Positions 1-64,000 of a stretch of 64,000 nt of DNA are shown piece by piece. Origin of the DNA: Allonocardiopsis opalescens (GTDB lineage Bacteria > Actinomycetota > Actinomycetes > Streptosporangiales > Streptosporangiaceae); NCBI RefSeq assembly GCF_003002095.1, contig NZ_PVZC01000001.1, positions 62,001 to 126,000 on the forward strand. The letters run 5' to 3'. The notes under the pieces are model-generated. The model saw only the letters and a list, made by a program, of their open reading frames with translations, searched no databases and was not told the origin of the DNA. Numbering within the stretch: the stretch's first letter is position 1; every line of letters begins with the position of its first letter. Both the position numbers and the translations under genes were made by a program.

Positions 1-68
1 CTGAGCCCCCGCCCGTCCGGGCCGCGCCGCCGCCCGCGCGGCGCTCCCGCCGAACCTGTGAGGCCCCG

Positions 69-1013
69 TTGAGTGACCCGGCACCCGAGCCGGCCGCACC
101 GGCCGCGCCCGCTCCGCCCGCCGCCGAGCAGCCGCACGTCTCCGTCGTGCTGCCCTGCTACAACGAGCGCGACCACGTGGTCGCCGAGATCGAGCGGATC
201 ACCGCCGCGCTGGACGCCAGCGGCCACGCCTACGAGCTGATCGCGATCGACGACGCCTCCACCGACGACACCCTCAGGCTGCTGCGGGAGAACGCGCCGC
301 GCTTCCCCGCGGTGCGGGTGGTGGAGTTCCCCAGGAACGGCGGGGCCGGCACCGCGCGGCGGATCGGCAGCCAGATGGCGCGCGGCGACATCGTCGTCTG
401 GACCGACGCCGACATGACCTACCCCAACGAGCGCATCCCCGAGCTGGTCGACCTGCTGGACAAGGACGAGCTGGTCGACCAGGTGGTCGGCGCCCGGCTG
501 CGCGAGGAGGGCAGCCACCGGCTGCTGCGCATCCCGGCCAAGTGGGTGATCCGCAAGATCGCCGAGCGGCTGACCAACACCCGCATCCCCGACCTCAACT
601 CCGGGCTGCGCGCCTTCCGGCGCGAGGCCGCGCGGCCGTACCTGCGGCTGCTGCCGCCCGGCTTCTCCTGCGTCACCACCCTCACGCTGGCCTTCCTGAG
701 CAACCAGAAGGTCGTCACCTACCTGCCGATCGAGTACGCCAAGCGCTCCGGCACCTCGAAGTTCCGCTTCTTCACCGACGCCTACCGCTACATCCTCCAG
801 GTGCTGCGGATGGTGATGTACTTCAACCCGCTCAAGCTGCTGATGCCGCCCGCGCTGCTGCTGCTCGGCACCGGCCTGGGCAAAGGCGTGTACGACGTGG
901 TCTTCAACCCGGTGCGGATCGCCAACAACACGATCATCCTGTTCGTCACCGGAATGATCATCTTCTCGATGGCGCTGCTGGCCGACCTGATCGTGCGCTC
1001 CCGTGCCGAGTAG
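69..1013 (+). CDS. Glycosyltransferase family 2 (polyprenyl-phosphate mannosyltransferase-like)
   Basis: 314-residue GT-A fold glycosyltransferase of the dolichyl-phosphate mannose/undecaprenyl-phosphate sugar synthase type. After a Pro/Ala-rich N-terminal tail it shows the family opening VSVVLPCYNE (about 24-33), the nucleotide-binding DDAS (61-64) and the metal-binding DAD (113-115). Two hydrophobic segments near the C terminus (about 255-275 and 285-305) would anchor it in the membrane, where it would move a sugar from a nucleotide sugar to a lipid carrier. The start taken is TTG, the first in-frame start before the conserved part. Its last 11 bases overlap the next glycosyltransferase gene, so the two are translationally coupled. 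Donor and acceptor cannot be told from sequence. Confidence 0.85.
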   Translation: MSDPAPEPAAPAAPAPPAAEQPHVSVVLPCYNERDHVVAEIERITAALDASGHAYELIAIDDASTDDTLRLLRENAPRFPAVRVVEFPRNGGAGTARRIGSQMARGDIVVWTDADMTYPNERIPELVDLLDKDELVDQVVGARLREEGSHRLLRIPAKWVIRKIAERLTNTRIPDLNSGLRAFRREAARPYLRLLPPGFSCVTTLTLAFLSNQKVVTYLPIEYAKRSGTSKFRFFTDAYRYILQVLRMVMYFNPLKLLMPPALLLLGTGLGKGVYDVVFNPVRIANNTIILFVTGMIIFSMALLADLIVRSRAE

Positions 1014-2100
1014 CGCCGTCCGGCGGATCGCCCTGGTCGGACCGGCCCACCCGTACAAGGGCGGCGGCGCCGCGCACACCGGCGAGCTGGCGCACCGGCT
1101 GCGCGCCGCCGGGTACGACACCGGGATCGAGTCGTGGCGGGCGCAGTACCCGCGCATGCTCTACCCCGGGCGGCAGACGCTCGGCGAGCCGGACGGCCCC
1201 GCCTTCGAGCCCACCCGCCGCGAGCTGGCCTGGTACCGCCCCGACGGCTGGTGGCGGCGCGGCCGGGCGCTGGGGCGCGCGGCCGACCTGGTCGTGCTCA
1301 GCGTGCTGACGCCGCTCCAGGTGCCGCCGTACCTGGGGCTGCTGGCCGGCATCGGCGGGCGCGCCGAGACGCTGGCGCTCTGCCACAACGTGCTGCCGCA
1401 CGAGCGGCGCCGCTTCGACCCGGCGCTGATGCGGGCGCTGCTGCGCCGGGTGGACCGGGTGCTGGTGCACAGCGGCGAGCAGCGCGCGGCCGCCCTGCGG
1501 CTGGTGCCCGGGGCCCAGGTCGCGGCCGCCCCGCTGCCGCCGCACCTGCCCGCCGCCCCGCCCGCCGCGCCCCGCGACGGCGAGCCGCTGGGGCGGCTGC
1601 TCTTCTTCGGCATCGTCCGCCCCTACAAGGGCCTGGACGTGCTGCTGCGCGCGCTGGCCCAGGTGCCGGGCGTCGGGCTGACCGTCGCCGGGGAGTTCTG
1701 GGGCGGCACGGAGCCCGTCCGCGCGCAGCTGGCCGAGCTGGGCATCGCCGACCGGGTCGAGCTGCGCGACGGCTACCTCCCGGCGTCGCGGCTGCCCGAG
1801 CTGTTCGCCGCCGCCGACGCCCTGGTGCTGCCGTACCGCAGCGCCACCGCCTCGCAGAACGCCTGGCTCGGCCACGAGCACGGCCTGCCCGTCATCGCCA
1901 GCCGGGTCGGCACCTTCCCCGAGCAGATCCGCGACGGCGAGGACGGCCTGCTCGTCCCGCCCGGCGACGCCGACGCGCTGGCCGGTGCGATCGAGCGCTT
2001 CTACCGCCCCGGCGAGCCCAAGCGGATGCGCGAGGCGGTCCGCCCGGTGGACCCGGGGCCGTACTGGGACCGGTACGTCGACGCTGTCGCGGCGGGCTGA
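1003..2100 (+). CDS. Glycosyltransferase family 4 (GT-B fold)
   Basis: 365-residue GT-B glycosyltransferase. The N-terminal half begins with the acceptor-side strand IALVGPAHPYKGGGAAH, a common GT4 opening. The C-terminal half has the Rossmann-like donor domain with LLFFGIVRPYKGLDVLL, and a C-terminal donor-site region containing HEHGLPVIASRVG and DGEDGLLVPPGD. The classical E-x7-E is not seen in its usual form: the first Glu position is occupied by a Ser/Ala-rich stretch. GTG start inside the end of the preceding GT2 gene. The pair probably acts in one envelope polysaccharide or glycolipid pathway. Confidence 0.85.
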   Translation: MPSSAVRRIALVGPAHPYKGGGAAHTGELAHRLRAAGYDTGIESWRAQYPRMLYPGRQTLGEPDGPAFEPTRRELAWYRPDGWWRRGRALGRAADLVVLSVLTPLQVPPYLGLLAGIGGRAETLALCHNVLPHERRRFDPALMRALLRRVDRVLVHSGEQRAAALRLVPGAQVAAAPLPPHLPAAPPAAPRDGEPLGRLLFFGIVRPYKGLDVLLRALAQVPGVGLTVAGEFWGGTEPVRAQLAELGIADRVELRDGYLPASRLPELFAAADALVLPYRSATASQNAWLGHEHGLPVIASRVGTFPEQIRDGEDGLLVPPGDADALAGAIERFYRPGEPKRMREAVRPVDPGPYWDRYVDAVAAG

Positions 2101-2493
2101 GCGGCGCGGCGGCCGCACGCCGCCGCCCGTCCCCGTGCGCTGACGCGCCCTCGGCGTCCGGTCGCGGTACGCCCCCGGGGATATGCCGCGCGGCATAGCG
2201 CCCGGCGGGTGGAGCGGCCGCGCGGATGACGCGGCGGAGGGGCCGGCGCACCAGGCTGGACGGGTGCGGGCGGCGACCGCGGGCCGGTGGGCACCGCCGG
2301 GGCCGCCCGCGCCGGATCCAGCCGTCCACGGGCGCCGCGTGCGCCGGAAGAGGAGTCCCCGTTGCCGGTCATCGCAGCCGGCGCCGCCCCCGGCCCGCGC
2401 ACGCGGGCGCGCGGCGCCGCCCCGACGTACCGTCCCCCGTGAGCCGCGGCGCCGGCACGCCGCCCGGCGGCGGTCCCGCGGATCGGCTGGCTG
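2101..2493. other. Non-coding stretch before a decayed gene
   Basis: About 390 bp of very GC-rich sequence with no credible gene on either strand. It may hold the eroded N-terminal part of the hydrolase whose C-terminal end survives just downstream, but no recognisable motif remains. Confidence 0.4.
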
Positions 2494-2808
2494 ATGGCGC
2501 GCTCCCAGTACAGCCGCTGCGCCGGCCTCCGCGGCCAGGGCACCTTCCCGCCCGGCCCGCTCGACCCCGAGGGCCTGCCTCCGGTGCTGCTCGTCAACGG
2601 CCTGGACGACGACTCCACCCCCGCCTCCGGCAGCCGCGCCGTCGCCGCCCGGCTCCCGGGCTCCGTCTGGATCGGCGCCGAGGCCGACCACTCCGTATAC
2701 CTGGGCGGCAACCGCTGCGTGCGCGAGATCGCGCACCGGTACCTGAGCACCGGGGAGCTGCCGGAACTGGGCGGGGTGTGTCCGGCCTCGGGGAGCGGTA
2801 TGCGGTAG
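2494..2808 (+). pseudogene. C-terminal remnant of a TAP-type alpha/beta hydrolase
   Basis: About 105 residues matching only the last quarter of secreted tripeptidyl-aminopeptidase-like alpha/beta hydrolases (TAP-like C-terminal domain). The acid-residue strand PPVLLVNGLDDDSTP is present, then the helix region SRAVAARLPGS, the catalytic-His loop DHSVYLGGNRCV and the closing YLSTGELP. The nucleophile elbow (GxSxG), the signal peptide and the N-terminal 300 or so residues are missing, and nothing upstream supplies them. The reading frame is open above the first ATG only for a few codons. It lies beside other gene debris (vapBC remnants). Confidence 0.7.
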
Positions 2809-2990
2809 CCGCCGGAGAAGGGAGTTCGCGACCGTCCGCAGCACGGCGCGTCGGGTCCTGGCCGCGTGGCCCGTCAAGGAGGCCAGGACCCTGAGCTTGA
2901 CGTAGAATCTATTCGTACAGATGACATATCGGCTCGTATCGATAGCCTGGTGTGCGCGGCTGGACAGCCGCCGCCACGGTCGAGGAGGAG

Positions 2991-3197
2991 ATTCGGCGGA
3001 AGTCTGCGTCGAGATCGATGAGGAAGCGCTCGAACTGGCCGCCGAGGCGCTCGGCACCACGACACCGTCGGACACCGTGAACACCGCGCTGCGCGAGACC
3101 ACCGACCAGGTCCGGCGGGCGGGAGGCGCTGGCTGAGCTGGTGGAGGCGGGGAAGCGCGGCGACTCCGACATCCTCAAGAGGAACCACCGTTGCTGA
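2991..3197 (+). pseudogene. VapB-type antitoxin, frameshifted
   Basis: The stretch from 3008 reads VEIDEEALELAAEALGTTTP and SDTVNTALRE, the signature of VapB/DUF2191 antitoxins with their ribbon-helix-helix-like N terminus. Near 3115-3122 the frame is lost. The expected continuation EALAELVEAGKRGDSDIL ... is found one frame over and ends at TGA 3195-3197. The original start is also gone: a GAGGAGGAG ribosome-binding site at about 2982-2990 is followed by ATT rather than a start codon. At least two lesions therefore inactivate it. The remains of the toxin partner lie directly downstream. Confidence 0.7.
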
Positions 3198-3244
3198 GCA
3201 TCAGGGTTCCCGTCCTGGGACCGGTGCCGTAATGCGGCTGTTCA

Positions 3245-3367
3245 TCACTGAGACGGAACCTGGCGTACCGGCATGTGGTGGTCCACGGACGGTATGTGGA
3301 TCGCAATGAATGCATCGCCGCCGTCACCGGTCAACCGGTGCTGCGGATCGCTCCGCCGACGCCCTAG
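3245..3367 (+). pseudogene. VapC (PIN-domain) toxin C-terminal remnant
   Basis: One frame reads through YRHVVVHGRYVDRNECIAAVTG and then QPVLRIAPPTP before TAG at 3365-3367. This resembles the C-terminal end of VapC ribonucleases, where a VLHYDRDF segment is followed by an ..IAAVTGQP..W..P tail. The catalytic N-terminal acidic residues are absent, because only about 40 codons survive. Its stop codon overlaps the stop codon of the convergent membrane-protein gene. Together with the frameshifted vapB this is a dead vapBC module. Confidence 0.55.
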
Positions 3368-4308
3368 TCCGTTCCGGCCGCACCCGTGGGGCTGTGGGTG
3401 GACGGCGTGCGGCGCAGGGCCAGTGCGATCCCCGCCCCGCCCAGGTCGGCCGCGGTCATGACCAGGCGGGACAGGCCGGCCACCACCAGGGCGGCGCCTT
3501 CGGGGAGGACGGGGGCGAGGGCGACGGCCAGGGCGAGTTCGCGGACGCCAAGGCCGGCCGGGGCGAAGACGACGACGAGGCCGAGCGACCAGGCCAGGGC
3601 GTAGGCGCCGGCGGCCAGGGGCCAGGTGCCCGGGGCGGAGCCGCCGCCGACCCCGGCGACCAGCAGCCAGGCGTGCAGGCTGAGCGGCACCCAGGCGGCG
3701 AGCGTCCACAGCACGGCGCGGGCCAGGCCGCGCGGCGAGGCGGCGACGTCGACCGGCGGGCGGCGCAGCAGGCGCAGGCCGGTGCGCACGCCCCAGGCGA
3801 TCAGCCGGGGGTGCAGGCAGGCCAGCAGCACGGGCACCAGCAGCACCAGCCACCACCAGCGGCCGGCCGCCTCGGCGGAGGTGAACGGGAGGGTGGCGGC
3901 CGCCACCATCACGTTGACGGCGAGGGTGACCGCGAAGGCCAGCACGGACGCGGCCAGGCTGCGGCTGCGCGCGACGTCGTGCTCCTTGGCCAGCTCCACC
4001 TGGGCGACGAAGGCCCACACCATGCCGGGCACGTACTTGCCCAGCTGGCCCAGCCCCCAGATCCGGCCGGCCGCGGCCACCGGCAGCGGGGCGCCGAGGT
4101 CGGCCAGCAGCGCGCGCCAGGCCAGCACCTGGCAGACCAGCGCGGCCAGCGCCGCGAGCACCGCGCCGAGCACGGTCCACGGCGACAGGCGGGTGAGCGC
4201 CGCCCCGGCCTCCGCCCAGTTCGCCGCGAGGGCGTAGCCGGCGAAGCCGAGCAGCGCCGCCGCGAGCGCGGCCCGGAGCCAGGGCAGGGCCCGGAGTCTG
4301 CGCACCAC
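3364..4308 (-). CDS. Lysylphosphatidylglycerol-synthase-TM-like (UPF0104) integral membrane protein
   Basis: About 314 residues with eight or so hydrophobic helices, in the flippase-like family that includes the membrane half of MprF and the UPF0104 proteins. Typical features are the Arg-rich N terminus followed by a TM helix and the WGLGQLGKYVPGMVWAF segment, matching the family G-x-x-G/KY-x-PG motif. Members are linked to lipid or lipid-linked-sugar translocation, and the adjacent glycosyltransferases and methyltransferase fit envelope lipid-glycan work. The start is uncertain. I chose the GTG just before the first hydrophobic segment; the frame stays open up to 4428 with a low-complexity Gly/Arg stretch that is probably not coding. 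Confidence 0.7.
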   Translation of the reverse strand: MVRRLRALPWLRAALAAALLGFAGYALAANWAEAGAALTRLSPWTVLGAVLAALAALVCQVLAWRALLADLGAPLPVAAAGRIWGLGQLGKYVPGMVWAFVAQVELAKEHDVARSRSLAASVLAFAVTLAVNVMVAAATLPFTSAEAAGRWWWLVLLVPVLLACLHPRLIAWGVRTGLRLLRRPPVDVAASPRGLARAVLWTLAAWVPLSLHAWLLVAGVGGGSAPGTWPLAAGAYALAWSLGLVVVFAPAGLGVRELALAVALAPVLPEGAALVVAGLSRLVMTAADLGGAGIALALRRTPSTHSPTGAAGTD

Positions 4309-4453
4309 CCGGCCAGCGTATCGGTGCGGGTGGCCGCGGCGTGCGCCGCCGGCTCCGCCGCGGCCACCCCGTCCGCGCCGCTCACCGTGCGTGTACCGGC
4401 TGTTCATGCGGGTGACTTGTCCCGGCACCGCCGGGCTGCGCCATCATGGCGGT

Positions 4454-5164
4454 ATGAGAACCGCCGACGCCGTCGCCTTCATCGGGCACCAGGTCCATGT
4501 CTGCCGCTTCCGGGAGGCCGGCACCCTGCTGCGCTGGCTCGGCCGCGACCTGCGCGGCCTGCGGGTGCTCGACGTCGCGGGCGGCGACGGCTACTGGGCG
4601 GGCCAGGCGCGCAAGCGCGGCGCCCGCGCCGTCTCCATCGACCTGGCCAGGTCCAAGATGCTGCGCGGCCGCACGCTGAGCCATCCGCCCGCGCTGATCG
4701 AGGGCGACGCGCTGCGGCTGCCCTTCGCCGACGCCTCCTTCGACCGGGTGCTGTCCATCTGCGCCATCGAGCACTTCGACGACGGCCCGGCCGCGCTCTC
4801 GGAGATGGCCAGGGTGCTGGCGCCAGGCGGCGAGCTGGTCATGTCGGCCGACGCGCTCACCCGGGCGGGCTCGTGGCCGCGGCTGTTCGACGCGCACCGC
4901 CGCCGCTTCCACGTCCAGCGCACCTACACCCACACCCAGCTGGACGAGCTGCTGGCCGAGCGCGGCCTCGAACTGCTCGACCACAGCTACCAGTTCCGCA
5001 GCGCGGCGGCCGAGCGCGGCTACCTGAGCCTGTCCGCGCACGGCGGCCGCTACGGCTTCAACGCGGCGGCCGTGCTCACTCCGCTGGTGGCCCTCGGCGA
5101 CGCGCTCACCCCCAACGACCGCGGCAGCGTGGTGCTGGTCCGGGCCCGCCGCACCGCCTCCTGA
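4454..5164 (+). CDS. Class I SAM-dependent methyltransferase
   Basis: 236 residues of the Methyltransf_11/UbiE type. Motif I, VLDVAGGDGYWA (residues about 38-49), binds SAM. The acidic post-I strand VSIDLARSKML follows, then the motif II/III region LPFADASFDRVLSICAIEHFDD and the SEMARVLAPGGELVMS segment common to small-molecule and lipid methyltransferases. The substrate is unknown. The upstream ATG-less alternative (GTG 4391) would add 21 residues that lie across the promoter region. I prefer ATG 4454, which sits 6 nt after a CATCAT -10-like hexamer. It is divergent from the flippase-like gene. Confidence 0.8.
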   Translation: MRTADAVAFIGHQVHVCRFREAGTLLRWLGRDLRGLRVLDVAGGDGYWAGQARKRGARAVSIDLARSKMLRGRTLSHPPALIEGDALRLPFADASFDRVLSICAIEHFDDGPAALSEMARVLAPGGELVMSADALTRAGSWPRLFDAHRRRFHVQRTYTHTQLDELLAERGLELLDHSYQFRSAAAERGYLSLSAHGGRYGFNAAAVLTPLVALGDALTPNDRGSVVLVRARRTAS

Positions 5165-5319
5165 AGCCCGTCCGCGCAGCTCGCGGCCCTGGCGGGCCGT
5201 GCCCGCTTCGTCCCGGTACACGGAAACTCCGAGTTAACTCCGCATTGCCAGGGCATTAACCCGTTTCAGGTCATTCGGTCCCCGCGCAGGCGGGGAGCGA
5301 CGGGACGGGGAGGCGTGCG

Positions 5320-6135
5320 ATGAGGGCGAGGCGGAACCGCGTCGGTCCGGACGACGTGCTGCACCTCGAACTGGCGGAGGAGCCGCCCGTACGCCCCGAC
5401 CGGCTGCTGCTGCGGCCGGTTCCGGAGCACGGCGACACCGGCACCGGGCTGCCGGTGCCGGTCCGGCTGCGCGGCACCCGGGCCAGCGCCGACCTCGGCG
5501 GCCTGCCGGCCGGGCTCTGGGAGGTCTGCGGCCCCGACGGCGGCGGCCGCACCGCCCCCGTCCGCACCGAGGACCCGGGGCTGAACCTCGCCGACCGGTA
5601 CGGCTACATCGCCCGGCCGCGCTCGCGCGACCTGCGGGTGCTGCGCACCCCGGACGGGCGGCTGCGGGTCCAGGTGGCCGAGGTGCGCCCGTATGCCGAG
5701 GTCGAGCTGGTGCGCAGCCGCGAGGAGACGGTCGCGGTCCGCGGCGAGCTGGCCTTCGCGGCCCGCCCGCCCGGCCGCCACCGGGTGCGGATCGTGCTGC
5801 GCCAGCGCCACGTCGGCACCGAACTGGCCTGCGGCGCGCTGCTGGACGACGGCGCCTTCAGCGCCGAGATCCCGCTGCGGCCGCTGGCGGACGCGCACGC
5901 CGAGGAGCGCGGCAAGAACCTCTGGGATCCCGTGCTGGCCGGCGGGCCGCTCAACGCCGAGCTGCGGCTGGCCTCGCGGGCCGACGACATCGCCGGCAAG
6001 AAGCAGCGGATCGGCTTCCGGCCGGTCCGGCTCCCGCACGGCGGCCGCACCATGCGGATCACCCCCTACTACACCGTGCACGACGACCTGTCGCTGGCCG
6101 CCACCGCCCTGGACCGCGCGGAGGGCGCCCGGTGA
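5320..6135 (+). CDS. Protein of unknown function coupled to a glycosyltransferase
   Basis: 271 residues with no family I can name. It is soluble, without signal peptide or TM segment, and rich in short beta strands (LRVLRTPDGRLRVQVAEV; VELVRSREETVAVRGEL), suggesting two beta-sandwich repeats. ATG start with a good GGGGAGG ribosome-binding site 7 nt upstream. It overlaps the following GT4 gene by 4 bp (GTGA), so the two products are made together. Proteins of this layout occur next to teichoic- or polysaccharide-type transferases; a carbohydrate-recognition or accessory role is only inference. Confidence 0.7.
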   Translation: MRARRNRVGPDDVLHLELAEEPPVRPDRLLLRPVPEHGDTGTGLPVPVRLRGTRASADLGGLPAGLWEVCGPDGGGRTAPVRTEDPGLNLADRYGYIARPRSRDLRVLRTPDGRLRVQVAEVRPYAEVELVRSREETVAVRGELAFAARPPGRHRVRIVLRQRHVGTELACGALLDDGAFSAEIPLRPLADAHAEERGKNLWDPVLAGGPLNAELRLASRADDIAGKKQRIGFRPVRLPHGGRTMRITPYYTVHDDLSLAATALDRAEGAR

Positions 6136-7295
6136 GGATCGCCTTCCTCATCGCCAACGCCTTCGCCATGGGCGGCACCGTGCGCACCACCGTGAACCTG
6201 GCTAACAGCCTGGCCGAGCGGCACGAGGTCGAGATCATCAGCATGGCCCGGCACTGCGACCGCCCCTTCTTCCCGCTGGACCCGCGCGTCCGGCTGCGCG
6301 CGATGGCCCCCACCCCCGACTGGAGCGGCGCGCCGCCCGGCTCCTGGCTGGACCGCCGCCGGGCCCGGCGCCCGGTGCGCTGGCTGCCGCCGACCGAGGC
6401 CAAGCGGCAGGGCGTCTTCAACGCCCGCACCGAGCGGGCGCTCCGCCGCACGCTGCGCGGCCTGGACGCCGATGTGCTCGTCTCGACCCGGCCCGGCCTG
6501 AACCTGGCCGCCGCCCGCTTCGCGCCGCGCCGCCTGCTGCGGGTCGGCCAGGAGCACATCCACTGGGGCAACCACAGCGACGGCGTCCGGCTGGCGGCCC
6601 GGCTGCTCTACCCCAGGCTGGACGCGCTGACCGTGCTCACCGAGGCCGACCGCCGCGCCTACCAGCGCGACCTGCGGGTGCCGCCGGACTGGGCGGTGCG
6701 CATCCCCAACGCGCTGCCCGGCGGCGACTTCCCCCGCGCCCCGCTGGAGAACCCGATCGTGGTCGCGGCCGGGCGGCTGGGGCCGGAGAAGGGCTACGAC
6801 AAGCTGCTGGACGCCTTCGCGCTGGTGGCCGCCGAACGCCCCGAGTGGCGGCTGCGCCTGTACGGCCAGGGCGGGCTGGAGAACCGGCTGCGCCGCCGGA
6901 TCCAGCGGCTCGGCCTGGACAACAACGCCGCCATCATGAAGCGCACCGACGACCTGCCCGGCGAGCTGGCCAAGGGCTCGGTCCTCGCGGTCAGCTCGCG
7001 GGTCGAGGGCTTCGGGATGACCATCATAGAGTCCTTCGCCTGCGGTGTGCCGGTCGTCAGCTTCGACTGCCCGCACGGTCCCGGCGAGATCATCACGCAC
7101 GGCGCCGACGGCCTGCTGGTGCCGCCGGGCGACGTGCAGGGGCTGGCCGCGGGCCTGCTGCGGCTCATCGACGACCCCGCGCTGCGCACCCGGATGGGCG
7201 CCGCCGCCCTGGCCGCCGCCGAGGACTACCGCCCCGCCGCCGTCACCGCCCGCTGGGAGGAGTTCCTGGCCGAGCGGCTGAGCCGGCGCCGGTAG
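6132..7295 (+). CDS. Glycosyltransferase family 4 (GT-B fold)
   Basis: 387-residue GT4 enzyme. The N-terminal acceptor domain opens with AFLIANAFAMGGTVRTTVNLA, with the GG loop typical of GT4. The C-terminal donor domain carries VVAAGRLGPEKGYDKLLDAF and the E-x7-E motif EGFGMTIIE (Glu292 and Glu300), followed by FACGVPVVSFDCPHGPGEII and DGLLVPPGD. This is the retaining glycosyltransferase pattern of WaaG/PimB-like enzymes. GTG start overlapping the upstream unknown gene by 4 bp. The sugar and acceptor are unknown. Confidence 0.88.
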   Translation: MRIAFLIANAFAMGGTVRTTVNLANSLAERHEVEIISMARHCDRPFFPLDPRVRLRAMAPTPDWSGAPPGSWLDRRRARRPVRWLPPTEAKRQGVFNARTERALRRTLRGLDADVLVSTRPGLNLAAARFAPRRLLRVGQEHIHWGNHSDGVRLAARLLYPRLDALTVLTEADRRAYQRDLRVPPDWAVRIPNALPGGDFPRAPLENPIVVAAGRLGPEKGYDKLLDAFALVAAERPEWRLRLYGQGGLENRLRRRIQRLGLDNNAAIMKRTDDLPGELAKGSVLAVSSRVEGFGMTIIESFACGVPVVSFDCPHGPGEIITHGADGLLVPPGDVQGLAAGLLRLIDDPALRTRMGAAALAAAEDYRPAAVTARWEEFLAERLSRRR

Positions 7296-7416
7296 GGCTT
7301 CCGGCCGTTCGGATTCCGCGCCGCCGCCGGCGCCCGCGGCACGTCCGTCCGGCCTTGCGGTGTACCGACGCCGCCGGGCGCGAGCCGGCGCCCGGCCGGC
7401 GGAGCACCGTACGCGA

Positions 7417-7445
7417 TTGCCTCTCTGATCTATTAGAGCTATAAC
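7417..7445 (+). promoter_or_regulatory. Sigma70-type promoter before the serine hydrolase
   Basis: TTGCCT (7417-7422) and TATAAC (7440-7445) separated by 17 bp, in an unusually A/T-rich patch for this window. It lies about 80 bp upstream of the serine hydrolase start. Confidence 0.5.
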
Positions 7446-7528
7446 AGATATAGTTCATCGCCAAGAGGTCTCGTCGTATCCGGATCCTCGGCGCCCGCTC
7501 CGCAGTGCCCGAAACCCAGGAGGCGCCC

Positions 7529-9484
7529 ATGCGCAAGCCGTCACCACCCGCCAGGACCGCGGCGGTCGCGGCGCTCACCGCCGTGCTGCTCGGCCTCGCC
7601 GCGCCCGCCGCGCAGGCGGCGGCGCCGAGCGGCACCGCCGAACCGGTCGCCGAGCCCACGGCCGCCGCCGTCGAGGACTTCCTGGACCGGCGGGTGCCCG
7701 AGCTGCTGGCCGAGTTCGAGGTGCCCGGCGCCGCCGTGTCGGTGGTGGCCGGCGGAGAGCAGGTGTTCGCGGGCGGCTACGGCACCGCCGACCCGGCCAC
7801 CGGGCGGCCGGTCGAGGCCGGCACCGCCTTCCCGGTCGGCTCGGTGGCCAAGTCCTTCACCGCGCTCGCCGTGCTCCGGCTGGTGGACGAGGGGCGGCTC
7901 GACCTGCACGCCGACGTCAACGGCTACCTGCCGCCCGGCAGCCGGATCGCCGACACCTTCCCCGGCGAGCCGGTCACCCTGCACCACCTGCTCACCCACA
8001 CGGCCGGCTTCGAGGAGGCCGTCGCCGGCCAGGCCGCCGCCGAGCCGGGCGGGGCGGCGCCGCTGGCCGCGTACGTGCGCGACCGGCAGCCCGAGCGGGT
8101 CCGCCCGCCCGGCCGCTTCACCAGCTACTCCAACTACGGGCTCGCGCTGGCCGGGCTCATCGTGCAGGAGGTCTCCGGCCGGCCCTTCGCCGCCTACGCG
8201 GCCGAGCAGGTCTTCGCCCCGCTCGGCATGGAGGCCAGCGCCTTCGCCGGGCCGGACGAGGCACGGGAGCGGGGCGCCGCCGTCCCGCACACCGCGGGCC
8301 CTGACGGCCCCGTCCCGGCCCCGGAGCTCCACCTGGCCATCGGACCGGCCGGCGGCGCCTACAGCTCCGCCGAGGACATGGCGCGCTTCATGCTCGCCCT
8401 GCTCGACGCCGGCGGAGCCGGCGGCGAGCAGCGCCGGCCCGAGCCGGCCCTCGCCGCCATGGGGACCCGCCAGGCCGGCAACGAGCCCCGGCTGACCGGC
8501 GCCGGCTACGGCACCTGGGAGTGGCCGTCGGACGGTGCGCGGGCCTACGGGCACGGCGGCACCCTCGTCGGCGCGCACGCCAACTACGTCGTGCTGCCCG
8601 AACTCGGCCTCGGCGTCCACGTGGCGACCAACGGCGACGGCCGGGGCGACCCCGGGGCGCCGCTGCGCAGCGTGCAGCGGACGCTGGTGGAGGAGGTGCT
8701 GGCCGAGTTCGCCGGCATCCGCGCGGTGCCCGGGCCCGGCCCGGCCGCCGACGTCCCGCTCGACCGCTACACCGGCGACTACGTGCCCACCCGGGCCTCC
8801 CGCAGCGACGCGACGGCCGCGACGGCCGCGCTCGGGCAGCTGCGCGTCGGTGTGGCCGACGACGGGGCGCTGACCACGTCGGGCCCGATGATCCCCGAGG
8901 CGCGGTGGACCGCGGTCGAGCCCGGACTGTTCCGCGCCGAGGACGGCACCGACCAGCTCGCCTTCATCGAGCGCGGCGGCGCCGTGGTCGGCCTGGCGCT
9001 GGACAGCGCGCCGATGCAGCCCTTCGAGCGCACGGCCTGGCACCTGCTGCCGACGACGCACCTGGCCGCGGCCGGAATCGCGCTGCTGGTGGCCGCCACC
9101 GCCGCGGTCTGGCCCGTCACGGCCCTGGTGCGCCGGCTGCGGCGGCGCGACCCGGCGCCGTACCGGGGCGCGGCCCGGTGGGCCCGGCTGCCCACCGCCG
9201 CGGCCGTGCTGCTCAGCACCGGCTTCACCGGCTACCTGCTCTGGCTGCTCACCCGGCTGGACAACGCCACCGTGCTGCGGATGGTGGATTCACCCGTGCT
9301 GACCGCGCCCCTGGCGGCGGCCGTGCCGCTCGCCGCGCTCGCGGCGGTGCTGGCCGTCCTGGCCTGGCGGCGCGGGTGGTGGACGGCGGCCGGGCGGGTG
9401 CAGCACACCGTGATCGTGCCGGCACTGGGTGTGTTCCTGCTGGTCGGGCATGTGTACAACTTCGTGTGGACGCCCTTCGGCTGA
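7529..9484 (+). CDS. Class C beta-lactamase-fold serine hydrolase with C-terminal membrane domain
   Basis: 651 residues. A signal peptide (1-31, ending AQAA) is followed by a penicillin-binding/class C lactamase catalytic domain. It contains SVAK (Ser105-Lys108, the nucleophile motif), SYSNYG (Tyr200 of the Y-x-N motif) and YGHGG (His342, the H/K-x-G motif). A beta-rich linker (about 410-510) precedes three or four TM helices in the last 140 residues, so the enzyme would be anchored and face outward. Members act as esterases, D-aminopeptidases or cell-wall peptidases; the exact substrate is unknown. The ATG at 7529 is chosen because AGGAGG lies 5-6 nt upstream; an earlier in-frame start at 7505 lacks this. 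Confidence 0.88.
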
Positions 9485-9547
9485 GGGCGGCCGCACCCCT
9501 ACGGGCGCACCGGCGGGACGAGACGAAACGAACACCACCGAACACGC

Positions 9548-9590
9548 ACGCACCAGGTGTCCGCGCGTCGCGCGGACTCGCCTGGTGCGT
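9548..9590 (+). terminator. Stem-loop between serine hydrolase and fbiC
   Basis: Arms 9548-9557 and 9581-9590 are perfect 10-bp complements (ACGCACCAGG with its reverse complement), with an inner TCCGCG/CGCGGA helix. It may end the hydrolase transcript. Its right arm runs into the fbiC -10 element, so folding and fbiC transcription could interact. Confidence 0.5.
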
Positions 9591-9595
9591 AGTGT
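9590..9595 (+). promoter_or_regulatory. -10 element of a leaderless fbiC transcript
   Basis: TAGTGT (TANNNT consensus) ends exactly 7 nt before the fbiC ATG, so transcription would begin at the start codon. No Shine-Dalgarno sequence precedes the ATG, which agrees with a leaderless mRNA. No good -35 is visible. Confidence 0.45.
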
Positions 9596-9602
9596 TTCCG
9601 GT

Positions 9603-12275
9603 ATGGGGGAACTCGAAGGCCACGACACCGCCGCGCCCACCGACGGCACCGCGCACCCGGCGACCGCTCCGTCCGACCCGGCCCCGCCGACCGCCGCCGC
9701 GATGCGCCGGGCGCTGGCCCGCGCCCGCGACGCCAAGACGCTCGACCCGGCCGAGGCCGAGGTGCTGCTGCACGCCAGGGGTGCCGACCTGGACCGGCTG
9801 CTCGACTACGCCGCACGGGTCCGCGACGCGGGCCTTGATGAGGCCGGCCGCCCCGGCGTCATCACCTACAGCCGCAAGGTGTTCATCCCGCTCACCCGGC
9901 TGTGCCGCGACCGCTGCCACTACTGCACCTTCGTCACCGTGCCCGGGAAGCTGCCGGCCCCCTACCTGTCGCCCGACGAGGTGCTGCGGATCGCCCGCGA
10001 GGGCGCCGCGCTGGGCTGCAAGGAGGCGCTGTTCACCCTCGGCGACCGCCCCGAGGACCGCTGGCCGCAGGCCAGGGAGTGGCTGGACGCGCACGGCTAC
10101 GACGACACCCTGTCCTACGTGCGGGCCATGGCCGTGCGGGTGCTGGAGGAGACGGGGCTGCTGCCGCACCTGAACCCCGGCGTGCTCACCTGGCGCGACT
10201 TCCAGCGGCTCAAGCCGGTGGCGCCGTCCATGGGGATGATGCTGGAGACCACCTCCGCCCGGCTGTTCACCGAGAAGGGGCAGCCGCACTACGGCAGCCC
10301 GGACAAGGACCCCGCCGTCCGGCTGCGGGTGCTGGACGACGCCGGGCGCTCCAATGTGCCCTTCACCACCGGCATCCTGATCGGCATCGGCGAGACCCAC
10401 GCCGAGCGCGCCGACTCCCTGTTCGCGATGCGCAAGGTCTCCCGCGAGTACGGCGGCGTGCAGGAGGTCATCGTCCAGAACTTCCGCGCCAAGCCGAAGA
10501 CCGCCATGCGCGCCCGCCCCGACGCCGAGCTGACCGAGCTGGCCGCCACCATCGCCGTCGCCCGCCTCGTGCTGGGCCCGCGCGCCCGGATCCAGGCGCC
10601 GCCGAACCTGGTGGACGACGCCTACGGGCTGATGCTGCGGGCCGGCATCGACGACTGGGGCGGCGTCTCCCCGCTCACCCCCGACCACGTCAACCCCGAG
10701 CGGCCCTGGCCGCAGATCGAGGAACTGGCCGCCCGCACCGCCGAGGCCGGCTTCACGCTGCGCGAGCGGCTGACGATCTACCCCGAGTACGTCCGGCGCG
10801 GCGAGCCCTGGCTGGACCCCCGGCTGCGCGGGCACGTCGACGCCCTCGCCGGGCCCGACGGCCTGGCCCGCGAGGGCGCGATCCCGGTCGGGCGGCCGTG
10901 GCAGGAGCCGGAGTCCGGCCTGGCCGGCGCCGCGGCGCCGGGCGCGGCCGGGCAGGGCCGCACCGACCTGCACACCGGCATCGACACCGAGGGCCGCGCC
11001 GGCGACCGCCGCGCCGACTTCGCCGAGGTGTACGGCGACTGGACCGAGCTGCGCGACCGGCTGCCCGGCACCGCCCCGGCCCGCTTCGACGGCGACGTGC
11101 GCGCCGCGCTGCGCGCCGCCGAGGCCGACCCGGCCGGGCTGAGCGACGAGCACGCGCTGGCGCTGCTGCACGCCGACGGGCCCGAACTGGAGGCGGTGGC
11201 CCGGCTCGCCGACGACCTGCGCCGCGAGGCCGTCGGCGACGGCGTCAGCTTCGTGGTCACCCGCAACATCAACTTCACCAACGTCTGCTACACCGGCTGC
11301 CGCTTCTGCGCCTTCGCGCAGCGCCGCACCGACGCCGACGCCTACACCCTCTCGCTGGACCAGGTCGGCACCCGCGCCGAGGAGGCGTGGGCGGCCGGCG
11401 CCACCGAGGTGTGCATGCAGGGCGGCATCCACCCCGACCTGCCCGGCACCGCCTACTTCGACATCGCCGCCGAGGTCAAGCGGCGCACCCCGGACATGCA
11501 CGTGCACGCCTTCAGCCCGATGGAGGTGATGAACGGCGCCACCCGCACCGACCTGTCGGTGCGCGACTGGCTGACCGCCGCCCGCGAGGCGGGAGTGGAC
11601 TCCCTGCCCGGCACCGCCGCCGAGATCCTGGACGACGACGTGCGCTGGGTGCTCACCAAGGGCAAGCTGCCCGCCGCCGCCTGGGTGGAGGTGATCACCA
11701 CCGCCCACGACCTCGGCATCCCGACCACCTCCACCATGATGTACGGCCACGTCGACACCCCCGCGCACTGGGTGGCGCACATCAAGCTGCTCGCCTCGCT
11801 CCAGCGCCGCTCGCTGGAGCGCAACGGCCGCCCCGGCTTCACCGAGTTCGTCCCGCTGCCCTTCGTGCACACCAACGCGCCGATCTACCTGGCCGGCCTG
11901 GCCCGCACCGGCCCCACCGTGCGCGAGAACCGCGCCGTGCACGCGCTGGCCCGCATCCTGCTGCACGGCACCATCGACAACATCCAGTGCTCCTGGGTCA
12001 AGCTCGCCCCCGAGACCTGCCGCAGCCTGCTCACCGGCGGCGTCAACGACATGGGCGGCACCCTGATGGAGGAGACCATCAGCAGAATGGCCGGCTCGGG
12101 CCAGGGCTCCTACAAGACCATCAGCGACATCGCCGCCCTCGTCGCCCCCACCGGCCGCCCCCTCCGCCAGCGCACCACCCTCTACGGCACCCCCACCGAA
12201 GAGCGCCGCACCACCGCCCTCGCCCACGACGGTGTGGCCGAGAGCGTGCGCACGCGGAGCCTGCCGGTGGTGTGA
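9603..12275 (+). CDS. fbiC: Bifunctional FO synthase (CofG/CofH fusion)
   Basis: 890-residue radical-SAM enzyme that builds the deazaflavin FO of coenzyme F420 from a pyrimidine precursor and tyrosine. Two radical-SAM domains are fused. The CofG-like half has C101-x3-C105-x2-C108 (CRDRCHYC) and the CofH-like half C562-x3-C566-x2-C569 (CYTGCRFC); each cysteine triad holds a [4Fe-4S] cluster. Length and order match actinobacterial FbiC, with about 60 extra disordered N-terminal residues. fbiA and fbiB, which finish F420, lie about 8 kb away. The ATG is preceded by a -10 hexamer at 7 nt rather than a ribosome-binding site. Confidence 0.97.
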
Positions 12276-12604
12276 GGGGAATCGCGCCGAACGGGAGCGC
12301 CTGTCAGAGCGAGCGGGATCCCGCGACCGAATTCACGGTCGTCCAGCGTTCATCCTGTCAATTCGCCGTTCAATGCGGAGTGAATTGAATTGATCCGTCG
12401 TCGATAGCGATGGGGAGACCGTGAATGGCCGGCCTGGCGCTCCCCGGGTGGCGCGAGAACCGCCGGTTCCGCTGCGGCGCGGGTGATCGCGAGTTAGCGT
12501 CAAGCTGACCCTAAGTGGGTGTGATTGGGGTAATGTCGGCCCATGACGTGATCGCGCTCACTTTCGGGGAGGCGACCGGTGCCCGCGCACCGGTTTCATG
12601 ATCC
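12276..12604. other. Intergenic region before the vWA gene
   Basis: 329 bp without a gene. A TAATGT hexamer at 12531-12536 could be a -10 element; the CTGACC at 12505-12510 is 20 bp away, so the -35 match is weak. A strong Shine-Dalgarno GGGGAGG (12566-12572) and a hairpin occupy the 3' end (see the next entry). Confidence 0.4.
12575..12594 (+). promoter_or_regulatory. Hairpin between Shine-Dalgarno and start codon
   Basis: Perfect 8-bp arms (ACCGGTGC / GCACCGGT) around a CCGC loop. GGGGAGG (12566-12572) lies just before the hairpin and the ATG (12605) 10 nt after it. The linear spacing is 32 nt, but about 12 nt if the hairpin forms. An in-frame TGA at 12599 rules out any earlier start. Confidence 0.5.
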
Positions 12605-14614
12605 ATGGCGCTGAAAAAAGAGACCAGAAGGATTCTGATCGGTTCCACCGCGACCTTCGGCCTGGTGGGGGTCGGCGGGATCGCGGCCAATCTCGCCGGT
12701 CTGTTCCCGGCCCTTCTCGACTGGGCCCGTGCCCTCTACATCGTCGCCGCCATCGTCAGCGTCCTGCTGCTGGCGGTGCTGGTGGTCGACTCGATCTTCG
12801 CCTTCCTCAACGAGGAGTACCGGCTCCGCTGGCTCGTTCTGGGAGTCGGCGCCCTGGCCGTGCTCGGCCTCGCCGTCGTGGGCGTCTACACCCGGCTGGC
12901 CGACCCCTCGTGCCCTCCGCCCGCCGAGATGAACGTCCTGGTCCCCGCCGACCAGGAGGAGATCATGGGCGAGGCAGCCGAGGTGCACGCCGACGTGCGC
13001 GCCGAGGAGGACTGGCCGACGCACTGCCGGCCGGTGCACATCACCGTCTTCTCGCTGGCGGAGGCGGCCGAGGCGCGCGGCCGGCTGGCCACCGGCTGGC
13101 GGGACGCCACTGTGGGCCCGCGGCCGCACGTGTGGATCCCCGCCTCCACCGCGGACGTCGTGTTGGCCCGCGCCCGGGCCGAGGGCGACCGCGCGGTAGG
13201 CGTCGGCTCGGCGCCCGGCTTCGAGGTGCGCGGCTCCACCCGGCTGGAGCCGCTGGTGCTGGGCGTCCCGCAGGACGCGGCGGCGGAGGTCGGCGTGGAC
13301 ACCGAGCCCGGGCCGCGGCGGCACGTGGTCCAGGAGCCGCTGGAGGTCTACCTGGACCGGCTCGGCCCGCTCGACATCGCCCTGGCCAGGCCCGACCTCG
13401 ACGGCTCGGTGTCGGCGCTGCTGCACACCGCCGCGGTGTACCGGAGCGCGGGACCCGGCGCCCACCCGCAGCGGGGCGTCCCCGACTCCTCCCTCGGCGG
13501 CGCCGGCGACCGCGACCTGCTCTGCGCGCTGCGGGAGCGGTCGGCCGGCAGCGAGCCCGTGGCGGTGCTCACCACCGAGCGGGCGCTGATCGACCACAAT
13601 TTCGGGCGGCCGCTGGGCCCGGGCTGCGGGCCGGAGGACCCCCCGCCGCCGCTCCAGGCGTACTACCCGGCCGACCTCCCCTGGCTGGACCACCCCTACG
13701 TGCGGCTGGACTGGGGAGTCGACGACCGGGTGGCCGAGGAGGCCGACGCCTTCTACCGGTGGCTGTCCGACCCCGGCACCAGGACCCCGGACGGCCGGCA
13801 CCCCCTGGCCGGGTTCCGCGACGCCGACGGGGCGCTGCGCTGCCCCGTCCCGGACCGCGGCGGCTGGATCTGCGGCGACGAGGGCACCGTCACGGTGGCG
13901 CCGGTATGGGCGGCGGAGCGCCTGGAACCCCTGGAGACGGGCGCCGCGTACTCCGCCGAGGAGCTGCGGGCCGTGCTGGAGCGCTACGAGGAGGCCCGCC
14001 CCGAGATCGCCGTCCTGCTGGCCGTGGACACCTCCACCTCGATGGAGGTGCCGGCCGGCGGCGGCACGGACCGGCTCGGCGCGGCCACCGGGCTCGCGGG
14101 TGACCTCGTCGGGCTGCTCGGCGAGGAGGACTCCGTCGGCCTGTGGTCCTTCCCCGGCTCGCCCGGCGACCCCGACGCCACCGACCACGACGAACCGGTG
14201 CCCATGGCCGCCAACACCGAGGGCGGCCAGGCCGAGCCGGTCGCCGACGCCCTGGCCGCATTGGGACCCACCGGCCAGGCCACGCCACTGGCCGACGTGG
14301 TGGCCGACGGCGCCCGCGCGCTCGCGGACGCGGGCGGACCGGGCGCCGGCCGGGTGCTGGTGGTGCTGACCGACGGTGTGGCCGACCCGCTTCCGGCTGG
14401 CGGCCTCACCGCGGACGAACTCGCCGAGGAGCTGGCCGGCCCGCTGGAGCAGGGCGTGCGCGTGCACGTGGTGACCTTCGGCGACGACGGCTGCGGCCCT
14501 GGCTCGCTGCCCGGCGCGCTGACCGACGCGGGCGTGCGGTGCCATGCCGCGCCGCCCGGCGCCGACCCGCGGATCCTGCACGAGATCGTGGCCGACGCCC
14601 GGGGGCGGGAGTGA
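12605..14614 (+). CDS. Membrane-anchored solute-binding-like and von Willebrand factor A domain protein
   Basis: 669 residues. There are two or three TM helices in the first 100 residues (LYIVAAIVSVLLLAVLVV; LVLGVGALAVLGLAVVGVY). An extracytoplasmic region (about 110-450) follows that resembles a type 2 periplasmic binding fold: it opens MNVLVPADQEEIM, has PHVWIPASTADVV and ends with YRWLSDPGTRT. The last 200 residues are a vWA domain with the MIDAS motif DTSTS (Asp475) and a later VLVVLTDGVADP. The vWA domain would bind a partner protein through a metal. TGATG overlap couples it to the next gene, another solute-binding protein. No ABC permease or ATPase is nearby, so transport is unlikely. 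Confidence 0.8.
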   Translation: MALKKETRRILIGSTATFGLVGVGGIAANLAGLFPALLDWARALYIVAAIVSVLLLAVLVVDSIFAFLNEEYRLRWLVLGVGALAVLGLAVVGVYTRLADPSCPPPAEMNVLVPADQEEIMGEAAEVHADVRAEEDWPTHCRPVHITVFSLAEAAEARGRLATGWRDATVGPRPHVWIPASTADVVLARARAEGDRAVGVGSAPGFEVRGSTRLEPLVLGVPQDAAAEVGVDTEPGPRRHVVQEPLEVYLDRLGPLDIALARPDLDGSVSALLHTAAVYRSAGPGAHPQRGVPDSSLGGAGDRDLLCALRERSAGSEPVAVLTTERALIDHNFGRPLGPGCGPEDPPPPLQAYYPADLPWLDHPYVRLDWGVDDRVAEEADAFYRWLSDPGTRTPDGRHPLAGFRDADGALRCPVPDRGGWICGDEGTVTVAPVWAAERLEPLETGAAYSAEELRAVLERYEEARPEIAVLLAVDTSTSMEVPAGGGTDRLGAATGLAGDLVGLLGEEDSVGLWSFPGSPGDPDATDHDEPVPMAANTEGGQAEPVADALAALGPTGQATPLADVVADGARALADAGGPGAGRVLVVLTDGVADPLPAGGLTADELAEELAGPLEQGVRVHVVTFGDDGCGPGSLPGALTDAGVRCHAAPPGADPRILHEIVADARGRE

Positions 14615-16068
14615 TGGGGGCGCCGGGCACCGGCCCGGACAGGGACACGGGCGCGGCCGGCCCGGCCCGGGCCGCCGGCGCGGGAGCGGACACCGGACCG
14701 GCCGGCGGCCGCGGCTCCGGCGCGGGTGCCCGGTGGGGCCGGCGCGCGGCCTCGTGCGCCGCGGTGGCCGCCGCCTGCCTGTTCGCGCTGGCCGCCGCGG
14801 GCGCGCCGAGCCTGGACCGGGGGGACGGCGTCCACCTGGTGCTGGCGACCGGACTCGACCTCTCGGCGGGCCGCGACGCCGGCGTCTACCTGCGGCTCAT
14901 CGAGCAGTGGGACTTCGCCCACCCCCGCGTCACCGTCGACACCGTCCAGCTGTCCGGCAACACCGACCACCAACGCGCCCAGCTGGTCGCCGACGCCCAG
15001 TCCGCCGACATGCCCTTCGACATCGTCAACATCGACAACCAGTGGACCGCCGAGTTCGCCGAGCAGGGCTGGGTGCGCGAGGTCGACCCGGCCGAGGTGG
15101 GCGCCGACCGCTTCCTCGAACCCGCCTGGGAGGCGGTCTGCTACGAGGACGCCCACTGGGCGGTGCCGTTCATCTCCGACGTGGGCCTGCTCTTCTACCG
15201 CGCCGACCTGCTGGAGGAGGGCGACGAGCCGCCCGCCGACTGGGCGGAGGTGTTCGACTTGGCCGCCCTGATGGTCGAGCGCTCCGACGAGCCCGTGCAC
15301 GGCTACGCGGGCCAGTACGCCGACTACGAGGGCCTGGTCGTCAACGCCCTCGAACTGGTGTGGGGCGCGGGCACCCAGCCGATCGAGGGCGGCGGCGAGG
15401 ACTGCGCCACCGCCGAGCGGGTCGGCGACCTCAGCACCGGCCTGCAACCGCTGGTGGAGGCGATCCGCGACGGTGTCGTCCACCCCGGTGTGCTGACCGA
15501 CGCCGAGGACGACACGCGGGCGCGGTTCCGGTCCGGGGAGGTGGTGATGATGCGCAACTGGCCGCAGGCCGTCGAAGGGCTGAGCGTGGAGCAGGGTCGG
15601 GAGAACACCGGCACGCTGGCCTTCGCCGGCTGGCACGGCGGCTTCGGGGAGGATCCCGAGGAGATCGAGGAGCCGTCCTTCGGCGTCACCGAGCTGCCCG
15701 GGGCGGCGCTGGGCGGCCAGAGCCTCGCGGTGACCACGGCCTCCGAGCATCCCGAACTGGCGGCCGGCCTGGTCGCGCACCTCACCTCCGAGCGCTCCCA
15801 GCGGCAGCTGCGCGACGCCGGATACGCGCCCGCGCTGAGCGGCCTGTACTTCGACGAGACGGTCGCCGAACCGCGCGACCACATCTACCTGGGCAGTCTG
15901 CGCGGCGCGATCCTGGCGGCGGAGCCGCGGCCGCGCACGCCGTACTACACCGCCTTCAGCGAGGAGCTGCGCGACCAGCTGCACGACCACCTCAGCCCGC
16001 CGGGGCCCGTCGTCCCGTCCACCGAGCAGTTCGACGACGAGCTGAACGAGGTGCTCCGCGGCGGCTGA
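14614..16068 (+). CDS. Family 1 extracellular solute-binding protein
   Basis: 484 residues. After about 45 disordered residues a hydrophobic segment (ASCAAVAAACLFALAAAG) acts as signal anchor. There is no lipobox cysteine at the cleavage point, so it is either secreted or membrane-tethered. The rest matches the maltose/sugar-binding family: VHLVLATGLDL start, IVNIDNQWTAEFAEQGWVREV, VPFISDVGLLFYRADLL and VVMMRNWPQAVEGL. It starts on the ATG inside the upstream stop (TGATG). ABC transporter permeases are absent; the tight pairing with a vWA-solute-binding fusion suggests an extracellular sensing or assembly complex. Confidence 0.85.
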   Translation: MGAPGTGPDRDTGAAGPARAAGAGADTGPAGGRGSGAGARWGRRAASCAAVAAACLFALAAAGAPSLDRGDGVHLVLATGLDLSAGRDAGVYLRLIEQWDFAHPRVTVDTVQLSGNTDHQRAQLVADAQSADMPFDIVNIDNQWTAEFAEQGWVREVDPAEVGADRFLEPAWEAVCYEDAHWAVPFISDVGLLFYRADLLEEGDEPPADWAEVFDLAALMVERSDEPVHGYAGQYADYEGLVVNALELVWGAGTQPIEGGGEDCATAERVGDLSTGLQPLVEAIRDGVVHPGVLTDAEDDTRARFRSGEVVMMRNWPQAVEGLSVEQGRENTGTLAFAGWHGGFGEDPEEIEEPSFGVTELPGAALGGQSLAVTTASEHPELAAGLVAHLTSERSQRQLRDAGYAPALSGLYFDETVAEPRDHIYLGSLRGAILAAEPRPRTPYYTAFSEELRDQLHDHLSPPGPVVPSTEQFDDELNEVLRGG

Positions 16069-16075
16069 CGCGCGC

Positions 16076-17674
16076 TCACCGCCTGCCGTCGGGGTGCCGG
16101 GGCTCGTCGAGGTCCAGCTGGCGCTGGAGGTGCCGGTAGGTGTCGTGGGTGATCCGCCCGTCGCGGTACAGCTCCTCCAGCTGCCCGCGCTGCGCGGCGA
16201 GCAGTTCGCGCTGCAGCCGCACCGCGCTCGCCCGGTGCTGCGCCGCGTCCTCGGCCGCTCCGGGGTCGTCGGAGTCCAGCGCGGCGCTCATCCGCGACAG
16301 CCGCAGCCGGATCGGCTGCCGGTGGGTCTCGGCCGTCTCCTCGCCGATCTCGCCCCGCGCGGCCAGTTCGTCGATGCGGGCCAGCGCCGCCTCGTCCAGC
16401 GCCCGCTGGCCGCGGGCCACGTCCCAGGCCCGGTCGTCCCGCTCGCCCACGCCCAGCCGGCGCAGCAGCCACGGCAGCGTCATGCCCTGGCCGACCAGGG
16501 TGGCCAGCACCACCGCCGCGGCCATGAAGATGAGCACCGGCCGGTCCTCGAAGGGCCTGCCGTTCACCGTCTGCGGCAGCGACAGCGCGATGGCCAGCGA
16601 GATCGCGCCGCGCAGCCCGGCCCAGCCGACCACCACCCGCTCCCGCAGCGGCAGCGGCGCGAGGCTCCGCCGGAGCTTCAGCCGCTGGACCGCCCCGATG
16701 ACGCCGACCTCCCAGGCCAGCCGGATCGCGACCGCCGTCACGATGGCCGCCACGGCGGCCAGCACGAGGCTCACCGGATCCCGCCCGGCCACCTCCACCA
16801 GCACCTCGTGCAGCTGGAGGCCGAGCAGCACGAACAGCACCGACTCCAGCAGGAAGACGAGGCCCTGCCAGATCGTCTGCCCGTTCAGCCGCACACCGGC
16901 GGGCAGCAGGCCCTCGACCCGGGTGCCCAGGACGAAGCCGGCGGTCACCGTGGCCAGCACACCGGACAGGTGCAGGTTCTCGGCGGGGATGTAGGCGATG
17001 AACGGCACCAGCAGCGAGATCAGCAGCTGGTCGTCGGGGTCGCGGATCCGCCCTCTGACCCGGCCGGCCACGGCCGCCACGACCAGTCCCCACAGCACCC
17101 CGCCCGCCACGATGCGCAGCAGCTCCCACAGCCCGCCGCCGAGCGTCAGCGGCTGGGTGAGCGCGGCGAGCGCGAGGCTGAAGATCGTCAGCGCGGCCGC
17201 GTCGTTGATCAGGCTCTCGCCCTCCAGGATCGTCACGATCCGGCGCGGCGCGCCCACCCGCCGCAGCACCGCGCCGGCCGCCACCGCGTCCGTGGGCGCC
17301 ACCGCGGCGCCCAGCGCGATCGCCACCGGCCATGACGCCTGCTCGGGCAGCACCAGCACGATCACCGCGGCCACGCCGAGCGCGGTGAGGGTGGTGACGC
17401 CGACGGCCAGGCCGATGATGGCGCGCGACTCGGCGCGGGTCTCCCGTGGCGAGGTGAAGGACGCGGCGTGGTACAGCAGCGGCGGCAGGAACAGCAGCAG
17501 CACGATCTCGGGGGAGACCTCGAAGCGCTCCATACCCGGCAGGTAGCTGACCAGCAGGCCCAGCAGCACCAGCGGGATCGCGTCGGGCAGCCCGGTGCGG
17601 TTCGCGATCGCCCGGCCGGCCAGGATCACCACGACCACCAGCAGCCCGGCGAAGAACAGCCCCTCGTAGCCCAT
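16076..17674 (-). CDS. CPA1-family Na+/H+ antiporter
   Basis: 532 residues with 12 or so TM helices in the first 400 and a charged cytoplasmic tail (from about 415) with short helices. Diagnostic CPA1 features are VAPTDAVAA (Pro127-Thr128-Asp129 in the exchange helix) and ESLINDAAA (the Asn-Asp pair at 157-158). It would exchange Na+ (or K+) for protons at the plasma membrane. Several in-frame starts exist (17674, 17695, 17710). I chose the ATG at 17674, which has GGGGGG 7 nt upstream and lies just before the first TM helix. It is convergent with the solute-binding gene, whose stop is 7 bp away. Confidence 0.9.
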   Translation of the reverse strand: MGYEGLFFAGLLVVVVILAGRAIANRTGLPDAIPLVLLGLLVSYLPGMERFEVSPEIVLLLFLPPLLYHAASFTSPRETRAESRAIIGLAVGVTTLTALGVAAVIVLVLPEQASWPVAIALGAAVAPTDAVAAGAVLRRVGAPRRIVTILEGESLINDAAALTIFSLALAALTQPLTLGGGLWELLRIVAGGVLWGLVVAAVAGRVRGRIRDPDDQLLISLLVPFIAYIPAENLHLSGVLATVTAGFVLGTRVEGLLPAGVRLNGQTIWQGLVFLLESVLFVLLGLQLHEVLVEVAGRDPVSLVLAAVAAIVTAVAIRLAWEVGVIGAVQRLKLRRSLAPLPLRERVVVGWAGLRGAISLAIALSLPQTVNGRPFEDRPVLIFMAAAVVLATLVGQGMTLPWLLRRLGVGERDDRAWDVARGQRALDEAALARIDELAARGEIGEETAETHRQPIRLRLSRMSAALDSDDPGAAEDAAQHRASAVRLQRELLAAQRGQLEELYRDGRITHDTYRHLQRQLDLDEPRHPDGRR

Positions 17675-17754
17675 CGGCCAACCCCCCGGCCCCATTGTGG
17701 GGCCGGGCACCGGTCGCGGCGGCGCGCCCCGCCGGGGCGGCCCCCTGGGTACGG

Positions 17755-17787
17755 CACGGGGCCCTCCGCGTCGCGGAGGGCCCCGTG
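17755..17787 (-). terminator. Strong stem-loop terminator
   Basis: Arms 17755-17770 and 17772-17787 are perfect 16-bp complements (CACGGGGCCCTCCGCG and its reverse complement), so the functional loop is about 4 nt. It lies 34 bp beyond the stop of the secreted repeat protein. There is no T-tract, as is common in high-GC actinobacteria. Confidence 0.75.
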
Positions 17788-17820
17788 GTGGTCACGCGGC
17801 GGCCGGTCGGCCGGGGTGCG

Positions 17821-18738
17821 TCAGAGCTGGAACCAGTAGTCGGGCCCGCCGGCGCTGCGGCTGTTGCGCAGCTCCCAGACGAACCAGTTGTCGGCGTCGA
17901 CGTAGACGAAGCCGGGGCTGTCGCCGCCCGCACCGTCCCAGTCGCCCGGCACGACGCAGCTGTCGTTGATGCCGTAGTTGAACACGTGGGTCGGGTTCCC
18001 GCTCACCAGGCTGTTGCGCAGCTGCCAGCGGTACTCGCCGGAATCGGTCGGGCGGACGGTGGCGATACCGTCGCGGCCGTCGTTGTTCCAGTCACCGACG
18101 ATCGGCCAGTCGGTGTCGCGGCCGAAGTTGAAGATGTTGCTGGCCGAGCCGGCGCTGTTGGAGTTGCGCAGCTGCCAGCGCAGCACACCGCCGCTGTAGG
18201 CGCGGGCGATGCCGATGGTGTCGCGGCCGTCGTCGTTCCAGTCGCCGGTCACCGGCCAGTAGCCGAAGGAGCCGTAGCTGAAGGCGTAGTCGGCCGGCCC
18301 GGAGCTGATGTCGTTGCGCAGCTGCCAGCGCATCGCGGTGCCGAAGACGCGGGTGATGCCGACGGTGTCGCGGCCGTCGCCGTTCCAGTCGCCGACCACC
18401 GGGATGTAGCCGGTGGAGCCGTAGCCGAACTCGTGGTCGACCGGGCCCGAGGCGTTCTCGTTCCACAGGAACCAGCGCAGGCTGCTGCCGTTGTCGTAGG
18501 CGATGCCCGGGGTGTCGTCGCCGTCGCCGTCCCAGTCGCCGCTGACGATCCACCAGGCCTCGGGGCTGTCGTCGAAGTAGTAGTAGCACGTCGAGGAGTT
18601 CAGCGGAGCGTGACCGGCCTCCGCGCCCACCGACTCCCGCAACGGCCCCTCGACGGGCTCGTCGGCCGCCGCCGCGGTCGGGCTGAAGGCCAGCCCGAGC
18701 GCCGCCAGCGCGGCCGGGATCATGATCTTGCTTCGCAC
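17821..18738 (-). CDS. Secreted five-repeat beta-propeller-like (FG-GAP/VCBS-type) protein
   Basis: 305 residues. A signal peptide (about 1-25, ending TAAAADE) precedes five repeats of about 45-50 residues. Each is built on GDWNxDGRDTxGI, then RWQLRNxxSxGxA and a closing FxYG. The Asp-rich loops (DWDGDGDDTPG) look like calcium sites of the FG-GAP/VCBS type, and the spacing fits a five-bladed propeller. Cysteines occur in the first and last repeats and could close the ring by a disulfide. Such proteins bind glycans or other surface ligands; the target is unknown. GTG start; a strong terminator follows. Confidence 0.75.
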   Translation of the reverse strand: MRSKIMIPAALAALGLAFSPTAAAADEPVEGPLRESVGAEAGHAPLNSSTCYYYFDDSPEAWWIVSGDWDGDGDDTPGIAYDNGSSLRWFLWNENASGPVDHEFGYGSTGYIPVVGDWNGDGRDTVGITRVFGTAMRWQLRNDISSGPADYAFSYGSFGYWPVTGDWNDDGRDTIGIARAYSGGVLRWQLRNSNSAGSASNIFNFGRDTDWPIVGDWNNDGRDGIATVRPTDSGEYRWQLRNSLVSGNPTHVFNYGINDSCVVPGDWDGAGGDSPGFVYVDADNWFVWELRNSRSAGGPDYWFQL

Positions 18739-19146
18739 GCCATCACCACCAGTTTCGTCGGCGGACGGCCGCCGCCGCCCGCCGTGCCAAGCGCGCCCTG
18801 CGCGGCCCGGAGGGCCGGCGATCGCGTTGGTTAAGTTGTCAATCAGGGATCGACAGTAAGAGTGGAGTGCCGGCGGTCCGGTGTCATCCGGATTAGACCC
18901 TGGTCGAAATTCGCAGTTCGTCCCGGTTTCCGGAAGGGTCACGCTCCGCAGTGCACCCCGCCGACCTGCGCGAACGGCGCCCGGGCTTCGGATGGCACAC
19001 TGGCCGGACGTGGCCGCCGCCCCGGCCCGGACGGCTCCCCGCGCTCCGCGCCCCCGCCCCCACCGGCCACAATGTCCCCAGACGGGCCTGGACGGGCCGC
19101 CCGCGCGGGCGCCCGGGCCGGCGGAGCGCGAGAGGCGGGAGCGTGC
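18739..19146. other. Divergent intergenic region
   Basis: 408 bp between the divergent repeat-protein and ArsR-like genes. A TTGACA on the minus strand (18842-18837) has no matching -10 at 16-18 bp. Apart from an A/T-richer patch around 18830-18860, nothing definite is seen. Confidence 0.4.
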
Positions 19147-20127
19147 GTGCTGCGCGTCCACTTCACCCCCGACGACCTCGCCCGCACCCGGCTCGCCGCC
19201 GCCCCGGACCCGCTGTGGGAGACGGCCGCCAGCCTGCGGCGCCTCCAGTCGCCGCGCGGTCGGCAGGTCTACGCCGACTGGCTGCGCGAGGCGCGCGCCG
19301 GTCTCGCCGAGGCCGGGCTCGACCGGACCGTGCGCGACCTGCTGCTGCCGCTGGTGCCCGCGAGCGGCCCCGTCCCCGACTTCCTCACCCCCGCCGAGTC
19401 CGCCGACGGCCTGGAGGCCGGCCTCGCCGCCCTGGCCGCCACCCCGCCCGAGCGCGTCCGCGCCGGGCTGCGGCCGCTGGACGCCTCAGGCGGCCTGCCG
19501 CCGCGGCTGCGGCGGCTGGAGGAGCGGGCCGAGCTGGAGCGGCTGGCCGAGGCGCTGCGCGGCTACCACCGGGCGGCGATCGCCCCCTACCAGGCGCGGA
19601 TGCAGGCCGGCGTGGACGCCGAGCGCGCGCTGCGCGCCCGTGCCGTGCTCGACGGCGGCGTGCACGGCCTGCTCGACGGCTTCCGGCCCGGCCTGCGCTG
19701 GCAGCCGCCGGTGCTGGCCGCCGACTGCCCCGGCGAGGACCGCGAGCTGCGCCTGGCAGGGCGCGGCCTGCGGCTCATCCCGTCGTTCTTCTGCTGGCCG
19801 GGCCCTGAGGCGCTCGCCGACCCCACCCTGCCGCCGGTGCTGGTGTACCCGCTGCGCCGCCCGCCGGCCCGTGCGTCCGAACCGGGCGCCGGGCCGCTGG
19901 GCGCGCTGCTCGGCCGCTCGCGCGCCGCCATCCTGCGCGCCGTTGCCGACGGCGCCACCACCGGGGAGCTGGCCCGGCTGGTCGGCGTCTCGGCCGCCAC
20001 CGCCAGCCACCACATCACCGTGCTGCGCGGCAACGGGCTCGTCACCGGCCGCCGCGACGCCAACTCGGTGCTGCACACCCTCACCCCGCTGGGCGCCGCC
20101 CTGCTGCGCGCCCACCCCGACACCTGA
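19147..20127 (+). CDS. ArsR-like winged-helix transcriptional regulator (DUF5937 type)
   Basis: 326 residues. It opens with LRVHFTPDDLARTRLA, the hallmark of the long actinobacterial ArsR-like regulators whose N-terminal domain (DUF5937) senses an unknown signal. The winged helix is at the C terminus (about 255-320): GRSRAAILRAVADG, TTGELARLVGVSAATASHHITVL (recognition helix) and the wing RRDANSVLHTLT. No metal-binding CxxC pattern is seen. GTG start with GGCGGGAG upstream; upstream in-frame starts would add an unlikely Ala/Gly/Arg-rich leader. It is convergent with fbiB (7-bp gap). Confidence 0.8.
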   Translation: MLRVHFTPDDLARTRLAAAPDPLWETAASLRRLQSPRGRQVYADWLREARAGLAEAGLDRTVRDLLLPLVPASGPVPDFLTPAESADGLEAGLAALAATPPERVRAGLRPLDASGGLPPRLRRLEERAELERLAEALRGYHRAAIAPYQARMQAGVDAERALRARAVLDGGVHGLLDGFRPGLRWQPPVLAADCPGEDRELRLAGRGLRLIPSFFCWPGPEALADPTLPPVLVYPLRRPPARASEPGAGPLGALLGRSRAAILRAVADGATTGELARLVGVSAATASHHITVLRGNGLVTGRRDANSVLHTLTPLGAALLRAHPDT

Positions 20128-20134
20128 CGCGCGC

Positions 20135-21466
20135 CTACCTCACCACCACGAAGTCGGCCGGGTCCCTGGGCGGGCGGTCGCGGGGCGGCTCGGCCGCGTG
20201 CCCGACGGCGACCGCGCCCATCGGCTGCCAGTCGGCCGGCAGCTCCAGCTCGGCGCGGACCACGTCGGGGCAGAACAGGGTGGAGGACACCCAGGCCGAG
20301 CCCAGGCCCTCCATGGCCAGCCCCACCAGCAGGTTCTGCACCCCCGCGCCCATCGCGACCAGGAACATCGAGCGCTCGGCCGCGGCGCGCCGCTCGTCGG
20401 GGTAGGCGTGGGCGCCGTCGGCCACCAGGCACGGCACCACCAGGTACGGCGCCTTGCGCAGCACATCGCCGCGGCGCAGCCGCCGCTCGACGCGGTCCGG
20501 CGGGAAGCCGTCGCGCTCCAGGTCGGCGGCCCAGGCCGCCCGCATCGCGTCCAGCAGCCGGGTGCGCACCGGCGCCGACTCCAGCAGCACGAAGCGCCAG
20601 GGCGTGGTGTGGTGCGGTGCGGGGGCCGTGAGCGCGGCCGCCACCGCGCGCCGCACCGCGGCGCCGTCGACCGGCCGGTCCGTGAAGGAGCGGACGGTGC
20701 GCCGGGCCGCGAGCACGTCGCGCGATCCGTACCGGAACAGGTCCTCGTCGGCCGGGCGGACCAGCGCCGCCGCGCCCGGCCCGTCGTTCTCGGTGACGAC
20801 GCCCAGGCCCCGCACCACCGCGACCGGCACCCCGGACACCTTGCCCTTGACCAGCTCGGCCGCGCCGGCCAGCTCGTCGGCGACCGCGTTCAGGGTGACC
20901 TCCAGCACCCTGCCGTGGGAGTCGGCGGTGCCGCGCAGGTCGGCGAGGGGTTCGAGCCCGGCCGCGCCGATGGCCACGTCGGTCTGGCCGACCCGCCACG
21001 GGCGGCCGAAGGTGTCGGTGACCAGCACGCCCACCGACACCCCGAGCAGCTCCCTCAGCCGCCCGCGCAGCCGCCTGGCCGAGGCGTCGGAGTCCTCGGG
21101 CAGCAGCGCCACCGTTCCCGGCGGGGTGTTGGAGGCGTCCACGCCCGCCGCCGCCATCACCAGGCCCTGGCGGGTCTGCACCACCCGGGTGCCGCCGCGC
21201 CTGGCCACCACCCGCTGGGTCTCCTGGTCGATGGCGGCCTCGCGGTCCATCGCCGCGATCCGCCCCTCGGCCTTGCTCACCACCTTGGAGGTGACCGCGA
21301 GCACATCGCCGTCGCGCAGGCCCGGCTCGGCCGCCGCGATCAGCGCGGCGAGGTCGTCGCCCGCCCCGATCTCGGGCAGCCCGGTCACCCCCCAGATCTC
21401 GATCCGGCCGGATGTGGACACCGGCCCCGTGCCGGTCTCCGTCTGCCGCCGCTCCACCGCCGCCAC
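20135..21466 (-). CDS. fbiB: Coenzyme F420:L-glutamate ligase with nitroreductase-like C-terminal domain
   Basis: 443 residues, the usual FbiB length. The N-terminal half is the CofE glutamate ligase ([50 protein letters not shown]), which adds gamma-linked glutamates to F420-0 using GTP. The C-terminal half (about 235-443) is a nitroreductase/FMN-binding domain ([34 protein letters not shown]) that extends the tail and can reduce dehydro-F420. The GTG start lies 4 bp after the fbiA stop, with GGAGG just upstream, so the two form an operon. Confidence 0.95.
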
Positions 21467-21470
21467 CGCC

Positions 21471-22427
21471 CTACCTCCGTTCCGCCGCGAGGTCCAGCGC
21501 CGCCCGGGCGATCGCGGCGGTCGCCTCCAGGTCGCTCATGTACAGCGGCACCGCGCGCACCGCGATGCCGTCCAGGCCGGGGCCCGGCTCGGCGGCCACC
21601 CCGGCGTCGGCCTCGTCCACCAGCCAGCCGTCCAGCAGCGCGGACCCGTAGTGCTCGGCCACCGCGCGGGCGCTGGACTCCACGCCGATCGCGCTCAGGC
21701 AGGCGTCGGCCATGCCGTGCACGGGGGAGCCGCCGATGATGCCGGACACCCCCACCACGGGGCGCCGCTCCATCGCCTCGCGGATCCCGGGCACCTGCAG
21801 GATCGTGCCCACGCTCACCACCGGGTTGGACGGCGGCAGCAGCACCGCGTCGGCCTCCTCGATGGCCGCCAGCACGCCGGGCGCGGGCGCCGCCCGCTCC
21901 GCGCCCACCGCCACGATCTCGTGCGCGGGCAGCCCGGCGCGGTGCCGCACCCACCACTCCTGGAAGTGGATCGCCCGCCGCCCGCCGTCGGGGTCGTCGA
22001 CCACCACATGGGTCTCGACGCGGTCGTCGCTCATCGGCAGCAGCCGCACGCCCGGTCGCCAGCGGTCGCACAGCGCCTCGGTGACCGCCGAGAGCGGGTA
22101 GCCCGCGCCGAGCATCTGGGTGCGGACGATGTGGGTGGCGATATCGCGGTCGCCCAGGGTGAACCACTGCGGCTCGACCCCGTAGGCGGCCAGCTCCTCG
22201 CGGACCGCGAAGCCCTCGCCGGCCCGGCCCCAGCCCTGCTGCTCGTTGATGCCGCCGCCGAGCGTGTACATCACGGTGTCCAGGTCGGGGCAGACCCGCA
22301 GCCCGAACAGGGTGATGTCGTCGCCGGTGTTGCCGATGACGGTGATCTTCGCCTCCGGTGCCGCGGCTTTCAGGCCGCGCAGGAAGCGGGCGCCGCCGAC
22401 GCCCCCCGCTGGTACGACTATGCGCAT
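21471..22427 (-). CDS. fbiA: 2-phospho-L-lactate (phosphoenolpyruvyl) transferase, F420 biosynthesis
   Basis: 318 residues, standard for CofD/FbiA. It transfers the phospholactyl-type (in actinobacteria phosphoenolpyruvyl) group to FO to give (dehydro-)F420-0. Signature segments are the glycine-rich start [44 protein letters not shown], and [13 protein letters not shown] followed by [12 protein letters not shown]. The ATG at 22427 begins exactly at the conserved MRIVVPAG. It is first in the fbiA-fbiB operon, with whiB about 2.3 kb away, the same association seen in mycobacteria (whiB2-fbiAB). Confidence 0.95.
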
Positions 22428-22895
22428 GGCAGCCAAGTCTGGCAGCTCGGCGGTCCGCCCGCGGCCGCCGGGCCGGGGCGCGGCGCCCGCCGTCCGAAGC
22501 CGCCGCGAACCGGCGGAACGCGCCACCGTATCAGCCGTTTTCATCAGCGAAATGTCTGATACGACAGCCAGGTTCGGTACGGTGTCACCCGGTTGCCGAC
22601 GAGCGGCCCGGGGCATGGTGTCGAATGTGCGCCGACCGGTACCGATCGGTACCGGTGGCCGCCGATCGGTACGAAGGGTACAGCCGGTACCGACCCCGCC
22701 GGCGGCGCGCACGCACCGCTCGGCGCCGACCGCCGCCCGGCGCGCGGCGGCATCCGTCCGTACCATCGGGGCAACGCCAGAGACGTTTACCGAACAACGA
22801 CCATCCGATCCGTGATGACACGCGACGAAGCGGCTCCGCCGGGACGCGGCCGCTCGCGAACCGGCGCGGCAAGCGGACTCGGAGGGGGAGCGACC
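22428..22895. other. 468-bp divergent regulatory region
   Basis: Lies between fbiA and the divergent disordered-tail membrane gene and has no credible gene. It contains a run of GGTACC/CGATCGG-type palindromes at about 22630-22695, including a perfect 22-bp palindrome (separate entry), and an A/T-richer stretch at about 22530-22580. Confidence 0.5.
22635..22656. promoter_or_regulatory. Perfect 22-bp palindrome, candidate operator
   Basis: ACCGGTACCGA followed directly by its own reverse complement. Related half-sites (CGATCGGTAC at about 22663, CCGGTACCG at about 22684) follow within 50 bp, as in a multi-site operator. It is about 210 bp from fbiA and 240 bp from the divergent gene. Confidence 0.5.
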
Positions 22896-24575
22896 GTGAA
22901 CAGGGAAGCCATATACAAGCTCAAGGACCTGGGCGCCTGGGTGGTGCTCGGGGCGCTGGCCGCCGGGTTCATCGGCGGCGTGCTCAGGGTCGCGGTCGAC
23001 CCCGGCGGGTTCGACCCCTTCACCGGATTCACCGTCGCGGCGCTGTCGGTGGCGGTCGCGCTGCTGGTGGCGCTGGTCGGCGAGCCGGGCCCGCAGGCCA
23101 GGACCACAGTGATCTTCGCCATGGTGGTGCCGGGCCTGTGGATCCTGCTCGGCCTGTCGGCCATGGTCATGGACCTCGTCTCGGGCGGCGCCGTGGTGCT
23201 CGTGCTGGGCTCGGTGCTCAGCTCGCTGGCCGCCTTCGCGCTGCTGGGCGCCGCGGTCTGGGTGAACCTCACCGTCTTCCGCGCGCTGCCTGCGGCCGCC
23301 AAGCCGCAGCCCGGCTACGGCTTCCCGCCGAGCGGCGGCTACCCCGCGCCCTTCCCCGGCGAGGGCCAGCAGGGCCAGTTCCCGCAGCAGCCGCAGTCCG
23401 GCCAGTTCGCCCAGCAGGGCCAGTTCGGCCAGCCGCAGTCCGGCCAGTTCCCGCAGCAGGGGCAGTTCGAGCAGCAGGGCCAGTTCGGCCAGCAGCCCGC
23501 GCACCCCTCCACCGGCGCCCAGCAGAGCTTCGCCGCCGACTCCGGCGGCTACGGGTCCGCCGCCCCGCAGCAGCCCGGCTACGGCGGCCAGTCCGGCTAC
23601 GGCGAGCAGCAGCAGTCCTACGGGGCGAGCGGCCCGCAGCCCGGCTACGGCGGCGCCGACGACTCCCCGACCGCCCGCGACCCCTACGGCCAGCCCGGCT
23701 ACGGCCAGTCCCAGCAGAGCGCGCCGGGCCAGCAGCCCCCGGTGAGCTCCGCCGGCGAGCAGGCCGCCCAGGAGGCCGTGCAGTACGGCTGGTACGGCCA
23801 GTCCCAGCTGCCCGACGCCCCGGCCGCGGGCGGCGGCGACGTCGACGCCACCCAGCGCTGGAACCCCGACAACCCGGCGCACGCCCCCGCCGCCCCCTCC
23901 TACGGCGGCAGCGGCGGCCCCGAGCACGCCACCCAGCAGTGGAGCCCCGGCCAGGGCCGCCAGCCCGGCGGCGGCTCGCCGTCGGGCGGCTACGGCTCGC
24001 ACGCCGACGACGCCTACAACTCGGGCGGCTCCTACGGCTCGGTCTCCGGCTCCTCGCCCGCCGGCTCCGAGCCCTCCGGCGGCTACCAGAGCCCCGCCCC
24101 GGGCGGCGACTACCTGCAGAGCGGCTACGGCTCCACCGGCTCGGGCCCGCAGCCCTCCTACGGCGACGACCAGGGCCGCGGATCGAGCACCGGCGGCTCC
24201 TCCTACGGCTACGGCGGCGACTCCTACGGCGGCTCGTCCTACGGCCAGAGCGACTCCGGCCAGCAGGGCGGCGCGGCCGCGGGGGACCCCGGCATGGCGT
24301 ACGACGGCTCGCGGGGCTACGCTGATAGCCAGTCATACGGGGGGTATGACACCGGCGGCGGCCGCAACGGCGGCGAATCCGCGTCCCAACTGAATCCGGG
24401 CCAGCCCGGCCACGGCGAGCCATCCGCCCCCGCGGGCGGGCAGTACGGCACGCCGGGCTACTCCTACGAGGGGCAGCAGGGCTACGACCCCTACTACCAG
24501 CAGGGGAAGGGCCAGTCCGGGCGTTCCGGCCGTGACGGCGGAGACGACGCGCCCGCGGACGACGACCGCCGCTGA
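22896..24575 (+). CDS. Four-TM membrane protein with long Q/G/Y/S-rich disordered tail
   Basis: 559 residues. The N-terminal 130 contain about four TM helices (WVVLGALAAGFIGGVL; VAALSVAVALLVALV; VIFAMVVPGLWILLGLSAMVM; VLVLGSVLSSLAAFALLGAAVWV). From about 135 to the end the sequence is low complexity: tandem QQGQFGQ/SGQF blocks, then many Gly-Tyr-Gly, SYGG and QSYG units, ending with a basic/acidic tail. No enzymatic motif is visible. GTG start with GGAGGGGGAG upstream. The hairpin at 24590 ends the gene. I do not recognise the family; the tail resembles phase-separating low-complexity domains. Confidence 0.8.
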   Translation: MNREAIYKLKDLGAWVVLGALAAGFIGGVLRVAVDPGGFDPFTGFTVAALSVAVALLVALVGEPGPQARTTVIFAMVVPGLWILLGLSAMVMDLVSGGAVVLVLGSVLSSLAAFALLGAAVWVNLTVFRALPAAAKPQPGYGFPPSGGYPAPFPGEGQQGQFPQQPQSGQFAQQGQFGQPQSGQFPQQGQFEQQGQFGQQPAHPSTGAQQSFAADSGGYGSAAPQQPGYGGQSGYGEQQQSYGASGPQPGYGGADDSPTARDPYGQPGYGQSQQSAPGQQPPVSSAGEQAAQEAVQYGWYGQSQLPDAPAAGGGDVDATQRWNPDNPAHAPAAPSYGGSGGPEHATQQWSPGQGRQPGGGSPSGGYGSHADDAYNSGGSYGSVSGSSPAGSEPSGGYQSPAPGGDYLQSGYGSTGSGPQPSYGDDQGRGSSTGGSSYGYGGDSYGGSSYGQSDSGQQGGAAAGDPGMAYDGSRGYADSQSYGGYDTGGGRNGGESASQLNPGQPGHGEPSAPAGGQYGTPGYSYEGQQGYDPYYQQGKGQSGRSGRDGGDDAPADDDRR

Positions 24576-24589
24576 CCGACCCGACTACC

Positions 24590-24621
24590 GCGACCCCCGG
24601 TGCCTTTACGCCGGGGGTCGC
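24590..24621 (+). terminator. Stem-loop terminator
   Basis: Perfect 11-bp arms (GCGACCCCCGG at 24590-24600 and its complement at 24611-24621) with a 10-nt loop, 15 bp after the stop codon. No T-tract. Confidence 0.7.
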
Positions 24622-24654
24622 CGCCATTTCGGGCCGAAGTAGCACGTCAATCGC

Positions 24655-24684
24655 TTGACGTTTAGTGAGACACGCACGTGTAAT
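24655..24684 (+). promoter_or_regulatory. Promoter of whiB
   Basis: TTGACG (24655-24660) and TGTAAT (24679-24684), 18 bp apart, in an A/T-rich patch about 70 bp before the whiB start. It is close to the sigma70 consensus. Confidence 0.6.
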
Positions 24685-24755
24685 TACATTGGTGTGGTTA
24701 GACCCTCCCATGGGGGAATAGAGGGAGGGCACAACAAGGGGGCTAGGAGGTGCGC

Positions 24756-25043
24756 ATGAGCGAGGTGGTCATCCCGCTTGCGCACGGCGCAGACGAGAGT
24801 CTGGGCTGGCAGGAGCGCGCACTGTGCGCTCAGACGGATCCAGAGGCGTTCTTCCCTGAGAAGGGCGGTTCGACCCGCGAGGCCAAGAAGGTCTGCCGGG
24901 CCTGCGACGTCCGGGCCGAGTGCCTGGAGTACGCGCTGGAGAACGACGAGCGCTTCGGCATCTGGGGTGGGTTGTCCGAGCGCGAACGCCGCCGCCTGAA
25001 GAAGGCGGTCGGACAGGATTTCGCCGATCTGTCCGAATTCTGA
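24756..25043 (+). CDS. whiB: WhiB-family iron-sulfur transcription regulator (WhiB/WhiB2 type)
   Basis: 95 residues with the four [4Fe-4S] cysteines C24, C47, C50 and C56 (C-x22-C-x2-C-x5-C), the turn GIWGG (69-73) and a basic tail RERRRLKK. The run ALCAQTDPEAFFPEKGGSTR is diagnostic of the developmental WhiB (Streptomyces) / WhiB2 (Mycobacterium) subgroup, which works with WhiA and the main sigma factor in sporulation septation or cell division. ATG 24756 is chosen because AGGAGG (24745-24750) lies 5 nt upstream; the GTG at 24750 would overlap that site. Own promoter upstream, strong terminator downstream. Confidence 0.93.
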   Translation: MSEVVIPLAHGADESLGWQERALCAQTDPEAFFPEKGGSTREAKKVCRACDVRAECLEYALENDERFGIWGGLSERERRRLKKAVGQDFADLSEF

Positions 25044-25066
25044 TCGCGGGTCCGACCCGGAGGCAG

Positions 25067-25107
25067 GCGGACGGTCCCGGCGCGCACCGCGCGCCGGGAC
25101 CGTCCGC
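25067..25107 (+). terminator. Strong stem-loop terminator after whiB
   Basis: Perfect 19-bp arms (25067-25085 and 25089-25107) around an ACC loop, 23 bp past the stop codon. No T-tract. Confidence 0.8.
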
Positions 25108-25302
25108 GTTCCGCCCACCGGCACTCCCGCCGGCGGGCGGATCTACGGTCCGACCCGTCTCGACCTGGGGATTCGTCCTGAAGGCCGGGGGTGCGGGCCG
25201 AAATTCGCACGCGGCCAACGAAGGCGGACAAAACAAGTAAGGTGGTGCGCCGTGCGGCCCAGCGGCCGCCGTCCCCGCCCCCGGATGTGAGACGCCCCGA
25301 AC

Positions 25303-28300
25303 TTGGCGCAGAACCCAGCCCGCCACATCGTCACCGCCGTCGTCGTCGCGCACGACGGCGCCAGATGGCTGCCCGAGACCCTGGCCGCGGTGCGCGGCCA
25401 GACCCGCCCGGCGCAGCGCATCGTGGCGGTCGACACCGGCAGCGCCGACAGCGGCCCCCGGCTGCTGGAGGAGCAGCTGGGCCCGCGCGCCGTCGGCACC
25501 CTGCCCCGCGACACCGGCTACGGCGCCGCCGTCGCCCAGGCGCTGGCGCGCCCCGCGGCCGCCGCCCAGGTCAGGATCCCCGCCGAGGTCCACCCCGACG
25601 AGGTGGTGGAGTGGGTCTGGCTGGTCCACGACGACTCCGCCCCCCACCCCGACGCGCTGCGGATGCTGCTGGCCGCCGCCGACGCCGACCCCCGCGCCGC
25701 CGTGCTCGGCCCCAAGCTGCGCGACTGGCACGACCGCAGGCTGCTGGTCGAGGTCGGCGTCACCATCGACGGCGCCGGCCGCCGCTGGACCGGCCTGGAG
25801 ACCCGAGAGTTCGACCAGGGCCAGCACGACGGCAACCGCCAGGTGCTGGCGGTCGGCAGCGCCTGCATGCTGGTCCGCCGCGACGTCTGGGACGAACTGG
25901 ACGGCTTCGACCCGAAGCTGCGCCTGTTCCGCGACGACATCGACTTCTGCTGGCGGGCCGGCGCCGCCGGCCACAAGGTGCTGGTCGTCACCGACGCCGT
26001 CGCCTACCACGCCGAGGCGTCCGCCCGCCGCCGCAGGCAGATCGGCGCCGTCAGCGAGCACCCCCGCCGGGTCGACCGCCGCAACGCCATGTTCGTGCTC
26101 TTCGCGAACCTGCCCTTCGGCGCGATGGTGGCGTCCTTCTTCCGCAACGTCGCCGCCTCGCTGCTGCGCACCCTGCTCTACATCATCGGCAAGCAGCCGG
26201 CCAGCGCGCTCGACGAGTTCATGGCCGTCACCTCGGTGTGCCTGAGCCCCTTCGCGCTGCTGCGCGCCCGGCGCCGCCGCGCCCGCAACCGCCGGCGCAC
26301 CTACAGCGCCATCCGCCCCTTCCTGGCCAGGGGCGTCGCCTGGGCCCGCGCCGTGGAGACGGCGGCGGGCATCCTCACCCCCGGCAGCGGCTCCGACAAC
26401 GCCGGCCGCCACCAGGCGGCCGGCGACCCCGACGCCGAGGACGACGACCCGCTGCAGGACGAAGGCAGCCTGCTGCGCCGCACCTTCACCCACCCCGGCG
26501 TGCTGCTCATCCTCGGCCTCGCCCTGATCGCGCTGATCGCCGAACGCTCGCTGCTCGGCGGCGGCCGGCTGGGCGGCGGCGCGCTCGTGCCCGTCTGGGG
26601 CGGCGCCTCCGACCTGTGGGAGATCTACCTCTCCGGCGCCCACGACGTCGGCGCCGGCTCCGACACCGCCGCGCCCCCGTACGTGGCCGTGCTGGCGATG
26701 CTGTCCACCCTCTTCCTGGGCAAGCCCTGGCTGGCCGTCACGGTGCTGCTGCTCGGCTGCGTCCCGCTGGCCGGGCTCACCGCGTACCTGCTGGCCAGGC
26801 GGGTCGTCACCTACCGGCCCGCGCAGCTGTGGATGGCCGCCTCCTACGCGCTGCTGCCCGTGGTGACCGGCGCCATCAGCCAGGGCCGGATCGGCACCGC
26901 CGTGGTGCACGCCCTGTTCCCGGTGCTCGGCCTCCTCGCCACCGGCATGATCACCGCGCCGCGCCGCCAGTCGCGCCGCGCCGCCTGGGGCCTGGGCCTG
27001 GGCCTGGCGGTGGCGATGGCCTTCGTGCCGCTGGTGTGGCCGATCGCGCTGCTGTGCGGCGCGCTGATCGCCCTCGCCTTCGGCGGCGCCCAGCGCGAGC
27101 TGTACCGCAGCCTGGCCATCGCGCTGATCACCCCGCTGGTGCTGCTGATGCCGTGGACCCTGCGGCTGTTCACCAGCCCCTCGCTGTGGCTGCTGGAAGC
27201 GGGCCTGCACCGCCCCGAGCTGTCGGAGGTGGGGCTGTCCTCGGAGTCGCTGCTGCTGCTCGCCCCCGGCGGGCCCGGCATGCCGCCCGTGTGGGTCACC
27301 GCCGGCTTCCTGCTGGCCGCGCTGCTCGCCCTGCTGCTGCGCCGCCGCCGCGTCCTGGTCGCCGCGGGCTGGGCGCTCACCCTCTTCGGCGTCCTGGTCG
27401 CGGTGCTGGTCAGCAGGGTGGTGCTCGAACCCCCGACCGGCGGGCAGCCCGCCGCCGCCTGGCCGGGCGTGGCGCTGGCCTTCGCCGCCACCGCGCTGCT
27501 GCTGGCCGCCGCCACCGCCGCCCAGTCCATCGGCGACCTGTTCAAGGCCGGCGGCCTGCGCCGGGTGCTGGCCGGCGTCATCGCGCTGCTCGCGCTGAGC
27601 ACCCCGGCCGCCGCCGCAGGCCTGTGGGTCTGGGACGGCGTGCAGGGGCCGCTGCGCGGCGACAGCCCCCAGGCGCTGCCCCCCTTCGTGCAGGCCCTCA
27701 GCGCCGACGGAACCGAGCCGCGCACCCTCGTCCTCGCCCCGGTCGAGGACGGCTCCCTCGACTACACCGTGCTGCGCGGCCGCGACCCCCGCTTCGGCGA
27801 GGAGCAGGTCCCGGTCGAAGAGGCCGTCCGCACCCAGCTGAACGAGATCGTCGCCGGCCTCGCCTCCGGCCGCGGCGCCGACGACTCCGCCCGGCTGGCC
27901 CGCTTCGGCATCCGCTTCGTGGTGGTCCCCGCCCGCGACGACGTGGCCGCCGTCCCCGGCGTGCTCGCCGACGAGGACGCGCCCCGCCGGCCCGGCGCCG
28001 CCGACGGCCCCCAGGTCGACCCCCGCCTGGTCGACGTGCTCGACGGCGACCCCGGCCTGGTCCGCGCCAACCTCACCCAGTACTACGGCCTGTGGCGGGT
28101 GCGCGAGGCCACCGGCCTGCTCCGCGTCGTCCCGCCCTTCCGGGCCGGCGGCGAGCAGGCGCCCGAGGGCGGCGGGCAGCCGGCCGAGGCGGCCCCCGCC
28201 GAGGAGATCCTGGTGCTGGACGCCTCGGCCGTCGACGGCGGCACCGAGCTGCCGCCCGGCCCCGAGGGGCGGGTCCTCGAACTGGCCGAACCCGCGGCCG

Positions 28301-29226
28301 ACGGCAACTGGCAGGCCAGCCTGGACGGGCGCCCGCTGGAGCCCTTCGAGACCGACGACGTCATGCAGGCCTTCCGGCTGCCGCCCGAGGGCGGCACCCT
28401 CCAGGTCACCCGCAACAACCTCGGCCGCACCGCCACCGTCGGCGTCCAGGGCGCGCTGCTCGCGCTGGTGGTCGTGCTCGCGCTGCCCGGCGCGAAGACC
28501 GACGAGGACGAGGAAGAGGAGGAGGCCGCCGACGACTGGCTGGACCGGCCGCTGGAGTTCGGCCCCTCCGGCCCCTACCGGGGCCGCCGGGCCCGCCGCG
28601 ACGGCGCCCAGCCCCGCCCGGCCACCGCCCGGCCCGCTCCCGAGGCCGAGCCGGCCGATCCGGTGCCCGCCCGCACCGGCGCGCAGCCCGCCGTCGCCGG
28701 CACCCCGGACCCGCCGCGCCGGCCCGCCGCCCCGGCCCGGCCGCCCGAGCCGGAGCCCGCGCCCGAACCCGAGCAGCCGCCCGCCGCGCCGGCGCGCGGC
28801 TGGTGGGCCAAGGACCCCTCGCCCGTCGACCCCGCCCGGCCGCCCGAGCCCGCCGCCGGCGGCAGCGGCCGCTCCGAGCGCCGCAGGACCGACCGCCGCG
28901 AGACCCCGCCGCCCGGCCCCGAGCGGCCGCCCGCCCGGCCCGCGCCCGAGCCGTACCCGCCCCCGGCGGCCGCGCCCGAGCCCGCGGACCCCTACGCCGA
29001 TCTCTACGCCCCGCGCCCGAGCGGCCCGACCGAGGCGCCGGACGGCGCCGAGGAGGCCGCGCCCCGCCGCGGCCGCCGCGCCCGCGCCGACGGCGGGCCC
29101 GAGACCACCGGGGCCGGCGAGCCCCGCGGCGGCCGGCGCGCCAAGGGCCGCAGGCGCAAGACCAACACCGGGTTCTTCGGCCGCAAGACGCGCGACGACG
29201 ACCCCCGCCGAGGGCGTGGTGACTGA
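25303..29226 (+). CDS. Large GT2 glycosyltransferase with membrane domain and disordered tail
   Basis: 1307 residues. The N-terminal GT2 domain (1-280) shows VTAVVVAHDGARWLPETLAA, VDTGSADSG, a DDS-type acidic motif (WLVHDDSAPH) and FRDDIDFCWRAGAAGH, as in rhamnosyl/galactofuranosyl-type transferases. About a dozen TM helices (roughly 390-770) follow, then an extracytoplasmic region and one more TM helix. The last 240 residues are Pro/Arg/Ala-rich, ending in a Lys/Arg-rich cluster. TTG start. The next gene begins right after the stop. The same gene occurs between whiB and the metallopeptidase-like gene in other actinobacteria; the role is probably envelope glycan synthesis. Confidence 0.85.
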   Translation: MAQNPARHIVTAVVVAHDGARWLPETLAAVRGQTRPAQRIVAVDTGSADSGPRLLEEQLGPRAVGTLPRDTGYGAAVAQALARPAAAAQVRIPAEVHPDEVVEWVWLVHDDSAPHPDALRMLLAAADADPRAAVLGPKLRDWHDRRLLVEVGVTIDGAGRRWTGLETREFDQGQHDGNRQVLAVGSACMLVRRDVWDELDGFDPKLRLFRDDIDFCWRAGAAGHKVLVVTDAVAYHAEASARRRRQIGAVSEHPRRVDRRNAMFVLFANLPFGAMVASFFRNVAASLLRTLLYIIGKQPASALDEFMAVTSVCLSPFALLRARRRRARNRRRTYSAIRPFLARGVAWARAVETAAGILTPGSGSDNAGRHQAAGDPDAEDDDPLQDEGSLLRRTFTHPGVLLILGLALIALIAERSLLGGGRLGGGALVPVWGGASDLWEIYLSGAHDVGAGSDTAAPPYVAVLAMLSTLFLGKPWLAVTVLLLGCVPLAGLTAYLLARRVVTYRPAQLWMAASYALLPVVTGAISQGRIGTAVVHALFPVLGLLATGMITAPRRQSRRAAWGLGLGLAVAMAFVPLVWPIALLCGALIALAFGGAQRELYRSLAIALITPLVLLMPWTLRLFTSPSLWLLEAGLHRPELSEVGLSSESLLLLAPGGPGMPPVWVTAGFLLAALLALLLRRRRVLVAAGWALTLFGVLVAVLVSRVVLEPPTGGQPAAAWPGVALAFAATALLLAAATAAQSIGDLFKAGGLRRVLAGVIALLALSTPAAAAGLWVWDGVQGPLRGDSPQALPPFVQALSADGTEPRTLVLAPVEDGSLDYTVLRGRDPRFGEEQVPVEEAVRTQLNEIVAGLASGRGADDSARLARFGIRFVVVPARDDVAAVPGVLADEDAPRRPGAADGPQVDPRLVDVLDGDPGLVRANLTQYYGLWRVREATGLLRVVPPFRAGGEQAPEGGGQPAEAAPAEEILVLDASAVDGGTELPPGPEGRVLELAEPAADGNWQASLDGRPLEPFETDDVMQAFRLPPEGGTLQVTRNNLGRTATVGVQGALLALVVVLALPGAKTDEDEEEEEAADDWLDRPLEFGPSGPYRGRRARRDGAQPRPATARPAPEAEPADPVPARTGAQPAVAGTPDPPRRPAAPARPPEPEPAPEPEQPPAAPARGWWAKDPSPVDPARPPEPAAGGSGRSERRRTDRRETPPPGPERPPARPAPEPYPPPAAAPEPADPYADLYAPRPSGPTEAPDGAEEAAPRRGRRARADGGPETTGAGEPRGGRRAKGRRRKTNTGFFGRKTRDDDPRRGRGD

Positions 29227-30630
29227 GTGAGAACTCTGATCGAGAACAGGTTCGCGCTGGTCCTGCTGGTCGTGGTGGCCATGGCCGCCCTGTTCGGCGT
29301 GGCCGAGGCCACCCGGCCCGCCGAGTCGGCGCCGGCCGAGCAGCCCGCCACCGTCGAGGCCGCCGTGGAGTCCGCGCTCCGGGTCTGCCCGGTGCCCGAG
29401 GACGGCGACACCCGCGTGGCCGCCTTCACCCCGCCCGCCGAGACGGGCGACGCCCCCAGCCTGTTCGCCGCCACCGCCCTGGACGGCACCGAGTCCGAGA
29501 TCGGCACCATCGGCGGCCCCGGCCAGGGCTTCGACGCCGCCGCCGACACCGAGGAACTGGTGATGCGCGCCGAGGGCCCGGTGGCGGCCGGCCTGACCGC
29601 GGTGCAGACCACCACCGCCTCCGGCGACCTGCTCTCCGCCCCCTGCGCGCCGCCCGGCCTCGGCTTCTGGTACCTGGCGCCGGGCGCCGGCGAGGTCGAC
29701 GACCTCGACCTGCACCTGGTCAACGTCGACGACACCCCCACCCGGGTGCACATCGACGTCTACGCCGCCGAAGGCGCCCTCCAGACCCTGGAGGGCGACA
29801 CCGTCGAGATCGAGCCGCACGGCCGCACGGTGCAGTCGCTCAACGAGATCAGCGAGAGCGCCCCCGTCGTCGCGGTGCACGTGCGCACCACCACCGGCCG
29901 GGTCGCCTCCGGCCTGCTCGCCGCCGACGGCTCCGGCTCAGACTGGGTGCCGGCCAGTGGCGAACTCGCCACCGACGTGGTGATCCCCGGACTGCCCGAC
30001 GGCTCGGGCGAGCGGCTGCTGGCCGTCGCCTCGCCGGGCGACTCCGCCACCGTGCGGATCAGCGCGATCGCCGAGGACGGCACCTTCGTGCCCGAGGACC
30101 AGGAGGAGCTGGAGGTGCCGGCCGGGGCGCTGGCCACCGCCAACCTGTCGGGCGTGCTCACCGACCGCGCCGCCGCGATCCGGCTCAGCTCCGACACCCC
30201 CATCGCCGCCGGAGTGCTCGCCACCGGCGGCGGCGACCGCGCCTTCACCGCCCCCGTCCCGCCGGTGACCGGGACGGCGGTGGTGCCCGGCAACCGCTCA
30301 GGCGATGGCTTCGAGCAGGAGCTGCTACTGGCCGCGCCCGAGGGCGCCGCGCAGGTGGAGGTCGTGCCGACCGGCCCCGACGGCGCGGCGGGAGAGCCGC
30401 AGCGGGTGGAGGTGCCGGCCGGCGGCCTGCTGCCGGTGGAGCCGGCCGCCCCGACGGGCGCCGAGAGCGGCTTCGCCGCCCTGGTGCGGGTGCTGGAGGG
30501 CTCCAGCCCGATCTACGTGGCGCGGGTGCAGCGCAACGACGGCGGGATGACGATCCTGCCGGTGCCCCCGGCCCCGGTCACCGTGACGCTCCCGCACACC
30601 TCCGACACCCTCACCACCGTGGTGGAGTAG
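29227..30630 (+). CDS. DUF5719 family exported protein
   Basis: 467 residues with an N-terminal signal anchor (FALVLLVVVAMAALFGVAEA) and an otherwise extracytoplasmic beta-rich body. Its repeats read like immunoglobulin-type sandwiches (VDDLDLHLVNVDDTPTRVHIDVYA; VEIEPHGRTVQSLNEI). The architecture fits DUF5719, whose genes usually follow the large GT2 gene as here. GTG start directly after the upstream TGA, so the two are co-translated and the products probably work at the membrane together. No catalytic motif is visible. Confidence 0.8.
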   Translation: MRTLIENRFALVLLVVVAMAALFGVAEATRPAESAPAEQPATVEAAVESALRVCPVPEDGDTRVAAFTPPAETGDAPSLFAATALDGTESEIGTIGGPGQGFDAAADTEELVMRAEGPVAAGLTAVQTTTASGDLLSAPCAPPGLGFWYLAPGAGEVDDLDLHLVNVDDTPTRVHIDVYAAEGALQTLEGDTVEIEPHGRTVQSLNEISESAPVVAVHVRTTTGRVASGLLAADGSGSDWVPASGELATDVVIPGLPDGSGERLLAVASPGDSATVRISAIAEDGTFVPEDQEELEVPAGALATANLSGVLTDRAAAIRLSSDTPIAAGVLATGGGDRAFTAPVPPVTGTAVVPGNRSGDGFEQELLLAAPEGAAQVEVVPTGPDGAAGEPQRVEVPAGGLLPVEPAAPTGAESGFAALVRVLEGSSPIYVARVQRNDGGMTILPVPPAPVTVTLPHTSDTLTTVVE

Positions 30631-30661
30631 CGCCGAGCGGCGGCGAGGCCGGAGGCAGAGC

Positions 30662-31099
30662 TCAGTAGTTGGGGTCGACCGCCTCGGGCTCCAGGCCGAG
30701 CAGGTTCGCGACCTCCTGCACGACCATGTCGTGCACCAGGGCGCCCAGCTCCTCGGGGTCGCCGGCGCGGCCCTCCAGCGGACGCCGGTACACGACGATG
30801 CGGGCGGAGCGGCCGGGGCGGGCGGGGTCCAGGCGCGAGAGCGGCAGCGGGTCGCCCGGGACGGTCCAGGAGTCGATCCTGGGCACCTCCTCGACGGCGA
30901 ACTCCACCCCCGCCAGCTCACGGGACCAGCGGCGCTCCAAGCGGTCGACCGCCTCCAGCACCAGGTCGTCGAAGATTTGCGCGCGGGTACGCGCCAGCGG
31001 GACGTCGGCGGGCACCAGCGGCCCGCGCATCCCCCGGCCGTGGCGGTCGCGGCGGCGCGGGCGCCGGGCCTGGAGTTTCTTCGGGTGCAATGGACGCAC
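30662..31099 (-). CDS. Zincin-like 'metallopeptidase family' protein (Rv3259 type)
   Basis: 145 residues. Conserved parts are the basic RRDRHGRGMRGPLVP near the N terminus, VEEVPRIDSW, and a C-terminal helix LVHDMVVQEVANLLGLEPE. In true zincins of this family the helix carries HExxH. Here Glu is replaced by Asp and the second His is absent, as also in the mycobacterial relative, so zinc-peptidase activity is doubtful. GTG start is the first that includes the conserved basic segment. It is divergent from the DUF3499 gene, a neighbour it keeps in Mycobacterium and Streptomyces. Confidence 0.8.
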   Translation of the reverse strand: MRPLHPKKLQARRPRRRDRHGRGMRGPLVPADVPLARTRAQIFDDLVLEAVDRLERRWSRELAGVEFAVEEVPRIDSWTVPGDPLPLSRLDPARPGRSARIVVYRRPLEGRAGDPEELGALVHDMVVQEVANLLGLEPEAVDPNY

Positions 31100-31269
31100 A
31101 CTTCGAGGTTAGGTCATGTCCGCCCGCAACGGCATCCCCGCGCGGAACTTTGGCCCATCGGCTTCACACGGTGAGCACGGGCGTCGGGGGCGCTGGGCCG
31201 GCCCGGCGACGGACCCCGCCGACGTCAAAACGCGCTAGTCGGGTAGTAGCGGACAGAGTCGGAACCGGA

Positions 31270-31275
31270 TACGTT
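31270..31275 (+). promoter_or_regulatory. -10 element of a leaderless DUF3499 transcript
   Basis: TACGTT (TANNNT) ends 7 nt before the GTG start at 31283, and there is no Shine-Dalgarno sequence in between. No clear -35 is seen. Confidence 0.4.
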
Positions 31276-31282
31276 CCTAGGC

Positions 31283-31675
31283 GTGAGCCTCGTCCGACGC
31301 TGCTCGCGTACCGCGTGCAGGCAGCCAGCCGTCTACACGCTCACCTATGTCTACGCCGACTCCACCGCGGTCCTCGGCCCGCTGGCCGCCTACGTCGAAC
31401 CGCACTGCTACGACCTCTGCGCCAACCACGCCGAGCGGCTGACCGCCCCCCGCGGCTGGGAGGTCGTCCGGCTGCCCGCCGAGGCCGGCGAGCCGGCCAA
31501 TGACGACCTCGAAGCGCTGGCCAACGCCGTGCGCGAGGCCGCCCGCCCCCCGCTGGGCCACTCCGGGCCCGGCCACGAACCCGTCGGGCAGGGCGTGGAG
31601 ATCGGCCGCCGCGGGCACCTGCGGGTGCTGCGTTCCGCGCCACCCGCCCGCCGTCCGGACCCCTCGGCGGACTAG
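31283..31675 (+). CDS. DUF3499 family protein
   Basis: 130 residues. The N terminus RRCSRTACRQPAVYTLTYVYADSTAVLGPL and the later PHCYDLCANHAERLTAPRGWEVVRL contain paired cysteines (RCSRTAC; CYDLCANH) that look like a small zinc-ribbon. This is the standard DUF3499 pattern of actinobacteria. Function unknown. It sits directly before manB, an order conserved in Mycobacterium (Rv3258c-Rv3257c). GTG start, apparently leaderless. Confidence 0.85.
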   Translation: MSLVRRCSRTACRQPAVYTLTYVYADSTAVLGPLAAYVEPHCYDLCANHAERLTAPRGWEVVRLPAEAGEPANDDLEALANAVREAARPPLGHSGPGHEPVGQGVEIGRRGHLRVLRSAPPARRPDPSAD

Positions 31676-31740
31676 GCTTCGCACCGGGACGTCCGCACGA
31701 CGAACCGGCCCGGAGCGGGCCCAGGCGGGACGGAGTAACG

Positions 31741-33105
31741 GTGGCCGACCTCGATGGCATCTTCAAGGCGTACGACATCCGCGGGGTGGTCCCCGACCAG
31801 CTCGACGCGGAGGTGGTGCGCGCGGTGGGCGCCGCCTTCGTCCGGGTGACCGGCGCCGCCACGGTGGTGACCGCGCACGACATGCGCCCCTCCTCGCCGG
31901 AGCTGGCCGCCGCCTTCGCCGACGGCGCCACCTCCCAGGGCGCCGACGTGATCGCCGCCGGACTCGGCTCCACCGACCTGCTCTACTTCGCCTCCGGCTC
32001 CCTCGACATGCCCGGCGCGATGTTCACCGCCAGCCACAACCCCGCCCAGTACAACGGCGTGAAGCTCTGCCGCGCCGGGGCCGCCCCGGTGGGCCGCGAC
32101 ACCGGCCTCACCGACATCCGCGAGCTGGTCGAGCGCGGCGTGCCCGCCCACGGCGGCCCCGCCGGCACCGTCACCCGCCGCGAGCTGCTGGCCGAGTACG
32201 CCGCGCACCTGCGCTCCCTCACCGACCTCTCCGGCTCCCGGCCGCTCACCGTCGTCGTGGACGCCGGCAACGGCATGGGCGGCCACACCGTGCCCGCGGT
32301 GCTCGGCGACGCCGTGCTCCCCGCGCTGCCGCTGGAGATCGTGCCGCTGTACTTCGAGCTCGACGGCACCTTCCCCAACCACGAGGCCAACCCGCTCGAA
32401 CCCAAGAACCTGGTCGACCTCCAGGCCAAGGTCCGCGAGGTGGGCGCCGACATCGGCATCGCCTTCGACGGCGACGCCGACCGCTGCTTCGTGGTGGACG
32501 AGAAGGGCGAGCCGGTGCCGCCCTCGGCCGTCACCGCACTGGTCGCCGTCCGCGAGCTGGCCAAGGAGCCGGGCGCGGCCGTCATCCACAACCTGATCAC
32601 CTCCCGCTCGGTGCCCGAGATCGTCGCCGAGCACGGCGGCCGCCCGGTGCGCACCCGGGTCGGCCACTCCTTCATCAAGGCCGAGATGGCCGCCACCGGC
32701 GCCATCTTCGGCGGCGAGCACTCCGCCCACTACTACTTCCGCGACTTCTGGCGGGCCGACACCGGCATGCTCGCCGCCATGCACGTCCTGGCCGCCCTCG
32801 GCGAGCAGGACGGCCCGCTGTCGGAGCTGACCCGCGCCTACACCCGCTACGCCGCCTCCGGCGAGATCAACTCCACCGTCGGCGACCAGGCCGACCGGCT
32901 GGCCGCGGTCGCCGGCGCCTTCGGGAGCCGGCCCGGCGCGAGCCTGGACGAACTGGACGGGCTGACCGTCCAGCTCGACGACGGCAGCTGGTTCAACCTG
33001 CGGGCCTCCAACACCGAGCCGGTGCTGCGGCTGAACGTGGAGGCGCCCGACACCGCCGCCATGGCGGCCCTGCGCGATGAGGTACTGGCGATCGTCCGCG
33101 CTTAG
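31741..33105 (+). CDS. manB: Phosphomannomutase/phosphoglucomutase
   Basis: 454 residues of the alpha-D-phosphohexomutase family. It interconverts mannose-6-phosphate and mannose-1-phosphate, feeding GDP-mannose for mannolipids and glycans. It has the phosphoserine loop [11 protein letters not shown] (Ser98), the metal loop DGDADR (Asp243-Arg248), the sugar loop [10 protein letters not shown] and the C-terminal phosphate loop [17 protein letters not shown] start with GGAG upstream. It forms a row with the Trm112-like and SIS-domain isomerase genes. Confidence 0.95.
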
Positions 33106-33155
33106 CGCAATCCCCGGGGGCGCGCGGGGCCCCGTCGCTGGGGCAGGATGGGAGC

Positions 33156-33395
33156 ATGAGCGTGAAGATCGAGAGCTGGCTGCTGGACATCCTGGCCTGC
33201 CCGCAGTGCAAGTCGCCGATCCGGCTGGACGAGCGCGAGCTGGACGGCGCCGCCGACGGCGGCGAACCGGCCACCGCCGCCGAGCTGGTCTGCACCGACC
33301 CCGCCTGCGGCCTCGCCTACCCGATCAGGGACGGCATCCCGGTGCTGCTGGTGGACGAGGCGCGCCGCCCCGGCACCGGAGCCGCCGCGCGATGA
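33156..33395 (+). CDS. Trm112 family zinc-ribbon protein
   Basis: 79 residues. [14 protein letters not shown] (Cys15, Cys18) and a second pair (C46, C51), followed by [15 protein letters not shown], match the Trm112/YcaR family. These small proteins bind and stabilise methyltransferases in other organisms; the actinobacterial partner is not known. The last codons overlap the SIS gene by 4 bp (ATGA), so the proteins are co-translated. Confidence 0.9.
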
Positions 33396-34537
33396 CCCAC
33401 CGGCTGGACGAGCTGCGGCTGGACGACCCCGCCCAGCTCCGCCACCTCGACGCCGACGGCATGCTGCGCCGGGCGGCCTCCTCGGCGGCCGAGATCCGCA
33501 TCGCGGTGCGGGCCGCCGAGGAGTCGCGGCTGGACGCCCTCGCCCGCGAGGGGCGGCCCCGCGCCCTGCTGCTCGCCGGGTCCGGCTCGGCGGCGCTGGT
33601 CGGCGGGCTGCTGGCCGCCCTGCTCGGCCCGGGCTGCCCGGTGCCGGTCTCCGTGGTCACCGACGGCCGGCTGCCCGGCTGGGCGGGCGTGGACGACCTC
33701 GTGGTCGCGGTCTCGCGCACCGGGCGCACCAGCGAGACCCTCGCGGTGGCCGCCGAGGCGGTGCGCCGCGGCTCCCGGCTGCTGGCGGTGGCCGCATCCG
33801 ACAGCCCGCTCGCGGCGCTGGCGGAGCGCTCGCGCGGCGCCTTCGTGCCGGCCGACGCCGAGTCCCTCCCGCGCGCCGCGCTGTGGGGCCTCGCGGTACC
33901 CGTGCTGGTCGCCGCCGCGCGCCTGGGCGTCCTCGACTCCCCGCCCGAGGTCTTCGAGGCCGCCGCCGTGCGGCTGGAGGAGGTCGCCACCGCGTGCCGG
34001 CTGATGGCGGAGTCCTTCGTGAACCCCGCCAAGACCCTCGCGCTCGAACTGGCCGACACCCTCCCGGTCGTGTGGGGCACCTCCGCGCTGACCACCGTCG
34101 CCGCCCGGCGCTTCGTCGGCCAGCTGGCCGAGAACGCCAAGTACCCCGCGCTCTGCGGCGAACTGCCCGACGCCGGGCACGCCCAGATCGGCATCTTCGA
34201 CGGCCCGCTCGGCTCGGGCGCGTGGCGCGAGCGCGACCTCTTCGCCGACCCTCCCGCCGACGGCCTGCGCGGTCTGCGCCTGGTGGTGCTGCACGACGTC
34301 GAGGAGCAGCCGCACATCGCCGCGGCCCGCGCCGCCGCCGTCCGGCTGGCCGAGGACCGCGGCCTGCCCGTCACCCAGCTCGCCGCCCAGGAGGGCCACC
34401 CCGTCACCCGGCTGGCCGGGCTGATCGGCACCTTCGACTACGCCAGCGCCTACCTCGCCCTCGCCTACGGCATGGACCCGGCCCCCACCCCCGCCGCCCG
34501 GGAGTTCCGCAGCGAGCGCGAGGACCGGCCCGATTGA
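33392..34537 (+). CDS. SIS-domain phosphosugar isomerase (phosphoglucose/phosphomannose isomerase-like)
   Basis: 381 residues. The N-terminal SIS domain has [19 protein letters not shown] and [16 protein letters not shown] (phosphosugar-binding Ser/Thr loop). The C-terminal half carries the bifunctional phosphoglucose/phosphomannose isomerase part with [11 protein letters not shown] and [22 protein letters not shown]. It would interconvert fructose-6-phosphate with mannose- (and glucose-) 6-phosphate, complementing ManB. ATG start overlaps the Trm112 stop. Confidence 0.9.
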
Positions 34538-34802
34538 GGCCGGCTCCCGCCCTCCCGTCCCCACCGCTCCCACCCGCCCCGCGGCCCCGATCCGTCCCGG
34601 TGGCCGTGCCGGGCGCGGTCCCGGGGGACAATGGGGGGAAAGCGCTCCGGCCCGGACAGCGGGGCACAATGCGGTTTCGGTTTTGCCGGCCGGACCGTGT
34701 AGAACCATAGGCAGCTGGCAGGATGCTTCGTGGGTGTATGCGGGGAGTGCCGGGCCCGAGGTGCCGCCGGAGCGGCGCCGGCCGCGGCGTAGGGAGAGTG
34801 TG

Positions 34803-36773
34803 ATGCCTGAACCACTGCGGTCCGCCGACCCCAGGGAGCTGGGCGCGTACCGCCTGGTAAGCCGGCTGGGCCAAGGGGGGCAGGGCGTCGTCTACCTCGG
34901 CGAGGCGCCGGACGGCCGCAAGGTCGCCGTCAAGGTCCTCAACAAGGAGTGGGCCGGCGATCCCAAGCTGCGGGAGCGCTTCACCAAGGAGGTGAACGCG
35001 GCCCGCCGGGTCGCCCACTTCTGCACCGCCGCCGTCCTGGACGCCGAGCTGGAGGCCGAGCCGCCCTACGTCATCAGCGAGTTCGTCGAGGGGCCCTCGC
35101 TGCAGCAGGCCATCGAGGACAGCGGTCCGCGCAGCGGCGAGGCGCTGCACAAGCTCGCCGTCGGCACCGCCACCGCGCTCGCCGCCATCCACGAGGCCGG
35201 CGTCGTGCACCGCGACTTCAAGCCCGCCAACGTGCTGCTGGCCGCCGACCACCTGCGCGTGGTCGACTTCGGCGTCGCCCGGGTCGTCGACAGCGCCGTC
35301 ACCCAGACCGCGTCCATCATGGGCACCCCCGCCTACATGGCGCCCGAGCAGCTGATGGGCGAGCTGGTCACCCCGGCCGTCGACGTCTTCGCCTGGGGCT
35401 GCGTGATCGCCTTCGCCGCCACCGGCAAGCCGCCCTTCGGCTCCGACACGGTGCCCAAGGTGATGAACCGCGTCCTGAAGGAGCCGCCGAACCTCGACGG
35501 CTTCACCGGCCCGCTGCGCACCATCGTCGAAGAGGCGCTGGACAAGGAGAAGCAGCACCGCCCGAGCGCCTCGCTGCTGCTCAGCCGGCTGCTGCTCGGC
35601 CACGGCTCCGAGACCCCGCTCCCCATCGAGCAGGCGCTGAGCCAGGGCCAGCGCACCGCCGTGTGGACCCAGGACGTGCTGTGGCCCGGCGCGGGCCGCA
35701 GCGGCGGCCGCCGCTCGGGCTCCTCCCCGGCCACCCCGGCGTCGGGGCCGCAGCCGGCCTTCCCGCAGCCCGCTCCCGGCACCCCTCAGCCCTACCCCGC
35801 CGGCCACGCCTCGGGCCCCCAGGCCGGCTTCCCGCAGACCCCGCCGGGCGGCGGGCGCGGCTCGGGCGGGCAGCCCGCCTGGTCGGCGCAGCCCTCCGCC
35901 CCGCAGCAGCCCGCGCCGCCGCAGCCGTCCACCCCCGCCCAGGGCTGGCAGCAGCCCACCGGCTACAACCCCGGCCAGGGCTCGGGCCCCCGGCCCGGCC
36001 AGTACCCGCCCGGCGGCTTCCCCCCGGGCCCGCGGCCCGGCGCGCAGCCGCCGGCCTACGGCAGCGGCCCGCAGCCCAACCCCCGCCAGCCCTCCTCCTA
36101 CGGCAGCGGCCCGCAGCCGCAGCAGCCCTACGGCTACCAGGCCCCGACCGCGGGCTACCAGCAGCAGACCCCCGGCGGCGGCTACCAGCCCCCGGCGGCC
36201 GGCGGGTACGGCCCCACCCAGGGCTACCAGCCGCCCGCCCAGGGCTACCAGCAGCCCGGCCCGGGCGGCGGCGCGAGCGCCTTCCCGCCGCCGCGCCCCG
36301 CCGCCGAGTTCCCGTCCGGGCGCAAGAGCCGCACCGGCCTGTACGTCGGCATCGGCATCGGCGCGGCGGTGCTGGTCGTGGTCGCCATCGTGGCGGTGCT
36401 CATGCTCCGGCCGAGCACGGACTTCGGCCCCGAGTACGTCGGCGGCTGGTCCGGCTACGACCCCACCAACACCTACGCGGTGAGCGTCGAGGTGGACGAG
36501 GGCGACACCGCCCAGCTCAGCCTGGCCGCCCTCTCGGGCGACGACCAGCCGGACTGCACCTACGCCCTGACCACCTACGACGTCGGCGACCCCGAGGACC
36601 CCCAGACGGCGGGCCACTGGATGAACGCGGTGCAGGGCACCTCCTCGGGCGAGGTCGAGTGCCCCGCCTACTCCTACGTGGTGCTGGAGAACCGCGACGG
36701 CGTGCTGCTGGTCAACGCGGGCCCGTCCAACCAGAACGTCCCGGCGCTGGCCAGCCTGTACCCGGACGACTGA
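34803..36773 (+). CDS. Transmembrane Ser/Thr protein kinase with C-terminal extracellular sensor domain
   Basis: 656 residues. The cytoplasmic Hanks-type kinase domain (about 15-270) has the glycine loop LGQGGQGVVYLG (22-33), VAVK (Lys44), HRDFKPANVLL (Asp138), DFG (155-157) and APE (180-182), so it looks active. A Pro/Gln/Gly/Tyr-rich linker (about 290-510) leads to one TM helix (about 514-537, VGIGIGAAVLVVVAIVAVLML). The last 117 residues form an extracellular domain starting YVGGWSGYD with two cysteines (DCTYAL; VECPAY) and the strand YVVLENRDGVLLVNAG. The same domain recurs in neighbouring small proteins. ATG start with GGGAGAG upstream. Confidence 0.93.
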   Translation: MPEPLRSADPRELGAYRLVSRLGQGGQGVVYLGEAPDGRKVAVKVLNKEWAGDPKLRERFTKEVNAARRVAHFCTAAVLDAELEAEPPYVISEFVEGPSLQQAIEDSGPRSGEALHKLAVGTATALAAIHEAGVVHRDFKPANVLLAADHLRVVDFGVARVVDSAVTQTASIMGTPAYMAPEQLMGELVTPAVDVFAWGCVIAFAATGKPPFGSDTVPKVMNRVLKEPPNLDGFTGPLRTIVEEALDKEKQHRPSASLLLSRLLLGHGSETPLPIEQALSQGQRTAVWTQDVLWPGAGRSGGRRSGSSPATPASGPQPAFPQPAPGTPQPYPAGHASGPQAGFPQTPPGGGRGSGGQPAWSAQPSAPQQPAPPQPSTPAQGWQQPTGYNPGQGSGPRPGQYPPGGFPPGPRPGAQPPAYGSGPQPNPRQPSSYGSGPQPQQPYGYQAPTAGYQQQTPGGGYQPPAAGGYGPTQGYQPPAQGYQQPGPGGGASAFPPPRPAAEFPSGRKSRTGLYVGIGIGAAVLVVVAIVAVLMLRPSTDFGPEYVGGWSGYDPTNTYAVSVEVDEGDTAQLSLAALSGDDQPDCTYALTTYDVGDPEDPQTAGHWMNAVQGTSSGEVECPAYSYVVLENRDGVLLVNAGPSNQNVPALASLYPDD

Positions 36774-37093
36774 GGCCGCGGAGGCGGCCGGACGCCCCTT
36801 GTGTCCGACCGCACTGATCAGGTACTAGGGTGGGGCGGAGTTTCCGGTCGCCCGGTATTACCGGTTTCCGGATCGTCGCTTCGCATTCAAGTGCATATGT
36901 CCGTGCAGAGAGCGGTCCGCGCCGTCTCGGCCGCGCATCGGTGATCGCTCATTCCCCTCATCGGGAACCCCGCCACGGTCCTTGGCATCTCACCCCCTGT
37001 GCCCCCATCGGTTCCGACGGTGCGTGTCGGCGGCCGGCCGTCTCGCGCTCCGACACGGGGGACGAGTTCTCGGCCGTCCACGAGGAGGCATCC
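36774..37093. other. Intergenic region, leader of the first small membrane protein
   Basis: 320 bp without a gene. Its last 26 nt (37071-37096, including the GAGGAGG ribosome-binding site and GTG) are nearly identical (23/26) to the leader at 38834-38859, a sign that leader and gene were duplicated together. No clear promoter is identified. Confidence 0.5.
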
Positions 37094-37924
37094 GTGTCCT
37101 ACCCGGGAGGATCACCCTACGATCCGCAGTCCGGTTATCCGTCAGGGCCGCAGGGCGGCTACCCGCCCTCCGGTCCCCAGCCCGGCTACCAGCAGTCGGG
37201 GCCGCAGGGCGGCTACCCGCCGCCCGGCGGCATGCCACCCGGTGGGCCCGGCGGCCCGGGCGGCTACGGCCCTCCGCCGCCCCCGCCGCCCAAGAGCAAG
37301 ACCGGCCTGATCATCGGCATCGTCGTCGGCGTGCTGGTGCTCGGCGTCGTCGCGGTGATCGGCGTGGTGTTCTTCATGAACCAGGGCGGCACGCCGGCGG
37401 GCGACCAGCCGCCGGCCGCCGGCGGCGGCGAGGCGTCCTCCGCCCCCTCGGCGGGCGAGGAGGGCGGCGAGGCCGGCGGTGAGACCGGCGGCGACAGCGG
37501 CGGTGACTCCGGCGGCGACACCGGCGGCGGCGGTGGCGGCGACGCCTTCTCCGCCGCCTACGCCGGCACCTGGAGCGGCATGATCGACTCCGCCCGGGCC
37601 GACTACACCTCCTACGCCGCCACCGAGGCCAGCGCCGTGATCGAGGAGGGCACCACCAACGCCCAGCTGCGGCTCGGCGGCTCCTTCGGCGGCGACGTCG
37701 AGTGCGCCTGGGACCTCAGCCTGGTGGAGTACCGGGCCGAGGACTCCTCGCCGGACATCGACGACAGCGGCTACTGGATGCAGGGCAGCCTCACCCAGGG
37801 CTCCGACTGCCCCACCTTCGATTCGGTGGTCCTGGAGGAGCAGGGCGGCTCGCTGCTGGTCTACGCCCAGGACTCCGGCGAGACCGAACAGATCTCCCCG
37901 CTGGCCCAGATGTCCAGGGAGTGA
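37094..37924 (+). CDS. Single-pass membrane protein with the kinase-type sensor domain
   Basis: 276 residues with no kinase. A cytoplasmic tail rich in Gly-Tyr-Pro-Pro repeats (SGPQGGYPPSGPQPGY) ends in a Pro run. One TM helix follows (about 74-95, TGLIIGIVVGVLVLGVVAVIGVVFF), then an acidic Gly/Glu/Asp linker and a 115-residue outer domain (YAGTWSGMI; DYTSYAATEA; VECAWDL; GYWMQGSLTQGSDCP; VVLEEQGGSLLVYA). The outer domain is homologous to that of the upstream kinase, with both cysteines kept. GTG start with AGGAGG 6 nt upstream. Function unknown; probably a co-receptor or decoy in the kinase system. Confidence 0.75.
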   Translation: MSYPGGSPYDPQSGYPSGPQGGYPPSGPQPGYQQSGPQGGYPPPGGMPPGGPGGPGGYGPPPPPPPKSKTGLIIGIVVGVLVLGVVAVIGVVFFMNQGGTPAGDQPPAAGGGEASSAPSAGEEGGEAGGETGGDSGGDSGGDTGGGGGGDAFSAAYAGTWSGMIDSARADYTSYAATEASAVIEEGTTNAQLRLGGSFGGDVECAWDLSLVEYRAEDSSPDIDDSGYWMQGSLTQGSDCPTFDSVVLEEQGGSLLVYAQDSGETEQISPLAQMSRE

Positions 37925-37930
37925 TCCCGC

Positions 37931-37961
37931 CGCCCCCGGGCCGAACACCGGCCCGGGGGCG
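37931..37961 (+). terminator. Stem-loop terminator
   Basis: Perfect 12-bp arms (CGCCCCCGGGCC and its complement) with a 7-nt loop, starting 6 bp after the stop codon. A second, weaker hairpin follows at about 37972-37999. Confidence 0.7.
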
Positions 37962-38046
37962 TACGCCCGCGATGCGGCGTCCCCGTGCGGGGCGCCGCAC
38001 GCGTGCGTTACATTCGGGAGCCGTTGCCCATCCCTGGAGGACGCTG

Positions 38047-38661
38047 ATGCCAGCATCCGAGCACGCACAGCCCGGAGACCTCGGTGTGGCCGACGCCCCG
38101 TCGGCGGAGTCGGCGGAGGATCTGGCCGCTTTCGGCCCGGTCGCCTTCGCCGCCGACGACGAGGCGCCGCCGCAGCGCCGCCCGCACACCGTGCTCGTCC
38201 TCGCCTGCGGGGCGCTCGGCTTCGCCCTGCTCGCCGCGGTGGTGGTGCTGCTGTTCGTGAGCGACGGACCCGAGGACCCCGTCTCGCCGGCCGGCCTCGG
38301 CGACGACCCCGCGGCCGCCCCGGCCGGCGACGGCGTCTTCCCCGCCGACCTCGAAGGCGAGTGGCAGGGCACCCTGGAGCGCGTCGACGGCTCCACCTTC
38401 GAGGTCACCGTCTCCATCGAGCCGGGCGCCGCCCAGGCCGCCGTTGCCCACGGCGAGTGCACCGGGGTGCTGACCGCCGAGCGCGATGTCGTGGGCACCG
38501 TGTCGGCGGCCGCCGACATCTCCCAGGGGCCGGCCGAGTGCCACTACGCCGGCAGCGCCGACCTCAGCCGCGAGGGCTCGGGCCTGCGGCTCTACCTCAA
38601 CGGCGGCGAGGATCCGTCGACCTCCGCGTCGATGTCCTCCGGAAGTCTCAACAGGGGCTGA
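38047..38661 (+). CDS. Single-pass membrane protein with short outer domain
   Basis: 204 residues. A cytoplasmic acidic N terminus of about 48 residues precedes one TM helix (TVLVLACGALGFALLAAVVVLLFV) and an outer domain starting LEGEWQGTLERVDG. Two cysteines occur in GECTGVL and AECHYAG, and the domain closes with GLRLYLNGG. The G-x-W-x-G start and cysteine pair relate it, more distantly, to the sensor domains of its neighbours. ATG start with CTGGAGGA upstream. No enzymatic motif; its place between the two Ser/Thr kinase genes suggests a role in that signalling cluster. Confidence 0.7.
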   Translation: MPASEHAQPGDLGVADAPSAESAEDLAAFGPVAFAADDEAPPQRRPHTVLVLACGALGFALLAAVVVLLFVSDGPEDPVSPAGLGDDPAAAPAGDGVFPADLEGEWQGTLERVDGSTFEVTVSIEPGAAQAAVAHGECTGVLTAERDVVGTVSAAADISQGPAECHYAGSADLSREGSGLRLYLNGGEDPSTSASMSSGSLNRG

Positions 38662-38856
38662 ACAGCCGTCGGAACGCGTTCGGCTTGCCCCGAAATGCGA
38701 TACATTCGCCCGGTGGGGGTTGACTGATCGCAAAACGACGCTGCGAGCGGCGTCCATGTGGAACCGTGCCCGGAGCGTTGGCATCTGAGTCAACGCGGCC
38801 CGGTGGTGGTGAACCGCCCAGAGCTGTGATTCCCGGCCGTCCACAAGGAGGCTTAC

Positions 38857-39744
38857 GTGTCTAATGGTGGCTACCCGGATCCAAATTCCGGCTACCCGAG
38901 CGGCGGATATCCGGGTGGCGGCTACCCTCCGCCCGGCGACCCCTCCGGTGGATACCCGTCCGGCGGCTATCCCAGCGGGCATCCCTCCGGCGGCTACCCG
39001 TCCGGTGACCCCTCCGGGGGCTACCCCGGCCACGCCGCCCCCAGCGGCGGCTACGGCGACATGGGCGGCGGCTACCCGCCGCCCGGCGGCGGCGGATTCG
39101 GCCCGCCGCCCCCGCCGCCGCCCCCCAAGAGCAACACCGGGATGATCGTCGGCATCACCGCCGGTGTGCTGGTGCTCGGCATCGTGGCGATCGTCGCGGC
39201 CGTCATCCTGCTCCGCGACGACAGCCCCGAACCCGGCCCCGACCCCGGCCCGGTCGCCCAGAGCAGCAACCCGCCGTCCGACCCCTCCGAGCCCCCGCCC
39301 AGCGAGGAGCCCGAACCGGAGGAGAGCACCCCGGAGAGCGGCGGTGGCGGCGGTGGCGGCGACATGGCCTTCGGCGAGGACTACGGCGGCTCCTGGAGCG
39401 GCAGCATCCAGTCCAGCCGCGACGACTACACCGACTACGCCGCCACCGCGGCGTGGATCGAGGTCGAGGCCGGCGGCACCACCGCCGAGCTGAGCATCGG
39501 CTCGGCCAGCGGCCTGCCCGGCAGCGCGGAGTGCACCTGGAGCCTCACCACCTACCAGTACAACCCCGAGCCCACCTCCGCCGACACCAACGACAGCGGC
39601 TACTACATGAACGCCTCCCTCACCCAGGGCGACAACTGCCCCGACTGGGAGATCGTCGTACTGGAGCGGATCGGCACCCTCAACGTCTACGCCGGGCCGT
39701 CCGGCGAGGACATCCCGCCGCTGGTGGCGGCCTCGCCGCAGTAA
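38857..39744 (+). CDS. Single-pass membrane protein with the kinase-type sensor domain (paralogue)
   Basis: 295 residues, a close paralogue of the 276-residue protein encoded 1 kb upstream. It has a tail of GGYPSG(D/H)PSGGYP repeats and a Pro run, one TM helix ([23 protein letters not shown]), an acidic Pro/Glu/Ser linker and the outer domain ([59 protein letters not shown]). GTG start with AAGGAGG. The 26-nt leader is shared with the paralogue. A perfect palindrome ends the gene. Confidence 0.75.
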
Positions 39745-39765
39745 TCCGCCAGTGCCGCAGCCCCC

Positions 39766-39797
39766 GGCCGGTGCCGTCCGCGCGGACGGCACCGGCC
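39766..39797 (+). terminator. 32-bp perfect palindrome, stem-loop terminator
   Basis: 16 bases (GGCCGGTGCCGTCCGC) followed directly by their reverse complement, 21 bp after the stop of the small membrane protein. In RNA the central GCGC would form the loop. Confidence 0.7.
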
Positions 39798-39945
39798 TCC
39801 GCCGCCGGCGGTCCCCCCGCGGGGCGTGTCCGGCTCCGGTAGGTTCGTACGCGCACGACCGCGCGGGAGCGCCGGTACCGGCGCCGTGCGATGCTGGAGG
39901 CGCGGTCCCGGGCCGAGGGGCCGGCGCTCAGACTGGAGGAGCTTC

Positions 39946-41304
39946 ATGCCCGACGCCGAACCGCTGCTGAGCGGCGACCCCGAGGAACTCGGGAGCTACC
40001 GCCTGCTCGGCCGGCTGGGGCGGGGCGGGCAGGGCGTCGTCTACCTCGGCGAGGACACCGGCGGCGTCCGCGTCGCGGTCAAGGTGCTCAACGACGAATG
40101 GGCCGCCAACTCCTCGATGCGCGAGCGCTTCGAGAAGGAGGTGCGCGCCGCCCGCCGGGTGGCGCCCTTCTGCACCGCCCAGGTCCTGGACGTCAACCTC
40201 GACCACGAGCCCCCGTTCGTGGTCAGCGAGTTCGTGCAGGGTCCCAGCCTGCAGGACGCCGTCGCCGACGAGGGACCCCGCTCGGGCTCCGGGCTGCACC
40301 GCCTCGCCGTGGCCACCGCCACCGCGCTGGCCGCCATCCACCAGGCCGGCATCGTGCACCGCGACTTCAAGCCGGGCAACGTACTGCTGGGCCCCGACGG
40401 CGCCCGGGTGATCGACTTCGGCATCGCCAAGGCGGTCGACGGCACCGCCACCCTCACCAGCTCCATCGTCGGCACCCCCGCCTACATGTCGCCCGAGCAG
40501 GTCGAGGGCAGGCAGGTCGACACCAAGGCCGACATCTTCGCCTGGGGCGGCGTGATCGCCTTCGCCGCCACCGGCCGCGCGCCCTTCGGCTCCGACAGCG
40601 TCCCGGCCGTCGTGCAGCGGGTGATGACCGCGGATCCCGAGCTGGCCGGCCTGGACGAGCCGCTGCTGGGCATCGTCCGCGACTGCCTGGACAAGGACCC
40701 CTCCCGGCGCCCCAGCGCGCAGCGCATCCTGCTGCGGCTGCTCGGCCACGACGACGCGGAGGCCGACGACAAGCCCGGGCCGGAGAGCATGCTGGAGCAG
40801 GGCCAGCGCGCCGCGCTGGGCTCGATGGGCTCCACCCCGCACTCCGGCTTCCCCGGCGCGGTGCCCTCGCCGCCGCTCGGCCGGCCCGGCACCGGGCCGC
40901 ACGGCTACCCGGGCCCCGGCCGGCCCGCCGCCCCGCACCGCACCGGCCCGCCCACCGGCCCCCCGACCGGCCCGCCCGTTCCCGGGCCGATGCGCGCCCC
41001 CGGGATGACCAACCCGGCCGGCTTCCCCAACCGGAGCTTCACCGGCCCGTCGGGACCGGGCACCGGACGCACCCTGCCGCCGCAGCCGCAGCCGCGGCCG
41101 CCCGCGCAGCACGGCGTCGCCGGCCCGCCGAGGATGGCGCCGGGCGGCCCCGCGCCGCGCCCGCCCGTCCCGCCGCGCGGCTACACCCCCGCCCCGGCGC
41201 CGCGCTCCGATCCCGGCCTGCCCGCCTGGCTGCTGCCGGTGGTGGTCGGCTTCATGCTGCTGCTGGTGTTCATCGTGGTGCTGATCGGCCTGTCCAGCGG
41301 CTGA
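39946..41304 (+). CDS. Transmembrane Ser/Thr protein kinase without extracellular domain
   Basis: 452 residues. The kinase domain closely matches the other kinase of the cluster: LGRGGQGVVYLG, VAVKVLNDEW, HRDFKPGNVLL, IDFGIAKAV and MSPEQV, all catalytic motifs intact. A Pro/Gly-rich linker (about 275-420) leads to one TM helix (PAWLLPVVVGFMLLLVFIVVLIGL), and the protein ends four residues later, so no outer sensor exists. It may depend on the small sensor proteins encoded just upstream, or respond to cytoplasmic cues. ATG start with TGGAGGA upstream. Confidence 0.93.
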   Translation: MPDAEPLLSGDPEELGSYRLLGRLGRGGQGVVYLGEDTGGVRVAVKVLNDEWAANSSMRERFEKEVRAARRVAPFCTAQVLDVNLDHEPPFVVSEFVQGPSLQDAVADEGPRSGSGLHRLAVATATALAAIHQAGIVHRDFKPGNVLLGPDGARVIDFGIAKAVDGTATLTSSIVGTPAYMSPEQVEGRQVDTKADIFAWGGVIAFAATGRAPFGSDSVPAVVQRVMTADPELAGLDEPLLGIVRDCLDKDPSRRPSAQRILLRLLGHDDAEADDKPGPESMLEQGQRAALGSMGSTPHSGFPGAVPSPPLGRPGTGPHGYPGPGRPAAPHRTGPPTGPPTGPPVPGPMRAPGMTNPAGFPNRSFTGPSGPGTGRTLPPQPQPRPPAQHGVAGPPRMAPGGPAPRPPVPPRGYTPAPAPRSDPGLPAWLLPVVVGFMLLLVFIVVLIGLSSG

Positions 41305-41328
41305 GGCCGGTGCGCGTTCCCCGGCCGC

Positions 41329-42582
41329 TCACAGGCGGCGGGCGAAGCCGTCCACGGCGGCCGACAGGGTGTCGCCGGCGAAGCGCTCGACCGCCGCGGC
41401 CCGCTCGCCCACCGTGTCGGTGTGGATCAGGGTGACGCAGTCGACCGGGGAGAGGTCGAGCAGCGGCTCCCCGGGCGCCCGGCCGGCGCGCTCGCCGACG
41501 GCCTCGGCGTGCGCGGTGACCGCGAAGACGCCGGTGCGGCCGTCGCCCACCTGCTGGATCGCCACCAGGTAGCGCAGGGTCGCCGCGCCCACGCTCAGCT
41601 GCAGCCGCACCCACCAGCTGTCGTCGCCGGGCTGGAAGGCGGCGCGGGCCGCGGCGTGGTCGAGCTGCCGGCGCCACCAGCCGGAGCGGGGGTCGGGCGG
41701 CGCCCCGGACACCACCGAGGCGCCGCAGCCGGTGTCGATCTCCTGGAAGACGTCGGCGAGGCCGTTGCGGTGCGCCTCGACCTCCGCGGCGAGCCGGCGG
41801 TGCAGTGCGGCGGCGACCGAGGCGCCGCGCACCGGCCGCGAGCGGTCGGCCGGGCCCGGCGCGGCCAGTTCGGCCCGCAGCCCCGCCTCCTGGATCCGGG
41901 CGAACAGCTCCACCAGCCGGCCGGGATCGCCGCGGTCGGCCGCGCGCAGCGCCCGGGCGTGCTCGGCGCCGGCGGCGCGGTCGGCGGCCAGCGGAGCGTA
42001 GCGGGCCTGGAGTGCGGTGAAGGTGGCCAGGGCCCAGGCGGTGCAGTGCGCGGCGGGCAGGCCGTCGAGGGAGCGCAGCGCGGCGTGGTGGACGCCCGCC
42101 GCCTGCACGAGGGGGTGCCGGCCGGCCAGCCGCTCGGCCAGCTCGGCAACCGGGCGCAGCCGCTCGGCGGGCTGCTGCGCCGAGGTGCCGGGGAAGGAGC
42201 GGTAGAGCTCGGCCAGCATCTCGGGCCCGAGTCGTTCGCCGGTGCGGCAGGCGTCGGCGGCGGCGTCCACGGCCCGGTGGACCGCGGCCAGCGCGGAGCG
42301 GTCGGGCTCGGCCAGCCCGGCGGCCTCCAGGCCGTCGGCGGCGAAGCGCTGCGCGGCCTCGCGGTCGACGCGCACCAGGCCGTCGAGCACGCCCACCTCG
42401 GCGGCGTGCCGCCGCAGGCTGCGCGCTCGCAGCGCCCGGAGCCGGTCGGCGGGCAGCGCGGCGCGGAAGTCGTCGCAGACCTCGCGCAGCCGGTCGACGG
42501 AGGCCAGGCGCTCACGGGCCTCGGCGCCCGCCGGATCCACGGCGGTGCCCCCGGAGCCGCCGCTCCAGTCGATTCCGCTCAT
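41329..42582 (-). CDS. Fic-like protein lacking the catalytic motif
   Basis: 417 helical residues, soluble. Parts recall Fic proteins: the helix [15 protein letters not shown] (from 155) resembles the helix that precedes the Fic motif, and [21 protein letters not shown] resembles the usual Fic-domain end. The catalytic HPFx(D/E)GNGR is absent; the corresponding stretch reads [17 protein letters not shown]. If the relation holds, it is an inactive Fic-fold protein. The C-terminal 120 residues have a separate mixed fold ([23 protein letters not shown]). ATG 42582 is chosen over GTG 42591. It is convergent with the kinase and precedes the MerR gene's far side. Confidence 0.55.
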
Positions 42583-42639
42583 CGGCCTCACCCGATCAGC
42601 GTAACCGCCCCAGGCGCCGCGAATCCCTACCAGAGCGCC

Positions 42640-43053
42640 CTATTTTTCGGGGAGTGCGCGGCGGGCCGGCGCGGGGTCGGGGCGCAGCAGCCGCAGCGCC
42701 TTCTGCTTCTCGAAGTCCAGCACCCGGGCGGGCGGGGCGAGCCGGCCGATCCGCCGGCCGAACTCGCGGACCTGCGCGGCGGTGGCGGGTTCGGCCAGCA
42801 CCCGCAGCGCGAAGGCCAGCGCGGTGGGGGAGATGTCGTAGCGGCGCTCCAGTTCGAGGCCGGCGGCGACCGCCGCGAGGTCCTCGGCGGAGAAGCGGCG
42901 GTGGCGGTGGCCCCGGCCGCTCGGCTGCTCCTTGGTGCGGGGCAGCAGCCCCAGGCCCTCCCGGTAGCGCAGCATCCGCGGCGTGGTGCCGAGCCGCTCG
43001 GCCGCGGCCGAGATGCCCAGCGGGGCGGACCCGTCGGAATCGGATGCTGCCAC
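42640..43053 (-). CDS. MerR-family transcriptional regulator
   Basis: 137 residues. The N-terminal winged helix-turn-helix [19 protein letters not shown], with the wing [15 protein letters not shown], is typical MerR. The following helix supplies the dimer coiled coil, with a short effector region and no cysteine triad, so it is not a metal sensor. GTG start. It is divergent from sahH across 143 bp that contain an 18-bp inverted repeat; autoregulation and control of sahH are plausible. Confidence 0.88.
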
Positions 43054-43104
43054 GCCGTCCTCCTCACCGTCGCCACCAGCGCGAGCGCCACCCCGGTGGG
43101 CAAT

Positions 43105-43122
43105 CTGACATTCCCTTGTCAG
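43105..43122. promoter_or_regulatory. Inverted repeat, candidate MerR operator
   Basis: CTGACA-N6-TGTCAG, perfect 6-bp arms, 52 bp upstream of the merR-type gene and 75 bp upstream of sahH. The half-sites double as TTGTCA -35-like elements. The length fits the dyads bound by MerR dimers. Confidence 0.5.
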
Positions 43123-43196
43123 TATCGCACCGATTCGCGGTGCGCGGCGGCCCCGCGGTCCTAGACTCGGCAGCGCACTGGACGAACGGGAGAGAC

Positions 43197-44633
<1,437 letters not shown>

Positions 44634-44638
44634 CCGCC

Positions 44639-45898
44639 GTGCCGGTTCCGCACGACATCGCCGACCCCGGCCTGGCCCAGGCCGGGGTCGGCCGCGTGGA
44701 GTGGGCGCAGCGCTCGATGCCGGTCCTGGACCGGATCCGGGCCCGCTTCGTGCGCGAGCGCCCGCTGGCCGGGCTGCGCATCGCGGCGTGCATGCACGTC
44801 ACCGCCGAGACCGCGAATCTGCTGCGCGCGCTGCGCGAGGGCGGCGCCGAGGTCGCGCTGGCCGCGTCCAACCCGCTGTCCACCCAGGACGACACCGCGG
44901 CCGCGCTGGTGGCGGCCTACGACGTGGCCGTGCACGCCCGCTCCCGGATGGACGCCGCCACCTACCACCGCAACCTGCTGACCGTGCTCGGCACCGGGCC
45001 GCAGCTGCTGCTGGACGACGGCTGCGACCTGGTGAACCTCTGCCACACCGAGCGCACCGACCTGCTCGACGGGGTGGTGGGCGGCTGCGAGCAGACCACC
45101 ACCGGGGTGATCCGGCTGCGCCGGATGGCGGCCGAGGGGGCGCTGCGCTTCCCGATGGTCGCCGTCAACGACACCGCCACCAAGCGGATGTTCGACAACC
45201 GCTACGGCACCGGCCAGTCCACCCTCGACGGGATCATGCGCGCCACCAACACCCTCATCGCCGGGCAGACCGTGGTGGTGGCCGGCTTCGGCTACTGCGG
45301 GCGGGGGCTGGCCGAGCGGGCCCGCGGCATGGGCGCCCGGGTGGTCGTCACCGAGGTGGACCCGGTCAAGGCGCTGGACGCCGCCATGCAGGGCTACGCG
45401 GTGCTGCCGATGGCGGAGGCGGCGGCCGTCGGCGACATCGTCATCACCGCCACCGGCAGCCGCGACGTGGTGCGCGGCGAGCACCTGGACGCGATGAAGG
45501 ACGGCGCCATCCTGGCCAACTCCGGACACTTCGACGTCGAGATCGACGTCGCCGCCCTGGCCGAGCGCGCCGTTGGGCCGCCCCGCGGCGTCCGCCCGCA
45601 CGCCGACGAGTACGTCCTGGCCGACGGCCGCCGCCTCGTCCTGCTCGCCGAGGGCCGCCTGGTGAACCTCGGCGCCGCCGAGGGGCACCCCGCCGCCGTC
45701 ATGGACCTCTCCTTCGCCGCCCAGGCCCTCACGGTGGAGTGGCTGGCCGCCCTCGCCGCGGACCCGCCCGCCCCGGACGTCTACGAGGTGCCCGACGCCA
45801 TCGACACCGAGATCGCCACCCTGCGGCTGGCCGCCCTGGACATCCGCATCGACACGCTCACCGAGGCCCAGCAGGAGTACCTCAGTTCCTGGCGGTGA
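44639..45898 (+). CDS. Second adenosylhomocysteinase-like protein, archaeal type
   Basis: 419 residues. The order of motifs is the same as in Sah[56 protein letters not shown] and [17 protein letters not shown] for NAD. It lacks the bacterial insert and ends [11 protein letters not shown] rather than KxxHYRY. These are the traits of archaeal and Thermotoga-type enzymes, some of which prefer S-inosylhomocysteine. All active-site residues I can place are kept. The GTG start lies 5 bp after the sahH stop, so the two very different enzymes share one transcript. Substrate preference is open. Confidence 0.85.
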
Positions 45899-45923
45899 GC
45901 CTGCGTGCGGGCCGCCGCGCCGG

Positions 45924-46832
45924 TCAGTCCGGCGCGACGAAGCCGGTGCCGCGGCCGCCGCCCCCGTCCGGCGGGGCGTCCCGGGGCGGGGCGGCCGGAG
46001 CGGCGGGCGGCGCCGCCTGCGCCGGGAAGCCGCCCGGGGCGCCGGGCCGCGGGGCCGGGGTGTTCGCGGTGCGGGCGGCCGAGGCGGCCCGCTCGGCGGC
46101 GCGGCGCTCGGCGCGCGCCTGCCGCTCGGCCAGCACCGCCGCCAGGTAGGCGGGCGGCGGGGTGCCCGGCGGGGGCGGCGGGCTGACCTGCCCGCCCACC
46201 GCCGAGGCCAGCCGCGCCCCCATCGAGGCGCGCGTCTCGTCGGTGAACTGGGCGTAGCGGTCCAGGTAGTTGCGGACCGTGACGGCGAGGTCGTCCGACA
46301 GCATGGCGAGTTCGGCGGTGGCCGCCCAGCCGCGCAGCTCGGCGGGCATCTCCAGCCGCACCTCGCGGCGGCGCAGGCCCCGCGCCTGCACCACGTGGGT
46401 GCCGGCCAGGATGTCGCCCAGCCGCTTGCCGCGGCTGTTCACCAGCGACACCACCAGCGCGACCGCCCCCGCCAGCAGCCAGAAGTCGACGATGCCGGCC
46501 AGCCCGCGCACCAGCGCCTGCCGGAAGCGCACCGGGCCGCCGTCGTCGCCGACCACCCGCAGCCCCAGCGCCAGCTTGCCCAGCGACCTGCCCCGGCTCA
46601 GCGTCTCGAACAGGGTCGGGTAGCCGACTAGGATCAGCAGGGTGAGCAGCACGGACACCGCCGCCGTGGTGGCGGGGTCCACCCCCGAGCCCAGCGAGGT
46701 GACCGCCACCACCGCGAGCAGCGCCAGCCCCGCCTGCACCACCACGTCGATGAAGAGGGCGACCGCCCGGCTGGCGAAGCCCGCGCTCGGCAGGTCAAGC
46801 ACCACGGCCTCGCCCGTGACGAGATCGGACAC
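45924..46832 (-). CDS. RDD family membrane protein
   Basis: 302 residues. The RDD domain (1-150) begins PSAGFASRAVALFIDVVVQ and holds three or four TM helices (GLALLAVVAVTSLG; VSVLLTLLILVGYPTLF; FWLLAGAVALVVSLV) with the conserved GRSLGKLALGLRVV and GKRLGDILAGTHVV loops. The cytoplasmic C-terminal half is helical, then Pro/Ala-rich and disordered. GTG start with GGAGGGGG upstream. It is divergent from spoIIM and, with the DUF58/MoxR group, part of a membrane cluster common in actinobacteria next to mtrA. Molecular function unknown. Confidence 0.88.
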   Translation of the reverse strand: MSDLVTGEAVVLDLPSAGFASRAVALFIDVVVQAGLALLAVVAVTSLGSGVDPATTAAVSVLLTLLILVGYPTLFETLSRGRSLGKLALGLRVVGDDGGPVRFRQALVRGLAGIVDFWLLAGAVALVVSLVNSRGKRLGDILAGTHVVQARGLRRREVRLEMPAELRGWAATAELAMLSDDLAVTVRNYLDRYAQFTDETRASMGARLASAVGGQVSPPPPPGTPPPAYLAAVLAERQARAERRAAERAASAARTANTPAPRPGAPGGFPAQAAPPAAPAAPPRDAPPDGGGGRGTGFVAPD

Positions 46833-46936
46833 CGCGACCCCCTCCGCCCGTCGTCGCTCCCGAACCGGCCCTCGCCCGGCCGGCCCACGCCCCAGTCTGC
46901 CGCAAGTCCGCCGCGCCCCGGACCGGCCCGGCGCGT

Positions 46937-46942
46937 TACGGT
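46937..46942 (+). promoter_or_regulatory. -10 element of a leaderless spoIIM-type transcript
   Basis: TACGGT (TANNNT) ends 6 nt before the GTG start at 46949. No Shine-Dalgarno sequence precedes the start. Confidence 0.4.
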
Positions 46943-46948
46943 AACCGG

Positions 46949-47944
46949 GTGAACCTGGACGCGTTCGTGGCCGCGCACCACGAGGAGTGGCGCCGCCTGG
47001 AGCAGCTGGTGGCGCGGCGCCGCCGCCTCACCGGCACCGAGGTCGACGAACTCGTCGACCTCTACCAGCGCAGCGCCACCCACCTCTCCCTGGTCCGCTC
47101 GGCCCAGCCCGACCCCGCGCTGGTCAACTGGCTGTCGGCGCTGGTGGCGCGGGCCCGCTCCGCCGTCACCGGCTCCCACGCCCCGCTGTGGCGCGAGTTC
47201 ACCCACTTCTTCACCCGGGGCTTCCCGGCGGCCGTCTACCGGGTCCGCTGGTGGTGGCTGGCCACCTCCATCGCCTTCGTGCTGGTCAGCACCGCCATCG
47301 GCTGGTGGGTGGCGGCCACCCCGCAGGTGCAGGCCAGCCTGGTCCCGGCCGCCGAGGTCCAGCAGCTCGTGGAGCAGGACTTCGCCAACTACTACACCGA
47401 GTCGCCCTCGGCCGCCTTCACCGCCCGGGTGTGGACCAACAACGTCCAGGTCGCCGCGGTCGCGCTCATCCTCGGCGTCCTGCTCGGCATCCCGACCCTG
47501 TGGATCCTGTGGGGCAACGCCGCCAGCCTCGGCACCGTCGGAGGCTTCATGTTCGCCCACGACCGCGGCGACATCTTCTTCGGCCTGATCCTGCCGCACG
47601 GCCTGCTGGAGCTGACCGCGGTCTTCCTGGCCGGCGGCGTCGGCCTGCGGCTGGGCTGGACGGTGGTCGACCCCGGCCGCCGCACCCGCGGCCGGGCGCT
47701 GGCCGAGGAGGGGCGGGCCGCCGTCGGCATCGCCCTCGGCCTCATCGTCGTCCTGGGCGTCTCCGGGCTGATCGAGGGCTTCGTCACCGGATACGTGCAC
47801 GTCACCTGGATCAGGGTCGGCATCGGCGCCGTGGCGCTCGCCCTCTTCCTCGCCTACATCCTGGTGCTCGGCCGCCGCGCCGTGCGCGAGGGCGAGACCG
47901 GCGACACCGCCGACCGCCCCGACGTACTGCCCACCGCGGGCTGA
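46949..47944 (+). CDS. Stage II sporulation protein M (SpoIIM) family membrane protein
   Basis: 331 residues. A cytoplasmic N-terminal helical part (HEEWRRLEQLVARRRRL) precedes five or so TM helices: WWWLATSIAFVLVSTAIGWWVA, VAAVALILGVLLGIPTLWILWG, and two near the end. The IFFGLILPHGLLELTAVFLAGGVGLRLG segment is the SpoIIM/DUF95 hallmark. In Bacillus SpoIIM takes part in peptidoglycan degradation during engulfment. Actinobacterial members, always beside RDD, DUF58 and MoxR genes, have no proven role. GTG start, apparently leaderless. Confidence 0.9.
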   Translation: MNLDAFVAAHHEEWRRLEQLVARRRRLTGTEVDELVDLYQRSATHLSLVRSAQPDPALVNWLSALVARARSAVTGSHAPLWREFTHFFTRGFPAAVYRVRWWWLATSIAFVLVSTAIGWWVAATPQVQASLVPAAEVQQLVEQDFANYYTESPSAAFTARVWTNNVQVAAVALILGVLLGIPTLWILWGNAASLGTVGGFMFAHDRGDIFFGLILPHGLLELTAVFLAGGVGLRLGWTVVDPGRRTRGRALAEEGRAAVGIALGLIVVLGVSGLIEGFVTGYVHVTWIRVGIGAVALALFLAYILVLGRRAVREGETGDTADRPDVLPTAG

Positions 47945-47954
47945 GCGCGCCCCC

Positions 47955-49250
47955 TCACAGCCGGCCCTGCGCCTTCAGCGCCAGATAGGCGTCGGCGAGC
48001 GCGGGCGCGATCCGCTCCGGTTCGGCGTCGACCACCTCCACGCCCCGCTTGCGCAGCTCCGCGGTGACCCTGCGCCGCTCCGTGCGCGCCGTCTCGGCCG
48101 CGGCCGCCGCGTACACCGAGGGCGCGTCACCGCGCCCGGCCGCCATCCGCTCCACCCGCGGATCCGCCACCGCCGCCACCAGCACCAGGTGGCGCGCCGT
48201 CAGCGCGGGCAGCACCGGCAGCAGCCCCTCCTCCACGGCGGCGGCGTTGAGATCGGTGAGCAGCACCACCAGCGCCCGCTGCCTGGCCCGGCCGAGCAGG
48301 GTGGCCACCAGCGCGCCCGCGTCGGACTCCACCAGCTCCGCCTCCAGCGGCGCCATCGCCTGCACCAGCGCCGGCAGCACGTCGGAGGTGCCGGCGCTGC
48401 GCACATGCGCCCGCACCCGCCGGTCGAAGGCCAGGAACTCCACCCGGTCGCCCGCCCGCGCGGCCAGCGCCGCCAGCAGCAGCGCCGCGTCCAGCGAGTG
48501 GTCCAGGCGCGGGGTGTCGCCGACCCGCCCCGCCGAGGTGCGGCCGGTGTCGAGCACGATCAGGATCCGGCGGTCGCGCTCGGGCCGCCAGGTGCGCACC
48601 ACCACCGAGGTGGCCCGCGCGGTGGCCCGCCAGTCGATCGACCGCACGTCGTCGCCGGGCACGTACTCGCGCAGCGAGTCGAACTCCGAGCCCTGCCCCC
48701 GGATCATCGCCCGGTGCTGCCCGTCCAGCTCCCGCAGCCGCGACAGCTTCGCGGGCAGGTGGCGGCGGCTGTGGAAGGGCGGCAGCACCCGCACCGTCCA
48801 CGGCACCTCGTGCACGGCCTGCCGGGCGGCCAGCCCCAGCGGCCCCGTGCACCGCACCGCGACGGCGGCGGCCCGCCGGTCACCCCGCCGGGTGGGGGTG
48901 AGCACGGTGGCGACCCGGCGCCGCTCCCCGGCCGGCACGTCGAGCGGCACGTCGCGGGGGAGCGCCGCCGCGCTCGGCGGCCAGGCGTCGCGCAGCCGGC
49001 CGCGCAGCCGCCGCCGCGAGGGGTTCGCCACGGTCAGGGTGACGGTCGCCGACTCGCCCAGCCGGATCGCGGTGTCGCCGGACCGCTCGAAGCGGACCCG
49101 CCGCGCGCTCGCCGCCAGCGCCAGATCGGCCAGCACCCCGGCCAGCAGCACCAGCGCCACGATGAGCAGCATCCAGCCGTCCAGCGGCACGAGCAGCACC
49201 AGCACCGACGCCAGCACGCCGAGCAGCCCGGTGCGTCCGGTGAGCGCCAT
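47955..49250 (-). CDS. DUF58 (vWA-like) membrane protein
   Basis: 431 residues. Two short TM helices at the N terminus (LLGVLASVLVLLVPLDGWMLLIVALVLLAGVL) are followed by a beta-sandwich. The DUF58 domain proper has RSIDWRATARATSVVVRTW and a vWA-type fold starting ILIVLDTGRTSAGRV, where Ser/Thr of the metal site partly diverge. DUF58 proteins are the usual partners of MoxR ATPases, possibly in chaperoning metal insertion or complex assembly. ATG start 9 bp after the moxR stop. Confidence 0.9.
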   Translation of the reverse strand: MALTGRTGLLGVLASVLVLLVPLDGWMLLIVALVLLAGVLADLALAASARRVRFERSGDTAIRLGESATVTLTVANPSRRRLRGRLRDAWPPSAAALPRDVPLDVPAGERRRVATVLTPTRRGDRRAAAVAVRCTGPLGLAARQAVHEVPWTVRVLPPFHSRRHLPAKLSRLRELDGQHRAMIRGQGSEFDSLREYVPGDDVRSIDWRATARATSVVVRTWRPERDRRILIVLDTGRTSAGRVGDTPRLDHSLDAALLLAALAARAGDRVEFLAFDRRVRAHVRSAGTSDVLPALVQAMAPLEAELVESDAGALVATLLGRARQRALVVLLTDLNAAAVEEGLLPVLPALTARHLVLVAAVADPRVERMAAGRGDAPSVYAAAAAETARTERRRVTAELRKRGVEVVDAEPERIAPALADAYLALKAQGRL

Positions 49251-49259
49251 GGCGGCCCC

Positions 49260-50242
<983 letters not shown>

Positions 50243-50246
<4 letters not shown>

Positions 50247-51454
50247 GATCGGCGTACCTCTCTCTCCAGGGTGTCAAGCGCGTCGGCGAAGCGGACCAGC
50301 GCCGCGTCGTCGGAGGGCTCCGCCGTCCCGGCCGCGCCGGGTGGAACGGAACCGTACAGCAGGGCGTCCACCTCGGCGCCGGGGCGCCCCGTGCGGGCCG
50401 ACACCGCGCGCACCAGCTGCGCGGCGGCCGCGTCGGCGGGCAGGCCCAACCGGGCGCGCAGCCGCTCGCGCGCGCCGAGCCGCAGCGCCTCGACCACCCG
50501 GTCGGCGGCCCGCCGCGAGCGGTACAGCCGGGCCCGCCCCTCGACCGTCTCCGAGGCGCGCACCACCACCGGCAGCCGCTCGGCCACCACCGGCCCCAGG
50601 CGGCGGGCCCGCCACAGCGCGACCAGCACCACCCCGATGCCGAGCTGGACGGCGCCCAGCACGACCTCGCGCGGGATCAGCGCGTCCAGCGGCACCGGCT
50701 GCCCGGAGCCGGGCGGCGGCGGGTCGGGGATCAGCCACACCACGTGCTCGCGCTCGCCCAGCAGGTTCAGCGCCAGCGCCGCGTCGTCGGCCGTCAGCAG
50801 CCGCCCGTTCTGCAGCGGCTCCCCGGTGCCCAGCACCGTGACCGGCCGCCCGGCGAGCTCGGCGCGCAGCAGCGCGGCGCCGCCCTGCGCGGGGAAGCAG
50901 CCGACGGCGCCCGGCAGCTCATCGGCGGTGTAGAGGGCGCCGCCCATCCGCGCCTCGGCCGCCCCGCCCGCCGCCCCGGCCGGGCACCGCGCGGCGCGGG
51001 TGCGCACCGGGGTGCTCCCGGTCTCGGCCACGCCCGGCACGACCGCCGACAGCAGGTGCGGCGGCGGCTCCACCAGCAGCACCGCCCCGGCGCCGCCGGC
51101 CAGCTCCGCCAGCTCGGGCGCCCGGTCGGGCAGAATGTTCCCGCCGTCGACCACCACGAGCAGGCTGTCACCGGTGACGAGCCCCGCCGCCTGCTCCAGC
51201 CCGCGCGCCACGTCCACCCGGCCGCCCCGCTCCCGGTGGATCTCCGCGACCGCCCGGCTCCCCTCCCGGTCGGGCGCCTCGGGATCCAGCCGCCCCGTCG
51301 GCGCCGACGAACTCAGCAGCCCGAACACCACGGCCAGCAGCACCACACCCGCCACGATCAGGATCAGCGGCCGCCACCGCGCCACCCAGTCCCGCAGTGT
51401 GACGGAGCGCGCGGTACCCGCGTCCCGCACGTCAGTGCTCGGCGCGCCGCTCAC
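50243..51454 (-). CDS. DUF4350 domain membrane protein
   Basis: 403 residues. TM1 (about 29-48, PLILIVAGVVLLAVVFGLL) leads to an extracytoplasmic DUF4350 domain (DREGSRAVAEIHRERGG; SLLVVVDGGNILPD) and TM2 (VVLGAVQLGIGVVLVALW), followed by a cytoplasmic helical C terminus. Family function unknown; conserved partner of MoxR. GTG start. Its ribosome-binding site GGAGGTGG is part of a 27-bp repeat copied from the end of the DUF4129 gene, so the start region was rebuilt by a duplication (see findings). Confidence 0.85.
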
Positions 51455-51468
51455 CGCGCCACCTCCGC
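51442..51468. repeat. 27-bp direct repeat, copy 1
   Basis: Identical over 27 bp to 51894-51920. It covers the DUF4350 start codon and its ribosome-binding site. Confidence 0.85.
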
Positions 51469-51893
51469 TCCACCGGCCGGGCCGGTCCGCTCCCGAACCG
51501 CCCCGCGGCCGAGCGGGGGCGAGTTCGGAGCCGTCCGGGCGGACGAAGTCCCGACCGGGGCGGTCCGCGCGCCCGGCGGGGGCATGTCCGGAGCCGTCCA
51601 AGTGGACGAGGCTTCGATGAGGCCGGTCCGCGCGCCCGGCGGCGACGCGTCCGGAACCGTCCAAGTGGAGGAAGCCCCGATAAGGCCGGTCCGCGCGCCC
51701 GGCATTCGCGGAGCGGACGCCCCACCGCAGGACGGCCGCCCGCGAGCCGTCAAACGCGAGGCCGCGTTGTCCACAGCCGCGGCCGAAACGGTCCCGGCCG
51801 TCCACAGGCCGCCGCGGCCGCTCGCCCGGGCGCAGCTCGGCGCGGGAGAATGGTGTTGGGGTCGTCCCCCCGGGCGGGAGGGGGATGGGGGGA
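51469..51893. repeat. Insert between DUF4129 and DUF4350 with 63-bp tandem repeats
   Basis: Sequence between two 27-bp direct repeats (452 bp per period). It contains no gene. GGTCCGCGCGCCCGGC recurs at 51562, 51625 and 51688, a period of exactly 63 bp (21 codons), with the intervening TCCGGAGCCGTCCAAGTGG also repeated. A perfect DnaA-box 9-mer (TTGTCCACA) is at 51767-51775. Confidence 0.75.
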
Positions 51894-51920
51894 GCGCGCC
51901 GCTCACCGCGCCACCTCCGC
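51894..51920. repeat. 27-bp direct repeat, copy 2
   Basis: Identical to 51442-51468. It covers the last codons and TGA of the DUF4129 gene. Confidence 0.85.
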
Positions 51921-52532
51921 CGGGCGGCTGCGGCGCAGCCGCTCGTCCAGGTCGGCCACGCTCCGGTAGTCGCCGGGGCCGGCGGTGCGGCCGCCGTACC
52001 ACACGTCGTCGAACAGGCGCGCGGCCGCGGCCAGCGCATCGGCGTGCTCGGGCAGCGCCGCGGCGGCGGCCGCGGCCAGCTCGTGGGCGGTGCGGCCCGG
52101 CCTGGGATCCACCACGGTCCGCTCCTCCAGGTCGGCGGCGATCGCGCGCATCCGCTCCCGCAGCGCCTCCCCGTGCCGCCCCGCCGCGGCCAGCCGCTCG
52201 GCCCGAGCGCGGTGGTCGGCCGGTGTGCTCACCGGGTCGACGGAGGCGCGCGCCAGGCGGGCCCGCCGCTGCGCCGGGCCCACGTAGAAGAAGACGAACA
52301 CGCCCACGGCCAGCACCACCGCGAGCACCCCCACCAGGGTGAGCCAGCCGCCGGGCAGCGCGTCGCCCACCCGCCCGGCCAGGTCGGACAGGAAGTCGCG
52401 CCCCCGCTCCCACAGCCACTCCACCAGCGACGGCTCGTCGCGCCGGTACAGCGGGTCGCTCAGCTCCTCGCGGGCCAGCCCGGCCGCCTCGTCCGCGCCC
52501 AGGTCGGGCAGGCCCGCCACGGAAGCCGTCAC
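51903..52532 (-). CDS. DUF4129 domain membrane protein
   Basis: 209 residues. An N-terminal helical segment is followed by an amphipathic region with WLWERGRDFLSDLAGRVGD and one TM helix (about 62-82, LTLVGVLAVVLAVGVFVFFYV). The cytoplasmic DUF4129 domain comprises ADHRARAERLAAAGRHGEALRERMRAIAADLEER, DPRPGRTAHELAAAA, and the closing LFDDVWYGGR. In related proteins this domain is linked to transglutaminase or MoxR systems. GTG start overlaps the upstream membrane gene's stop by 4 bp (GTGA). Confidence 0.88.
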   Translation of the reverse strand: MTASVAGLPDLGADEAAGLAREELSDPLYRRDEPSLVEWLWERGRDFLSDLAGRVGDALPGGWLTLVGVLAVVLAVGVFVFFYVGPAQRRARLARASVDPVSTPADHRARAERLAAAGRHGEALRERMRAIAADLEERTVVDPRPGRTAHELAAAAAAALPEHADALAAAARLFDDVWYGGRTAGPGDYRSVADLDERLRRSRPAEVAR

Positions 52533-53749
52533 GCCCCCGGACCCGGCGCGGGGGCCTCCGGCCCGGACGGCGGCGGGGCGGCGTCGCGCCGCCAGGGGTC
52601 GGCGGCGGCCGCGGCCCCCTCGGGCCCGGCCTCGGCGGCGGCCGTGCGCAGCGCCAGGTCCAGGCCCTCGCGGCGCATCCGCAGGTCGGCGTAGAGCAGG
52701 GTGGTGACCCCGGCGGAGAAGGCCGAGGTCAGGCCGGACACCAGCAGCAGGCCCAGATAGTTGCCGACGGCCATCACGATCGGCGCCCAGGTGGTGCCCG
52801 GGCCGAGCACCAGCGCGAAGCCGAAGACCAGGATCAGCGGCAGCTGCAGGATCTGGGAGATCGCGTAGATCAGCAGATTGCTGAGCAGCAGGATGCCGAA
52901 CACCCGCCACCAGCCCCGCCGCACCAGCTCGCCGCTGCGCCGGATCGACTCGACCACCCCGACGCGCTCCAGCACGATCGCGGGCACCGCCATGCTGAAG
53001 AAGCGGATGTAGATCCAGACGGTCAGCACCGCGGCCGCGATGAAGCCGACGATCCCGACCAGCCCGGCCACCAGGCCGCCGGTGCCGTCGACCACCGAGA
53101 TCCCCAGCACCAGGCCGATCACCGCGCCGAACAGCAGCACGCTCACCAGGGTCGCCAGCAGCGACACCCCGACCACCGCCCACAGCCGGGGCCGCGCCGC
53201 CTCCCACGCCTCCCGGATGGAGGTGCGCCCGCCCAGCACCGACCGGGCCACCACCACCGTCAGCAGCGCGGTGACCACGGCCTGCGCGAGCGCCGTGACG
53301 AGGGTGCCGCCGTAGGTGACGGCCATCGACTCGGTGCTGTAGGGGAAGACGTCGGGGTCGAGCGCCTCGGGGTTGCTCAGCGCCTGGCCCAGCAGGCCGG
53401 AGATGTCGCCGAACATGAAGTAGAAGCCCAGCGCCACCGGCAGGTTGGCCACCGCCATCACCACGATGGCCAGGCCCAGGCTGGTCTGCGGATTGCGGCG
53501 CACATAGGTGAAGGCGCCGTTGATGATGTCGCCCAGCGTCAGCGGGCGCAGTTGCACCACGCCCGGCTTGGGCGCGCCGAACGGGGGGCCGGGAGGCGGT
53601 CCGCCGGGGCCCGTCGGGCCGCCGGGCGGCGGTGCCCACCCCTGCGGCGGGCCGCCCGGACCGGGGTAGGGCGGCGGCTGCTCCGGCGACCAGCTGGGCG
53701 GCAGATCGCCGTCGGGCGCGGCCCACTCCGATCCGCTGCTGCTGCTCAT
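52529..53749 (-). CDS. Six-TM membrane protein with Pro-rich N terminus
   Basis: 406 residues. A Pro/Gly-rich cytoplasmic tail (1-65) precedes the conserved LRPLTLGDIINGAFTYVRRNPQ, then about six TM helices including SLGLAIVVMAVANLPVALGFYFMF and GLVAGLVGIVGFIAAAVLTVWIYIRF. The loop RVGVVESIRRSGELVRRGWWRVFGILLL is typical of the DUF7847 / GDPD-membrane-domain-like family. Function unknown. It is first gene of the minus-strand group with DUF4129, DUF4350, moxR and DUF58. ATG start. Confidence 0.85.
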   Translation of the reverse strand: MSSSSGSEWAAPDGDLPPSWSPEQPPPYPGPGGPPQGWAPPPGGPTGPGGPPPGPPFGAPKPGVVQLRPLTLGDIINGAFTYVRRNPQTSLGLAIVVMAVANLPVALGFYFMFGDISGLLGQALSNPEALDPDVFPYSTESMAVTYGGTLVTALAQAVVTALLTVVVARSVLGGRTSIREAWEAARPRLWAVVGVSLLATLVSVLLFGAVIGLVLGISVVDGTGGLVAGLVGIVGFIAAAVLTVWIYIRFFSMAVPAIVLERVGVVESIRRSGELVRRGWWRVFGILLLSNLLIYAISQILQLPLILVFGFALVLGPGTTWAPIVMAVGNYLGLLLVSGLTSAFSAGVTTLLYADLRMRREGLDLALRTAAAEAGPEGAAAAADPWRRDAAPPPSGPEAPAPGPGA

Positions 53750-54465
53750 CTTCGGCTCCTCGGGCGAACGCGGCGGTCACGGCCCGCCGACCGGAACCGG
53801 CCGCGGGACCCGGCGCCCCCGGCCACGGTCGGCGCCCGTCCCCATCCTGGCATGCCGCCGCGCGGCGCGGCGATCGCGTCGTGGCCGATCCCGGGCACGC
53901 CGGCCCGCCGCGAGCGGCGAATTCGCCGGCCTGCCATTTGCGTGACCGGTCGATCGCGATGCGTGAATTCCGATGCGCACGGTGTCCGACCCTTGGCGGA
54001 CGCAAATAGGATGGAATACGTCACACTCGTGTGATCGGGCCGTAATGTGGCGGGGGCGCGCCGCGTCCTCGCAGGTCCGAGCAGGTCCGGCGGTTGAAGG
54101 CCGCCGCGGCCGCGCCCGCCCGCGCACCGCGCCGGGCGGCCGGCGGGCCCCCGTCCCGCCGCCGAGCGCACTGGTCAGCGCCGTTGACCAGTTCGCCTGG
54201 ACAACACTTACAATTTGACTTCCGTGAGCACACCACCCGTGCCCACCCGCGGCGCCCGGCCCCAGGGCCTCGCGCCGCGACGGCCGGTCAGCGGAAGCCA
54301 CACCGAATCAGTCCGATAATTCATTGACGACGAGAAAGCACTGGTGCGTCGCGACGGCCGACGGGCCCCAGGCCCGGCCGGACGGCCCGCCACCAGGACC
54401 GCCGAGGGCGGCCGTGCCCCTGCGGGCGGCCCGGGTTTTCTCCCCTGCGTGCAACGATTGGTGCC
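53750..54465. other. 716-bp divergent region upstream of mtrA
   Basis: No convincing gene. On the plus strand TTGACC (54184-54189) and TACAAT (54209-54214), 19 bp apart, form a possible mtrA promoter with a leader of about 245 nt. A small dyad TCACAC-TC-GTGTGA lies at 54021-54034. The region includes several A/T-richer patches unlike the neighbouring genes. Confidence 0.45.
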
Positions 54466-55143
54466 ATGAAAGGACGCGTGCTGGTCGTCGACGACGACCT
54501 CGCCCTTGCCGAGATGCTGGGCATCGTGCTGCGCGGCGAGGGGTTCGAACCCTCGTTCGTGCACGACGGTGACAAGGCGCTCGAGGCGTTCCGCGAGACC
54601 CGTCCCGACCTCGTACTGCTCGACCTGATGCTGCCGGGCGCCGACGGGATCGACGTCTGCCGGCAGATCCGCGCCGAGTCCGGCGTTCCCATCGTGATGC
54701 TCACCGCCAAGAGCGACACCGTCGATGTCGTCCTCGGCCTGGAGTCGGGCGCCGACGACTACATCGTCAAGCCGTTCAAGCCGAAGGAACTGGTCGCCCG
54801 GGTCCGGGTGCGGCTGCGCCGCACCGAGGAGCCGGCGCCCGAGGTGCTGCAGATCGGCGACATCACCATCGACGTCGCGGGCCACTCCGTGAAGCGCGAC
54901 GGCGTCCCCATCAGCCTCACCCCGCTGGAGTTCGACCTCCTGGTGGCCCTCGCCCGCAAGCCGCGGCAGGTCTTCACCCGCGAGGTGCTGCTCGAACAGG
55001 TCTGGGGCTACCGCCACGCCGCCGACACCCGGCTGGTGAACGTGCACGTCCAGCGGCTCCGGGCCAAGATCGAGAAGGATCCCGAGCACCCCGAGATCGT
55101 GGTCACCGTGCGGGGCGTCGGCTACAAGGCCGGGCCGGCCTGA
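54466..55143 (+). CDS. mtrA: Two-component response regulator MtrA
   Basis: 225 residues, OmpR/PhoB class. In the receiver domain the acidic pair is Asp10-Asp11, the phosphorylated Asp is Asp53 in LLDLMLPGADG, and the conserved Lys is in YIVKPFKPKEL. The winged-helix output domain (about 130-225) includes LTPLEFDLLVALARKPRQVFTREVLLEQVWGYRHAADTRLVNVHVQRLRAKI. MtrA controls cell-wall, division and osmotic genes in actinobacteria. mtrB and lpqB follow in the conserved order. Confidence 0.96.
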   Translation: MKGRVLVVDDDLALAEMLGIVLRGEGFEPSFVHDGDKALEAFRETRPDLVLLDLMLPGADGIDVCRQIRAESGVPIVMLTAKSDTVDVVLGLESGADDYIVKPFKPKELVARVRVRLRRTEEPAPEVLQIGDITIDVAGHSVKRDGVPISLTPLEFDLLVALARKPRQVFTREVLLEQVWGYRHAADTRLVNVHVQRLRAKIEKDPEHPEIVVTVRGVGYKAGPA

Positions 55144-55180
55144 GAGGTGCCGCGCACCTCCGGCGCGGCAGGGTGAACCG

Positions 55181-56899
55181 GTGGTGAAGACAGCGCGCGA
55201 CCGGGCCGCGACGGCGGCGCCGGCCGAACGGCGCCGACGGGTCCGCAGCGGGCTCCGGCGCGGGTACGTCGTTGTCAGGAAGGGCGCCCGGGACCTCGTC
55301 CACCGGGCCCACACCACCTGGCGCCGCTCGCTGCAGCTGCGCATCGTCACCTCCACCCTCGCCGTCTCCGCGCTGCTCACCGGCCTGCTCGGCTTCTTCC
55401 TGCTGCAGCAGATCACCGCCGGAGTGCTGCGCGCCAAGGAGACCACCGCGCTCAGCGAGCACTACGCCGGGCTCAGCTACGCCCAGAACGAACTGGCCGC
55501 CACCGACCAGACCGAGTACGACGCCCGCCTGGACGAGATCAGCGCCAGCCTCACCGAGCGCAGCGGCTCCACCCGCCTGTACGACGTGGTGATCCTGCCC
55601 TCCCAGCCCGGCGGCACCGGCCGGTTCAGCCGCGACATCAACGCCGACAGCGTGCCGCAGCGGCTCCGCGACGACCTGCACGAACGCGGCTCCTTCGACG
55701 AGCAGTACTTCACCTACACCTGCGTCCACCGCGACGGCGCCGACCGCGACCGCTGCGAACCCGGCCTCGTCGTCGGCGCCCGCCTGACCGCGCTGCTCGA
55801 CCTCTACTACGTCTTCCCGCTCACGCACGAGGCCGACATGCTCGAACTCGTGCGCAGCACCCTGATCGCCGTCGGCACCGCGATGGTGATCCTGCTGGTG
55901 CTGGTCGCCTCGCTGGTCACCCGGCAGGTGGTGCTGCCCGTCCGGCAGGCGGCCATGTCCGCGGAGCGGCTGGCCAAGGGCGAGCTGTCGGAGCGCATGC
56001 ACGTCCGCGGCGAGGACGACCTCGCCCGGCTCGCCATGTCCTTCAACGACATGGCCGGCAACCTCCAGGAGAAGATCCGCGAACTGGAGGAGCTGTCGAA
56101 GGTGCAGCGCCAGTTCGTCTCCGACGTCTCCCACGAGCTGCGCACCCCGCTCACCACCGTGCGGATGGCCGCCGACATGCTGCACGAGCAGCGCGAGGAG
56201 TTCGACGCCACCCAGGGCCGCTCCATCGAGCTGCTGCACGGCCAGGTCGAGCGCTTCGAGGAGATGCTGGCCGACCTGCTGGAGATCAGCAGGCACGACG
56301 CCGGCGCCGCCACCCTCGCGCCCGAGTCCGTCGACATCCGCGACGTGGTGATCAAGGTCGTCGCCGACAGCGAGCAGCTCGCCCAGCGCAAGGGCATCAA
56401 GGTCGTGCTCCGGCTGCCGGTCGAGGCGTGCGCCGCCGAACTCGACAGCCGCCGCGTCGAACGCATCCTGCGCAACCTGGTCGTCAACGCGATCGAGCAC
56501 AGCGAGGGAAAGGACGTCACCGTCACCGCGGGCGTCGACCGCGACGCCGTCGCCGTCGTGGTCCGCGACTACGGCGTCGGCCTGCGCGAAGGCGAGGAGT
56601 ACCTGGTCTTCGACCGCTTCTGGCGGGCCGACCCCTCCCGGGTGCGCACCACCGGCGGCACCGGGCTGGGCCTGTCCATCGCCCGCGAGGACGCCCTGCT
56701 GCACGGCGGCTGGCTGCAGGCGTGGGGGCAGCTCGGCCGCGGCTCCCAGTTCCGGCTCACCCTGCCCCGCGAGGCAGGCGCCGAGCTGCGCGGATCGCCG
56801 CTGCCGCTGGTGCCGGCCGAAGTGGAGATCAACCGGAGCAGGCCGGTCCCGTCCGAACCCGATCCGTCCTGGGCGGGAGGTGCCTGGACCGATGAGTGA
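55181..56899 (+). CDS. mtrB: Sensor histidine kinase MtrB
   Basis: 572 residues. TM1 (about 62-82) and TM2 (about 225-247) enclose an extracytoplasmic sensor region of about 140 residues. HAMP follows (RQVVLPVRQAAMSAERLAKGEL), then HisKA with VSHELRTPLTT (His318), then HATPase with the N box LRNLVVNAIEHSEG, VVRDYGVGL and TGLGLSIA. It phosphorylates MtrA. GTG start 37 bp after mtrA; the end overlaps lpqB by 8 bp. Confidence 0.95.
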   Translation: MVKTARDRAATAAPAERRRRVRSGLRRGYVVVRKGARDLVHRAHTTWRRSLQLRIVTSTLAVSALLTGLLGFFLLQQITAGVLRAKETTALSEHYAGLSYAQNELAATDQTEYDARLDEISASLTERSGSTRLYDVVILPSQPGGTGRFSRDINADSVPQRLRDDLHERGSFDEQYFTYTCVHRDGADRDRCEPGLVVGARLTALLDLYYVFPLTHEADMLELVRSTLIAVGTAMVILLVLVASLVTRQVVLPVRQAAMSAERLAKGELSERMHVRGEDDLARLAMSFNDMAGNLQEKIRELEELSKVQRQFVSDVSHELRTPLTTVRMAADMLHEQREEFDATQGRSIELLHGQVERFEEMLADLLEISRHDAGAATLAPESVDIRDVVIKVVADSEQLAQRKGIKVVLRLPVEACAAELDSRRVERILRNLVVNAIEHSEGKDVTVTAGVDRDAVAVVVRDYGVGLREGEEYLVFDRFWRADPSRVRTTGGTGLGLSIAREDALLHGGWLQAWGQLGRGSQFRLTLPREAGAELRGSPLPLVPAEVEINRSRPVPSEPDPSWAGGAWTDE

Positions 56900-58700
56900 C
56901 ACCCCGGCGGCCCGCCCGCCGCGCCGCAGGAGGAGCCCGCTGGGCGCCGCGCTGACCGCGATCGCCGCCGCCGTCGCGCTCAGCTCGCTCAGCGCCTGCG
57001 CGATGGTGCCCACCGGCGGGCCGGTGATGCAGGGCAGCGGCGGCGCGGGCTCCGCCGACGGCGCCGACCCCTACATCGGCCTGCTGCCGCCCCCGCCGGC
57101 CGCCGACGCCAACGAGCGCGAACTCGTCACCGGCTTCCTCACCGCGCTGGGCAGCCTGGAGAACGACTACGGCGCCGCCCGCGACTACCTCACCCCCGAC
57201 GCCCAGCAGACCTGGCAGCCCAGCAGCTCCATCGTCGTCTACGAGAACCACGAGCTGGTCGCCACCCTCCCCGAGGAGGGCGGCCGGGCGTCGGTCACCC
57301 TGCGCGCCGACGAGGTCGCCACCATCCAGCCCGGCGGCCAGTACGTCGCCGCCGAACCGGGCAGCCGCGTCGAGGAGACCTTCCGGCTGGAGCGCGTCGA
57401 CGGCCAGTGGCGGATCGCCGAGCTGCCCGAGCGGCTGCTGCTGAACAGGTCCAGCTCCTCGCGCGCCTACCGCCCCATGCAGCTGTACTACTTCAGCCCC
57501 GACATGGAGCGGCTGGTCCCCGACCCGGTGTTCCTGCCCATCCACTCCCGCAGCGACCTCGCGTTCCAGCTGGTCGCCGCACTGGTGCGCGGCGGCACCG
57601 AGTGGCTGTCCCCGGCCGTGCGCACCGCCTTCCCCGAGGGCACCGAGCTGCTGGGGGTGAGCGCCGACGGCGGCGAGTTCACCGTCGACCTCAGCGCCGA
57701 GGTCGCCCAGGCGTCCGCCGACGCCCGGCGCGCGATGTCGGCGCAGCTGCTGTGGACCCTGTCCGGGCTCCCCGAGGTGCAGTCGGTGCGGCTGCTCACC
57801 GCCGGCAACCCCGTCGAGGTGCCCGGCATGGACGAGGACGGCGTGCAGACCGTCGACATGTGGGCCGAGTACGACCCCGACGCCGTCGGCGAGAACGCCC
57901 ACGCCTACCTGGCGCAGAGCACCGGCCTCGCCCAGCTCGACAGCAGGCCGCCGTTCGCGCTCTCCCAGGTGGCCGGCCCGGCCGGCGACGGCAGCGCGCC
58001 GCTGGCCCGCCCCGCCGTCTCCCTGGACGGCCAGTGGGCGGCCGGGCTCAGCCCCGGCGGCGACCAGGTCCAGCTGATCCGGCTGCGCCAGGACGCCCAG
58101 GTCGAGACCGTGCTGACCGACGGCGACTTCGTCGCCCTGTCCTGGGACCCCTACGGCGGCCTGTGGGTGGTGGAGCGGCGCGGCACCGCCGAGGAGCCCA
58201 CCAGCGTGGTGTGGCTGCTGCGCGACGGCACCGACCCCGTGCAGGTGTCGGTACCCGAACTCGCCGACCAGGAGATCCTCCAGTGGCGGGTCTCCCGCGA
58301 CGGCGCCCGGGCGGCCGCCGTGGTCGCCCGCGAGGGCGAGGACGGCACCGGCGTACTGCTCGGCCGTATCGTGCACACCGGCGAGGAGGCCGGCGCCGAG
58401 GCATTCGTCCCCCTGGCCACCCAGCTGAGCGAGGTCACCGACCTGGCCTGGCGCGACGCCGGCACCCTGGCCCTGATCGGCCGCCTTGAGGGCCGCAGCC
58501 TCCAGGCCTACGAGGTCCCCGTGCACGGCACCGAACTGATCAGCGCCTCGGCCCCCTCCGGCGTGGAGATGCAGTCCATCACCGCCACCCCCGGCCAGCC
58601 CCTCCTGGCCGGCGCCAGCGACGGCTGGATCTGGTACACCGACGACACCCTCGTCTGGCAGCACGCCGCCGAAGGCGCCTACGCCGCTTACCCCGGGTAG
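56892..58700 (+). CDS. lpqB: Lipoprotein LpqB, MtrAB partner
   Basis: 602 residues. A basic n-region (PPRRRRS), a hydrophobic stretch and the lipobox LSAC (Cys36) mark a lipoprotein. The GerMN domain follows (about 180-330, HSRSDLAFQLVAALVRGG; FTVDLSAEVAQASADARRAMSAQLLWTL), then a beta-propeller-like C-terminal domain (GGDQVQLIRLRQDAQVE; VALSWDPYGGLWVVERRG). In mycobacteria LpqB binds the MtrB outer domain and tunes MtrA phosphorylation. ATG start within the end of mtrB. Confidence 0.95.
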   Translation: MSDTPAARPPRRRRSPLGAALTAIAAAVALSSLSACAMVPTGGPVMQGSGGAGSADGADPYIGLLPPPPAADANERELVTGFLTALGSLENDYGAARDYLTPDAQQTWQPSSSIVVYENHELVATLPEEGGRASVTLRADEVATIQPGGQYVAAEPGSRVEETFRLERVDGQWRIAELPERLLLNRSSSSRAYRPMQLYYFSPDMERLVPDPVFLPIHSRSDLAFQLVAALVRGGTEWLSPAVRTAFPEGTELLGVSADGGEFTVDLSAEVAQASADARRAMSAQLLWTLSGLPEVQSVRLLTAGNPVEVPGMDEDGVQTVDMWAEYDPDAVGENAHAYLAQSTGLAQLDSRPPFALSQVAGPAGDGSAPLARPAVSLDGQWAAGLSPGGDQVQLIRLRQDAQVETVLTDGDFVALSWDPYGGLWVVERRGTAEEPTSVVWLLRDGTDPVQVSVPELADQEILQWRVSRDGARAAAVVAREGEDGTGVLLGRIVHTGEEAGAEAFVPLATQLSEVTDLAWRDAGTLALIGRLEGRSLQAYEVPVHGTELISASAPSGVEMQSITATPGQPLLAGASDGWIWYTDDTLVWQHAAEGAYAAYPG

Positions 58701-59289
58701 CACCCGACGGCCGAAACCTGCGGCCTGGCCCTGACCGGTCCGTGGAATCCACTCCGACCCGGCCTGCGGAACCCATCCCGGTCAGGTCTGCGGAGCCCGT
58801 TCCGACCAGGCTCGCAGAGCGCTCTCCGACCAGGCTCGCAGAGCCCGTTCCGGCCAGGCCCGGGGAGTCGCGTCCAGGCAAGCAGAGCCCGTTCCGGGCA
58901 GATCATCCCCACCCCGTAAGCCCACCTCCGGCCCCACGACCCACCCCGTACCTGCCGTCAAATCAGCCGGCCCGGCCATCCACAACCACCCCCGTGGCGG
59001 CCGAGTCGTCCACAACCCGCGAGTAACCCCTCCCCGGGGCGCACCGAAACGCGAGAGGCTTGAGGGGAGGGTGGCCCCCTGGGTGGGCGGGGCATGCACG
59101 CAGGTCTCCCGCGCCCCCACCCCGCCGGGCCGGACGCCGCGCCCGGCACGGAGCCGCGCCCGGCGGCGCGAGGCGCGCTTGTCAAGGATGCGGCGGCTTT
59201 TCCACAGTTCGGCGGCGCCGCGGCCGGATCCGTCCACAGGCGGCCGACCGCCGCTGGCGGCCCCGCCGCCGGCCCGACACGCTGAGGCC
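58701..59289. other. 589-bp intergenic region with repeats and DnaA-box-like sites
   Basis: No gene. It holds a 24-bp tandem repeat (separate entry), four DnaA-box-like 9-mers (58976-58984, 59006-59014, 59198-59206, 59230-59238, all ending TCCACA), and a 20-bp sequence at 59073-59092 repeated exactly at 62362-62381. Confidence 0.6.
58751..58901. repeat. 24-bp tandem repeat array
   Basis: Five full 24-bp units from 58751, with consensus close to nTTCCGACCAGGCTCGCAGA then GCCC, followed by one shortened and one partial unit. Units 3 and 4 differ at only a few positions. It starts about 50 bp after the lpqB stop. Confidence 0.75.
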
Positions 59290-60078
59290 ATGAGCTCCGC
59301 ACCCGCATCCCCCCGCCCCGCCCGCCTCCCCGCCTCCGCGGGCGAAGGCCCGCCCCTCACCCCCACCGGCCTGCCGGCCGCGGCCGCCGACCTCGTACTG
59401 CTGCGCCGCTGCGCCGGCTGCGGCCGGCACGGCCCCGAACTCTGCCCCGCCTGCCTCGATGAGCTCGCCGCCGCCCCGCGCCGCTGCGGCCCTCGGCGCA
59501 CACCCGGCTGCCCGCCGTGCTGGACCCTCACCGGCTACGGCGGCACCGGCCGCAGCGTGGTCCTCGCCCTGAAGGAGCGCGGCCGCCACCGGCTCGCGGC
59601 GCCGATGGGCCGCGCCCTCGCGCATGCCGTGCGCGCCGCGCTCGCCGCCACCGGCGCATCCGCCCCGGCCGAGCCCGGTCGCCCACCCCGCCGGGCGGCC
59701 GGCGTCGCCACCGTCCGACTGGTGCCGGTGCCGCCCCGGCTCGGCGCGCGGCTGCGGCGCGGCTACGACCCCGTCGGCGCGATGGCCGCCGAGGCGGCCC
59801 GAGCCCTGTCCGCCGACGGGCGAACGGCCATGGCGGCGCCCGCGCTCCGGCACCGCCGGCCCGGACGCGACCAGGTCGGGCTGGACGCCCGGGCCCGCCA
59901 CGCGAACCTGCACGGCGCCCTCGCGGTGCGCGGGCGCTGGCGCGCCCGGCTGGCCGGCCGCCCCGTGCTCCTGGTCGACGACGTCGCCACCAGCGGCGCC
60001 ACCCTGGCGGAGGCCGCCCGCGCGCTGCGCGCCGCCGGCGCCGACGTTCGCGCGGCGATCACCTTCGCGGTCGCCTGA
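59290..60078 (+). CDS. ComF family phosphoribosyltransferase-like protein
   Basis: 262 residues. A zinc-finger-like N terminus (CAGCGRHGPELCPACLDEL, then a CPPCW) is followed by the phosphoribosyltransferase-like domain. That domain has LKERGRHRLAAPMGRALA, VPVPPRLGARLRRGYDPV, RDQVGLDARARHANLHGAL and the PRPP loop VLLVDDVATSGATL. ComF supports DNA uptake in naturally competent bacteria; in actinobacteria its role is unclear. It keeps its place between lpqB and hpf. ATG start. Confidence 0.92.
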   Translation: MSSAPASPRPARLPASAGEGPPLTPTGLPAAAADLVLLRRCAGCGRHGPELCPACLDELAAAPRRCGPRRTPGCPPCWTLTGYGGTGRSVVLALKERGRHRLAAPMGRALAHAVRAALAATGASAPAEPGRPPRRAAGVATVRLVPVPPRLGARLRRGYDPVGAMAAEAARALSADGRTAMAAPALRHRRPGRDQVGLDARARHANLHGALAVRGRWRARLAGRPVLLVDDVATSGATLAEAARALRAAGADVRAAITFAVA

Positions 60079-60159
60079 CGCCCCCACCGCGACACCACTC
60101 CGGTCACGGGAGCGCAGCGAAACGCGAACCGGTCTCTAACTATTTTGCAAACATTTCCA

Positions 60160-60188
60160 CTGACATTCGGGCCGCCGCGCGTTAGCGT
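60160..60188 (+). promoter_or_regulatory. Strong sigma70-type promoter upstream of hpf
   Basis: CTGACA (60160-60165), a 17-bp spacer, and TAGCGT (60183-60188). The expected transcription start is at about 60195, which is an ATG. It is about 365 bp upstream of the hpf start. Confidence 0.6.
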
Positions 60189-60194
60189 GCAGGT

Positions 60195-60524
60195 ATGAGG
60201 GGTCGGACCGTGGACACTCGCACCGCCTCGAACGGCGGGGGCCAGGCCCGGTCCGGTCTGATCCGTCGGGAAGCGCCGCCGATCCGCGCCGTGCGCCCCG
60301 ACCTCCCGGTCCGATGGCCGCACCGCGGTTCCGTCCGCCCCCGTCCGCATCCACCGGAGACCGCCGCGTGCCGCCGCCCCGCAACCGGTGTCGGCTCCCG
60401 ACCGCCCGGGTACGAGGCAGGTCCGGCGGCGGTCCACCGGGTGGACCGCCCGGCGCCAGCGCCGGGCCGCACGCCCACCACCGCGAAGGGAGCCCGATCG
60501 CACAGCACGACCACCGCACGCTGA
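60195..60524 (+). CDS. Possible leaderless small ORF in the hpf leader
   Basis: 109 codons, highly basic and Pro/Arg-rich, with no recognised domain. The only support is its position: the ATG coincides with the expected transcription start of a strong promoter (TAGCGT ends 6 nt before it), and the ORF ends 35 bp before hpf. Composition alone would suggest non-coding leader. It could be a leaderless peptide whose translation influences hpf, or chance. Confidence 0.25.
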   Translation: MRGRTVDTRTASNGGGQARSGLIRREAPPIRAVRPDLPVRWPHRGSVRPRPHPPETAACRRPATGVGSRPPGYEAGPAAVHRVDRPAPAPGRTPTTAKGARSHSTTTAR

Positions 60525-60559
60525 ACGCATCCTCCATAGCCATGGATCGAGGGGGTTTT

Positions 60560-61237
60560 GTGGACATCATCGTCAAGGGCCGGCGCACCGGGGTGAGCGA
60601 CCGTTTCCGGCAGCACGTTGAAACCAAGTTGGCCAAGGTCGGGAAGCTTGACCAGAAGGTGATCAGCGTAGATGTGGAGGTGTCCCAGGAACGCAACCCA
60701 CGCCTCGCCGACCAGCGCGAGCGGGTCGAACTCACGATCCGGTCCCGCGGCCCGGTGATCCGGGCCGAGGCGTCGGCCGACGACCGGTACGGCGCACTCG
60801 ATCTCGCGCTGGGCAAGCTGGAGGCCCGGCTGCGCAAAATCAGCGACCGCCGGAAGATCCACAAGGGCGCCGCCATGCCCTCCACCGCCGCCCTGATGAC
60901 CGACACCGACCCGGGCAACGGCGTGGCCGCGGGACTGATGGCCGAACCCGCGCCGGTCGCGGTCATCGACGAACCGGTTCCCGACACCTTCGAGCGTCCG
61001 CGCTCCGACACCGAGCAGGACGACCTGGTCCAGATCGACATGGACGGCGACGGACCGCTGGTGGTCAGGGAGAAGTTCCACAGCGCCATGCCGATCACCA
61101 TCGACCAGGCGCTGCACGAGATGGAACTGGTCGGCCACGACTTCTACCTGTTCCGTGACAAGGAGAGCGGCATCCCCAGCGTCGTCTACCGGCGCAAGGG
61201 CTACAACTACGGAGTGCTGCGCCTGATCGACGAGTGA
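60560..61237 (+). CDS. hpf: Long-form ribosome hibernation promoting factor
   Basis: 225 residues. The N-terminal HPF/RaiA domain (VDIIVKGRRTGVSDRFRQHVETKL; SVDVEVSQERNPRLADQRERVELTIRSRGPVIRAEAS; ALDLALGKLEARLRK) binds the 30S decoding region. The C-terminal 60 residues (VREKFHSAMPITIDQALHEMELVGHDFYLF; YRRKGYNYGVLRL) are the dimerisation domain that makes 100S ribosomes. The GTG at 60560 is preferred: GAGGGGG lies 4 nt upstream and the conserved family start follows. ATG 60542 lacks a binding site. A long 5' leader (about 365 nt) suggests post-transcriptional control. Confidence 0.94.
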   Translation: MDIIVKGRRTGVSDRFRQHVETKLAKVGKLDQKVISVDVEVSQERNPRLADQRERVELTIRSRGPVIRAEASADDRYGALDLALGKLEARLRKISDRRKIHKGAAMPSTAALMTDTDPGNGVAAGLMAEPAPVAVIDEPVPDTFERPRSDTEQDDLVQIDMDGDGPLVVREKFHSAMPITIDQALHEMELVGHDFYLFRDKESGIPSVVYRRKGYNYGVLRLIDE

Positions 61238-61248
61238 CGCCGGGCGCG

Positions 61249-61276
61249 GAGGCGGCGGGCGGGTGCCCGCCGCCTC
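61249..61276 (+). terminator. Stem-loop terminator after hpf
   Basis: Perfect 12-bp arms (GAGGCGGCGGGC and its complement) around GGGT, 11 bp after the stop codon. No T-tract. Confidence 0.7.
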
Positions 61277-61449
61277 GGCGTGTCGCGCGACGCGCCGAGC
61301 CTTACCGGCCCAGTGCTTGCGTCCGGTAACCGATTCGGTCAGAGTTCTTGACAGAGCGTCCACCCCCACGGACACGAAGGCCGGGCGGGCTCGCGGCGGT
61401 CCGGTGCACCGGGTCGCGCCGCGGCCGGGCCCCGGCCCAGGAGGACGGC

Positions 61450-62163
61450 GTGAGCGGAACCCCCCAGACCCTGGCCGGCACCGACACCACCGCGAACCGC
61501 GAGCCCATCCGCGTGCAGGTGGTAGACGACCACGCCCTCTTCCGGCACGGCCTCGTCATGGTGCTCAGCGGCGAGAGCGATATCGAGGTGGTCGGTGAGG
61601 CGGGTGACGGCCAGGAGGCCATCCGCCAGGCGGGCGACGTCCTGCCCGACGTCGTGCTGATGGACGTGCGCATGCCGCGCACCAGCGGGATCGCCGCCTG
61701 CACCGGCATCAAGGACGCCGTGCCCAGCGCCAAGATCGTGATGCTCACCATCAGCGACGAGGAGGAGGACCTCTTCGAGGCCCTCAAGGCCGGAGCCAGC
61801 GGCTACCTCCTCAAGGAGATCCCCATCGACGAGGTCGCCGACGCCGTCCGCTCCGTGCACGGCGGCCAGTCGCTGATCAACCCCTCCATGGCCGGCAAGC
61901 TCATCTCCGAGTTCACCGCGCTGGCCAGGAAGGGCGAGGAGCGCCAGCCGCAGGTCCCCACCCCCCGGCTCACCGACCGGGAGATGGAGGTGCTGCGCTT
62001 CGTCGCGAAGGGCCTCAACAACCGCGACATCGCCAAGGAGCTCTTCATCTCCGAGAACACGGTGAAGAACCACGTGCGCAACATCCTGGAGAAGCTGCAA
62101 CTGCACTCCCGGATGGAGGCCGTGGTCTACGCCGTCCGGGAGAAGATCCTCGAAATCGGCTGA
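61450..62163 (+). CDS. NarL/LuxR-type response regulator
   Basis: 237 residues. The receiver domain has [14 protein letters not shown], the phosphorylated Asp72 in [12 protein letters not shown], and [13 protein letters not shown] with the conserved Lys. The LuxR helix-turn-helix at the C terminus reads [44 protein letters not shown]. No cognate kinase is adjacent, so it is an orphan here. GTG start with AGGAGGA upstream; the upstream open frame lacks conservation. This gene lies between hpf and secA in other actinobacteria too. Confidence 0.93.
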
Positions 62164-62438
62164 CCGCCGCCCCGGTTCGTCCCGGCGGCCGCGCCCCGCC
62201 CTGCCCGGTCGCTCCGCCCGCCCGTCCACGCCCCTGTGGACGCGCCCGCGCACTCCGCCCGGCGCCTGAGGAAAACCCGTCCCCATCCGGCCAGGCCCGT
62301 CCACACCCACCCCGCCGCCATCGCCCCGCACACCGCAGGACGACAGAATGGGTGTCGGGGAGGCCCCCTGGGTGGGCGGGGGAAGGACTTCTTCCAGAAA
62401 CCCCCACCCCTGCGGTCGCCGCCCCCCGACCGCCGCCC

Positions 62439-63641
62439 CTACTCGTTCGCCAGCTTCTCCAGCTGCGCCGCGGCCTCCGGCGGGTCGCACCGCTCCACCC
62501 GCACCGCGTCGCAGCCCACCCAGCCGGCCGCCTCGCGCAGCGCCGAAGCCATCGCGGGCACGTTCGCGGCACCGTGCACCGACAGCTGCCGCGCCACCAG
62601 CGTCCGGCCGTCCCTGGCCGGGTCGACCCGGCCGACCAGCCGCCCGCCGGCCAGCAGCGGCATCGTGAAGTAGCCGTGCACCCGCTTCTCCTTCGGCACG
62701 TACGCCTCCAGCCGGTGCACGAAGCCGAACACCCGCTCAGCCCGCGCCCGGTCCCACACCAGGGAGTCGAAGGGCGACAGCAGCGTGGTGCGGTGCCGCC
62801 CGCGCGCGTCGGCCTCGGCGAGCGCGTCGGGATGCGCCCAGGCCGGCGCCTGCCAGCCCGCCACCTCCACCGGCACCAGCCCGGAACCGGGCAGCACACC
62901 GTCGACCTGCACGGCCTTCAGCCGGTGGTAGTCGGCCAGGTCGGCGCGGGTCGCCACCCCCAGCCCGCGCCCGGCCGCGGCCACCAGCCGGGTCAGGCAC
63001 TCCTCGTCCGTGGGCTCCGGGCCGAGCAGCCGGGCGGGCAGCACCCGCTCGGGCAGGTCGTAGACGCGCCGCCAGCCGTCGCGCCGCACGCACACCACCT
63101 CGCCGATGTCCAGCAGCCACTCCACCGCGATCTTCACATCGGACCAGTCCCACCACGGCCCGCCCCGCTTGGCCCCGCCCAGCTCGGTCGCCGTCAGCGG
63201 CCCTTCGTCGCGCAGCTTGGCCAGCACCTGGTCGCCCGAGCGCTCCGGCACCTTGTGCCAGCGCCAGCCGCGCCGCCGGAACGCCCGCCGCCGGAACGCG
63301 AAGTGCGGCCACTCCTCGACGGGCAGCACGCAGGCGGCGTGCGACCAGTACTCGAACGCGTGCGGCCCGTCGCCGCCGCTGCCCCAGTACGCGTGCTCGA
63401 CGGCGGCGCGGCCCACCGCGCCCAGCCGTGCGTAGGCGACGAGTTCGTGCGAGCGGGCGAGGACCGAGATGGTGTCGAGCTGTACGGCGCCGAGCCGGCG
63501 CAGCACCCCCGCGGGGCCGCCGGCGCGGCCGGCCGCGCCCAGGAAGCCCTGGGCGCGCAGCTGCATGCGCCTGGCTTGCTCGGCCGACAACTGGTACCGG
63601 GGTGCGGGGGCGGAGCGGGTTCTGGCCGGGGGAGAAGTCAT
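62439..63641 (-). CDS. YcaQ/AlkX-family DNA glycosylase (winged helix DNA-binding)
   Basis: 400 residues. Members unhook DNA crosslinks and bulky alkylated bases. The catalytic QLD (Gln54-x-Asp56) lies in [51 protein letters not shown] and the winged-helix region LTATELGG...[21 protein letters not shown] follow, and the end [21 protein letters not shown]...YGYF-like ([19 protein letters not shown]) is characteristic. ATG 63641 is preferred over GTG 63671 as closest to the family start. It is divergent from secA. Confidence 0.88.
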
Positions 63642-63807
63642 GTCCGGCACACTAGGCGCCCGCGCCGACACCGGCCACTCGGCTTTGCCGGTGGTGTAGT
63701 CGGGGAACGACGGACAGTGGAAACGCGTTGGTCCGCGGAAGGCTCAACTCGCCTACCATGTGAAGCCTGGACGACTGTCGCCGACTGCCCGTACGGCGGC
63801 GCGGTAC

Positions 63808-63837
63808 CTTGGGCGGCCTGGGCATGCAGGCCCCAAG
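63808..63837 (+). promoter_or_regulatory. Stem-loop in the secA leader
   Basis: CTTGGG-(CG)-GCCTG pairs with CAGGC-CCCAAG around a GGCATG loop, giving 11 bp with a 2-nt bulge. It ends 23 nt before the secA start codon. Role unknown. Confidence 0.4.
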
Positions 63838-63860
63838 TCTTGCGAGGAGTACTCAGAGAC

Positions 63861-64000
63861 GTGCCAGTTCTACTCGACAAACTCCTTCGCGCCGGCGAAG
63901 GCAAGATCCTGCGCAGGCTCAAGCGGATCGCTCAGCAGGTCAACTCGATCGAAGACGATTTCGTCGACCTCTCCGACGCCGACCTGCGTGCCGAGACCGA
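63861..64000 (+). CDS. secA: Preprotein translocase ATPase SecA (5' end only)
   Basis: The first 46 codons are present and the gene runs off the window. The start [19 protein letters not shown] and [22 protein letters not shown] match the N-terminal helix and beginning of the nucleotide-binding domain of actinobacterial SecA1. GTG start; a GAGGAG lies 11 nt upstream. TACCAT at about 63754 may be its -10. A stem-loop sits in the leader. Confidence 0.93.

Follow-up and report, generated by a model that had tools for sequence, protein, structure and literature searches.

We analysed a 64,000-nucleotide stretch of the Allonocardiopsis opalescens genome (the window, whose coordinates are used throughout), in which two membrane kinases flank three kinase-less single-pass membrane proteins. 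This arrangement had been described in an earlier note made from the letters alone, and it is borne out by the coordinates, by the PF00069 matches of the two kinases and by the presence of one strong hydrophobic segment in each of K1, P276, P204, P295 and K2. The genes and domains are as follows.

34803..36773, + strand: K1, membrane Hanks-type Ser/Thr kinase by sequence, 656 aa; PF00069 match, one transmembrane (TM) helix, predicted outer barrel
36417..36770, + strand: K1 outer domain, predicted β-barrel, residues 539-656; assigned by homology, two Cys (DCTY, ECP)
37094..37924, + strand: P276, kinase-less single-pass membrane protein, 276 aa; Gly/Pro/Tyr cytoplasmic tail, TM helix, predicted outer barrel
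37541..37921, + strand: P276 outer domain, predicted β-barrel; assigned by homology to the P295 and K1 domains
38047..38661, + strand: P204, kinase-less single-pass membrane protein, 204 aa; no Gly/Tyr/Pro tail
38329..38658, + strand: P204 outer domain, predicted barrel and remote family member; found by a profile that includes relatives, AlphaFold2 (AF2) eight-stranded barrel, pLDDT 83.8
38857..39744, + strand: P295, kinase-less single-pass membrane protein, 295 aa; Gly/Pro/Tyr cytoplasmic tail, TM helix, predicted outer barrel
39364..39741, + strand: P295 outer domain, predicted β-barrel; AF2 eight-stranded barrel, pLDDT 84.6, pTM 0.81
39946..41304, + strand: K2, "bare" membrane Hanks-type kinase by sequence, 452 aa; PF00069 match, C-terminal TM helix, no outer domain

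Both K1 and K2 are Hanks-type Ser/Thr kinases as judged from their sequences; they match PF00069 (K1, 6e-44 and 150.9 bits; K2, 8e-40 and 137.3 bits; cut-off 31.7) and both carry the catalytic motifs VAVKVLN, HRDFKP and DFG. In K1, the kinase domain (residues 16-261) is followed by a Gly/Pro/Gln/Tyr-rich juxtamembrane region, one TM helix and the outer barrel, whereas K2 has only a few residues beyond its TM helix and hence no outer domain, an absence which the earlier note had overlooked. The true start of K2 is most likely ATG 39946, which has GGAGG upstream, and the alternative GTG 39826 is disfavoured. Assignment to the PASTA kinases (PknB/Stk1) was rejected, as Pfam finds no PASTA domain and NF033483 scores 189 bits against a cut-off of 450; the AfsK equivalog was likewise rejected, with NF053615 reaching 222.9 and 214.3 bits against a cut-off of 1300 and matching the kinase domain only. 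By kinase domain, Streptomyces AfsK is still the nearest curated model (222.9 bits), but its C terminus carries PQQ repeats (PMC1262709) where that of K1 is the predicted, unnamed β-barrel.

The genes are spaced 122-320 bp apart, so a single transcript is not assured, and promoter and terminator scans of the locus gave nothing informative. Over the Shine-Dalgarno (SD) site and start, the leaders of P276 and P295 are identical at 28 of 32 nt. The K2 orthologue is the kinase at the manB-SIS-kinase locus in five other genera, and the block between SIS and K2 is lineage-specific, being absent from those five. The small proteins had been said to copy the kinase's layout inside the membrane; P276 and P295 do so, but P204 lacks the Gly/Tyr/Pro tail. 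From the Lys/Arg residues preceding the TM helix and the two cysteines of the domain, we infer that the barrel lies outside the cell.

The proposal that the outer domain of K1 recurs in the 276- and 295-residue proteins proved correct. The K1 and P276 domains are 45-50% identical to that of P295, and a search of the whole genome with P295 returned P276 at 1.6e-51 and the K1 outer domain at 1.7e-10, values which indicate homology rather than chance likeness. P204 is a more distant member, reaching 5.6 bits with the three-sequence profile and 21.6 by hhalign (7.6-12.0 for ten shuffles), and it becomes secure (E 4.5e-21) once the profile includes relatives. Its description as a related form therefore stands, with an agreeing predicted fold, as long as the relationship is taken as distant. 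The motifs thought to be common to all four domains hold in part. The Trp and both Cys are invariant (59 of 59 domains in the extended family) and the G of G-x-W is present in 58 of 59, but the final strand of P276 reads VYAQ rather than VYAG, and P204 has GEWQG instead of GxWSG and lacks the CP, VVLE and VYAG motifs. Neither Pfam nor NCBIfam matched the outer domain, whether searched as single domains or as profiles and with 57 relatives also scanned, as expected from the claim that it is no named domain and not PASTA; no well-described family was hit. The best PDB sequence/profile match had an E-value of only 0.21, in a setting where lipocalin-class likeness often escapes sequence detection, and in the open-access literature we found no description of this barrel domain in kinases. 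The outer barrel is a predicted extracellular domain named in none of the libraries searched (Pfam, NCBIfam and PDB).

AF2, applied to the outer domains of P295 and P204 with the fold prediction built on a nine-sequence alignment, returned a small eight-stranded β-barrel for each (pLDDT about 85 and 84), so that the two modelled domains of the four have the same predicted fold type. Their Foldseek/VIA matches are chiefly meander barrels. The best match of the P295 model has Z 9.2 over 95 residues, slightly above the usual background of 7-8; that of P204 has Z 12.8 over 97 residues, its matches being designed barrels, Cap15 and avidins. The structural matches include Tp0751, nitrophorins, fatty-acid-binding proteins (FABPs) and avidins, and the predicted fold is of the calycin type (lipocalin, FABP, avidin). 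In lipocalins, the SCR1 signature is a G-x-W at the 3-10 helix and strand A, and Tp0751 is a bacterial outlier lipocalin (PMC5040251). The corresponding G-x-W of the outer domain lies at strand A in both models. SCR3 is a basic residue of the last strand that packs against the Trp; a terminus of this kind (hydrophobic-x-Arg/Lys), assessed by pattern only, occurs in 34 of 59 domains, and the basic residue is absent from the K1 and P295 barrels. Unlike the calycins, to which it has no detectable sequence relationship, the outer barrel is membrane-anchored and kinase-linked and has an invariant Cys pair. Another structural match is the cyclic-dinucleotide receptor Cap15 (7n35; Z 9.2 with P295 and 10.9 with P204), which likewise sets a minimal barrel of eight strands on a membrane anchor. 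Cap15, which acts as a CBASS effector, has its barrel in the cytoplasm, whereas the outer-domain barrel is predicted outside the cell and has no CBASS context. PADLOC gave no convincing match at the locus, and a defence-system reading of the cluster was set aside.

A profile built from the outer domain finds 59 domains across Actinomycetes, 23 as kinase ectodomains and 36 on kinase-less single-pass proteins. A scan of named genomes with the three window domains gave zero matches; repeated with Actinocorallia domains, it gave three loci. Kinase-less members adjoin kinases in other genera too. At L072-L076 (genera g62 twice, g31, g78 and g64), a stand-alone gene precedes a kinase with a gap of 50-64 bp, as computed from best-SD starts, a pair conserved in five genomes of four genera; these kinases form one clade (support 100/100) and stop at the membrane helix, with the TM at the very C terminus. 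In Actinocorallia (L031, L035 and L036), a domain-bearing kinase is directly followed by a stand-alone copy. Overall, a kinase is adjacent at 3 of 9 stand-alone locus types, where chance would give about 0.9% per locus if the genome's 26 kinases are placed among an assumed ~6,000 genes; the resulting p of about 6e-5 is rough, the nine-type grouping having been made after the data were seen.

The two parts of K1 have different relatives. In the kinase tree, its kinase domain falls with those of K2 and of the bare kinases at the manB locus (support 91/86), while in the domain tree its barrel groups with that of P295 (99/89), on a long branch (1.41) that leaves its exact sister uncertain. Compared with P295 and P276, the K1 TM segment scores 73; compared with K2, it scores 23. 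K1 thus looks, from these comparisons, like a bare kinase joined to a TM and barrel of the stand-alone type. Grouping the K1 kinase domain with K2 alone was not rejected (p-AU 0.29), and the duplications at the locus may have run in either order. Across the domain tree there are at least seven switches between kinase and stand-alone forms.

The presence of the barrel both on kinases and in separate proteins, some of them beside bare kinases, suggests a detachable, shared kinase sensor, and the fused and split forms, the conserved gene pair and the mixed ancestry of K1 support a modular, separable one. That the calycin-like barrel serves as such a sensor for Hanks-type kinases, its stand-alone copies partnering bare kinases, strikes us as an evenly balanced proposition. 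The barrel would then act in two forms, covalently on a kinase (K1) or on separate single-pass proteins (P276, P204 and P295). The latter would pair with kinases that have no ectodomain of their own, such as K2, whose lack of an outer domain makes a split receptor plausible. The stand-alone barrels would bind a ligand or envelope component outside the cell and, via their TM and juxtamembrane regions, join K2 and/or K1 in the membrane as physical co-receptors; occupancy or clustering of barrels could draw the kinase domains together so that they activate one another in trans. More tentatively, and with somewhat less confidence, we suggest that this new extracellular calycin-like family constitutes a shared sensor pool, in which kinase-less receptors and ectodomain-less kinases form heteromers and K1-type proteins arise by fusion. 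Such a pool would imply one-ligand, several-receptor wiring comparable to the co-receptors of animal receptor kinases.

K1 shares its layout with the PASTA kinases PknB/PrkC (cytoplasmic PF00069 domain, disordered juxtamembrane region, one TM and C-terminal extracellular sensor), but their ectodomain consists of PASTA repeats and that of K1 is a single predicted β-barrel, unnamed and also found on kinase-less proteins. Sensing by an actinobacterial Ser/Thr kinase via separate envelope proteins has a precedent in GlnH-GlnX-PknG of Corynebacterium and Mycobacterium, where a solute-binding lipoprotein and a four-TM helical receptor serve a soluble kinase (PMC9769921, PMC6069109); here, the separate sensor would be a single-pass β-barrel protein beside membrane kinases, a likeness suggested by the gene neighbourhood and the fused and split forms. 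It is still an open question what bacterial Ser/Thr kinases sense, and TM kinases without an outer domain are a particular puzzle; the conserved pairing of a stand-alone barrel with a bare kinase offers a concrete, testable answer. K1 and K2 plus P295 provide, in one genome, a fused/split series for asking whether a membrane protein can be a kinase co-receptor in bacteria, and the compact domain with its invariant Cys pair is suited to ligand screening.

The stand-alone barrels could instead work on their own in the envelope, as ligand carriers, adhesins or wall-associated factors, and share no complex with their neighbours, the kinases having recruited the barrel repeatedly; we regard this as rather unlikely, though the strongest of the alternatives. 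Most stand-alone copies have no adjacent kinase (those in eight g68 genomes and at L071, L086, L038, locus B and the valS cluster), which also argues against an obligate pair. Orthologues occupy kinase-free loci, ino1-[barrel]-MFS, next to a class A PBP gene, and, in g68, dap/tag-[barrel]-ECH-pepA; no orthologue of the locus-A kinase was found in the g68, g22, g7 and g67 genomes (best 52-57% identity), and the valS cluster has three barrel copies in an operon without a kinase. Against independence, adjacency to a kinase recurs at three separate locus types, and the locus-A stand-alone proteins keep a conserved cytoplasmic motif, SLWPPPRSTRH, which points to a cytoplasmic partner.

The Ser/Thr residues of that motif, together with the similar composition of the stand-alone tails and the kinase juxtamembrane region, would also suit proteins that are kinase substrates, phosphorylated on their tails, or decoys whose barrels rival K1 for ligand. 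We consider this improbable: Ser and Tyr are present, but the tail of P276 has one Thr and that of P295 none, the P204 tail is unrelated, and low-complexity Gly/Pro/Tyr tails are common among actinobacterial membrane proteins anyway. Least probable is that P276 and P295 are by-products of a tandem duplication of K1, retaining barrel and TM without the kinase domain and with an unsettled function. The lineage-specific SIS-K2 block and the leader common to P276 and P295 fit such an origin, but the domain tree nests K1 within the stand-alone copies and not vice versa, the frames, SD sites, TM helices and cysteines of P276 and P295 are intact at only ~50% mutual identity, and stand-alone copies are conserved across many other genera.

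A valS synteny with Actinocorallia was considered and dropped, because the barrels follow valS in one of the two and precede it in the other. The cluster in A. opalescens, the second in this genome, comprises three kinase-less paralogues adjoining valS (L009:8404-10632).

The earlier note had placed five genes in this part of the window, and we found all five at those positions, with the three small proteins between the kinases and every gene on the same strand:

34803-36773, K1, membrane Ser/Thr kinase with an outer barrel domain (strong PF00069 match)
between K1 and K2, P276, P204 and P295, kinase-less membrane proteins of 276, 204 and 295 residues with one hydrophobic segment each
stop at 41304, K2, membrane kinase (strong PF00069 match)

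Both kinases retain the VAVKVLN lysine, HRDFKP and DFG. Only a few residues follow the helix of K2, which therefore lacks an outer domain. Its start is most likely ATG 39946, preceded by GGAGG; the GTG of the longest frame (39826-41304), with a poorer ribosome site, is probably incorrect. The intergenic gaps from K1 to K2 are 320, 122, 195 and 201 bp, and the sequence around the ribosome site is identical at 28 of 32 nt in P276 and P295, indicating that they are tandem duplicates.

The outer domains of K1 (residues 539-656), P276 and P295 are homologous (45-50% identity with P295 as reference; E 1.7e-10 to 1.6e-51 in a genome search). P204 matched a three-sequence profile weakly (5.6 bits), scored 21.6 in hhalign against a maximum of 12.0 for ten shuffles, and reached E 4.5e-21 once the alignment contained P204 itself and relatives, a design that favours it; its AlphaFold2 model also agrees with membership. 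The motifs listed in the earlier note hold for K1, P276 (with VYAQ replacing VYAG) and P295, and fail for P204.

That note recognised no named domain in the outer part, and in our searches neither the outer domains nor 57 relatives scanned one by one matched a Pfam or NCBIfam family, and sequence searches of the PDB returned nothing below E 0.21. AlphaFold2, given an alignment of nine sequences from the window and related loci, predicted confident eight-stranded β-barrels for P295 (mean pLDDT 84.6, pTM 0.81) and P204 (83.8, 0.78). For the P295 model, Foldseek returned calycins, all with weak E-values (apolipoprotein M, nitrophorins, FABP/CRBP, nitrobindin), and VIA-align returned Cap15 (Z 9.2, rmsd 2.6, 95 aligned); P204 aligned with designed barrels (Z 12.8, rmsd 2.1, 97 aligned), Cap15 (10.9) and avidins (about 9). 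All 59 barrel domains compared keep the same Trp and two Cys, and 58 have the Gly of G-x-W. G-x-W likewise forms SCR1 of lipocalins, whose outlier members also retain a basic SCR3 residue (PMC5040251); many barrel members have a candidate equivalent, but K1 and P295 do not. We describe the predicted fold as calycin-like without placing the domain among the lipocalins.

The 59 copies examined comprise 23 in kinases and 36 stand-alone, each preceded by a hydrophobic segment. At least 41 of 297 genomes of the class match at 1e-4, mostly in the window's family, to which Actinocorallia belongs; these counts are lower bounds, as scoring was limited to the top 15 candidates in each genome. The window's own genome has nine copies, in 3 of its 26 kinases and six stand-alone proteins. 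Three of its kinase-less barrel proteins, with outer domains about 66% identical to one another, directly follow valS outside the window (L009:8404-10632, contig C10), and a nearby kinase that faces them (L009:5825-7864) has a different ectodomain (FSLDVPEGWSV...).

At the equivalent place, five other genera carry the order manB-SIS-bare kinase. K2 is the orthologue of that bare kinase (tree support 95/91), and the K1 kinase domain is sister to their group (91/86). The K1 barrel groups with that of P295 (99/89), inside a clade otherwise consisting of stand-alone copies (99/88), and the K1 TM segment is nearest to those of P295 and P276, unlike that of K2. The simplest reading of these sequences is that K1 arose by fusion of a K2-line bare kinase with a stand-alone protein's TM and barrel; this is likely, short of proof because the K1 barrel branch is long.

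Elsewhere, five loci from four genera (L072-L076) share the order dapD-dapE-LOG-(unknown)-tag-[barrel]-[kinase]-ECH-pepA, in which the best-SD kinase start lies 50-64 bp past the stand-alone's stop codon and the kinase product terminates at its TM. In genus g68 and some others this locus keeps the barrel and lacks the kinase, no orthologue of which was found elsewhere in those genomes. With or without an adjacent kinase, the stand-alones here carry a cytoplasmic motif, SP[IV]Rx[ML]SLWPPPRSTRH, directly N-terminal to the TM (L071-L080, L082-L086, L038), possibly a docking or phosphorylation site. A second conserved locus, ino1-[barrel]-MFS (ino1, myo-inositol-1-phosphate synthase), lies near a class A PBP gene (L032, L033, L069, L070, L091, L093).

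Conservation at kinase-free loci indicates that the stand-alone barrels are maintained for their own sake. Such loci also keep alive a rival reading, in which these barrels are independent envelope proteins that kinases recruited on more than one occasion. We favour a modular sensor, given the fused and split forms, the three separate kinase-adjacent locus types and the conserved tail motif. The barrel would be an interchangeable sensor module, with stand-alone copies acting on bare kinases; we infer its association with the kinase, its binding of a ligand and passage of the signal across the membrane. A stand-alone's kinase partner, where one exists, may be unlinked. Separate envelope proteins act on PknG (PMC9769921), and sensing there is by such proteins, as proposed for stand-alone barrels and bare kinases. 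Both split sensors and membrane kinases that have an outer sensor are already known; the domain libraries and open-access literature searched contained neither this barrel in a putative sensor role nor its free movement from kinases to stand-alone proteins and back.

Actinocorallia pairs a barrel kinase gene with a stand-alone barrel gene directly behind it. The kinase barrels (L031:6030-7922, L035:2988-4883, L036:6563-8455) have a third Cys at their start (FC-x-DYAGTW), possibly for an extra disulphide, that is missing from their stand-alone neighbours.
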